Positions 1 through 33,981 of a stretch of 33,981 nucleotides of DNA are shown piece by piece; the stretch's first letter is position 1; each line of letters begins with the position of its first letter. Under the pieces are notes generated by a model, which saw only the letters and a list, made by a program, of their open reading frames with translations, made no database searches and was not told where the DNA came from. A program made the position numbers and the translations under genes. This DNA is from a virus: positions 1 through 33,981 of IMG/VR virus record IMGVR_UViG_3300044941_000187; one strand, given 5' to 3'.

Positions 1-1
1 T

Positions 2-304
2 CCGGACATCTATGCCGTGGAAACACAGGTATCGAGTGAGGTCCGGGAATGGTGTCTGGCCCACGGAGACGACGCGCGGATGCGGATTGCATTATGCGGG
101 TACGCGGGCGAAGGCCATGAAGTGCTTGAATTGCATGGATGGACATGTGTCCCCTGGAAGACTGGTGGGGGTTATGGTCTGATATCCAACAAAGCCGGAA
201 TCGAGAACGCGAAGCGTGAACGGATATGGTTTTCGCCGCATTGTTTGTCTTCGCATTCGGTATGGTTCCATAGCCGGTTAGTCCAGACACGAAATTTGGA
301 ATGA
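2..304 (+). CDS. DNA adenine methylase, C-terminal part (5' truncated by window start)
   Basis: Reading frame 2 is open from the first base and encodes PDIYAVE...VREWCLAHGDD..RIALCGYAGEGHE..GWTCVPWKTGGGYG...RERIWFSPHCL, then stops at 302-304. This matches, from memory, the C-terminal third of phage D12-class N6-adenine methylases, which methylate adenine in DNA and commonly protect phage DNA from restriction. A GTG at 17 is not needed as a start, because homology continues upstream of it. The N-terminal part of the same family lies at 33548-33981, and joining base 33981 to base 1 keeps the frame. The catalytic DPPY motif, normally just before PDIYAVE, lies in neither part. A strong hairpin follows the stop codon directly. 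Confidence 0.85.
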   Translation, partial: PDIYAVETQVSSEVREWCLAHGDDARMRIALCGYAGEGHEVLELHGWTCVPWKTGGGYGLISNKAGIENAKRERIWFSPHCLSSHSVWFHSRLVQTRNLE

Positions 305-308
305 CAAG

Positions 309-330
309 CCCCGACCCTTTAGGGTCGGGG
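309..330 (+). terminator. Perfect hairpin after methylase gene
   Basis: CCCCGACCC and GGGTCGGGG form a perfect 9-bp stem with a 4-nt loop (TTTA) five bases after the methylase stop codon. It is followed only by TTACGG, so there is no proper U-tract. It may be a terminator or an RNA 3'-end stabiliser. The same stem word recurs inside a coding region near 16928. Confidence 0.5.
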
Positions 331-399
331 TTACGGACCACGTTTCAGTTAACTTCTTAGTTTCGCTTAAAAAAGACCCGAACCTACTTTGCTTTGCTT

Positions 400-424
400 C
401 TTTTGGCCCTTGTGGGGCCAAAAG
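400..424. repeat. Perfect 10-bp hairpin in the non-coding leader
   Basis: CTTTTGGCCC and GGGCCAAAAG enclose a 5-nt loop, TTGTG. The hairpin lies in the 404-nt stretch between the methylase and the sigma-like gene, where I see no convincing gene. A 62-codon reading frame overlaps it but lacks a ribosome site and any recognisable sequence. The role is unknown; hairpins of this form recur between genes through the window. Confidence 0.4.
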
Positions 425-567
425 CACTTGACACGCACCAGAACCCAAAAAAAATGGATGAGACGATCTGAGACAATCTGGGGCGCTTTCTTGCGAGAAC
501 GAACAATGTTGGGGGCAATCGAGATTTGGAATCGACATAGAGGGGTACCGGTCTTCTGTGATACCCC

Positions 568-627
568 CTATATATAATCATACTATACCAGTCTTATCTA
601 TGATAGGTATAGTATGATTATATATAG
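568..627. repeat. Perfect 22-bp inverted repeat upstream of the structural operon
   Basis: The arm at 568-589 is the exact reverse complement of the arm at 606-627, with a 16-nt spacer that can itself form a 4-bp stem (TATC/GATA). The arms are AT-rich (CATACTATACC / GGTATAGTATG cores) and sit in otherwise GC-rich DNA. A C-rich run follows at 628-640. Location before the sigma-like and terminase genes suggests an operator, a packaging or replication site, or a cruciform. The spacer and right arm carry GATAGGTATAG, found again in the HTH promoter region at 19600-19610. Confidence 0.75.
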
Positions 628-708
628 CCGCCCCCCTCCCTTTTGTGCCCCAAATGTCGATTCGCCTTAGATTCCAAATGGCCCCCACTTTTGGTTAGAC
701 TTAGGGGC

Positions 709-1278
709 ATGAAAAGAAGGCCCCAAAAATCTATTGAGCGTCTAGTCCGAGATCATGCCGACCTTGCCCACTGGGTTGTTCGGCGATGCTTTCCGCAAGT
801 CCGGCCCCGCACTGCTGAATGGGATGAGTACCACGCCTGTGCCCTTGAAGGCATTTTCCAAGCAGCAACGAAATTTGACCCGTCGAAGGGAGCAGCCTTC
901 ACCACCTTTGCCGTTTGTTGTGCCAGCCGTTTTATCCTGACTTGGCTCCGCAAAGAATCTCGTCGGGGCATATCGCAAGTCAGCGTGAAAAAAGTACGCG
1001 AAACAAAACTCACTGTAACCTCAATTGCCGATTCCTCTCTTGCAGCTTGTGACACGGCCCCGCTTGATGCTGTTGAGGAGATTGCAGCGATCCAACGCAA
1101 GGTTGCTGCAATGGGTTCTCCTTTTGTCGAGGTCATGCAACATGAGTTTTGGGGCCCTCGATTCTCGCGCCCAGAACTCCTCCGACTAGCGAAGGAATAC
1201 GGTTACGATTCCGTGCAGGAGCTGGTCACGCAAACCGTGCAACAAGCACGCGAAGTATTATGTGATAAGGAAACATAA
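709..1278 (+). CDS. Sigma-70-like factor (region 2) at head of the structural operon
   Basis: This 189-aa protein contains EWDEYHACALEGIFQAA.KFDPSKGAAFTTFA, followed by RFILTWLRKE, which is the pattern of sigma-70 region 2 (core-polymerase binding and -10 recognition). The C-terminal third is less typical of region 4 but ends in a helical segment that could bind DNA. An upstream TTG at 643 would add 22 residues but has no ribosome site. The ATG at 709 has AGGGG four bases upstream and gives a basic N-terminus. It lies directly before the terminase genes, so it may activate late or structural genes. A second sigma-like protein is encoded at 28532-29056. The assignment is from motif shape only. 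Confidence 0.7.
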   Translation: MKRRPQKSIERLVRDHADLAHWVVRRCFPQVRPRTAEWDEYHACALEGIFQAATKFDPSKGAAFTTFAVCCASRFILTWLRKESRRGISQVSVKKVRETKLTVTSIADSSLAACDTAPLDAVEEIAAIQRKVAAMGSPFVEVMQHEFWGPRFSRPELLRLAKEYGYDSVQELVTQTVQQAREVLCDKET

Positions 1279-1279
1279 C

Positions 1280-1732
1280 ATGGAAAATGAAAATCCTGAG
1301 CCAGCCCAAGAACCAAAGCCGAAACGAAAAAAAACGGGCGGACGAAAGCCTATCCTCGAAGAGCTTGAACTGGCCGCTTGCCTTGGAAGGTATAAGGGTA
1401 ATCTCTCAGCCTGTGCCGCTCACTTTGGCGTCACCCGAACCGCAGTGAGCCGATTCCTCAACAATCATCCCGAATTGCAAGAGCTGCAACGAGATGTCAA
1501 AGAGGGGCTGCTCGACAATGCTGAATCCGCTCTCGCCGAGGCTGTGGAGGCTCGTGAGGCGTGGGCGATTTGTTTCACGCTGAAGACGCAAGGCAAGTCG
1601 AGAGGATATATCGAGCGTCAAGAGATCGAGAACGTCGAACGAGTGTCGATGGTCGTAACTGAGGAGATCGTCGATGGCAGTCAGTCGGGCAACAACCCAG
1701 ATGACAATCCGCCTGACTCGTCCGCAGTATGA
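1280..1732 (+). CDS. terS: Terminase small subunit
   Basis: The 150-aa product begins with a charged, Lys/Pro-rich tail, then LAACLGRYKGNLSACAAHFGVTRTAVSRFLNNHPEL, a helix-turn-helix typical of small terminase subunits that recognise the packaging site. An acidic C-terminus follows. The ATG at 1280 was chosen because AAGGAAA lies seven bases upstream; the in-frame GTG at 1262 overlaps the previous gene and lacks such a site. Its 3' end overlaps the large terminase start by 59 bases in another frame, typical of the pair. Known role of the family: binds phage DNA and hands it to the large subunit. The function is inferred from the HTH and the gene order. Confidence 0.8.
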   Translation: MENENPEPAQEPKPKRKKTGGRKPILEELELAACLGRYKGNLSACAAHFGVTRTAVSRFLNNHPELQELQRDVKEGLLDNAESALAEAVEAREAWAICFTLKTQGKSRGYIERQEIENVERVSMVVTEEIVDGSQSGNNPDDNPPDSSAV

Positions 1733-2954
1733 GTTTCGTAACGCTCCTCACATCTTTCGGGGGTTCGTTGGTGGAGTGGGATCAGGCAAATCGTGGGTCG
1801 GTGCATACGACCTAATCCGCCGAGCAAAAAAGAATCGGCTCTACATGGTGCTTGCCCCAACCTACACCCTTCTCGAAGACTCTTCACTTCGATCTTTTCG
1901 ATCAATCGCCGAGCAACTTGGCGTCTTTGATTCACGGCCCCGCGCATTCAAGATGTCCCCCCGCCCTTATTGTCGATTGCACACTGGAGCGGAGTTTATT
2001 TTCCGGTCGGCGGATGAACCGGATCGATTGCGGGGGCCTAACCTTTCGGGTGTTTGGCACGACGAAGCGAGTTTGTGCGAAGAGGCTGCATTCGAGATGG
2101 CGATTGCTCGTTTGCGTGAAGGTGGAGACATGGGTTTTTACACTGCAACATTCACCCCACGAGGCAAAAAACACTGGACCTACAAGGTCTTTGTTGAGAA
2201 CCGAGACGCCGACACGATCTTGATTTCAGCGACGACGAGAAGCAACACGTTTAACGACCCGCGATATGTCGAAATGGTGGGCAAAAAATACTCGTCGAGA
2301 ATGCGAGCCCAAGAACTTGAAGGGATATTCCTCGACCCCCCCGGAAACATCTTTCAGCGTGATTGGTTTCGGTTGGTCGATGCAGCACCGGTTTCCGGTC
2401 AACGCTTGCGTTATTGGGATAAATCGGCGACCGAGGACGGAGGGTGTTACACGGCTGGCGTGCTGATGTGCCGAGGAAGCGACGGGTATTTCTATGTCGA
2501 GGATGTAATACGCAAACAGCTCTCGACCTACGCACGCGATCAGTTGATTTTGCAAACCGCCCAACTCGACAAAGCGAAATACGGCTATGTCCCACAGTGG
2601 TTCGAGCAAGAGCCGGGTAGTGCGGGTGTTGATGCTTGCCACGCCACCGCCCGATTGCTCACTGGCTTTACAGTTCATTTTGACAAAGTAACTGGTTCCA
2701 AAGAAAACCGTGCGATGCCCTTCGAGGCACAAGCTGAAGCAAGGAACATTATCCTCTTGAACCGTTCTTGGACAGGCCCCTACCTCGACGAGCTTTGCGA
2801 GTTTCCGAACGGGAAGTACAAGGATCAAGTAGACGCCAGTGCTGGTGCATTTACGCAGCTTGCAGCAATGCACAATTCTTCGGCTTCCGATTTGATTACG
2901 ATACCAGACCAACAAATAGAAATACCATCGTTAGATGAAAGGATATTCGGATGA
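1674..2954 (+). CDS. terL: Terminase large subunit
   Basis: The 426-aa ATPase/nuclease packages DNA into the prohead. The Walker A motif GGVGSGKS is at residues 33-40, the Walker B-like GVWHDEA is around 126-132 with D130/E131, and a likely RNase H-type nuclease begins at RYWDKSATEDGG (D249). A late acidic KDQVDASAGAF (D387) completes the usual pattern. GAGGAG lies eight bases before the ATG, which supports this start despite the overlap with the small subunit. Length is usual for the family. The stop overlaps the portal start (ATGA), so the two are probably translationally coupled. Confidence 0.93.
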   Translation: MAVSRATTQMTIRLTRPQYEFRNAPHIFRGFVGGVGSGKSWVGAYDLIRRAKKNRLYMVLAPTYTLLEDSSLRSFRSIAEQLGVFDSRPRAFKMSPRPYCRLHTGAEFIFRSADEPDRLRGPNLSGVWHDEASLCEEAAFEMAIARLREGGDMGFYTATFTPRGKKHWTYKVFVENRDADTILISATTRSNTFNDPRYVEMVGKKYSSRMRAQELEGIFLDPPGNIFQRDWFRLVDAAPVSGQRLRYWDKSATEDGGCYTAGVLMCRGSDGYFYVEDVIRKQLSTYARDQLILQTAQLDKAKYGYVPQWFEQEPGSAGVDACHATARLLTGFTVHFDKVTGSKENRAMPFEAQAEARNIILLNRSWTGPYLDELCEFPNGKYKDQVDASAGAFTQLAAMHNSSASDLITIPDQQIEIPSLDERIFG

Positions 2955-4288
2955 GCCTTTTCTCACGAATCAGACAGATCGCAACCCGACTGATGCGAGG
3001 GCAGGTCGGGACAACCAATCCCACACGAGACCTGATCGACCGCGACGCCGAATTGCCTTGGTTGAACGAACAACTCCGGGTCTATGCCTCGCAGATTCGA
3101 TTGCGTGGAGTCAATTACGACAACTACACAGCCGAAACGGTCGAGATGAGAATGGCTTATCGCAAGGCTCTTGCTGAGCCGACTGTGAAGGCAGCCCTTC
3201 TCGGTAAAATCTATTCTGTGATGGCGTTGCAGGTTCAGTGTGTTCCCAAAGATAAAACGAATCCATTAGAGCATGAGATCGCGGATTTTTGCAAACACCT
3301 TCTCACCAACACGGTTGGCGGAACGCCGGGGGTGATTTGGTCGATTCTCTCAGGTGGTCTGATTGACGGATTTTCGCTTTGCGAGCCCGTCCCGATTCGC
3401 TACCAGACGGGTAAATACAAGGACAAAATCGGCCTCAAGAAACTCAAAGCGAAAGACACTCGACTGATTCAATTCGAGGTCGATTCTTATAAAAACATCA
3501 CGGCTGTTATCAACCAAGTCGCAAACGTCGGCATCCGTCTCGACCCAGATGATTTCGTTATTTTCCAGCACATCCAGTTATTTGAATCGCCTCAAGGTTT
3601 GTCGGACCTTCGAGCAAGTTACAGAGCTATCGAGATGATCGTTCATGTGCTCAAATTGCGGATGATCTTTCTCGACAAATACACCGGCCCCTTTATCCAT
3701 GCGAAGGTCGGAGATGCAGCAGCACGGACTCGCCTCGCCAATGAGCTGAAAAACATTCGGGCACAAGGTGGGATGGTAACCCCTCCCGACACCGATGTGG
3801 CACTTTTGAATCTGGCGACGAGCGGGACAGCTGACTTTCAGGCAGCAATCGACGATCTCCGTAAAGAGGTTGCCATTGGAATTTCGGGGGCTTTTCTCCA
3901 CATGCTCACCGGTGGAGGAGCCGAGCACAGGGGCAATTCGGAGGTGCAGCAAAGTACCGTCGATTTGTTCACATGGGCCTTGTCGGTGCAAGTGGGCACG
4001 GTGTTGGAATCGCAACTTCTTCCCGACTTCGTGCGGTACAACTACGGCACCAATGTTGATGTGCCCCAATGCACGTTAGAGGCCCCGAACGCTGAGTATG
4101 TGCTGAGCGAACTCAAGATCGATAAAGCCCTCGACGAGTTAGGTTTCCCGCTCAAAATCAGCGAACTTGCCGAAAGGACGGGTCGCACCCCCGCCCGAAG
4201 CCCAGAAGAAGCAGTGCGGGGAGCGATAGCGACCCCGCAAAAAGCACCCCAAAACAATCCTCAACCGATTCCACCACAGCAAAAATAA
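2951..4288 (+). CDS. Portal protein, Mu gp29-like (DUF935 type)
   Basis: The 445-aa protein follows the large terminase with an ATGA overlap, the classic portal position. Stretches such as YRKALAEPTVKAALLGKIYSV, WSILSGGLIDGFSLCEPV and VAIGISGAFLHMLTGGGAEHRGNSEVQ resemble the Mu gp29/DUF935 portal family, which forms the dodecameric DNA gate at the capsid vertex. The C-terminus is Pro/Gln-rich and probably disordered. The head genes that follow (protease/scaffold, decoration, capsid) are in Mu-like order. I see no truncation. Confidence 0.85.
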   Translation: MSLFSRIRQIATRLMRGQVGTTNPTRDLIDRDAELPWLNEQLRVYASQIRLRGVNYDNYTAETVEMRMAYRKALAEPTVKAALLGKIYSVMALQVQCVPKDKTNPLEHEIADFCKHLLTNTVGGTPGVIWSILSGGLIDGFSLCEPVPIRYQTGKYKDKIGLKKLKAKDTRLIQFEVDSYKNITAVINQVANVGIRLDPDDFVIFQHIQLFESPQGLSDLRASYRAIEMIVHVLKLRMIFLDKYTGPFIHAKVGDAAARTRLANELKNIRAQGGMVTPPDTDVALLNLATSGTADFQAAIDDLRKEVAIGISGAFLHMLTGGGAEHRGNSEVQQSTVDLFTWALSVQVGTVLESQLLPDFVRYNYGTNVDVPQCTLEAPNAEYVLSELKIDKALDELGFPLKISELAERTGRTPARSPEEAVRGAIATPQKAPQNNPQPIPPQQK

Positions 4289-4308
4289 GGCACTCAAAAG
4301 CCAGCAGG

Positions 4309-4325
4309 AGAATAATACTACATGG
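4309..4325 (+). promoter_or_regulatory. GAATAATACTAC leader element at protease gene start
   Basis: AGGAGAATAATACTACATGGGGG spans the ribosome site and start codon of the next gene, with AGGAG at 4306-4310. The core GAATAATACTAC is exactly repeated at 11033-11044, and a variant, GAATAATGTTAT, lies at 15795-15806, each just before a gene start. It may be a phage-specific promoter or a translation-control element. Confidence 0.45.
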
Positions 4326-5593
4326 GGGCTCAAACACCTATTCCCGTACCACCTGCACCGACGGCCAGCACAAAGGCCCTCGTCGAAATTTTCTCGGCGG
4401 GCCAAGTGCTGCCTTCGGGTAAAGTGGCCGACCTGCCATTTCTTGAAAAGGTCGTGGCAAATTGGCACCAATACCAAGCCAAGCGAACTGACGGAGTGCG
4501 CCCCGCACCCGCTTACTTAATCCCCGCAGCGTCAATAACTCTCGGTCACGAAGAGTTATCATCGATTGCCAAAAAATACGCGGAACGAACTGACCTTCCT
4601 GCTTTGGGTTGGCCGGCGGATGTCCAGATCGTAGGCTCAAAACTCTGTTGCCGCTTCAAAAATGTGCCAGTGCCATTGGTCCAATGGATCGAAGCAAAAC
4701 TCTACACGGAAATCAGTGCCGAGTTCTACGAGGATCACGATGGGCTAGGGCCTGTCCTTCGGCGTGTGAGTGTCCTCGGTGCTGAGATTCCCAAGTGCAA
4801 AGACCTTGCTCCTATCCCTCAATTCTTTTTTGATGAGACGGAAGAGCAAGAGCAGAACATCCTCGCCTTTGCGGAAAAAACAATCAAACAATCAAAAACC
4901 AATCAGACCTTGATCGGTGTTGGTAACTACGTTCTCAAATTCTCGGAGAAGTCTCTTATGGATCGCAATCAGTTAATCGCCGCCCTCAAAGATGCAGGCG
5001 TGGATGTCTCGTTCATCAACGATGCCACCGCTAACGAGTTACTCGCTTCGATGCTGCAAGCACTGCAAAAGAAAGCCCCTGCACCCAACACCGAGCCCCC
5101 AAAGGGCGACGACATGCCACCTGCAATGAACATCGAAGAGGAAGTGAAGAAGCAAGTGGCAGCCAACACCGAGCGAATTCGCAAAGAAGTCGCAGCCGAA
5201 ATGGAGAAGTCGAAAGCCTTCCACGATGCCGAACTCAAGCGTCTGCAAGACGAACGAGCACGGCAAGAGATTGCTGCTTTCTGCGAGAAATACAAGGATC
5301 GCATTTACCCCTACGAGCTCGATCCCAAAGTCGGAGTCACTCTACAAGATCGCCTCTTTGCGATGTCCGATCAAAAGGTTCTCAAGTTCAGCGAAGGGGG
5401 TAAAGAGATTGCACTTTCCCCTCGTGAGGCAGAAATGTTGGCAATCTCAAAACGTCCGCCAGTGATGAAAAACCGCGAAATTCTCCCCGACCAACACCAA
5501 GGGGTTGGGGCTGTCACTCCCGAACGTCGTCGAGAATTACTCTCGCACACGGCAGAAGGTCGAAAGGTCCTTGCACGCGAAAAAGCAGGCTAA
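4322..5593 (+). CDS. Prohead protease/scaffold, Mu gpI-like
   Basis: The N-terminal half of this 423-aa protein (LYTEISAEFYEDHDGLGPVLRRVSVLGAEIP) resembles the Mu I-type prohead protease. The C-terminal half (from about residue 205) has a charged, Glu/Lys-rich coiled-coil stretch typical of a scaffold (EEEVKKQVAANTERIRKEVAAEMEK). In Mu-like phages one polypeptide carries both functions and cleaves itself during head maturation. Position between portal and capsid supports this. The start has AGGAG 11 bases upstream and sits in the GAATAATACTAC leader element. I cannot assign catalytic residues with confidence. Confidence 0.7.
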   Translation: MGAQTPIPVPPAPTASTKALVEIFSAGQVLPSGKVADLPFLEKVVANWHQYQAKRTDGVRPAPAYLIPAASITLGHEELSSIAKKYAERTDLPALGWPADVQIVGSKLCCRFKNVPVPLVQWIEAKLYTEISAEFYEDHDGLGPVLRRVSVLGAEIPKCKDLAPIPQFFFDETEEQEQNILAFAEKTIKQSKTNQTLIGVGNYVLKFSEKSLMDRNQLIAALKDAGVDVSFINDATANELLASMLQALQKKAPAPNTEPPKGDDMPPAMNIEEEVKKQVAANTERIRKEVAAEMEKSKAFHDAELKRLQDERARQEIAAFCEKYKDRIYPYELDPKVGVTLQDRLFAMSDQKVLKFSEGGKEIALSPREAEMLAISKRPPVMKNREILPDQHQGVGAVTPERRRELLSHTAEGRKVLAREKAG

Positions 5594-5662
5594 CCAAACG
5601 AATCAACAAACGAATGGCCAGATGGATGATTGCCCTTAACCAACAAATAAACAGAGGAACAA

Positions 5663-6448
5663 ATGACTGACGCAACACAGGTTTACACAGGCGAGGGAAT
5701 TGTCCCCGTCTACAGCGAGGGAGTACTCGAAGACGCTGTCTCCCTCGCACCGTCGAAATACTATCCCAAGGGGACGGTGCTGGGGCAGGTGCTTGGCAAC
5801 GGCACAGCCGTCAATGAACGGCAGACCGTTACCATTACTGGCACGCCAACGGGTGGCAGTTTTACTATCACCTATGACGGTTACACTACGGCTCCGATTG
5901 CATACAACGCAACGGCTGCCGCAGTACAAGCAGCACTTGCAGCCCTTCCGCCAATCGGGGCTGGCAACGTGACTTGCGCAGGTGGACCATTACCCGGAGC
6001 AGCAGTCACAATTGACTTTGTCGGCTCTTGTGCCGGAATGGATCACCCCTTGATGGCCGTTGCGGGAACCTTCACGGGCGGATCGAGCCCAGCGATTGCG
6101 ATCGCAGAGACAATCAAAGGGGTTCCATCGGGGTCTTACTTTGACGCTTACGACAACAGTGCCACCGGTGCGTTGGCTGGGCTCGCAACCGCAAAGTGCA
6201 TCCTCCGTTACGACATTCGCACGGATGCCTACGGCCGCTGCTACCTCGGTCGCCAAGTGAGTGGCGATACCAACGCCTACAAGAGCCGAACGGCCCCTGC
6301 TTTTTTTGCGGGGACGTTCCGAACTGCCGACATGCCATCGAGTGGTGCGGGGGCAATCGATTCGGCAGGGGTAACCGATCTCGGCCGGATTATCTCCGGG
6401 TCGGTGTCGGCTCTTACGGACAGCAAAACCATCCTGCGAATCGGCTAA
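5663..6448 (+). CDS. Head decoration-like protein with inserted beta domain
   Basis: Residues 1-50 (YTGEGIVPVYSEGVLEDAVSLAPSKYYPKGTVLGQV) and about 170-261 (ATGALAGLATAKCILRYDIRTDAYGRCYLG...FFAGTF) look like the two halves of a small decoration protein that sits on the capsid surface. Between them, residues about 53-165 form an inserted domain: VTITGTPTGGSFTITYDG..TAPIAYNATAAAVQAALAALPPIGAGNVTC. This Gly/Thr-rich beta repeat occurs, as I recall, in many phage structural proteins and may display a binding surface. AGAGGA lies five bases before the ATG. The gene lies between the protease and the major capsid protein, as expected for decoration proteins. Confidence 0.65.
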   Translation: MTDATQVYTGEGIVPVYSEGVLEDAVSLAPSKYYPKGTVLGQVLGNGTAVNERQTVTITGTPTGGSFTITYDGYTTAPIAYNATAAAVQAALAALPPIGAGNVTCAGGPLPGAAVTIDFVGSCAGMDHPLMAVAGTFTGGSSPAIAIAETIKGVPSGSYFDAYDNSATGALAGLATAKCILRYDIRTDAYGRCYLGRQVSGDTNAYKSRTAPAFFAGTFRTADMPSSGAGAIDSAGVTDLGRIISGSVSALTDSKTILRIG

Positions 6449-6511
6449 TCCCCTTCGCTCGCCCCTTGTGTTTATCAATCAGACAGGCAACAGAATAAAG
6501 AGGTATTTTTC

Positions 6512-7543
6512 ATGGCTGATTATTTACAGTTCCAGACTTCGGCGGAACTCAAATCTATTGAGCAAAGTCTTGTTGCCGAATTAGAGGCACAAGACATCTT
6601 GCTTGAAATGTTCCCGACGACCGTTCACAACGCTGCAAAGGTGATGTGGGAACAAGAAGACAATTATACAGGCATGACCAACGTTCGGGGGTTGAACGGG
6701 CAACCCGGACGGGTGCGGAGGACGGGCTCCAAACGCTACGAAATGGAGCCCGGCTACTATGCCGATGAAACCGAGATCGATGAATACGAAATCGCTCTCC
6801 GTCGAGATATGGGGTCGCTCGGTGAACCGATCAACCTTGAGACAATCGTCTCGCGCCGCCAACTGCATTTGCTCGTGCGTGAGGTGGATCGCAAACGATA
6901 TATGGTCGCTCAGTTGCTCTGTTACGGTCTCTTCACGAGTACCGATAAATTTGGCAACGTGATTCACACTGACGCTTACCCGTTGCGCCAATATAGCGTG
7001 GGTACGCCGTGGAGTAACAAAGCGACATCAACCCCACTTGCTGACACTCGTGCGGCGGTAACGGCTGCTCGGGTAGGTCAATCGTCTCGGTTCGACCAGA
7101 CCGCAACCATGCTGGTGAATTCCAACACGATGAACAATCTGTTAGGTAATTACAACCCCAACGACCTCGGCGGAAAGCGCCAGGAGATGGGTGCGACCTT
7201 CAACACAATCGAAGAGATCAATCGCCTGATGATGGCTGCTGACCTCCCGAAGATCGTTCCCTACGACAAGGCTTACAGCCTCGACGACGGTGCGACCTAC
7301 ACCCGATTTATTCCTGATGGGATTGCAGTGATTATTGGGGCTCGACAGAGCGGGGCCCCAGTTGGTGAAATCCAAATGGTGCGTAACGCTGCTAACCCAA
7401 ATGCCGAACCCGGCACCCACACGATTGTCTCGGATTCTCTCAACAGCATGAATCCAGTACCTCGGAAGCTCCTCATCAATCACGGCTTTTCGGGGGGTAT
7501 TGCAATCTACTATCCCGGCTCGGTTGTGACTATGTCCGTCTAA
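6512..7543 (+). CDS. Major capsid protein
   Basis: The 343-aa protein follows the decoration gene and has features of HK97-fold major capsid proteins: a long helical N-terminal segment, then YADETEIDEYEIALRRDMGS...LVREVDRKRYMVAQLL and a beta-rich C-terminus. The assignment rests mainly on size, gene order and general similarity to capsid proteins of Mu-like and planctomycete prophages. The start has AGAGG eight bases upstream. A perfect hairpin follows 50 nt after the stop and may stabilise or end the highly expressed head transcript. Confidence 0.75.
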   Translation: MADYLQFQTSAELKSIEQSLVAELEAQDILLEMFPTTVHNAAKVMWEQEDNYTGMTNVRGLNGQPGRVRRTGSKRYEMEPGYYADETEIDEYEIALRRDMGSLGEPINLETIVSRRQLHLLVREVDRKRYMVAQLLCYGLFTSTDKFGNVIHTDAYPLRQYSVGTPWSNKATSTPLADTRAAVTAARVGQSSRFDQTATMLVNSNTMNNLLGNYNPNDLGGKRQEMGATFNTIEEINRLMMAADLPKIVPYDKAYSLDDGATYTRFIPDGIAVIIGARQSGAPVGEIQMVRNAANPNAEPGTHTIVSDSLNSMNPVPRKLLINHGFSGGIAIYYPGSVVTMSV

Positions 7544-7593
7544 CAACGCATAAACACAAATTGATTTGTGCTGCCCATAAACACAAAAAACAT

Positions 7594-7614
7594 TGTGGGG
7601 CCAAAAGCCCCACA
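7594..7614 (+). terminator. Perfect hairpin after capsid gene
   Basis: TGTGGGGC and GCCCCACA form a perfect 8-bp stem with a CAAAA loop. No U-tract follows. It may attenuate or process the transcript between the capsid gene and the minor head genes. A weaker hairpin (CACAAA/TTTGTG) precedes it near 7555-7570. Confidence 0.45.
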
Positions 7615-7636
7615 CAACACAAACAGGACACAAGAA

Positions 7637-7930
7637 ATGGCAAAACAATATCGAGTGCTGAAAGAAGTCCTTCACAAAAGCTGGAAGGTCGGCGATATCA
7701 TCGGGCCCGACAAACTCGAAGGTCACGATATCGATTGGATGCTAACCTCATCGAAGTGCATTGAGGAGGTTGCACCTGTCCAAGTCTTTCAAGCTGTGGC
7801 TAATGGCGCTGGCACTGCAGGCGAAGGTGGTGGCCCAGAGGGTGCGGGCAATACTCCGACTGAGACTCCTTCAACTCCTCCGGCCCCGCCTGCCAAGCCG
7901 ACGACACCGACGACAGCCCCGAAGAAGTAA
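7637..7930 (+). CDS. Small head protein with Pro/Thr-rich tail, unknown
   Basis: The 97-aa product starts MAKQYRVLKEVLHKSWKVGDIIGPD and has a short folded N-terminal part (about 55 residues). A low-complexity Gly- then Pro/Thr-rich tail ending in KK follows. An ATG at 7568 would add 23 residues, but only the later ATG has an AGGA nearby. It lies between the capsid and head-tail connector genes, where other phages carry small head-completion or capsid-associated proteins. I do not recognise the family. Confidence 0.6.
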   Translation: MAKQYRVLKEVLHKSWKVGDIIGPDKLEGHDIDWMLTSSKCIEEVAPVQVFQAVANGAGTAGEGGGPEGAGNTPTETPSTPPAPPAKPTTPTTAPKK

Positions 7931-7966
7931 GCCCCCGCAGCCCACCCTAAACACGATTGAGACCCT

Positions 7967-8389
7967 ATGCCAAGTTTCCTGACTGACGCCGAACTAAAAG
8001 CGAGCCTTGCTGCGACGCTCAAGGTAGACTCATCGAGTTTGGCACCCTATTGGGATACGCTCATCACTGAGTGCAATCAGGCAGCCTATCTCGATGTTCG
8101 GGGTGGCATCATTCAACGCGGTTTTACCTCGACTCAGGCCGACTCTTGGGATCGAGGCAAAGAGTTTCAGCGTGACATCGGGCTCTATTGGCTGTTGGTC
8201 AAAGGGGCGGGGCTGCACGAATACGACCAGAAATTCGTGCAGCTGTTGGATCGTCGCAACGAGCTAAAATCGGTGTTGATCGAGGTCGCAGGCGGAGCTA
8301 ACCAGACCCCTGCGGGTGATCCTTCAACTTCGATCTTCACTCCGTTCTCGACAGACAATGATGCTTGGACCTTGGAGACTCCGCTCTAA
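7967..8389 (+). CDS. Head-tail connector, gp6/Mu gp36-like
   Basis: The 140-aa protein is mostly helical (FLTDAELKASLAATLKV..., AAYLDVRGGIIQRGFTSTQADSWDRGKEFQRDIGLYWLLVKGAG) and sits where head-completion adaptors lie, right after the capsid block. The size and helical pattern fit adaptors that plug the portal ring, such as HK97 gp6 or Mu gp36-type proteins. Its stop shares one base with the next start (TAATG), so coupling is likely. There is no clear ribosome site upstream. The function is inferred from position. Confidence 0.55.
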   Translation: MPSFLTDAELKASLAATLKVDSSSLAPYWDTLITECNQAAYLDVRGGIIQRGFTSTQADSWDRGKEFQRDIGLYWLLVKGAGLHEYDQKFVQLLDRRNELKSVLIEVAGGANQTPAGDPSTSIFTPFSTDNDAWTLETPL

Positions 8390-8826
8390 TGGCCACCACA
8401 TCAGAAACTCTGGCAGGGCTGATCCGCGATAAGATCGTTGCGGTCGGCGATTTTTCGGGCTGGTTGGTTGCCCTCCGTCGCAAAGAAGAAGCCTTAGCGA
8501 TTGCCAGATTCCCAGCGATTTTGATTGTCTCGATGGAACCCGAAGAGTTGACGATCGACACCGACAATCGTTCCGAGATCGGGTATGGGTACGGGATCAT
8601 CCTGGCCTACAAAGACGAAGTCGGGCTGGCGACCGATGCCAACAAGCTACCCGACTGGCTTCGCACCGCCCAGCAAGCGATCTACTCGACGGGTTATCCT
8701 GGCTTCATTGTCGAGGATGTGCAGGTTCGCCCCTCGTCGGGGCTTGACCTGAAAGGTCTCCGGGAAAACTGCCTTGTGAGTGATTTTTTCTTTCAACTCT
8801 CCGTGATGGAGGACAGATACACATGA
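8389..8826 (+). CDS. Minor head/tail completion protein, Mu gp37- or tail-terminator-like
   Basis: The 145-aa protein begins MATTSETLAGLIRDKIVAVGDFSGW and contains beta-rich ARFPAILIVSMEPEEL and GYGYGIILAYKDEV segments. This resembles small proteins that cap the tail tube or join tail to head. The start overlaps the previous stop by one base; an upstream ATG at 8365 lies inside the previous gene and was rejected. The stop overlaps the next start (ATGA). The tight packing of three genes supports a single head-tail joining unit. The exact family is not recognised. Confidence 0.55.
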   Translation: MATTSETLAGLIRDKIVAVGDFSGWLVALRRKEEALAIARFPAILIVSMEPEELTIDTDNRSEIGYGYGIILAYKDEVGLATDANKLPDWLRTAQQAIYSTGYPGFIVEDVQVRPSSGLDLKGLRENCLVSDFFFQLSVMEDRYT

Positions 8827-9215
8827 CCGGCAAGAATATCAAAATCCGCGTGGGGGCCAACACGCTCCGCGTCTACGAAGCAACTGTCGAAGACGTTGTA
8901 GGCGAGATCGACGAAACGGATGGCGAGAGTGGTGGCTACGGCGATTGCGACGATTCTGGCGTTCGTCAGTGTGATGTCACGCTCAAGATAAATTGGAGAG
9001 CTGCCGATGGGGCTCCACCGAAAGCTGGCGATCTTCTCGCTAATGTGCTCATCGCATGGGATGGTAACACGGTCGCTCCCGTTGTCAACAAAAGGCACTT
9101 GTTCAACTATTTGAAAGTCTTGCGTGTTACCCCAACCGGTAGCACGAGGGGAAAAAACGAGATCACGGTCGTCGCCAAGTCGAGCGGCGCGTTCAAAGCC
9201 CCCGGCGAAGCGTGA
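8823..9215 (+). CDS. Probable tail tube protein
   Basis: The 130-aa protein is beta-rich (IKIRVGANTLRVYEATVEDVVGEIDETDGESGGY..., DVTLKINWRAADG, LKVLRVTPTGSTRGKNEITVVAKSSGAFKAPGEA). This is typical in size and character of small tail tube proteins, which stack in rings to form the DNA conduit. GGAGG precedes the ATG by about nine bases. It is followed by a tRNA and then chaperone-like and tape-measure-like genes, the usual order after a tail tube gene. No sheath gene is seen, which favours a non-contractile tail. Confidence 0.55.
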   Translation: MTGKNIKIRVGANTLRVYEATVEDVVGEIDETDGESGGYGDCDDSGVRQCDVTLKINWRAADGAPPKAGDLLANVLIAWDGNTVAPVVNKRHLFNYLKVLRVTPTGSTRGKNEITVVAKSSGAFKAPGEA

Positions 9216-9230
9216 GATTGATTTGAGATT

Positions 9231-9252
9231 GTGCGGGTCTCAAAATCCGCAC
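9231..9252 (+). other. Hairpin resembling an anticodon arm, just before the tRNA
   Basis: GTGCGG and CCGCAC form a perfect 6-bp stem with a 10-nt loop (GTCTCAAAAT). The sequence CGGGTCTCAAAATCCGC is close to the anticodon arm of the tRNA that starts 14 nt later (CGGTCTCATGATCCGC). It could be a remnant of a tandem tRNA duplication, a processing signal or the end of the tail tube transcript. Confidence 0.35.
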
Positions 9253-9266
9253 GCTCAGACAAAACA

Positions 9267-9338
9267 CAGAGAGTGGAGCAGTGGCAGCTCGGCGGTCTCA
9301 TGATCCGCAGGTCGCAGGTTCGAATCCTGCCTCTCTGT
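9267..9338 (+). tRNA. tRNA-Met (CAT anticodon)
   Basis: Full cloverleaf: acceptor CAGAGAG/CTCTCTG (7 bp), D arm GAGC-AGTGGCA-GCTC, anticodon stem GCGGT/TCCGC with loop CTCATGA (T33, anticodon CAT, purine 37) and one T-T mismatch at the closing pair, variable AGGTC, T arm GCAGG-TTCGAAT-CCTGC. Discriminator T at 9338; CCA is not encoded. It lies on the coding strand within the tail operon and would be cut from the structural mRNA or a local transcript. CAT could also be an Ile tRNA after lysidine modification; the T arm fits elongator Met best. Confidence 0.88.
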
Positions 9339-9369
9339 TTTTGGCCCGATAATCAAAGGACAAATCAAT

Positions 9370-9810
9370 ATGGGTGTTTCTGCGTCAGCTGCTGGTTTGG
9401 CTCGTAAATTCACATTTGAGGGTGTCGAGTACGAACTAAAACCCCTGACTTTCGGCATGATGGCTCGCCTTGCTACTTGGCTCGAAGATCGTGCGAGAGC
9501 CGCCATCTATCGGGCTCAGGCAGCTGGTGTTTCGGCACAATTCGTGAAAATGATGCAAGCTGCCCTTGTTGAGGGGATTGCTGCGGGACGATATGAAGCC
9601 GGCGGGGCGGTTTTCCGAGATGCTGCGTCCAGTGGTGCGTTTAACCGTTATGTCCTCCAACTGATGCTTGAACCACACCCCCAATCAGAAGAATTGAGTT
9701 ACCGGATTCAGGCCGACCCGCAAAAATCAGAAGAAGCTCAACTCCTCTGCGAAGAGATAAACTCCGACCCTTTAGCGATCCGGCTCAGGATGATTCCGAC
9801 GACGGAGTGA
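9370..9810 (+). CDS. Tail assembly chaperone-like protein
   Basis: The 146-aa protein starts MGVSASAAGLARKFTFEGVEYELKPLTFGMMARLATWLEDRARA and is helical after a short beta N-terminus, ending in an acidic part. This pattern (short beta hairpin naming the domain, then helices) is common in the first tail assembly chaperone upstream of the tape measure gene. Its stop overlaps the GTG of the next gene (GTGA). In many phages the pair is joined by a programmed frameshift. I see no clear slippery heptamer here, so simple stop-start coupling is more likely. Confidence 0.5.
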   Translation: MGVSASAAGLARKFTFEGVEYELKPLTFGMMARLATWLEDRARAAIYRAQAAGVSAQFVKMMQAALVEGIAAGRYEAGGAVFRDAASSGAFNRYVLQLMLEPHPQSEELSYRIQADPQKSEEAQLLCEEINSDPLAIRLRMIPTTE

Positions 9811-10169
9811 ATCATCCTGAGCCAGTGCAAAATATCTATCGGGTGTTGTGCAACGAGCCATTCTGTTATCGACCTTGGGAAGTCGATAGACTCACACCCT
9901 TTCAAGCGTGTGGGATCATCCTGTGCAAAAAAGATAAAAAAGGAATGGTTGTCTTGGACCCACCTTTGACCGAAGAAGAAGGACTACAAATTGCCGACGC
10001 AACCGAGGTGGATTGGCTGCGGGAGAAGTGGAGACTTAGAGGGTTAAGTGGCTGGGCGTTGGAGTGCGTTGTGCGAGACGAACTTGAAAACGCAGATCAG
10101 ACCAAAAAAGAAGAACGCAAGCACAAACTGGTGAAAAAAGATGGCGAGCAAAACACCGAAACCCGATAA
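9807..10169 (+). CDS. Second tail chaperone-like protein, GTG start
   Basis: The 120-aa product (VNHPEPVQNIYRVLCNEPFCYRPWEVDRLTPFQACGIILC...) overlaps the previous gene by four bases and the next by 29. The segment FCYRPWEVDRLTPFQ is reminiscent of the second part of tail assembly chaperones, which act on the tape measure protein during tail assembly. The C-terminus is strongly Lys/Glu-rich. GTG at 9807 is the only start that keeps the coupling. The function is inferred from order and size. Confidence 0.5.
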   Translation: MNHPEPVQNIYRVLCNEPFCYRPWEVDRLTPFQACGIILCKKDKKGMVVLDPPLTEEEGLQIADATEVDWLREKWRLRGLSGWALECVVRDELENADQTKKEERKHKLVKKDGEQNTETR

Positions 10170-10917
10170 GCCAGAAAACGAAAGTCCATTCGCGAAACAA
10201 GTTCTCAGAGAGTCTTTCACAGATGCTCTCGAAAAAGCGGGGCGAAATTCAAAAAGTGGAATTTTGGGAGGAATGTTTGCTGCTTCCGACAAAGGGGCAG
10301 GAACGGCTGGCATCTTGGCTGGTGGTGCAATCGGAGCGTTGACGAGTGCAATCGGACGTCTAACATCGGTTCTGGACCCTGTTCTCGGATCAGCAAAAAA
10401 AGGATTCGAGTCTGGCATGGGTAGAGGGATGGGGCTAGAAACTCTCGAAAAATCATTTTCCATGTTGGGCGTAGTCGTGGGGATGCAATTCGCCCCAGCT
10501 CTGACATTTGCTGCCGGGGCAACAATGGCATTCGCAAAAAAATTAAGTGAAACAACATTGTCGATGGAAAAAATTCGTGATGGCTTTAATTCATTCATGG
10601 ATAAAGGAGGGTTTTTGCTCAGCCCGCCATTGGAATTGCTGAGACAGGGAGCAAAGCCGATTGCCAAAAATATCCTCGGAGATGACTGGGCGAAAGATAT
10701 TAAAGAAAATATGAAGATTGCTCAAAAATCTTTTGAGCTAGGTTTAAGAAAACAAAGTCCTACAAGTTACTCAGATTTGTCATCTGTGCGAGAGCAGATA
10801 GCAATGTCGGCTGCTGTTGACCCAATGGAAAGGGAAACTCAGAAAATTATACAAGATATGTTACCTCAATACCAACAACAAATGGACAGATTGCTTTCCT
10901 TGATCGAGGGCAAGTGA
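10141..10917 (+). CDS. Short tape-measure-like protein
   Basis: The 258-aa protein sits in the tape measure position after the chaperone pair. It has a polar N-terminus, Gly/Ala-rich amphipathic and hydrophobic stretches (GTAGILAGGAIGALTSAIGRLTSVL; MLGVVVGMQFAPALTFAAGATMAFAKKL), then a charged helical C-terminus. Tape measures set tail length, so 258 residues would imply a very short tail compared with the 600-2000 residues usual for long-tailed phages. It begins inside the previous gene. Codon use is more AT-rich towards the end (from about 10650) than in its neighbours. It may alternatively be a membrane-active injection protein. Confidence 0.5.
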   Translation: MASKTPKPDKPENESPFAKQVLRESFTDALEKAGRNSKSGILGGMFAASDKGAGTAGILAGGAIGALTSAIGRLTSVLDPVLGSAKKGFESGMGRGMGLETLEKSFSMLGVVVGMQFAPALTFAAGATMAFAKKLSETTLSMEKIRDGFNSFMDKGGFLLSPPLELLRQGAKPIAKNILGDDWAKDIKENMKIAQKSFELGLRKQSPTSYSDLSSVREQIAMSAAVDPMERETQKIIQDMLPQYQQQMDRLLSLIEGK

Positions 10918-10979
10918 ACTACCGAACAGCAGCCAATTCGGTCGATTCGTTTCTCAACTTGTGCCTGTGATTGTGTTTT

Positions 10980-10998
10980 GGCAGGCTTTGAGCCTGCC
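10980..10998 (+). terminator. Perfect 8-bp hairpin after the tape-measure-like gene
   Basis: GGCAGGCT-TTG-AGCCTGCC is a perfect 8-bp stem with a 3-nt loop. T-rich sequence lies before it (TTGTGTTTT) but not after, so on the forward strand it lacks a U-tract. It separates the tail assembly genes from the distal tail genes. Confidence 0.45.
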
Positions 10999-11020
10999 AC
11001 ACCCAAATCAAGTCACCTCA

Positions 11021-11050
11021 CCCCCTGCCGAAGAATAATACTACAGGGGG
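11021..11050 (+). promoter_or_regulatory. Leader hairpin that can hide the ribosome site
   Basis: CCCCCTG (11021-11027) pairs perfectly with CAGGGGG (11044-11050), which is the Shine-Dalgarno-like sequence of the next gene (ATG at 11057). The loop holds GAAGAATAATACTA. A similar arrangement stands at 15782-15812. The loop core recurs at 4309. This could control translation or be a promoter element; the pairing itself is plain in the sequence. Confidence 0.5.
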
Positions 11051-11056
11051 ATAGAG

Positions 11057-12073
11057 ATGACGCTCGCAGTGAAATGGTCAGAACTTGGGCCGGACCCAAA
11101 AGGGGCTTCGACCCTTTACTCGATGACTACAAACGCAAAGCAGGGGTCAGGCCGCAGTCGTCAGATTGTGGTGGCATACAGCGACCTCGAAGCTGCGCTT
11201 AAACAGAGTGTCGGCTACTCCACGCTTGAGATGGTGAGTGGGACGAAATATCGACTAAAACGCGAACTGCCCGAACTGTGGCCTATCACAAGTATGGCTC
11301 AGGTATACGCCTGTGACTCTTGTGAGTTGCTTCAATTAAATAAATGGGCCGGCAGAAAGGATTTTAACACAACCACAAAGATTTTTGGAGCCCTTGACAA
11401 AACCGTTGGCGATGCCGACGGCAACACAAAGCAAAAGCTCAACCAGTTCACCAAAGCCAATCTGAAGCTCAATTACAAGTTAGTTGACTACAAGATTTTG
11501 ACCGATGATGAGGTTGCAGCTGGGCCTTTAGGTGTGACAGACGAATCAGTTCGCTTCGTCTCTTTCAAAGAAACAAATCAGGCCCGATATTTTTCCGTTC
11601 CGGGAAATACTTTTTATGTTATCGCAGGCGGAACTCCTACTGTCCTGCCCTATCCCGTTGGAATGATCGAAAGCAAAGGGACGCTCCATCTCACATGGCA
11701 TCAAGTCGCTTATGATGCCGTGCCCAGACAAACGATAATGAACTCTCTTGTCGGCAAGGTCAATAAAGCCCCTTTTGTTTGGAACGGAAAGACCTATGCT
11801 GCGGGAACTCTTTTGTGCATGGCTCCACAGTACACAACTTACATGCAACCCAATGGCGTTCTTGGATGCGACGTTGAATTTATCCTCGAAGTATTCAACA
11901 AAGAACACAATAGGATTGCATACCGAAAAAACGCAACCTCAGACATTGATTATTATTGGATCACAACAGACCAATCAATAACAACTCCCCCGACTTATGG
12001 TTCCCTTCCGCTAAACAAATTCCTGTTCGGTGAAGCAGATTTCAAAGAGCTTTTTAACGTCCAAAATCCGTGA
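11057..12073 (+). CDS. Distal tail protein, unknown family
   Basis: The 338-aa protein is beta-rich with repeated short strands (GTLHLTWHQVAYDAVPRQ, GCDVEFILEVFNKEHNRIAYRKN, SDIDYYWITTDQS). Position right after the tape-measure-like gene, before the Gly/Ser-linker protein, suggests a baseplate hub or distal tail protein. I recall similar proteins of unknown function in planctomycete prophages but cannot name a family. The ATG follows GGGGGATAGAG and lies just after the leader hairpin. No signal peptide or membrane segment is seen. Confidence 0.5.
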   Translation: MTLAVKWSELGPDPKGASTLYSMTTNAKQGSGRSRQIVVAYSDLEAALKQSVGYSTLEMVSGTKYRLKRELPELWPITSMAQVYACDSCELLQLNKWAGRKDFNTTTKIFGALDKTVGDADGNTKQKLNQFTKANLKLNYKLVDYKILTDDEVAAGPLGVTDESVRFVSFKETNQARYFSVPGNTFYVIAGGTPTVLPYPVGMIESKGTLHLTWHQVAYDAVPRQTIMNSLVGKVNKAPFVWNGKTYAAGTLLCMAPQYTTYMQPNGVLGCDVEFILEVFNKEHNRIAYRKNATSDIDYYWITTDQSITTPPTYGSLPLNKFLFGEADFKELFNVQNP

Positions 12074-12087
12074 GCGTGAGGTAACCT

Positions 12088-13212
12088 ATGTATCCCGGTG
12101 AAGTCCCGCATTTTCGAGGTTACCCCTCGTCCGACAGTTTGAACCTTTTGGCCCGTCTGGTTGCCGAGGGCGTAATTCGGGCCGAACCGCCTTTGTTCAG
12201 CGAATACACTCCGGCTGGGCTATTGATTCGCTTGCAGACGGGCGAAGGTTTTTTTGGGATCAAGGTCGAGGACTACACGGGCACGCCCAGCTACCCAGAT
12301 ATTGCGACGATCCAAACGCAGTACATGACCCTGACTCAACCGGCAGCAGGGCGGGTGCTGCTGGTGCCACAAGATGCCGGAGCTGCGATTCCGGGCATCA
12401 TCAACCTCTCAGCACAGCATTTCGGCAGCGGGAAAAAGTCAGCCGACAATATCTGGTCAAAGGGTATCTACTACGTTGGTCCTCTCGACAAGCCGGGTTG
12501 GACGGGAACCTTACCCGATGGAATAACCCCTGTTGAAGGCGGGTTGGTTCTCGCACCTCTTTCAGGAGCTTCTGGGTCAGGAGCTTCTGGCAGTGGGGGC
12601 TCGACACCGAGTGGGTCAACTCCGACAAATTGGAACACAACCAACGCAGTCACTCGGCAAATCGAGGTGGTGGAAAACGTCTGTCCAATCTTCGAGACCG
12701 TTTCGGGATCGGCTACGCCTCGGATGATCGGAATCACGGTCCAGAAAAAACTCGTTACTGTCCTCGTTCCGGCTTCCGATTTACCCGGCAGTTCTTTTTG
12801 CAACACGAACCCTTCTGGGTGCTGTCCGACGGGTTCGGGGTCTGGTGGCTCCGGAAGCGGGTCGGGCTCTGGCGGAAGTGGCTCAGGCTCGGGGTCTGGC
12901 GGATGCTGCGATCCAGACCTCCCGACGCTGACAGCTACGTTCACGGGGGGGCTATCTGCTCTGGGGACGGTGACGCTGACTCGGACCGGATCGCCGGTGT
13001 ATTCGGCATTCTCGCCAGCGTGTGGGGGACGTCACATCACTCTCGATTGCGATACCGTGGCCATGCAGTATCGGCTCATGGTGACAGGAGCATCGCCGGC
13101 TGCGATGGAAATAGCTACGTTCAGTTGCTCGCCGTTCTATGCCCGATTTGATTTCGCAACCGGCGGCCCACCGCCATGTGCGGCAGCAGCAACGGCAATA
13201 ATTACAGCGTGA
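12088..13212 (+). CDS. Cys-rich structural protein with Gly/Ser linkers, possible tail fibre or tip
   Basis: The 374-aa protein has a folded N-terminal part (residues 1 to about 155), a Ser/Gly linker (SGASGSGASGSGGS), a middle domain, a second long Gly/Ser linker (about 248-273) and a C-terminal domain with several Cys (CCPTG, GGCCDPD, FSPACGG, TLDCDT, FSCSPF). Flexible linkers between small domains are typical of surface-exposed tail tips or fibres. The Cys pairs flanking the linker could cross-link outside the cell. GAGG precedes the start by about eight bases. It overlaps nothing and leads directly into the glycosyltransferase fusion gene. Confidence 0.5.
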   Translation: MYPGEVPHFRGYPSSDSLNLLARLVAEGVIRAEPPLFSEYTPAGLLIRLQTGEGFFGIKVEDYTGTPSYPDIATIQTQYMTLTQPAAGRVLLVPQDAGAAIPGIINLSAQHFGSGKKSADNIWSKGIYYVGPLDKPGWTGTLPDGITPVEGGLVLAPLSGASGSGASGSGGSTPSGSTPTNWNTTNAVTRQIEVVENVCPIFETVSGSATPRMIGITVQKKLVTVLVPASDLPGSSFCNTNPSGCCPTGSGSGGSGSGSGSGGSGSGSGSGGCCDPDLPTLTATFTGGLSALGTVTLTRTGSPVYSAFSPACGGRHITLDCDTVAMQYRLMVTGASPAAMEIATFSCSPFYARFDFATGGPPPCAAAATAIITA

Positions 13213-13215
13213 GAT

Positions 13216-14997
13216 ATGAGACCATGTCATGATCTGCACCCGAACCCATCTGAGACGGCGGCCTCGTGTCGTCTGTGCTATCTGTATCTGCACGACGCGA
13301 GCTATCGGGCATTGTGGGATAGTGAGCAGCCAATCACAACGGCCCAGCGAGTGACCTCATGTCGTCACCTCGGGGAACCCCTCCTCGGCATCGAGCGTGA
13401 CCGCCTCGGGCTCGATCATGCTCGCGACTGGAAGCATTGCTTGCATCCCACACAACCGCTTGGGCCTGTCGTGTGTGCGTGTGCTGGCTGTGGATCGAAT
13501 TGCTCTGGGTTCTCGGTTGATGCAAGTCTTTTTAGCGGCCCAGAATTGCTCCCCGGACTAAGCGACCCACTTGAAGCTCCCACCGATGCCAACGGGTATC
13601 TCCACGCTCTAAAGCAACTTGCTTTTGCGGATATGCCCATACCTGACACAACAGCAGGCGAGGGCATTATCACGGTGGGAGGCGGTATCTATTGGCCGAT
13701 GATTGTTGTTTCCGTGCGAATGCTGAGAGAGTCCGGTTGCACGTTGCCCGTTGAGGTGTGGCACCGATCCTCGGAGAACGTGCGACCCGAAGACGTGGCG
13801 GGGCTCGGCGTGACCCTTATCAACGCCGACGAGGTGGGTAAAGTTCCGCCGAAAGGTGGATGGGAGTGCAAACTCCATGCTCTAACACACACACGATTCA
13901 GGCGAGTCCTTTTTCTCGACGCTGACGCTTATTGCGTTGCCGATCCGACAGAAATCATTCAACAAGGTGGGTTCACGTTTTGGCAAGACTTGCCCTACAC
14001 ATGGACTGCCGTGAATTGGGAGAAAGTCGGTTTTGATGGCCAGCACATTCCACCAGTGCAGGGCGGGCAAATTGTGATGGATCGAGCAGACCCGCGAGTC
14101 TGGAAACTCATCGTGCTGGCTCATTGGATGTGTCGTCACAGTGAGTGGTATTTCCAATGCGGATATGGCGACCAAGACACGTGGAGAATTGCTCTAGCAC
14201 TGACCAAATTTCCATTCTCAAATCTCGGTGAGGCTTCTTGGGATCGCAAAGCCTTTATCTGTCAACACAGAGGATCCCCGCTTATTGTCCACCGGTGTCA
14301 GGGGAAACTCGGTTCTGTTTCGCAAATCCCGCACGGGCAGACCTCGTGGAATTCTCCACAGCCTGGACTCCCGAAAGAAGATCGTGTGTTCCATCATCTC
14401 GCCCAAGTGTTAGCACGCGAGAACGATCCCAAGTCGGTATTTGGCGCAATCTACGATAAGGGTCTCTGGGGAGATCGTTCGGGGCCGGGCTCAAGCCACG
14501 AAGAGGCTCGCCCCTTTGTCGAAATCCTTCAGGGGTTAATTACGGTTGGGGGGTGGCGTACTATTGTCGATGCCGGTTGTGGTGATGGACGTGTTGCTGC
14601 GATGATCCAATCCGACCTGCACCGTTACACTGGCGTTGATATTGTTGAGAGTGTCATTCAGAAAAATCAAATCGAGCAACCGACAAAAGGGTGGCTTGTC
14701 GGCGATATAACCAAGCCTGAAAATCTCCCCCCCGCCGATGTCCTAATTTGTCGAGACGTGTTGCATCACTGGCCGACCGAGTTGATTCGGGAATGGCTCA
14801 CTGAAGTGATGCGACTTGCACAAAAAGAAAAAAAATGGCTTTGGCTCGTGTTGTGCCAAGATCGAGAGCAGCATACGAGCGACTGCCACCTCGGGGGGTA
14901 TCGAGGGCTCGACCCGCTTCAATCTCCTCTCAAGGAATTTGGGCCTTTTTCACGGATCGATTATCTCCACAAATCGATATTGGTTAGACGGCTATGA
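13216..14997 (+). CDS. Fusion: Cys-rich N-terminus, glycosyltransferase, SAM methyltransferase
   Basis: The 593-aa protein has three parts. Residues 1 to about 105 hold Cys/His pairs (CHDLHP, CRLCYLYLHD, CRHLG, CACAGCGSNC), possibly a metal-binding module. Residues about 130-380 resemble GT8/MNN1-type glycosyltransferases: GIYWPMIVVSVRMLRESGC.LPVEVWH and RVLFLDADAYC around 230 with the DxD sugar-nucleotide/metal motif. Residues about 445-590 are a class I methyltransferase: TIVDAGCGDGRVAAMI around 449, then TGVDIV, DVLICRDVLHHWP. It could glycosylate and methylate tail proteins or host surface sugars. It lies among tail genes and is followed by a hairpin over its stop. ATG at 13216 lacks a strong ribosome site. 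Confidence 0.75.
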   Translation: MRPCHDLHPNPSETAASCRLCYLYLHDASYRALWDSEQPITTAQRVTSCRHLGEPLLGIERDRLGLDHARDWKHCLHPTQPLGPVVCACAGCGSNCSGFSVDASLFSGPELLPGLSDPLEAPTDANGYLHALKQLAFADMPIPDTTAGEGIITVGGGIYWPMIVVSVRMLRESGCTLPVEVWHRSSENVRPEDVAGLGVTLINADEVGKVPPKGGWECKLHALTHTRFRRVLFLDADAYCVADPTEIIQQGGFTFWQDLPYTWTAVNWEKVGFDGQHIPPVQGGQIVMDRADPRVWKLIVLAHWMCRHSEWYFQCGYGDQDTWRIALALTKFPFSNLGEASWDRKAFICQHRGSPLIVHRCQGKLGSVSQIPHGQTSWNSPQPGLPKEDRVFHHLAQVLARENDPKSVFGAIYDKGLWGDRSGPGSSHEEARPFVEILQGLITVGGWRTIVDAGCGDGRVAAMIQSDLHRYTGVDIVESVIQKNQIEQPTKGWLVGDITKPENLPPADVLICRDVLHHWPTELIREWLTEVMRLAQKEKKWLWLVLCQDREQHTSDCHLGGYRGLDPLQSPLKEFGPFSRIDYLHKSILVRRL

Positions 14998-15003
14998 GCC
15001 GTC
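14987..15003 (+). terminator. Hairpin spanning the stop of the fusion gene
   Basis: GACGGCT-ATG-AGCCGTC is a perfect 7-bp stem with a 3-nt loop that includes the TGA stop codon. GAATAATTCTTCT follows, which is AT-rich but not a pure T-run. It could be a weak terminator. GAATAAT also matches the core of the leader elements at 4309, 11033 and 15795. Confidence 0.45.
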
Positions 15004-15085
15004 GAATAATTCTTCTAAACCTACCCGCTGAAACGTCCCCCACCTCTGTTAGACTCAAGAATAAAGTCACTTGGAGCCTCCTTCA

Positions 15086-15946
15086 ATGCGACGATTCTTT
15101 GACAGGGATTTCTTGTTTACCTGCTGCCTCGTTCTGCCTCTTGTTCTCGGCGCCTGTCTTGCACAAGGTTGCCCCGCACAGGGGGCAACCTTCAACCCAC
15201 GCACACCTTACACAGATTCGTCGTTTGAGGGTGGCCGGGCGCACGCTGGCGAAGTGTTGGATTGTGACCTGCCCGAATCCGAGCATATGAAAAACATCGG
15301 CTCTCTGATCGACGGGGCTGGCATGTGCGTGATGACCTCCATTGAGATGGCTGCACGATTCCTGAATATGGATGTCCGTTGGCGGGGATTGCGAGATTTT
15401 TGCGCCCGAGAACAGGGCGGTGGATACCCCGAGAAGGTCGTCAAACAACTGGCTGCTTACGCGAAATCAAAAGGGCTCCCTGACCCGACCAACCAATACC
15501 TGCAATATGAAGGCCCTGATCCTTGGCCCATCGTCGAGGCAGCCCTCCGATCCGGGAGGATGGCGTGCATCACCTACGGCACGAGCCCTCGCTACAACCA
15601 AGGATCGATAGCACACATGGTTTGCTGTGTGAAGGCGGGGTCGGGGCAGTACGCGGTCGTGTTGGACAACAACTTCCCAGGCGAGAAAAATTACGAGTGG
15701 ATGCCCAACGCGGAACTGAAACGCCGGATCAACTATCCCCGTCGTGTGGGATGGGTGTTTGTGTGGCTCGCACCGCCACCCCCCCCCTCGCCGAAGAATA
15801 ATGTTATGGGGGCTATCGATGTCCGAAATCATTATCGGTGTTGCTCTGTTCCTTCTCGCCCTTTGCCTGATCGTGTTATGGGGGCAAGGCCGGTGGCACG
15901 ACGTGAGGATACGGAGATTAGAAGCCCACAAATGGCCACCACCTGA
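15086..15946 (+). CDS. Exported papain/C39-like cysteine peptidase, probable lipoprotein
   Basis: The ATG at 15086 follows GGAG at nine bases; an upstream in-frame start at 15071 was rejected. The N-terminus MRRFFDRDFLFTCCLVLPLVLGAC is a signal sequence ending in a lipobox-like LGAC. GAGMCVMTSIEMAARF (C81), SIAHMVCCVKA (H177) and VVLDNNFPGEKNYEWM form a Cys-His-Asn/Asp order as in C39/papain-like peptidases. A role in cell-wall or surface degradation is possible. After PPPPPSP (residues about 230-236) the frame becomes a shadow of the next gene: a nine-C tract lies at 15779-15787, and a -1 shift there would stop at GAAGAATAA. The true C-terminus is therefore doubtful. Confidence 0.65.
   Translation: MRRFFDRDFLFTCCLVLPLVLGACLAQGCPAQGATFNPRTPYTDSSFEGGRAHAGEVLDCDLPESEHMKNIGSLIDGAGMCVMTSIEMAARFLNMDVRWRGLRDFCAREQGGGYPEKVVKQLAAYAKSKGLPDPTNQYLQYEGPDPWPIVEAALRSGRMACITYGTSPRYNQGSIAHMVCCVKAGSGQYAVVLDNNFPGEKNYEWMPNAELKRRINYPRRVGWVFVWLAPPPPPSPKNNVMGAIDVRNHYRCCSVPSRPLPDRVMGARPVARREDTEIRSPQMATT
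15782..15812 (+). promoter_or_regulatory. Second C-run/G-run leader hairpin with GAAGAATAAT loop
   Basis: The C-run (15779-15787) can pair with GGGGG at 15808-15812, seven bases before the ATG at 15819. Between them is CGCCGAAGAATAATGTTAT, closely matching the 11021-11050 element (TGCCGAAGAATAATACTA). The repeated combination of C-run, GAAGAATAAT and G-run at two gene starts supports a functional element. Confidence 0.5.
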
Positions 15947-15974
15947 TGAAGCTGATTGGTGGAAACACAGATAA
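15819..15974 (+). CDS. Small single-span membrane protein
   Basis: The 51-aa product begins MSEIIIGVALFLLALCLIVLWGQG, one membrane helix at residues about 3-22, followed by a basic/aromatic tail (RWHDVRIRRLEAHKWPPPDEADWW). The start lies seven bases after a GGGGG ribosome-like site, whereas the longer frame upstream overlaps the peptidase. It could be a holin- or spanin-like lysis helper given the peptidase neighbour, but nothing proves it. It lies +1 relative to the peptidase frame across the C-tract, so a slip would fuse the two. Confidence 0.55.
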   Translation: MSEIIIGVALFLLALCLIVLWGQGRWHDVRIRRLEAHKWPPPDEADWWKHR

Positions 15975-15984
15975 GGGGATTTCA

Positions 15985-17046
15985 ATGCGTTCTTTTGTGT
16001 TGGTTGTTTTGCTCGTGTTCTTGGGTTCGCTTGAAGCGAACCCGCCTTGCTGGGGCCAAGCCCCCTTTGGGCCGGTCGGCCCTCCTATGGCTCCGTATTC
16101 GCCTGTTGCCTCGACTCCATCCTATTCGTGGGTTTGGTCTGATGGTGATCTCGTCCCTGCGGGTTGGATCGCTCTGCACGACGGGAGCCGCTACGTCGGT
16201 CGATTACAACCGGATACGGGGCTGTTTGTTTGGAGCAAGACTGGCAAGCAGGTTGATTTGGCAGCCCTTGTCGCTGAACATAATCCATCGCGTGGAGCAA
16301 GGCCAGCAGGGGCTTTACCGATTTCGCAGGGGCCAAAACCAGAACCCGGAGTGTGCGAACCTGACGATGCCCCTTGCGGTCGAGAAAATTGTAAACATTG
16401 CGGTGGCAAACCAAAACCAAAAAAAGAGGAATACCTTATCGCCCAAAAAGCCGAGTTTCCACCCGTCGATCAACCCAACCCACGCGACAAAATCCCGCAG
16501 GGTGGGGTGGTGGTGGAGAAGTTATCAAGCACCGAGAAATTCACTTGTCGAGGTAAGGAGTGTACACGAGCTGAGGCGATGGCTGCTCTCGACGCTGCGG
16601 GGTCTGTCCCTGACGACGCCAACGCTCTCAGACTCACCGTGATTGGGTCAGACTTTGCGAGAGCAAAGTTTCTGACCGACTGGAAACAATCGCCAGACTT
16701 GGCCTTCTGGCGTGATAAGTTCCTCGTGACCGAATATCTGCCAGACCATTGGAGAATTAAAGACGGTGGATTCAAGGCACCTGCCGATGCCCTCGAACCG
16801 GTCGTCTATCTGCAAAAGCCGGATGGGACGGTGTTGTACCGTCTCGATAATTGGAAGCCCGGAGAAGATGCGCCGTTGCTTGCAAAAGCACTGCGCGATA
16901 AAGTCCCCGGCTATGACCCTGCCAAAGACCCGACCCCAAAAGGGTCGGGTGACTCCAAAACCAAAATCCCACCCGAAGTGCTGTGGCTTGTCGCCATCGG
17001 GGCTCTGGTGGCTGTGGTGCTGTTGTGGAGGAAAGTGAATGCCTGA
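15985..17046 (+). CDS. Exported, membrane-anchored protein of unknown function
   Basis: The ATG at 15985 follows AAGGGG; the 13 codons upstream were rejected. The 353-aa protein has an N-terminal signal sequence (MRSFVLVVLLVFLGSLEA), a Pro-rich stretch, CEPDDAPCGRENCKHCGG (metal- or disulphide-forming Cys at about 127-142), a middle domain (LRLTVIGSDFARAKFLTDWKQSPDLAFWRDKFLVTEYLPDHWR...VVYLQKPDGTVLYRLDNW), and a C-terminal membrane helix (VLWLVAIGALVAVVLLWRK). I recall similar proteins in planctomycetes, with a possibly thioredoxin-like fold but no CxxC in that domain. The 3' end overlaps the next gene by eight bases. A perfect hairpin (GGGTTCGCT/AGCGAACCC, 16023-16043) lies in the signal-peptide codons. 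Confidence 0.6.
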   Translation: MRSFVLVVLLVFLGSLEANPPCWGQAPFGPVGPPMAPYSPVASTPSYSWVWSDGDLVPAGWIALHDGSRYVGRLQPDTGLFVWSKTGKQVDLAALVAEHNPSRGARPAGALPISQGPKPEPGVCEPDDAPCGRENCKHCGGKPKPKKEEYLIAQKAEFPPVDQPNPRDKIPQGGVVVEKLSSTEKFTCRGKECTRAEAMAALDAAGSVPDDANALRLTVIGSDFARAKFLTDWKQSPDLAFWRDKFLVTEYLPDHWRIKDGGFKAPADALEPVVYLQKPDGTVLYRLDNWKPGEDAPLLAKALRDKVPGYDPAKDPTPKGSGDSKTKIPPEVLWLVAIGALVAVVLLWRKVNA

Positions 17047-17377
17047 TTTCCTACCCGAAAATTCCGGCCTGCCTTTACTGCTCCTCGTTGGGGCAATCGG
17101 GGTAGGGTTTGCGATCTGGAAAAAGGGTAATCTGAAAAATCTGGGGGAGGTGATCCAAAATCTCAGGTCTAACGACCTGCTTCGGCCTGCTCTGGCTATC
17201 GCAAGCCAACACCCAATGCTCCTATCGTTGGTCAAAAGTGCAACCTCACTTTCCGATCTGCGAGTTGTCGCAAAACTCCTCAAGGAGTTGATCGAGTGTT
17301 TAGAAAAACAACAACCTACCCCACAACTACCCGTTGCCCCACAACCCGAACCGACGCCCCCTGTTGACCCGAAGTGA
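17039..17377 (+). CDS. Small membrane protein with helical and Pro-rich parts
   Basis: The 112-aa product has one membrane helix near the N-terminus (GLPLLLLVGAIGVGFAIWKKG, about residues 10-30), a helical domain (LVKSATSLSDLRVVAKLLKELIECLEKQ) and a Pro-rich tail (QPTPQLPVAPQPEPTPPVDPK). GGAGGA before the start and the overlap with the previous gene show coupling. The topology fits a holin or an anchor for the preceding membrane protein. The family is not recognised. Confidence 0.55.
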   Translation: MPDFLPENSGLPLLLLVGAIGVGFAIWKKGNLKNLGEVIQNLRSNDLLRPALAIASQHPMLLSLVKSATSLSDLRVVAKLLKELIECLEKQQPTPQLPVAPQPEPTPPVDPK

Positions 17378-17385
17378 GAACCGGA

Positions 17386-17724
17386 ATGATCTCCACCCTC
17401 TTGTCGCTTCTTGTTTCCCTCGCTCCCAACCCGGTTGAGATCGAGGTCGCTACACTCTACGGAATCCGCTCACTGGATCAAGCTCAACTGCTTTACAAGA
17501 TCGCCGAAAAGCAACTCGAAGACATCGAGTGGTATTGGGAACAATCAGGCGATCCTCGCTGGTTTCGCTTGTGGAGCAGTGCCAAATACAAGCGGCTCGT
17601 TTTCGGAGAGCTTCGTTATGCTCTTGATCGACAATGGGGGCTTACTTGGCAAGAGCATCACCTAAACCGATTGCAGACACTCCTTGCCGATACACCCTTA
17701 CCCTCACCCTATGTAGGAGATTGA
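17386..17724 (+). CDS. Small protein with hydrophobic N-terminus, unknown
   Basis: The 112-aa protein begins MISTLLSLLVSLAPNPVEIEVATLYG (a weak signal or membrane segment), then a helical part: QAQLLYKIAEKQLEDIEWYWEQSGDPRWFRLWSSAKYKRL. A GTG at 17374 overlapping the previous stop is an equally possible start and would add four residues. It is one of five short genes packed end to end before the AP2 gene. No family is recognised. Confidence 0.5.
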   Translation: MISTLLSLLVSLAPNPVEIEVATLYGIRSLDQAQLLYKIAEKQLEDIEWYWEQSGDPRWFRLWSSAKYKRLVFGELRYALDRQWGLTWQEHHLNRLQTLLADTPLPSPYVGD

Positions 17725-17725
17725 T

Positions 17726-17878
17726 ATGACGGCTATCGAATGGTTAGGTTTATTTGCGACAGTGCTGCCTGTGATAATCAAAGCAGCCCACGCCTACGGG
17801 TATGAGTTACCCCTATTGTCGGCTCTCTCTGATTGGATTGCAGCCCGAGAAACAACACAGAAGCCAACGGGTGTGTGA
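17726..17878 (+). CDS. Small hydrophobic protein, 50 aa
   Basis: The frame reads MTAIEWLGLFATVLPVIIKAAHAYGYELPLLSALSDW..., 50 residues, with TAGGAGATTGAT just before the ATG. It has a hydrophobic N-terminal half and a charged tail. Its TGA shares bases with the next ATG (TGATG), a coupled pair. It begins one base after the previous stop codon. No function can be assigned; small hydrophobic proteins near peptidase genes are sometimes lysis proteins. Confidence 0.55.
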   Translation: MTAIEWLGLFATVLPVIIKAAHAYGYELPLLSALSDWIAARETTQKPTGV

Positions 17879-18174
17879 TGAAAAAGGAATGGGTGATCGC
17901 TGGTGTTCTCGGCCTTGTCGCGTTTCTGTGGTTCAACCCGCAGCTGTTGCACATCAACCTGAAACCGTCGCCGGCTACCCCCTCTCCGACGCCTAATCCT
18001 GACGGAAAACAAGTTGGAGTGGTGCAAGCCCGACGCCTTGAAATCCTCGACGCAAACGGCAAGGTTGCCATAGTTTTCGACACAACAAACACCGGGTCGC
18101 CGATTGCCATCGTGAATGACGACGGCAGGGCCATAACAATCGACCTCGTCAAAATCGCCCGATACGCAAAATAA
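17878..18174 (+). CDS. Membrane-anchored small beta-repeat protein
   Basis: The 98-aa product begins MKKEWVIAGVLGLVAFLWF, a membrane helix, then a Pro/Ser/Thr linker (KPSPATPSPTPNPDG) and a domain (VQARRLEILDANGKVAIVFDTTNTGSPIAIVNDDGRAITIDL). The motif LEILDANGK..IV..... .IVNDDGRA resembles short beta repeats (rLelvDanGrvra) that I recall in planctomycete surface and fibre-like proteins. The start overlaps the previous stop; the longer frame from 17833 was rejected. Confidence 0.55.
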   Translation: MKKEWVIAGVLGLVAFLWFNPQLLHINLKPSPATPSPTPNPDGKQVGVVQARRLEILDANGKVAIVFDTTNTGSPIAIVNDDGRAITIDLVKIARYAK

Positions 18175-18184
18175 GGAGCTACTC

Positions 18185-18388
18185 ATGGGAATCGCAGAAC
18201 AAATCCGCAAGTGCATCGCAGCCGAGATCGGGGCTCAATCGACCTCGTTGCTTGACCCTTACATTGACCGAATTGTTGCAAGGGCAGTCGAGGTCATTAC
18301 ACCCGCCGTGACCGAAGCCGTGACAGCAACAATCCGCAAAGAAATCCAAGAAGAAATGGCAGCCATGTTCACAGAACAAGCAGCCTAA
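18185..18388 (+). CDS. Small helical protein, unknown
   Basis: The 67-aa product MGIAEQIRKCIAAEIGAQSTSLLDPYIDRIVARAVEVITPAVTEAVTATIRKEIQEEM looks entirely helical with heptad-like spacing, possibly a small oligomer. AAGGAGCTACTC precedes the ATG, a good ribosome site. A perfect hairpin follows five bases after the stop. No family is recognised. Confidence 0.6.
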   Translation: MGIAEQIRKCIAAEIGAQSTSLLDPYIDRIVARAVEVITPAVTEAVTATIRKEIQEEMAAMFTEQAA

Positions 18389-18392
18389 CATC

Positions 18393-18410
18393 GGGTCGCA
18401 TAAGCGACCC
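18393..18410 (+). terminator. Perfect 7-bp hairpin
   Basis: GGGTCGC-ATAA-GCGACCC, directly after the 67-aa gene and before the AP2 gene. No U-tract follows. It may attenuate transcription between the two genes. Confidence 0.4.
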
Positions 18411-18446
18411 ACAATCAAAAACACATCAAATCAGGGGAGGGTTGAC

Positions 18447-18788
18447 ATGGTCGCTTCTGTTAATCCTCCCCCTGACACTTCAGATCGAGAAGAGCGAGAA
18501 GAGCGAGTGGCCCGTCTGTCTCGCCTCGCAGAATCTCGACTTCCCCTCTTCTCTGACGATCCTCCCCCCGAACAAATCGCCAACGGGTTATTGCGACTAC
18601 TCCGAGCTATGGCAAAAGGGGTGAGCTACGATCACTCCAAAAACAAGTGGCGTGTGCGAGCTTCTTTCGGCAAAGGCCGCAAAGCAGGAGTGACGCAAAA
18701 ACGCCAGCATCTCGGTTGGTTTAGCAGTGAGGCCGAAGCGATTCGAGCTGCCCTAACCTGGTCTCCGCCGGTTGACGATTCCAGTTAG
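18447..18788 (+). CDS. AP2-domain-like DNA-binding protein
   Basis: The 113-aa protein has a charged N-terminus, then residues about 58-106: VSYDHSKNKWRVRASFGKGRKAGVTQKRQHLGWFSSEAEAIRAAL. The three-strand-plus-helix pattern with W-R-R and HLG.F.. .EAI.A resembles the AP2/ERF-type DNA-binding fold seen in phage homing endonucleases and integrases. No nuclease domain is attached. AGGGGAGG lies before the ATG. It may be a regulator at the end of the rightward late operon. Tandem hairpins follow. Confidence 0.6.
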   Translation: MVASVNPPPDTSDREEREERVARLSRLAESRLPLFSDDPPPEQIANGLLRLLRAMAKGVSYDHSKNKWRVRASFGKGRKAGVTQKRQHLGWFSSEAEAIRAALTWSPPVDDSS

Positions 18789-18822
18789 AGGTGGCGGCGG
18801 AAAGCCCCACCCCGTCAGGGTT

Positions 18823-18891
18823 GACCTGTCGGAGTACCGACAGGTCGCCGTAGCATGAGCAGGAAGACTACGGCGGCTACAACGAGCAGCC
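18823..18891 (+). other. Three consecutive hairpins, possible terminator or structured RNA
   Basis: First GACCTGTCGG-AGTA-CCGACAGGTC (perfect 10 bp, 18823-18846), then GCCGTAG/CTACGGC with a 14-nt loop (18847-18874), then GGCT/AGCC (18875-18891). They follow each other without gaps in the convergent space between the rightward AP2 gene and the leftward 53-aa gene. This is where a bidirectional terminator is expected, though no T-run is present. The remainder to 18968 shows no gene. Confidence 0.5.
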
Positions 18892-18968
18892 AGTCGTGAA
18901 GTCAAGGGCAGTAGGAATGGAACAGGGAATTTGGGCGATTTTGCGTCTTCCAGATTTTCAGGAACGGT

Positions 18969-19130
18969 TCATCGTGTCCAGAGTGTTTGACGGTGTGCAT
19001 AACCGTCAAAACCGTCATCCCATTTGATCAGAAGCAAAAAGTGATCTTCTCCGAACCCGATCACTGTTCCTTCACGATAGGCTCCGGTTCGGGTGACCAC
19101 GCGGTCACCAATTTTGAACGTGCTATCCAT
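18969..19130 (-). CDS. Small leftward protein, 53 aa, SH3/KOW-like
   Basis: Translation of the complement gives MDSTFKIGDRVVTRTGAYREG, then TVIGFGEDHFLLLIKWDDG and a short tail ending QTLWTR. The pattern (G-D-R-V then G-x-V, then hh.W.D) is that of small KOW/SH3-like barrels. AAGGAG lies seven bases before the start (complement of 19138-19143). A promoter-like TTGCAT-16-TATAGT lies about 70-95 bases upstream. The function is unknown; such barrels bind nucleic acid or protein partners. Confidence 0.65.
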   Translation of the reverse strand: MDSTFKIGDRVVTRTGAYREGTVIGFGEDHFLLLIKWDDGFDGYAHRQTLWTR

Positions 19131-19199
19131 TTTGAGGCTCCTTGAGGCTCTTGGCCTCGGTTAGTTTGTTTTTGTCGCGTCACTTGCGACCACACCTAT

Positions 19200-19227
19200 A
19201 CTATAGACATATTCGTTCATAATGCAA
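19200..19227 (-). promoter_or_regulatory. Leftward sigma-70-like promoter
   Basis: On the complement: TTGCAT (19222-19227), 16-bp spacer, TATAGT (19200-19205). It points at the 53-aa gene. The -10 overlaps TATACTATA, similar to the inverted repeat near 580-620, suggesting a shared repressor site. Confidence 0.5.
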
Positions 19228-19304
19228 TAGGTGTATACGAAAAATTTCTCAAATTTCCCGAAATAGTTCTAGACCCCCGTGAAAACAAGGGGTTTTCGTG
19301 CGGT

Positions 19305-19562
19305 CTATTTTTCGGAATTCTTTCCTGTTTCGACCAATTCGAGCCCAAGAATTTGGAGAATGGGCCACAATTTGCCCGTCGATAGGCTCGATTTCCGCTG
19401 TCGGTATCGCACAATCGTGGGGATTGTGATGTCTCCACCGATCTCCCTGACCATCTGGCAGATCGCGTAGGAGGTCAGCTTAAGGCGATCCATTGCAGCG
19501 ATGACCTGCTCGCGGATAGGATCGGCCTTCGGGTCGATAGATTCTTTCGTTCGCTTGCTCAT
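19305..19562 (-). CDS. Small HTH regulator
   Basis: The 85-aa product starts MSKRTKESIDPKADPIREQVIAAMDRLKLTSYAICQMVREIGG, then DITIPTIVRYRQRKSSLSTGKLWPILQILGLELV. This is a Cro/XRE-type helix-turn-helix (SYAICQMV...TIPTIVRY) ending in the PILQILGLEL phrase that I associate with planctomycete HTH proteins. GGAGA lies nine bases before the chosen ATG; an upstream in-frame ATG at 19598 was rejected. It lies in a control region with repeated GATAGGTATAG-like sites, so it is the best candidate repressor of the original phage switch. Confidence 0.7.
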   Translation of the reverse strand: MSKRTKESIDPKADPIREQVIAAMDRLKLTSYAICQMVREIGGDITIPTIVRYRQRKSSLSTGKLWPILQILGLELVETGKNSEK

Positions 19563-19579
19563 TATTATAATCTCCGTTG

Positions 19580-19618
19580 GGATAGTATTAGTATGCACGG
19601 ATAGGTATAGACGAGCAA
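19580..19618 (-). promoter_or_regulatory. HTH promoter region with paired operator-like sites
   Basis: The forward strand reads GGATAGTATTAG (19580-19591) and GGATAGGTATAG (19599-19610), two near-copies 19 bp apart. On the complement TTGCTC (19613-19618) and TACTAA/TACTAT could be -35 and -10. The 11-mer GATAGGTATAG is identical at 602-612 within the large inverted repeat. This looks like an operator region for a repressor, probably the adjacent HTH protein. Confidence 0.4.
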
Positions 19619-19677
19619 GGGGGATTGTGGGGGGAGTGCGGGCCGCGGCCGCCGGGGGGATCGAATCGCTAGGTCGG

Positions 19678-20043
19678 CTAAATCAAAGGGTCTAAGGGAG
19701 GATTCACTTCATTCCAGACTACCCCGTGACAGCAGGAGTAGTCCTTTTTTTGTTCGATCATATCGGCGAGGGTCTCTCGCCGATCATGATCGGCAAAATA
19801 AGACAGATCGTCAAAATTATCCTTATCCCGAAGCCAAGCGACGGCTTCGGACCGGGAAGCGAAGTACCACCAGACCGCATGCCCAGTCATCGCTCGCAGG
19901 CGACTGAGCCGAAATCCGGGGGTAACTGCTCCCTCCGGGGTGGCGTATATTCCCATACGCACCAAAATGAGGCCATCTGGCCTGACTTCGTATTTTTGCG
20001 TGGGGTCGGCCACCCCCACGACAAACGGGTTCTTGTTTGGCAT
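19678..20043 (-). CDS. Leftward cassette protein, unknown
   Basis: The 121-aa product (MPNKNPFVVGVADPTQKYEVRPDGLILVRMGIYATPEGAVTPGFRLSRLRAMTGHAVWWYFASRSEAVAWLRD...) is supported by AAGGAGAT seven bases before the ATG and by GC-rich codon use like its neighbours. Short sensible beta and helix segments suggest a real folded protein. It is the last gene of a leftward set starting at 21363. Its leader repeats the leader of the 275-aa gene. No family is recognised. Confidence 0.65.
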   Translation of the reverse strand: MPNKNPFVVGVADPTQKYEVRPDGLILVRMGIYATPEGAVTPGFRLSRLRAMTGHAVWWYFASRSEAVAWLRDKDNFDDLSYFADHDRRETLADMIEQKKDYSCCHGVVWNEVNPPLDPLI

Positions 20044-20128
20044 GATGAAATCTCCTTTGCGGGGCGGTGTCCCCGCGTGAATGCTTTGTCAACGGATAGC
20101 GCCGCAACGCCCGGCGCTGGGGCATTAA
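20044..20128 (-). repeat. Duplicated leader element, copy A
   Basis: Read on the complement: TAATGCCCCAGCGCCG, a GC-rich stem (GCGCCGGGCGTTGCGGCGC), CCGTTGACAAAGCATTCACGCGG, the hairpin GCGGGG...CCCCGC and then AAAGGAGAT before the ATG. Copy B (20953-21040) repeats this order with about the same spacing. Here the first TAA is the stop of the 275-aa gene. Both copies can also encode a short frame starting MPQRR. Confidence 0.65.
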
Positions 20129-20952
20129 TTCCCCCAGGGGGGCGGAAGGTCAGCAGCGGGGCCACGGTATCTAGGCTGCATGACATCGGCCGAGGCTGAC
20201 TCGGTGTCAACCTCAATGTCACACCGCCTGATTGCGGCTTCGACCTCAGCGGGGATGACCGACCCGCCGAAATCGACCGTGACGACGTAGCCACGTTCGT
20301 CCGGAGAATCGTCGAGGCAGGCGATGGTGCTGGCACCATCCCCATGCCAGACCTCCCCCACCTTCATTTCTTCGATGCGCGCCCCAGCCTCAGGCGCGCG
20401 GAAGTGAAGAGCATCGACGAGCGGCTGGAGCGACTCCAGACGCTCCTCGTTTGTCATGACCCAGGTGTAACCTGGATCGGGGATGAGCTCCCACTCAGCA
20501 ACGGCCTGATCGCCAAGCGCCTCGATCTCTGCCGCATCGCGGCAGAATTGGGATTCCCCAGCGAGGCGAGCGGTCGCCGGGAACATGAACCGCCATGCGG
20601 CGGAGATCAGCGGGTCGTCGGTGTGCGTGTCCGGGGAGGACACGACAAACTCGGCCAGCTTGCGGAGGGCGGCGCGCTCAACGCCGCCGAGTTTGGCGGG
20701 GCCTTCCCATCCAGGAGGGGGAGGGACGAAGGGGGAGGCGTCCAGGACGACCCTCGCGGCCCATCGGTGGATTGATTTTTCCGCCCACGGGTCTTGCATG
20801 AAGTGGGCGTGCAGCAGACGGGCACAGTGTGCCCCGGCGACCGCCCATCTTTTTGCTGTCCGCGCCTTGCGGCGCGGCGGAAGAACTGGATTAACGCGGC
20901 CGAAAAGCCGCCGAACAAACATATCAGCTGCGAAAATTCCGATCGATAACAT
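20125..20952 (-). CDS. Leftward cassette protein of 275 aa, unknown
   Basis: The protein begins MLSIGIFAADMFVRRLFGRVNPVL, then a basic, helical region (AKRWAVAGAHCARLLHAHFMQDPWAEKSIHRWAARVV), a middle part with PPPPGWEGPAKLGGVERAALRKLAEFVVSSPD, and an acidic C-terminus (YVVTVDFGGSVIPAEVEAAIRRCDIEVD). AAGGAGAT precedes the ATG by seven bases. Codon use is GC-rich, and the opposite strand is also open over long stretches, as expected from high GC. No family is recognised; position in a regulated leftward operon suggests an accessory or early function. Confidence 0.65.
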   Translation of the reverse strand: MLSIGIFAADMFVRRLFGRVNPVLPPRRKARTAKRWAVAGAHCARLLHAHFMQDPWAEKSIHRWAARVVLDASPFVPPPPGWEGPAKLGGVERAALRKLAEFVVSSPDTHTDDPLISAAWRFMFPATARLAGESQFCRDAAEIEALGDQAVAEWELIPDPGYTWVMTNEERLESLQPLVDALHFRAPEAGARIEEMKVGEVWHGDGASTIACLDDSPDERGYVVTVDFGGSVIPAEVEAAIRRCDIEVDTESASADVMQPRYRGPAADLPPPWGN

Positions 20953-21040
20953 GTTTTATCTCCTTGATGCGGGGCAATCCCGCGTAAATGCCGCCTTGTG
21001 ACGGCCAGCGCCCGCACGTCGCGGCGCTGGGGCATTAACC
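20953..21040 (-). repeat. Duplicated leader element, copy B
   Basis: Matches copy A: TTAATGCCCCAGCGCCG at the far end, a stem CAGCGC...GCGCTG, GGCATTTACGCGGG, hairpin GCGGG-ATTGC-CCCGC and AAGGAGAT before the 275-aa gene. Here no gene ends at the TAA, so a gene that once lay upstream may have been lost, or the element moved as a unit. Confidence 0.65.
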
Positions 21041-21165
21041 CGCCACGCCTGGCGGGCCACTCTGCACATCTCATCCCCCGCCATCGCCGTGCGGGCGGGG
21101 GAAAGATCACTGGGTAACATCCCGGCGAGGCCGGGATGTCGAATGCCCGTTTAGGGCATTTTCAC
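21041..21165 (-). other. Cluster of hairpins between leftward genes
   Basis: Four stems lie within 125 nt: CCCGCC-ACGCCT-GGCGGG, CCCCCGCC/GGCGGGGG, CATCCCGG-CGAGG-CCGGGATG and ATGCCC-GTTTA-GGGCAT, the last followed on the forward strand by TTTT. Together with copy B of the leader, the 213-nt gap holds no gene but much potential RNA structure. It may be a small RNA, a processed leader or an attenuator. Confidence 0.45.
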
Positions 21166-21363
21166 TCATTTTTTGGTTTTGATCAGGTACTTGGTACCCC
21201 CATCGACACCGATGACATCCCCGTTACGGATGTCACCATCGAGAATTGCCGAATCGATCCACTCCCGATGGCTTGGGGGTAGTTGGTCTCGGTGAATCCA
21301 AATCCCATGGGCGCACTGTCCGTTGAAGCGTTTGGCTTTCCAGTTCAGTTTCTTCTTTTTCAT
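21166..21363 (-). CDS. Small basic leftward protein, 65 aa
   Basis: The product reads MKKKKLNWKAKRFNGQCAHGIWIHRDQLPPSHREWIDSAILDGDIRNGDVIGVDGGTKYLIKTKK. It is rich in Lys at both ends and may bind nucleic acid. AGGAGAG lies before the ATG. It is the first gene after the leftward promoter at 21450-21477 and faces the XRE gene, a position often taken by Cro- or antirepressor-like proteins. No family is recognised. Confidence 0.65.
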   Translation of the reverse strand: MKKKKLNWKAKRFNGQCAHGIWIHRDQLPPSHREWIDSAILDGDIRNGDVIGVDGGTKYLIKTKK

Positions 21364-21449
21364 CTTTTTCTCTCCTATTCAAGTTTGTTTTGTCTGGGGG
21401 TCGTCGGTGATCACCTTGATCCACCCTGTTATTCGCCCCTCACACCCAT

Positions 21450-21477
21450 ATATTATCCCGGCGGGCTAAAAAGTCAA
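21450..21477 (-). promoter_or_regulatory. Leftward promoter of the cassette
   Basis: On the complement TTGACT (21472-21477), 16 bp, TAATAT (21450-21455), close to the sigma-70 consensus, about 90 nt upstream of the 65-aa gene. It faces the XRE gene start, forming a divergent control region of 178 nt (21364-21541) that also holds the palindrome GGTGATCACC (near 21408-21417). Confidence 0.6.
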
Positions 21478-21529
21478 CAAAAAATCTGATTTTTTTCAAA
21501 AAATTTTTCCCACCAGGCTCAGAGCTTGG

Positions 21530-21541
21530 TATCCTAACCCT
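21530..21541 (+). promoter_or_regulatory. -10 element directly before the XRE start: possible leaderless mRNA
   Basis: TATCCT at 21530-21535 lies six bases before the ATG at 21542, with TTCCCA at the -35 distance (17 bp). No Shine-Dalgarno sequence is present, unlike all other genes of the block. Transcription would begin at or near the A of ATG, as for lambda cI from its maintenance promoter. Confidence 0.45.
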
Positions 21542-21790
21542 ATGGACACACAAACACACGCTGAGATTGCTGCACGTCTGCGGGCAGCAAGGGCACGTGC
21601 CCGATTATCGCAGGCTGCCGCCGGTCAGATGGCCGGCGGGCTATCGTATGTCACGATGTGCCGATTCGAGCGGGGGCAGCGGCTCCCATCGCTCGACACT
21701 CTGTACACGCTCGCCGAGGTGTACGGCGTGACGATATACGACCTGATCCCGCCGCGGAGGATGCGAGATGCTGTCGATGTAAGCCATTGA
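21542..21790 (+). CDS. XRE-family repressor-like protein
   Basis: The 82-aa protein (HAEIAARLRAARARARLSQAAAGQMAGGLSYVTMCRFERGQRLPSLDTLYTLAEVYGVTIYDLIPP) is a clear XRE/Cro-CI type helix-turn-helix: LSQAAAGQM-x-TMCRFERGQRLPSLDTL. It lacks a cleavable C-terminal domain. It sits between divergent promoters and upstream of two promoters sharing the palindrome TGATATCATGATATCA, so it probably represses them. The start codon has no ribosome site (possible leaderless mRNA). Confidence 0.85.
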   Translation: MDTQTHAEIAARLRAARARARLSQAAAGQMAGGLSYVTMCRFERGQRLPSLDTLYTLAEVYGVTIYDLIPPRRMRDAVDVSH

Positions 21791-21852
21791 CTGGCTTACT
21801 ACGGGGGAAAAATTTGCAAAAAAAAAATTTGCAAAAAAAATTTTTTTTCCTC

Positions 21853-21887
21853 TTGCATTCCGTCCCGATTATGATATCATGATATCA
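21853..21887 (+). promoter_or_regulatory. Rightward promoter with palindromic operator
   Basis: TTGCAT (21853-21858), 16 bp, TATCAT (21875-21880). A perfect 16-bp palindrome, TGATATCATGATATCA (21872-21887), covers the -10. Repeated AATTTGCAAAAAAAA upstream (21805-21850) could serve as an UP element. The palindrome recurs at 22483-22495 in the next promoter. Confidence 0.65.
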
Positions 21888-21928
21888 GACACACGGGGAA
21901 TTGGCCCCGTGGAAAAGGAGATGCAAAA

Positions 21929-22231
21929 ATGAACATCTACAAAATGGCCAAAATGTTAGTCAGCCACGGGGAAAGTTTCTCGGGCTTGGACCCATTCGCG
22001 ATCGCAGAGGACTGGGTGGACCATGATTTCACCACCGAGTCAGCTGACGAATGGTGCAGCATTGGGGTGTGGGACCCCGCCGCGGCAGCGGCATTCCGGG
22101 ACGCGGACCTAACCCCCGGTCAGGTTTCCGCGGCCGCTCGGCGGCTGAATGGGCGGGGTGATAGGGATGTAATTTACGAGGTCTGCAACGGCGACCTCGA
22201 TGCCTCGGTGGTGATCGAGGCGGCTAAATAG
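21929..22231 (+). CDS. Cassette protein of 100 aa, unknown
   Basis: The product MNIYKMAKMLVSHGESFSGLDPFAIAEDWVDHDFTTESADEWCSIGVWDPAAAAAFRDADLTPGQVSAAA... is helical and acidic. AAAGGAGATG precedes the ATG, with a perfect hairpin (CACGGGG-AATTGG-CCCCGTG) just upstream of it. The last 20 codons plus the following 60 nt are repeated 135 nt downstream. No family is recognised. Confidence 0.65.
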   Translation: MNIYKMAKMLVSHGESFSGLDPFAIAEDWVDHDFTTESADEWCSIGVWDPAAAAAFRDADLTPGQVSAAARRLNGRGDRDVIYEVCNGDLDASVVIEAAK

Positions 22232-22420
22232 AGACCCCCGCCCCGCCCGTGCCGGGCTGGTCACCCGGCAACCTCCATCGCCGGCACGGGCACTTTGGAT
22301 GCTATTCCTTACGCAATTTGCAATGGTGGCCTTGACGCCTCGGTGGTGATCGAGGCGGCTAAATAGAGACCCCCGCCCCGCCCGTGCCGGGCCGGGCTGG
22401 TCACCCGGCAACCTCCATCG
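22202..22420 (+). repeat. Tandem duplication of gene end and downstream stem
   Basis: Positions 22202-22280 and 22337-22420 are near-identical; the second copy has a 5-nt insertion (GCCGG). Each holds the gene end SVVIEAAK-stop followed by GAGACCCCCGCCCCGCCCG and a stem region. In copy 1 CCCGTGCCGG (22246-22255) pairs perfectly with CCGGCACGGG (22281-22290). The 321 nt from 22232 to 22552 hold this repeat, a gene remnant, an A-tract and a promoter. Confidence 0.85.
22301..22366 (+). pseudogene. 3' remnant of a paralogue of the 100-aa gene
   Basis: In frame, AIPYAICNGGLDASVVIEAAK-stop parallels VIYEVCNGDLDASVVIEAAK-stop of the gene just upstream. Silent and replacement changes at the 5' side (ICNGGLD vs VCNGDLD) suggest an older divergent copy rather than a simple slip. 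No start codon or ribosome site remains. Confidence 0.6.
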
Positions 22421-22469
22421 AGGGTGCGACAATTTTAAAAAAAAAAAAAAAAAAATAAAAAAAATCCTG

Positions 22470-22498
22470 TTGACAACACGGCGATATCATGATATATA
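22470..22498 (+). promoter_or_regulatory. Strong rightward promoter with operator
   Basis: TTGACA (22470-22475), 17 bp, TATATA (22493-22498), next to an A19-T-A8 tract (22437-22464) that would act as an UP element. The spacer carries GATATCATGATAT (22483-22495), 13 of 14 core bases of the palindrome at 21873-21886. The leader then holds the hairpin GCACGACA/TGTCGTGC before the ribosome site. Confidence 0.75.
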
Positions 22499-22552
22499 TA
22501 TATACAGAGCACGACAGTGGTTGTCGTGCCAAAGAATAAAAGGAGATGCAAG

Positions 22553-22834
22553 ATGAAAGCGATTACGAGTCCGGCGGGAAAGTACGGGTTAATGGTCAAG
22601 TTCGGCGGTGAGATTTACGCTGTCGCCGCGGACTGGCGACAGGCCGCCGACGGGGTGTTGCAATACTCGGAAGAAGGGTGGATTTCGACCGGTCGCCAAG
22701 TGGCCGATTTTCGCCACTCGGCGCGGGCCGCGCTGGCGCAGTCGATTAGGGGCTGTCTCGACATGGATGGTTTCGACGACGACATCGACCTGGATTCAAT
22801 TGTCGCCCGAGCCACCCGGATTGATGGGCGATAA
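22553..22834 (+). CDS. Cassette protein of 93 aa, unknown
   Basis: The ATG at 22553 follows AAAAGGAGATGCAAG; 12 upstream codons (from 22517) were rejected. The product MKAITSPAGKYGLMVKFGGEIYAVAADWRQAADGVLQYSEEGWISTGRQVADFRHSARAALAQSIRG... ends in an acidic segment (DMDGFDDDIDLDSIVARATRIDGR). It has an alpha/beta pattern and no recognised family. The TAA stop is in the same frame as the XRE-like sequence that follows, with no other stop between them. Confidence 0.65.
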   Translation: MKAITSPAGKYGLMVKFGGEIYAVAADWRQAADGVLQYSEEGWISTGRQVADFRHSARAALAQSIRGCLDMDGFDDDIDLDSIVARATRIDGR

Positions 22835-23050
22835 CCCAAATCAAACCGAATCCGTGCGGCCAGACTGGCCGCCGGGCTGACGCAAAAGCAGCTCGCGTCA
22901 ATGCTAGGTACTCACCAGTCGGCAGTGTCCGGCTGGGAGCGTGGGCTAGCTCCGCGAGCACACCGCCTGGCCCAGATCGCAGAGATACTGGGCACTACAC
23001 TTGAGCACCTTCTGGGCGGGGGAACCGCCCAGAAAAAGAAGAGAAACTAA
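22835..23050 (+). pseudogene. XRE-like HTH copy 1, without a start codon
   Basis: In frame it reads RIRAARLAAGLTQKQLASMLGTHQSAVSGWERGLAPRAHRLAQIAEILGTTLEHLLGGGTAQKKKRN-stop, closely matching the intact XRE at 23333-23566 (33 nt at AATCCGTGCGGCC... are identical). The expected start is missing: just upstream in frame is the TAA of the previous gene, then PKSN. Options are a dead copy, translation from a non-AUG codon, or readthrough of TAA to make a 93-aa/HTH fusion. The reading frame has stayed open and its HTH core (LTQKQLA..LGTHQSAVSGWERG) is intact. Confidence 0.6.
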
Positions 23051-23066
23051 TACCAGGAGATAAAAC

Positions 23067-23336
23067 ATGGATAAGAAGTCTGCAGTACAGTCGTGGTGCG
23101 CCGGCGTTAGCAGCGGGCGATCCAGATTGCTCGCCCGGCTCCCTCGCCGCCGATTGCCCCCGCAGGTGGTAGCGGCAGCAGTAAATGCCTACGCCGGGGT
23201 CTCAGGCGAGGGGGCCGCCCGTGCCTTTTCGGATGGGCGGGTTTCCCTTGCCGTCACAGAATCGGGCCAGGTAGTCGGCGTCTTAGGGCGGCGACACATC
23301 ATCACCGCCATCATGGAGAAGGATGGCGAGCAATGA
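23067..23336 (+). CDS. Cassette protein of 89 aa, unknown
   Basis: The product MDKKSAVQSWCAGVSSGRSRLLARLPRRRLPPQVVAAAVNAYAGVSGEGAARAFSDGRVSLAVTESGQVVGVLGRRHIITAIMEKDGEQ has a basic N-terminal part and a compact alpha/beta C-terminal part. AGGAGATAAAAC precedes the ATG. A perfect hairpin (CTGGGCGG/CCGCCCAG) lies at the end of the XRE-like copy upstream. The stop overlaps the next XRE gene (ATGA), so it is coupled to it. Confidence 0.6.
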   Translation: MDKKSAVQSWCAGVSSGRSRLLARLPRRRLPPQVVAAAVNAYAGVSGEGAARAFSDGRVSLAVTESGQVVGVLGRRHIITAIMEKDGEQ

Positions 23337-23566
23337 AATCACAACACATATCAGAAAGAATCCGTGCGGCCAGACTGGCCGCCGGGCTGACACAGAAGCA
23401 ACTGGCTGCTCGCCTCGGCACTCACCAGTCGGTAGTGGCCGGATGGGAGCGTGGCCTAGCCCCACGAGCACACCGGTTGCCCCAGATAGCTGCCGCTCTG
23501 GGGGTCACCGTGGCTGCTCTGGTCTGTGACCAGAGCGACGAGGCCAGCAATAATAAGGAGATATAA
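23333..23566 (+). CDS. XRE-family HTH protein, copy 2
   Basis: The 77-aa protein MKSQHISERIRAARLAAGLTQKQLAARLGTHQSVVAGWERGLAPRAHRLPQIAAALGVTVAALV is a canonical XRE helix-turn-helix (residues about 6-64). Its stop overlaps the next start (TAATG) and its start overlaps the previous stop, so translation is coupled on both sides. It duplicates the sequence at 22835-23050. It probably regulates the cassette together with the XRE at 21542. Confidence 0.85.
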   Translation: MKSQHISERIRAARLAAGLTQKQLAARLGTHQSVVAGWERGLAPRAHRLPQIAAALGVTVAALVCDQSDEASNNKEI

Positions 23567-24189
23567 TGAGCACAAAAACGGCCATGAACATCGGCCCCGA
23601 CGCGAGCAACGGCGGGGCGGCCGAGATTGAGCGGTCGATCCCATATCGTGTCGAGCTGACCATCCGAGGGGAAGCGGACTTGCTCTTTCACCGCTGGAAT
23701 TGCGAGGCGGTCGAGGCCAAATCCAAGGCCGCCAAGGGGTCGGCGGCCAAAAAGGTGGACAATGTCGAATCCTACGTCTACCGCAACGACCAGGGGGAGA
23801 TTTGCCTACCCGGCGAGTACCTGCGGCAGGCGGTGATTGCGGCCGCCAAATTCCGGCAGGACCCAAGGTCACCGCGCAAGAGTGCACAGGATTTGGTCAA
23901 GGCGGCGGTGGTCAGCCTGACGCCGCTAGCCAGCCTGGGGGTCACAGAATGGGACTACGAGCACCGCTGCCGGGTGCAGGTGCAAAGAAACGGCGTGACA
24001 CGGGTACGGCCGGCATTGCGGGCCGGATGGCAGGCATCGTTCATTTTCTTGGTCAATTTGCCCGAGTACGTCTCGCAAGAGATGCTCTTGGGGCTGTTGA
24101 CCGACGCTGGTCGGCTTGTCGGCGTGGGGGACTTCAGACCGACGTATGGGCGATTCCAGGTGGTCGCCTTCACGATACTCGAGGACTGA
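23566..24189 (+). CDS. Conserved phage protein of 207 aa, possibly RAMP-like fold
   Basis: The product contains IPYRVELTIRGEADLLFHRWNCEAVEAKSKAAKG, VESYVYRNDQGEICLPGEYLRQAVIAAAKFRQDPRSPRKSAQDL and VGVGDFRPTYGRFQVV. I recall close relatives in phages and prophages of Bacillota, annotated as hypothetical. The order beta strand - ICLPGEYLRQAV helix - GxGxFRPTYGRFxV loosely resembles Cas7/RAMP proteins (IxGSSLKGAxR...), but this is only a visual likeness. AAGGAGATATA precedes the ATG. The GGCNN repeat array starts five bases after the stop. Confidence 0.7.
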   Translation: MSTKTAMNIGPDASNGGAAEIERSIPYRVELTIRGEADLLFHRWNCEAVEAKSKAAKGSAAKKVDNVESYVYRNDQGEICLPGEYLRQAVIAAAKFRQDPRSPRKSAQDLVKAAVVSLTPLASLGVTEWDYEHRCRVQVQRNGVTRVRPALRAGWQASFIFLVNLPEYVSQEMLLGLLTDAGRLVGVGDFRPTYGRFQVVAFTILED

Positions 24190-24193
24190 TCGT

Positions 24194-24428
24194 GGTGAGG
24201 CGCGGCTAGGCAGGGCGGGACTAAACAAGGCTTGGCTGGGCTGGGCGTGGCAAGGCTAGGCGTGGCGTGGTTTGGCGTGGTCAGTCTGGGTCAGGCGCGG
24301 GGGAGCGCGGCCAGGCTAGGCGGGGCGGGGGCAGGCAGGGCGAGGCAAGGCGGGGCGTGGTTCGGTCGGGCATGGCTCGGCTCGGCTGGGCTCGGCGGGG
24401 CTTGGCGAGGCGAGGCTTGGCAAGGCTC
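24194..24428 (+). repeat. Degenerate 5-bp GGCNN repeat array, block 1
   Basis: The sequence stays in register for 47 consecutive pentamers (235 nt): GGTGA GGCGC GGCTA GGCAG ..., ending GGCAA GGCTC. Positions 1-3 are nearly always GGC, with positions 4-5 variable. A pentamer period excludes a simple codon origin. The 705 nt from 24190 to 24894 contain no credible gene; open frames there are products of the repeat. Confidence 0.9.
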
Positions 24429-24502
24429 ATTTGTGTCCGCTGGTCGGCGTGGGAATCCCTGCCGACATATGAGCAGCACTGGGCTGCTTAGCGATACACG
24501 AG

Positions 24503-24627
24503 AGCTAAGCGCGGCAAGGCTGGGCGCGGCGAGGCTAGGCATGGCATGGCTCGGCGAGGCGAGGCAAGGCTAGGCGGGGCAAGGCTGGGCGAGGCGCGGC
24601 GTGGCTGGGCACGGCTTGGCATGGTCA
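24503..24627 (+). repeat. GGCNN repeat array, block 2
   Basis: Twenty-five pentamers in register (AGCTA AGCGC GGCAA GGCTG ... GGCAT GGTCA). It is separated from block 1 by 74 nt of unique sequence (24429-24502) that includes GCTGGTCGGCGTGGG, similar to the end of the 207-aa gene, and AGCAGC-ACTGG-GCTGCT, a small hairpin. Confidence 0.9.
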
Positions 24628-24632
24628 CAGTC

Positions 24633-24665
24633 AGCGCGACACGGCCATCAAAAACGTGTCGCGCT
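24633..24665 (+). terminator. Perfect 11-bp hairpin after the repeat arrays
   Basis: AGCGCGACACG pairs with CGTGTCGCGCT, loop of 11 nt ending in AAAAA. GTGTCATG follows, with no T-run. It marks the end of the GC-rich block and may terminate the rightward cassette transcript. Confidence 0.5.
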
Positions 24666-24681
24666 AGTGTCATGTCAACTA

Positions 24682-24766
24682 CCCCTACCCTAAAGGGCTA
24701 CCTGCCGTCTCACTCGATTCGCTCGTTCGCTTGGCAGGTAGCCTTGGGCTACGCCCAAGGTAGGGG
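24682..24766. mobile_element. Nested inverted repeats, possible IS200/IS605-like end
   Basis: An outer stem, CCCCTACC (24682-24689) with GGTAGGGG (24759-24766), encloses GGCTACCTGCC/GGCAGGTAGCC (24696-24706, 24733-24743) and CCTTGGGC-TAC-GCCCAAGG (24742-24760). The opening CAACTACCCCTACCCTAAAG and these subterminal palindromes recall, from memory, ends of IS200/IS605-type elements. No TnpA or TnpB gene is present. It lies at the border between the GC-rich cassette and the early module. Confidence 0.4.
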
Positions 24767-24829
24767 CTTCCGTGCCGCAAATCCGGTGAACTATTTCGCT
24801 CTTTTCCCACTTTTCTTAACCAAAACCCA

Positions 24830-24857
24830 TTGACATTTTCCAAGTAAACGTTATCGT
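24830..24857 (+). promoter_or_regulatory. Probable early promoter
   Basis: TTGACA (24830-24835), 16 bp, TATCGT (24852-24857), about 38 nt before the start of the first early gene. It heads a rightward series of genes from 24895 to the window end. Confidence 0.5.
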
Positions 24858-24894
24858 AGTCGTTCTCCACACCGTTGACGTTGACAGGTTTCAA

Positions 24895-25137
24895 ATGCCA
24901 GCCAAAACTAAAGCTCAACAGCGAATGACTCCCAAACAGGCAGCGAAGATGCTGGGTTACAGTATTCAGCATTTTCGCCACAAGCTTCGCAAGGAAAACA
25001 TCTTGACTCCTATCCGAGACCGACCCGCAGCAAGAGGCGTGAAGGTATTCGTGCTTCGCGATGAGGTCGAACTGGCAATGACGGAAGGTTTTGAGGCGGT
25101 GCAGGCATACCGGAAAAAAAAAGGTCGGCTCAAATAA
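24895..25137 (+). CDS. Small HTH/MerR-like DNA-binding protein
   Basis: The 80-aa protein reads MPAKTKAQQRMTPKQAAKMLGYSIQHFRHKLRKENILTPIRDRPAARGVKVFVLRDEVELAMTEG... This is a winged-helix/MerR-type pattern as in excisionases (TPKQAAKMLGYS.QHFR.KLR, then VFVLRDEVE). It is rich in Lys at both ends. It is the first gene after the early promoter and may regulate the module or act as an excisionase-like factor, although no integrase is in the window. Confidence 0.65.
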   Translation: MPAKTKAQQRMTPKQAAKMLGYSIQHFRHKLRKENILTPIRDRPAARGVKVFVLRDEVELAMTEGFEAVQAYRKKKGRLK

Positions 25138-25170
25138 CAGGACGGAAACCAAACACAGGAGGGTTAATAG

Positions 25171-25659
25171 ATGGGGATTTTCAAATCGAAAGAATGGTTG
25201 CCGATTGGTCAGATCATCGCCGAAGTGCGAGATCGGTTGATTGACGGCTGGGTTTGTCTGGTGGGGATGACCCCGAAGGGTCACAACATGCTACGCATTG
25301 TGTCGGAAGAATTGATGGTGGACACATTGCCTCACTTTTTTGGCAAAGTCTCTCAATCGTTCCTAATTGGCGATAGCAAGCAATCTTTGACTTTGTTGGC
25401 TTTGCCCCGCGATCTGGCTGCAACCCTGATCGAGGTTTTTGCGGGGGAAGAGTCAGCGTGCCGAGAGGCTTTCTCGGAGGTACTCGCAGAAAAGGAAATT
25501 CCGGCGGGTGCATTCATTGGCATCCGCTTGAGCGATGCGGAGTGGCCAGAAGAGGCCTTTCACTTGGCTTGCAAAGTGTTTGCCCTGAGTGTCCCAAACA
25601 AGTCAACACCTGCCCCTGCACCAGCCCCCCCCCCAACCCTTCAACCTTCAATGAACTAA
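25171..25659 (+). CDS. Early protein of 162 aa, unknown
   Basis: The product MGIFKSKEWLPIGQIIAEVRDRLIDGWVCLVGMTPKGHNMLRIVSEELMVDTLPHFFGKVSQSFLIGDSKQSLTLLALPRDLAATLIEVFAGEE... has alternating strands and helices, then a low-complexity Ala/Pro tail (TPAPAPAPPPTLQPSMN). AGGAGGGTTAATAG before the ATG is an excellent ribosome site. No family is recognised; it lies in the recombination module. Confidence 0.6.
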   Translation: MGIFKSKEWLPIGQIIAEVRDRLIDGWVCLVGMTPKGHNMLRIVSEELMVDTLPHFFGKVSQSFLIGDSKQSLTLLALPRDLAATLIEVFAGEESACREAFSEVLAEKEIPAGAFIGIRLSDAEWPEEAFHLACKVFALSVPNKSTPAPAPAPPPTLQPSMN

Positions 25660-25670
25660 GGAGAGTCACC

Positions 25671-25799
25671 ATGAAAGCGAACACGAAAATCAACGCGATC
25701 TACTCAGCTATCAAGAAAGCCCCGAAAGCGGAACGGCTTGCCCTCTTGCGAATAGGCATGGGCCTTGTGTCGCGAGCCAACCAAACCAAAAAGAAATAA
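25671..25799 (+). CDS. Small basic protein, 42 aa
   Basis: The frame from the ATG at 25671 reads MKANTKINAIYSAIKKAPKAERLALLRIGMGLVSRANQTKKK. AAGGAGAGTCACC lies directly upstream, a strong ribosome site. The longer open frame upstream overlaps the previous gene and was rejected. It is a helical, lysine-rich protein of unknown function. Confidence 0.6.
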   Translation: MKANTKINAIYSAIKKAPKAERLALLRIGMGLVSRANQTKKK

Positions 25800-25809
25800 C
25801 CACAAGCGT

Positions 25810-25831
25810 TTCTGGCACTGTTGTGCCAGAA
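25810..25831 (+). other. Perfect 9-bp hairpin in the csrA leader
   Basis: TTCTGGCAC-TGTT-GTGCCAGAA is a perfect stem with a 4-nt loop, 37 nt before the csrA start. The ribosome site AAAGGAGCAAGGATG contains GGA, the core of CsrA targets, so autoregulation through this leader is possible. Confidence 0.45.
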
Positions 25832-25867
25832 CAAACACAACCACAAGGCAGAACCAAAGGAGCAAGG

Positions 25868-26086
25868 ATGTTAGTTCTAGGAAGAGCTGAAGGAGAAGAG
25901 GTCGCTATCCAAATGCGTGATGGCACGCTCGTCTGGGTGACTGTCGTGACTATCAGTCGAGGTCGAGTTCGGCTCGGTTTTCGGATGCCCGACGATGTGC
26001 GGGTTGATCGAAAAGAAGTGTACGAACGATTAGTGGGTTTGGGTGTTGTTGGGGCCAAAGCCCCAACCCAAACAAAACGAAACTAG
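25868..26086 (+). CDS. csrA: CsrA-family translation regulator
   Basis: The 72-aa protein MLVLGRAEGEEVAIQMRDGTLVWVTVVTISRGRVRLGFRMPDDVRVDRKEVYERLVGLG aligns by eye with CsrA (MLVLSRK.GE.I.I...I.V.VL.I.G.RVRLGI.AP.DV.V.R.EVYE.I), including the RVRLG core and the conserved RxEVYERL helix. CsrA dimers bind GGA motifs in mRNA leaders and block or stabilise translation. AAAGGAGC precedes the ATG at 25868; an in-frame start at 25823 was rejected. Its 3' end is a perfect hairpin (GTTGGGGC-CAAA-GCCCCAAC, 26048-26067). Confidence 0.88.
   Translation: MLVLGRAEGEEVAIQMRDGTLVWVTVVTISRGRVRLGFRMPDDVRVDRKEVYERLVGLGVVGAKAPTQTKRN
26048..26067 (+). terminator. Perfect hairpin within the csrA 3' end
   Basis: GTTGGGGC-CAAA-GCCCCAAC lies inside the last codons of csrA. 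It resembles the hairpin at 7594-7614 (TGTGGGGC-CAAAA-GCCCCACA), so the two may belong to one hairpin family. Confidence 0.4.
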
Positions 26087-26097
26087 GAGAGTAAAAA

Positions 26098-26901
26098 ATG
26101 TCGGAGACAAAATTGACACTTGCAGAAAAATTGCAAGAGCCGTTCGACCCGAAATCTATCGGGTGGAAACCACAGACGGCACCGAAGAACGGTCGAGCAT
26201 TGGCAGCAGCGTATATCGATGCACGAGACGTCATGAACCGGCTCGATGAGGTTGTTGGCCCTGAGAACTGGTCAACAACCTACGAGCTTACCCCGAACGG
26301 GGTCGTGTGTCACTTAGCGATATGTGTGGATGGCCGATGGATTACCAAGACTGATGTTGGTGCATTCAGCAAACAAGCTGAAAGTGGCGACAAGCTAAAG
26401 GCTGCGTTCAGCGATGCTCTGAAGCGTGCGGGGATTCAGTGGGGAATTGGCCGGTATCTCTACGCATTGCCGACTGCGTTCGCGGACTACGACGAAAAGA
26501 AAAAAGAATTCACGCGGGTCCCACAATTACCGAAATGGGCATTACCTTACGCTCAACAAGAAAATCGGGAAAGGGTGCCAGCAGCTCCGCCTGCTCCGAT
26601 TGAGACTCCCGAACCCGAAGAGGCGGAACCTGCACCCGCACCCCGACAACGCGAGATTAAGCTAACCCTGCCAGAGGATTCCCGCAAGATTCTTCTCGAT
26701 CAATTCCACGCACTCGAAAGAAGTTGGAATGCCGAGAAGACCAAGGCTTGGGCCGGAAAAATCCTCGGTCGAACTCTGCCTGCTGACATGCACATTGGCG
26801 AGTTGACCCAGCATGAAGCCGACATGCTTTTTGTTGAGTTAGATAAGTTGGCGAAATCCAAGGTAGCAAAAAAACAACCAGCGACATCAGGAGCCAAATA
26901 G
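26098..26901 (+). CDS. Rad52/Rad22-family single-strand annealing protein
   Basis: The 267-aa protein has the Rad52-type core: FDPKSIGWKPQTAPKNGRALAAAYIDARDVMNRLDEVVGPENWSTTYEL, then DVGAFSKQAESGDKLKAAFSDALKRAGIQWGIGRYLYALP. These proteins form rings that anneal single-stranded DNA in phage recombination. A Pro/Ala-rich linker (about 160-185) leads to a helical C-terminal part. TAGGAGAG lies before the ATG. The next gene encodes a YqaJ-type exonuclease, giving a complete annealase/exonuclease pair. Confidence 0.85.
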   Translation: MSETKLTLAEKLQEPFDPKSIGWKPQTAPKNGRALAAAYIDARDVMNRLDEVVGPENWSTTYELTPNGVVCHLAICVDGRWITKTDVGAFSKQAESGDKLKAAFSDALKRAGIQWGIGRYLYALPTAFADYDEKKKEFTRVPQLPKWALPYAQQENRERVPAAPPAPIETPEPEEAEPAPAPRQREIKLTLPEDSRKILLDQFHALERSWNAEKTKAWAGKILGRTLPADMHIGELTQHEADMLFVELDKLAKSKVAKKQPATSGAK

Positions 26902-26904
26902 CAC

Positions 26905-27516
26905 ATGGCCACAGCACCTTTCAGAGTCCTCAATTACGAGCAAGGATCACTGTCGTGGCTCGATTGGCGACGATGGGCTGTTACCGCCAGCGACGTTGCT
27001 GCGATTGCAGGTCTCTCGCCTTTTGCGACCCGCGATCAGATCATGCAGCAGAAGCTAATCGGAACGACCCCGATCAGCAATTACGCGATGGAACGAGGCA
27101 CCCGACTTGAACCAGTGGCACGCGGACGGTTCGAGGGGGTGACTCGAAAAAAATTCATTCCTCTCTGTGTCGAGCATGGTGAGCAGCCGTGGATGCGAGC
27201 GTCCCTTGATGGTCTCTCGGCTGACGGCGAGATACTCGAAATCAAGGCCCCGAACTGGAAGGTGCACGAATCGGCACTGATGGGATTCGTCCCTATTTAT
27301 TACATGGCTCAGGTTCAGTGGCAATTATTGGTGACGGGATTGGAGACAGCGTATTTCGTGACATTCTCGACACATCGCTCGTTTGTCCCAACTCAACAAT
27401 TAGCAGTTGTTCGGGTTGGCCCCGATGCGGAATTGCAAGCACGATTGCGCGAAGCAGGGGAGGTTTTTTACACGGAATTGATGACCGAAAAATTAACATT
27501 AAATTCAAGGGAGTGA
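26905..27516 (+). CDS. YqaJ-type viral recombinase (5'-3' exonuclease)
   Basis: The 203-aa protein has the lambda-exonuclease/YqaJ pattern: SWLDWRRWAVTASDVAAIAGLSPFATRDQIMQQKL, MERGTRLEPVARGRFE, then RASLDGLSADGEILEIKAP (around residues 97-115), with the D...ExK catalytic residues of the PD-(D/E)xK fold. It is followed by PIYYMAQVQWQLLVTG. It degrades 5' ends of DNA to expose strands for the annealing protein just upstream. The start follows AGGAGC four bases after the previous stop. Confidence 0.88.
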   Translation: MATAPFRVLNYEQGSLSWLDWRRWAVTASDVAAIAGLSPFATRDQIMQQKLIGTTPISNYAMERGTRLEPVARGRFEGVTRKKFIPLCVEHGEQPWMRASLDGLSADGEILEIKAPNWKVHESALMGFVPIYYMAQVQWQLLVTGLETAYFVTFSTHRSFVPTQQLAVVRVGPDAELQARLREAGEVFYTELMTEKLTLNSRE

Positions 27517-27519
27517 ATA

Positions 27520-28053
27520 ATGGGCAACCCCCGAGCAAAATGGACACTCAAAGAACGGAATGAGCTTTGGAAAAAAGAAGCGTTTTCCGTCCGCGAATTA
27601 GGGATTCTTTGCGGTGTTGCTTATCACACCGCGTCCGAGTGGATCAAGAGAAATGGCCTTAAAAGCTATGTGATTAGTGACAGTCGTTCGCGTTGTTTGC
27701 GAATTACTCGTGATGAGTTGGTCAGATTTTTGCGTGGTTTTGGTTTGGAGGATTGGGTTCCTCTTGAGCGTGGTCTGTTTGGTTTAACGAAACAAGCCGA
27801 AGATGCAGCAAAGATTTGGGTTCCAGCTGTGACCTTTAGTTCGCCAATGGATATTCCGAAAGTCAGACCAATAAAAGAGATGCTGATTGGCCCCACGCAA
27901 ACATTGGAGTTTGCGAAATTGGTACACGATTGGTGCGAGTCTGTTGGAACTCGTGTTTTTTGGGTCGATGAGGATGACAGCTTAGGACCAAATTGGGCAA
28001 AGCGAAGAGTTACACCTGATGAACTTAAAAGTGGAGTGGAGTTCAATCTATGA
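27520..28053 (+). CDS. HTH-containing protein, unknown
   Basis: The 177-aa protein starts MGNPRAKWTLKERNELWKKEAFSVRELGILCGVAYHTASEWIKRNGLKSYVISDSRSRCLRITRDELVRFLRGFG, an N-terminal helix-turn-helix with an excisionase-like wing (residues about 20-75). The C-terminal half (SVGTRVFWVDEDDSLG) is alpha/beta and unrecognised. AAGGGAG lies before the ATG. Its stop overlaps the next start (ATGA). A regulatory or DNA-targeting role is likely. Confidence 0.6.
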   Translation: MGNPRAKWTLKERNELWKKEAFSVRELGILCGVAYHTASEWIKRNGLKSYVISDSRSRCLRITRDELVRFLRGFGLEDWVPLERGLFGLTKQAEDAAKIWVPAVTFSSPMDIPKVRPIKEMLIGPTQTLEFAKLVHDWCESVGTRVFWVDEDDSLGPNWAKRRVTPDELKSGVEFNL

Positions 28054-28535
28054 TCTGTCGGCATTGCAATAAAGCCAAAGTCAATCGACCTCGTGGCTTG
28101 TGTTGGAATTGTTACTACGCCGAAGGTGTGCGAGACCTCTATCCCTCGACCAGCAAATACGCACGTCGGGGAGTGCCCAATAAGTCGGGGGCAGCATTGC
28201 CCACAACTCCCACCCAAGAGCTCCCCGGAACATCAGCGAAAGTGCAGGTGTTGATCGAACGGGCTGAGAGAGGAGAGGAGTTGTTCCACGAGTTTGATGC
28301 CGGCAAAAATAGGAAGGAAGGGTTTGTGAAGGGAACAATGGAAATCTACTTGGTGTGGAGCTTGCGTTACCGCGACTACGTCCGCGACCGTGTGCCACTT
28401 GGGGAACCTGCCTTGATGTTTTGGTCGGAATCTGACGCCGAAGAGTGGGCAATGGCTCACTGGATGTGCGAACGTGCCTCCCTTATCGATCATTGTGAAA
28501 TTCGGAAGTTCACAATCACGGAGGCACGTAGATGA
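28050..28535 (+). CDS. Small zinc-ribbon-like protein
   Basis: The 161-aa protein begins MICRHCNKAKVNRPRGLCWNCYYAEGVRDLYPSTSKYARRG: two CxxC pairs (C3/C6 and C18/C21) suggest a bound zinc. This N-terminus is one I associate with planctomycete phages and genomes. The C-terminal half is an alpha/beta segment (GTMEIYLVWSLRYRDYVRDRVPLGEPALMFWSESDAEEWAMAHW). It is coupled by overlap to both neighbours, the HTH protein and the second sigma-like factor. The function is unknown. Confidence 0.65.
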   Translation: MICRHCNKAKVNRPRGLCWNCYYAEGVRDLYPSTSKYARRGVPNKSGAALPTTPTQELPGTSAKVQVLIERAERGEELFHEFDAGKNRKEGFVKGTMEIYLVWSLRYRDYVRDRVPLGEPALMFWSESDAEEWAMAHWMCERASLIDHCEIRKFTITEARR

Positions 28536-29056
28536 TCGAACTGAAACCGATTGAGGATTATTACAGACTCGTTCATTGGTGTGTGGCTCGCTATGGGAAA
28601 AATATCCCAAGGCGACATTGGGAGGATTTAACACAAGATTGCAATGTGCAATTAGTGAGGTGCTATCAGAATTTCAGCCTCGAAAAGAAGAGTGAATTTT
28701 CGACGTACATTATAAAAACATTGGCTTTTTATATTTGCGATTGGCACAAACGAAAGGGCTTGCAAAACGAAAATCTATCATTAGACACCAAGCATAACTG
28801 CGATTTTCAATTGAGTGATTTAGTTGCTGATCGGCCGGCGGCCGATCAAGATTGGAGCATCGATATTAATTTGTTTTTGCGATGTCTCGACAAGCAAAGT
28901 CGTTTATTTCTGTTCTTGCACAAGGGGTTGAATTATACCCTTCGTGAGATAGGGGCAATGCACGGCATGACTTGCGAACAAGTAAATCAGATCATCCAAA
29001 AAGCGATGGCTAAGGTTCACCTGCACGCAAAAAGAAATGGTTTGAAAGTAATTTGA
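28532..29056 (+). CDS. Second sigma-70-like factor
   Basis: The 174-aa protein has region 2 (WEDLTQDCNVQLVRCYQNFSLEKKSEFSTYIIKTLAFYICDWHKRKG) and region 4 (LFLFLHKGLNYTLREIGAMHGMTCEQVNQIIQKAMAKVHLHA), the helix-turn-helix that reads the -35 box. Both are needed for a working sigma factor. GGAGG lies eight bases before the ATG. The gene is noticeably AT-richer than its neighbours. It probably redirects host RNA polymerase to phage promoters, perhaps those with the GAATAAT elements. Confidence 0.75.
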   Translation: MIELKPIEDYYRLVHWCVARYGKNIPRRHWEDLTQDCNVQLVRCYQNFSLEKKSEFSTYIIKTLAFYICDWHKRKGLQNENLSLDTKHNCDFQLSDLVADRPAADQDWSIDINLFLRCLDKQSRLFLFLHKGLNYTLREIGAMHGMTCEQVNQIIQKAMAKVHLHAKRNGLKVI

Positions 29057-29062
29057 CATAAC

Positions 29063-29169
29063 CCCCTAGTGGCGAAAGTAGCAAACGCGAGAGGTTAAGA
29101 CCCTCTTTGACCTCAACAACATAGCGTATACCGTTGGGCGATTGCAGGCTTCGAGACCTGCCTAGGGGA
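29063..29169 (+). tRNA. tRNA-Leu-like gene with very long variable arm
   Basis: Acceptor CCCCTAG/CTAGGGG is a perfect 7 bp. The D arm is GCG/CGC with GAAAGTAGCAAA. Anticodon stem AGAGG/CCTCT with loop TTAAGAC gives anticodon AAG; shifting by one gives TAA with one mismatch. The variable region (29107-29143) is 37 nt, including a 6-bp stem CTCAAC/GTTGGG, far longer than the usual class II arm. The T arm is GCAGG/CCTGC with an 8-nt loop (CTTCGAGA) instead of 7. It may be decayed, or an unusual or non-translating tRNA-like RNA. Confidence 0.5.
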
Positions 29170-29172
29170 TAC

Positions 29173-29247
29173 GAACGGGTAACTCAGTAGGTAGAGAGCG
29201 ACGGCTACACCGTTGCCAATGCGTGGGTTCAACTCCCACCCCGTTCA
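29173..29247 (+). tRNA. tRNA-Val-like gene (TAC), unusual anticodon loop
   Basis: Acceptor GAACGGG/CCCGTTC is perfect (7 bp), with D arm ACTC-AGTAGGTA-GAGA, anticodon stem CGACG/CGTTG, loop GCTACAC, variable CCAATGC, T arm GTGGG-TTCAACT-CCCAC and discriminator A. The anticodon reads TAC (Val), but position 33 is C rather than the near-universal T, and positions 32 and 38 could pair. It begins three bases after the tRNA-Leu-like gene and 26 nt before the sliding clamp gene. Confidence 0.65.
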
Positions 29248-29273
29248 TTCCCCTAACAAGGAGAGCAGAACTA

Positions 29274-30383
29274 ATGCAACTGACGATTGAGGCAAGCAAG
29301 CTTGCCAACACATTACAGAGGGTACAGGCGTGCGTTGCCAAACGCACTCCAATGGAGGTATATAAACGAGTCTTGTGCGAAGCTCAAGACAAACAACTCC
29401 ATATCACTGGCACAGACCTTGAATCATGGATTCGAGTTTCCGTTCCAGCAATCGTTGAGGAGTGCGGAAAAGCAATCCTGCCACCGAAAGAACTTAACTC
29501 AATCGCATTGCAGACTGATGGTGATTTGAATCTTTCTGTTACCAGTGGATCGACGGCTCTAGAGTTGCGGGGCGAAGGATCGCATTATCATTTTACACTG
29601 ATGAATCCTTCAGATTTTGCTCCCATTGAGGAACGGGAAGTCGACGAGTGGCTAAAGGTGACTGCTGGCGATTTGATTCGTGCATTGCGTTTAACGATTT
29701 TTTCAGTCAGTATTGAGGAAAGGAAATTTGCGATGCGTGGGCTCTTATTTGAAGCCATCAATCAGACATTGAGGGTTGTTACAACCGACTCAAAACGATT
29801 ATCAATGTTCGATTGCAACCTTCGACAGCCGCGAACAACCGACAAGGTTTTTAACGCCTTGGTTAGCAGTAACTCATGCAATCTGTTGTTGCAAAATCTC
29901 TTGCGAATTGAGCCCGAATCGATCCTTCAAATTGGCATAAATTATAATTCGATTTATTTCAAAACAGACGACTCGCTCCTCGTATCGCGACTCACTGAGG
30001 GGCGTTTTCCGCCCTATCGAGATGTGGTTCCAAAACTCGCCAATCTGAATCCTGTCAAACTCAATCGCAAGGCTTTCCTTGCCTCTCTTGAACGATTACG
30101 AATGATGTGGGACGACGAATGCCGGCGCATCAGCATGAATTTCAATGGAACGCAAATTAATATGCGAATTTTGCACACACGGCTTGGGGAGGGTCAAGTT
30201 ATTCACAAGTTGGAACACCCAGTCCCTTTGCCTGTTGTGATTCACTTTGATCCTGAATTTCTGCTGGAATTATTCCGTATCCAGGAATTTGGCGATAATG
30301 TGACGATGTTTTACAAAGATGCCAGCAGGTCTTCGTTGTTCGTTTCCGACCGCTATACCCACCTGATTGTACCCCTAACCTGA
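29274..30383 (+). CDS. dnaN: DNA polymerase III beta sliding clamp
   Basis: The 369-aa protein has the three-domain clamp pattern: MQLTIEASKLANTLQRVQACVAKRTPMEVYKRVLCEAQDKQLHITGTDLESWIRVSVPA (domain 1), FSVSIEERKFAMRGLLFEAINQTLRVVTTDSKRLSM (domain 2, typical ...GVLLE...L..VATDGHRLA), ending YTHLIVPLT (family ...YVVMPM). The clamp keeps the replicative polymerase on DNA. AAGGAGAGCAGAACTA lies before the ATG at 29274; a longer frame from 29223 crosses the tRNA and was rejected. No polymerase gene is seen, so it would serve the host polymerase. Confidence 0.88.
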   Translation: MQLTIEASKLANTLQRVQACVAKRTPMEVYKRVLCEAQDKQLHITGTDLESWIRVSVPAIVEECGKAILPPKELNSIALQTDGDLNLSVTSGSTALELRGEGSHYHFTLMNPSDFAPIEEREVDEWLKVTAGDLIRALRLTIFSVSIEERKFAMRGLLFEAINQTLRVVTTDSKRLSMFDCNLRQPRTTDKVFNALVSSNSCNLLLQNLLRIEPESILQIGINYNSIYFKTDDSLLVSRLTEGRFPPYRDVVPKLANLNPVKLNRKAFLASLERLRMMWDDECRRISMNFNGTQINMRILHTRLGEGQVIHKLEHPVPLPVVIHFDPEFLLELFRIQEFGDNVTMFYKDASRSSLFVSDRYTHLIVPLT

Positions 30384-30390
30384 GAGCCAC

Positions 30391-32631
30391 ATGCAAATAA
30401 CATCCCCCCAACTCGATCTCGCTCTCTCCCTGCTTCATGTGGGTATAGCCTGTATCCCGATTCGCACGGAAAAGGGACGGGAGAAAACTCCTGCCCTCAG
30501 CAAATGGAAGCAGTTCGAGCAACGGTTGCCCACCGAAGCTGAGTTACGACAGGCGTTCTCGGGTCGATCATTCGGCATTGCTGCGATCTGTGGTGCTGTG
30601 TCGATGGGGTTGGAGTGCCTCGACTTCGAGGTGGCTCACGAGTTTGGCATGTTTGCTGACGAGCTCGACCAACTCCAACCCGATTTGTTGCGACGGCTGG
30701 TGCAGGTCAAGACCCCTTCAGGGGGGTTCCACCTGTGGTATCGTTGCCCAGAAGAGTGTGGCCCCAGCACCCGATTGGCGATGCGAGATTCAACACCCGA
30801 AGAACTCGAAGCTAACCCCAAAGACAAAATCCAACTTCTCATTGAGACTCGGGGCGAGGGTGGATATGCCCTCCTTCCCGGAGGGGATCCGTTAGCACAC
30901 CAGACTGGCGAACCCTATGAGTACGTCTACGGGCACATCACCAAAGTCCCGGTTCTTTCTGCCGACGAGCGTCATTTGATGCTCGACCTTGCAAGGTCGT
31001 TCAACCGAGTGGCAAGACCCGCAAAAGGCTCAACGCCCATTCGACCCAAAGCAGCCCTCGGAACGATGTCAGCGATTGACGACTTTGACAATCGGGGGTC
31101 CTGGCAGGAAATCCTTGAACCGCACGGCTGGACTTTATCGTCCGGCGATTGGGAGTTTGGACGGCTCACTCGACCCGGAAAGGATCGGGGAGTTAGTGCC
31201 ACCGTTGGTTATTGTCGATCTTCTGCAGGGGATTCTCTCCTGCATGTGTTCACCACTGGCTCTTCCATGGAACCCGGAACCTATGGCAAGTTCCGGGCTC
31301 TTGGAATCCTCAACTACGCGGGTAATTTTTCGGAGACCGTGAAGGCCCTCGGGCAGCAAGGTTACGGCACACCGGTTACACCTCGAGCGCAAGGTTCGGT
31401 TGGGCAACAGGCCCAACTTCAAGCCACAACACAAGCCCAAAATAAAGAACAAAAGCCCGACGAGCCAACGAAACTGCCTTGGGAAATACCCCCACAAAAG
31501 GGGGAGCGACCCCGAAAAATCGTCAATGCGGTCGATCTGATGCGCAAAGAGTTTGTGCCAGTCCCCTACACGGTGGATGGCATTCTCTCGCAGGGATTGA
31601 ACTTGATCGGGGGCAAACCCAAAGCCGGTAAGTCTTGGTTTGCTTTGCAACTCGCGTGGGCGGTTGCAGGTGGCTACGAGATGAGTGGGCGAAAAGTCCG
31701 CAGCGGTTCGGTTCTCTACCTTGCGCTCGAGGATACCGAGCCCCGCCTCCAATCTCGAATGAAACTTCTCCGAACTGCGACGGGTTGGGACTTTCCCTGC
31801 AAACTCGACATTGCGACCGTCTGGCCCCGATGCGATGACTCGGGCCTGTATTATATTTGCGAGTGGCTCGAAGCAAGGAAGAACGATGCTGTTCTCGTCA
31901 TCGTGGACACCCTGCAAAAATTCCGTAAACCAATCAAGGGCCAAACCAACAACTATGCCGACGACTACGAGGCATTGGAAGGCCTTAAAGGTCTGTGTGA
32001 TCTCTACGGTGTGACCGCCCTCGTCATGCACCACACGAGAAAATTGAAAGCTGAGGACCCGTTCGAGGAGCTTTCCGGAACTCAGGGGCTTGCCGGAGCT
32101 GCCGACGGACTCGGGGTGCTGGACAGGGATCGCAGCAACGCAACTGGACGGCTGTACATCACCGGTCGGGATCAAGGCGATAGCACAACCCCGTTGATTT
32201 TTTCCGGTGACTCGGGCCTATGGACACTGGGTGAGACAACCGAAGGGATCGACACCGAGGGGAGAGCGGTTCAACCGGACAAGGGGCCCAACAAGGTTGA
32301 ACAGTGCATTATGTGGATGCGTGAATTCCTGCGTGAGTTCGCATACCCTTCAGCCGAGTTCAAAGCAGCAGCACAAGCGGCTGGCTTTGGTTGGGGCACC
32401 ATCAAAGAGGCCCAGTCAGCAACCGGAGAACAAGGCTCAAAAGAATTTAAGGCCCACAACTTTGGTTCGCGAGCTGAAAACGATTGGTGGATTGGCAAAT
32501 ACTACGCCCCCGGAACCCGTCCGCACAACTGGATTCGGCGACCCCCGTCAACGAGCAGCAACGCTACAGCGACAAGGGGGAATAGCGACGAACAGCAAAA
32601 GACAGATGACTGGGTTCCCGATGAAATGTGA
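30391..32631 (+). CDS. Primase-polymerase / RepA-like helicase fusion
   Basis: The 746-aa protein joins an N-terminal bifunctional primase/polymerase domain (LLHVGIACIPIRTEKGREKTPALSKWKQFEQRLPTEAEL..., FGIAAICGAVSMGLECLDFE, about 1-200) to a RecA-fold helicase. Walker A GGKPKAGKSWFALQLA lies near 408-423 and LVIVDTLQKFRKP (Walker B) near 500; HHTRK and GTQGLAGAADG follow, as in RepA/Gp4-type hexameric helicases. It would start and drive phage DNA replication. An iteron-like array follows directly, as expected for an origin next to its initiator. Confidence 0.88.
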   Translation: MQITSPQLDLALSLLHVGIACIPIRTEKGREKTPALSKWKQFEQRLPTEAELRQAFSGRSFGIAAICGAVSMGLECLDFEVAHEFGMFADELDQLQPDLLRRLVQVKTPSGGFHLWYRCPEECGPSTRLAMRDSTPEELEANPKDKIQLLIETRGEGGYALLPGGDPLAHQTGEPYEYVYGHITKVPVLSADERHLMLDLARSFNRVARPAKGSTPIRPKAALGTMSAIDDFDNRGSWQEILEPHGWTLSSGDWEFGRLTRPGKDRGVSATVGYCRSSAGDSLLHVFTTGSSMEPGTYGKFRALGILNYAGNFSETVKALGQQGYGTPVTPRAQGSVGQQAQLQATTQAQNKEQKPDEPTKLPWEIPPQKGERPRKIVNAVDLMRKEFVPVPYTVDGILSQGLNLIGGKPKAGKSWFALQLAWAVAGGYEMSGRKVRSGSVLYLALEDTEPRLQSRMKLLRTATGWDFPCKLDIATVWPRCDDSGLYYICEWLEARKNDAVLVIVDTLQKFRKPIKGQTNNYADDYEALEGLKGLCDLYGVTALVMHHTRKLKAEDPFEELSGTQGLAGAADGLGVLDRDRSNATGRLYITGRDQGDSTTPLIFSGDSGLWTLGETTEGIDTEGRAVQPDKGPNKVEQCIMWMREFLREFAYPSAEFKAAAQAAGFGWGTIKEAQSATGEQGSKEFKAHNFGSRAENDWWIGKYYAPGTRPHNWIRRPPSTSSNATATRGNSDEQQKTDDWVPDEM

Positions 32632-32632
32632 T

Positions 32633-32868
32633 TTTTCAAAACGACCATACCTGTCATACCAGTCAAGGGAAATTCGAGAAATATAAGGGTTTCATGACAG
32701 GTATGGTAAAAAATCCAGACCATACCTGTCATACCAGTCTAGCGGTTTTCAAAACGACCATACCTGTCATGACAGGTATGACAGGTATGGTAAAAAAATC
32801 CAGACCATACCAGTCATGAAACGCTTGTTTTTACGGGGTTTGGTTAGACTGGTATGACAGGTATGGTC
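32633..32868. repeat. Iteron-like repeat array, candidate replication origin
   Basis: A 22-bp unit (GACCATACCTGTCAT + ACCAGTC) occurs exactly at 32643-32664 and 32718-32739, and exactly inverted at 32847-32868. Partial copies lie at 32693-32706, 32756-32790 and 32803-32818, and 32759-32780 is a perfect 22-bp palindrome. Flanks (TTTCAAAACGACC, GGTATGGTAAAAAATCCAGA) repeat with a period of about 110 nt. The 263-nt gap has no credible gene; an open frame there only reflects the repeat. ATACCAGTCT also occurs in the 568-627 inverted repeat. Confidence 0.9.
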
Positions 32869-32894
32869 GTTTTCGAGGGGTGCGATTTGTGGGA

Positions 32895-33449
32895 ATGAGT
32901 GCAACCGAGGAAGAAATTGTGCGATGGGTGGAAACCGGTCGGGTGGAGTATGCTGCTGTCCGCGATCTCCTTTCGCTCTCAGCTCAATCGCGTTTGCAAT
33001 CCCTCGGGTTTGCTGGGCCTATTCCTGCTCTCCCAGTAACCTCTACTGAAGTCTCTAAGTTACTTAAAGCGCCGAAGCCTATCAAATTTGGAAAATGCCG
33101 ATCCGGATTTGGTGTCACTTTCGAGGCCCCCATCAAGTTGGTTTCCGAGGCCAACACTCACGACGGGCTCAAAGCCGAACTCCGTCGTAAAGCTTCCGTG
33201 AAACGAGCAATGCACCGAGTGCTCACGTTGATCCCTCGGGTTATTGCTCTCCCATGCACGGTAACGATGGTTCGCTTTGGGCCCAAGGAATTGGATAGCG
33301 ACAACCTCGACAACGCTTTCAAGGCAGTACGGGATATGATCGCCGAATGGGTAGGTGTTGACGATGCCGACAAGCGATACACGTGGCAGTTCCATCAAAA
33401 GCCAGGCAAGGCTTACAAGGTGCGGGTCACGATTTGGAGCGGTGCATGA
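32895..33449 (+). CDS. rusA: RusA-type Holliday junction resolvase
   Basis: The 184-aa protein carries LDSDNLDNAFKAVRDMIAEWVGVDDADKRYTWQFHQKPGKAYKVRVTI (around residues 130-180), the RusA motif in which Asp residues coordinate the metal (DxDNLxKxxxDxL...GVxxDD). RusA cuts four-way DNA junctions made during recombination and replication. The N-terminal 60 residues are a non-catalytic extension. GTG at 32889 and ATG at 32895 are possible starts after GAGGGG. It lies between the repeat array and the methylase. Confidence 0.8.
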   Translation: MSATEEEIVRWVETGRVEYAAVRDLLSLSAQSRLQSLGFAGPIPALPVTSTEVSKLLKAPKPIKFGKCRSGFGVTFEAPIKLVSEANTHDGLKAELRRKASVKRAMHRVLTLIPRVIALPCTVTMVRFGPKELDSDNLDNAFKAVRDMIAEWVGVDDADKRYTWQFHQKPGKAYKVRVTIWSGA

Positions 33450-33547
33450 TTGTGAGAAGTTGACAAGCGCTGTGTTGAGAATAACGCAGAAAAGCAAATC
33501 CAGCAGTGATAGCAGCAACGCTGGCTTAAGATAACAAAGAGGACAAT

Positions 33548-33981
33548 ATGAGCAATAAGCCGTTGCAGTCGCCATTCCCTTACTTTGGCGGCAAGAGCCG
33601 TATCGCGAGCTTGGTTTGGGAGCGATTCGGCGACGTGCGGAACTATGTCGAGCCGTTTTTCGGCTCGGGGGCGGTATTGTTGGGCCGTCCCCACTGGCCA
33701 TTCCAAGACACGCGAATCGAAACGGTAAACGATCTGAATGGGATGGTCGCCAACTTCTGGCGAGCACTGAGCCGATCGCCTGACGAGGTGGCATACTACG
33801 CTGACTGGCCGGTCAATGAATGCGACTTGCACGCTCGACATCAATGGCTGATCACTGAGGGTCTGGGACATGTTGAGCGGCTAAAAACCGACCCGGATTA
33901 CTACGACCCGAAGATCGCCGGATGGTGGGTGTGGGGGATTTGCCAATGGATCGGCTCCGACTGGTGCAAAAAGGCTCATAA
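33548..33981 (+). CDS. DNA adenine methylase, N-terminal part (3' truncated by window end)
   Basis: The product starts MSNKPLQSPFPYFGGKSRIASLVWERFGDVRNYVEPFFGSGAVLLGRP, with FPYFGGK and VEPFFGSGAV forming the SAM-binding motif of D12-class N6-adenine methylases, and ends at ...WIGSDWCKKAH plus two bases. AGAGGA precedes the ATG. With the sequence at 2-304 it would form one gene in frame, but the middle part including DPPY (about 80-120 residues in relatives, as I recall) is missing at the join. Confidence 0.88.
   Translation, partial: MSNKPLQSPFPYFGGKSRIASLVWERFGDVRNYVEPFFGSGAVLLGRPHWPFQDTRIETVNDLNGMVANFWRALSRSPDEVAYYADWPVNECDLHARHQWLITEGLGHVERLKTDPDYYDPKIAGWWVWGICQWIGSDWCKKAH

Follow-up and report, generated by a model that had tools for sequence, protein, structure and literature searches.

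The window, that is the whole stretch of DNA analysed here, is an entire viral record of 33,981 bp. In the near-identical contig L007 its two ends are adjacent, separated by 282 bp which are absent from the window, and the genome is therefore circular or circularly permuted, with a size of about 34.26 kb. It encodes a large terminase and a Mu-type portal, the terminase genes lying about 3 kb beyond the repeat array described below on the circular map, and two small regulators of the XRE type. The main genes around the array are the following:

29250 to 30383, plus strand: phage sliding clamp, DnaN-like (PF00712/PF02767; phrog_947)
30391 to 32631, plus strand: primase-helicase of 746 amino acids and proposed initiator, with a PrimPol domain (Pfam PF09250, E 1.5e-12) and a RecA-like AAA_25 domain (PF13481, E 4.4e-24); DNA polymerase/primase in PHROGs
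32895 to 33449, plus strand: RusA-like Holliday junction resolvase, the next gene after the array (PHROGs phrog_34, E 2.6e-5)
33548 to 33981 and 1 to 304: D12 (Dam-like) methylase gene, split by the window ends

Also near the array are genes for a Rad52/Erf-like annealing protein, a RecE/YqaJ-like nuclease and two sigma-like proteins. The phage carries two tRNA genes, tRNA-Met(CAT) at 9266-9339 and tRNA-Val(TAC) at 29173-29247, the latter just ahead of the sliding-clamp gene. A match to the Type-P5 twister ribozyme at 20990-21066 on the minus strand is barely above the Rfam threshold (40.0 versus 37.6 bits).

The gap behind the helicase gene is occupied by a repeat array, delimited on the 5' side by the helicase stop codon at 32631, with the first unit at 32647, and on the 3' side ending before the RusA-like gene. 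The initial annotation had reported three exact 22-bp copies, one of them inverted, and a perfect 22-bp palindrome, and all of these were located, between 32643 and 32868. The core repeat is the 9-mer ATACCWGTC, shorter than the 22-bp copies (GACCATACCTGTCATACCAGTC). A window-wide count gave 11 exact array copies on both strands from 32647 to 32864 and a single extra copy outside the array at 585-593, whereas shuffles of the whole window averaged 0.17 copies and never exceeded 2. Units are frequently paired head to tail, ATACCTGTC followed by ATACCAGTC, and it is such pairs that make up the 22-bp copies. The array is composed as follows:

32638 to 32873, no strand assigned: whole array, the proposed replication origin, with inverted arms, a long-hairpin fold and a dyad kept in a diverged relative
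32643 to 32664, plus strand: 22-bp copy 1, units 32647-32655 and 32656-32664, head to tail
32696 to 32704, minus strand: inverted unit ATACCTGTC
32718 to 32739, plus strand: 22-bp copy 2, units 32722-32730 and 32731-32739
32759 to 32780, no strand assigned: perfect 22-bp palindrome CATACCTGTCATGACAGGTATG near the dyad centre, units 32760-32768 (plus) and 32771-32779 (minus)
32780 to 32788, minus strand: inverted unit, head to tail with the preceding unit (32771-32779)
32807 to 32815, plus strand: unit ATACCAGTC
32847 to 32868, minus strand: 22-bp copy 3, inverted, units 32847-32855 and 32856-32864

Units in the left half are mostly on the plus strand and those in the right half on the minus strand, forming a single dyad. 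The whole array is spanned by a large imperfect inverted repeat, with arms at 32638-32707 and 32804-32873 which are 81% complementary, and one strand folds as a single, very stable long hairpin (z -14.7). Since the fold drops from -125.5 to -88.9 once the letters outside the units are shuffled, the symmetry of the array exceeds that of the units alone. AT content is only moderate, at best 68% over 40 bp.

The palindrome at 568-627, an AT-rich sequence between the Dam-like and a sigma-like gene, had been linked to the array through a shared ATACCAGTC and a supposed common binding protein. The shared unit is present, as a lone and not significant match; the common binding protein is not supported, since the relative L010 keeps the arms of the corresponding palindrome with a different sequence and without the unit. 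To judge from this comparison the palindrome is a separate conserved structure.

In the relative L006, whose helicase is 87% identical, the array keeps its units, their order and nearly all of their spacing. Identity between the two arrays is 93/99 in unit columns and 110/150 in the other columns (p = 2e-5). The non-unit bases of L006 have changed in such a way that the large dyad survives: its array has a minimum free energy of -127.1 kcal/mol, against -104.9 +/- 7.1 when the same L006 substitutions were put at random non-unit positions, where 1 of 300 simulations was as good. Maintenance of the dyad could be explained by selection or by conversion between the arms. The left arm of the array is mixed in the near-identical contig L005, which could be a trace of conversion.

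A DNA similarity search with the window array against phage and plasmid records gave no useful match, and the exact repeat strings were not found in a literature search of open-access papers. A collection of 2.9 million viral contigs was scanned blindly, by motif alone, with three exact-pattern array scans (tandem plus inverted units) and one control, demanding units on both strands. The early matches were mostly collagen-like coding repeats (ATGACTGGT, encoding Met-Thr-Gly) and single inverted pairs, and were dropped by the two-strand rule. The control with the reversed motif gave 0 hits in the viral collection, the array was absent from 1192 bacterial genomes, and the tandem form was not found in E. 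coli genomes. The generalised core unit is ACCTGTCA, in both orientations. Steps of 9 bp are the commonest, with 36 of 71 short spacings, a preference partly built into the search patterns, which bias spacing. By our grouping, two-strand arrays of the core unit are present in 15 independent lineages: the window clade, the Squashvirus group, L033, L036, L186, L188, L190, L191/192, L205, L206, L207, L208, L209, L210 and L211. Twelve of the 15 have the array at, or within, the 3' end of a primase-helicase gene, for which the chance is near 1e-11 if a 750-bp target in about 10 kb is assumed. The helicases with a 3' array are of different types:

AAA_25 helicase: window, L036, Squashvirus, L209
D5-type helicase with PrimPol: L033, L206, L208, L211
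D5 helicase with an NrS-1-type domain: L192
DUF5906 helicase: L205
VapE helicase: L186, L207

In Squashvirus and L209 the array is located inside the helicase reading frame. In a thirteenth lineage, L190, it lies within a DUF1376 gene, and the arrays of L188 and L210 adjoin no recognised helicase, that of L188 being beside an S24 repressor gene. The ACCTGTCA units of L190 (3778-3819) are upstream of a DnaB/AAA_25-like helicase gene, an arrangement which recalls phage lambda, whose origin is located within gene O. Unlike the window, certain other carriers have a clear AT-rich core, among them L192 and L194. Carriers include complete tailed phages, phage contigs and plasmids, and come from several bacterial phyla; among the plasmids, pYe4449-2 has the array after a VapE gene and pMNOD05 after a DUF927 gene. 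The initial annotation had suggested that the element could be a phage-plasmid. This was not borne out, as neither an integrase nor ParA/ParB or any other partition or plasmid-maintenance protein was found among the scanned window proteins, which cover part of the open reading frames, and ordinary tailed phages carry ACCTGTCA-type arrays too.

In a sample chosen independently of the motif, the 3' ends of eight helicase genes were inspected, seven of them homologues of the window helicase and the eighth from Streptococcus phage Sfi21. When two-strand repeats are ranked within each locus, four of the eight 3' ends come into the top 5% (Roseobacter phage CRP-811, MT836902, S. suis SsuZKB4 and Sfi21), with units different from those of the window, for instance ACTACAAA or ATCGTCAC. 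In CRP-811 (L213:4557-4730) ten copies of ACTACAAA on both strands directly follow a RepA-type helicase gene, an origin-like arrangement with a different unit. Steps of 9 bp are visible in several of the arrays, and in Sfi21 the annotated origin sits exactly at this 3' position. Shambre1 and Eileen have no repeat array at the helicase 3' end. The arrays of other units behind these helicase genes indicate that the position is general and the unit variable, ACCTGTCA being one widely recurring unit.

The conservation of position, motif and symmetry in many elements, together with published origins in the same downstream position, gives good support to the earlier suggestion of a replication origin, and we consider with a probability of about 85% that the array is the replication origin of this phage. 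Cumulative GC skew rises from about 8 kb to the window end without closing and places no origin. The array is most likely bound by the adjacent PrimPol-AAA_25 helicase. The C-terminus of this protein has no Pfam match and no recognised DNA-binding domain, and the predicted structures of two helicase C-termini are of low confidence (pLDDT 42.6 and 36.7). In the model which we propose, the helicase or a partner would bind the oppositely oriented iterons (core ACCTGTCA, here ATACCWGTC) within the large inverted repeat directly 3' of the primase-helicase gene, probably as two rings, and the duplex would open inside the dyad. The helicases would then travel apart while the PrimPol domain lays the first primers, and the phage's own sliding clamp would assist.

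Other functions can be proposed for such an array. Its location between two co-directional genes and the very stable single-strand hairpin would suit a chiefly regulatory site, either a set of operators to which a repressor or activator of the phage would bind or, if helicase and rusA share one transcript, an RNA hairpin or attenuator separating the two; the XRE-type and sigma-like proteins of the phage and the S24 repressor gene next to the L188 array point in the same direction. Against this, arrays trail the primase-helicase irrespective of the next gene, even inside the helicase frame in Squashvirus and L209, the ACCTGTCA unit recurs with unrelated neighbours, a downstream terminator is absent and promoter matches are barely above the shuffle level, so that we regard a mainly regulatory role as quite improbable. 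Even smaller is the probability of a partition (centromere-like) or packaging site, for which direct and inverted repeats in an intergenic gap, as in parS/parC-type clusters, and the terminase genes about 3 kb further on the circular map could be cited; the lack of ParA/ParB among the scanned proteins speaks against it, as does the position shared by 12 of the 15 lineages, which is behind replication genes and not behind terminase or partition genes.

A different question is which element of the array would be recognised. In the Sulfolobus plasmid pRN1 a stem-loop downstream of the PrimPol-helicase gene is the origin and is required for replication (PMC4234260), and in the window too a large stem-loop could be recognised rather than the iterons, the repeats having arisen for the most part because the dyad is maintained or because the arms undergo gene conversion. 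The dyad does include the sequence outside the units and has been preserved in L006, and the mixed left arm of L005 could reflect conversion. But the same 8-mer is found in unrelated elements, in arrays of quite different lengths and with fold z values from -2.2 to -12.2, and this recurrence despite varied length and folding favours recognition of sequence and makes the stem-loop explanation unlikely. It overlaps with the origin reading, as the array would still be the origin and only the recognised element would differ.

The unusual point, as far as sequence comparison goes, is that one short iteron is common to unrelated initiator helicases. Their C-termini can be aligned within groups (the D5 types; two small VapE types; L182 and L200, and weakly L209), and no link was found between these groups. 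Nor was a second gene common to all array loci found as a candidate binder, VRR_NUC being present at five loci and HNH at four. The presence of a single unit behind AAA_25, D5, VapE and DUF927 helicases with dissimilar C-termini raises the question of its reader. Sharing across helicase families may be due to convergence on a favoured sequence, to exchange of origins or to a shared reader. That ACCTGTCA in 9-bp steps constitutes a common origin code for replicons with unrelated initiator helicases is a tentative idea, more doubtful than probable; if it were true, a widespread DNA-binding protein, host or accessory, or a shared domain not yet recognised could read the origin and hand over different helicases. 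For uncultured phages the data suggest a simple rule, namely that the origin may be sought directly 3' of the primase-helicase gene, as a two-sided array of short units which are often spaced by 9 bp.

In SaPI, PICI, SCCmec and pRN1 alike, the origin or putative origin directly follows the initiator gene (PMC7581432, PMC6092414, PMC4234260). The Rep helicases of SaPIs use their C-terminal domain to bind iterons which lie just after their own gene, and the D5-family Cch2 of SCCmec binds direct repeats immediately 3' of its gene, a putative origin (PMC7581432); the latter differs from the window in its unit, AAGTG, and in having three copies only. In PICIs an AT-rich region behind rep is flanked by two iteron sets, a feature described as unique to them (PMC6092414). 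The window shares with the rep-ori of SaPI and PICI the site directly behind the initiator helicase gene and the iterons in two opposed sets. The helicases of those elements are of the types D5 and DUF927 (PMC7581432, PMC6092414), which also occur among the ACCTGTCA carriers, and that of the window is a PrimPol-AAA_25 protein. As to the AT-rich region between the PICI iteron sets, the window array reaches at most 68% AT over 40 bp. Furthermore, PICIs are satellites without structural and large-terminase genes of their own, whereas the window, a tailed-phage genome, encodes both a terminase and a portal. Phage Sfi21 (AF115103, 34487-34784) has its annotated origin directly behind a D5-like primase gene and tandem and inverted short units around an AT-rich core; its unit is AGTTACTT-like, with a period of 8 bp and without ACCTGTCA. 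With pRN1 the window has in common a PrimPol-helicase gene followed by a large stem-loop, of roughly 100 bp in pRN1, but that plasmid has an SF3 helicase and no iterons whereas the window has a RecA-like AAA_25 helicase and iterons. The window array thus unites the iteron feature and the stem-loop feature.
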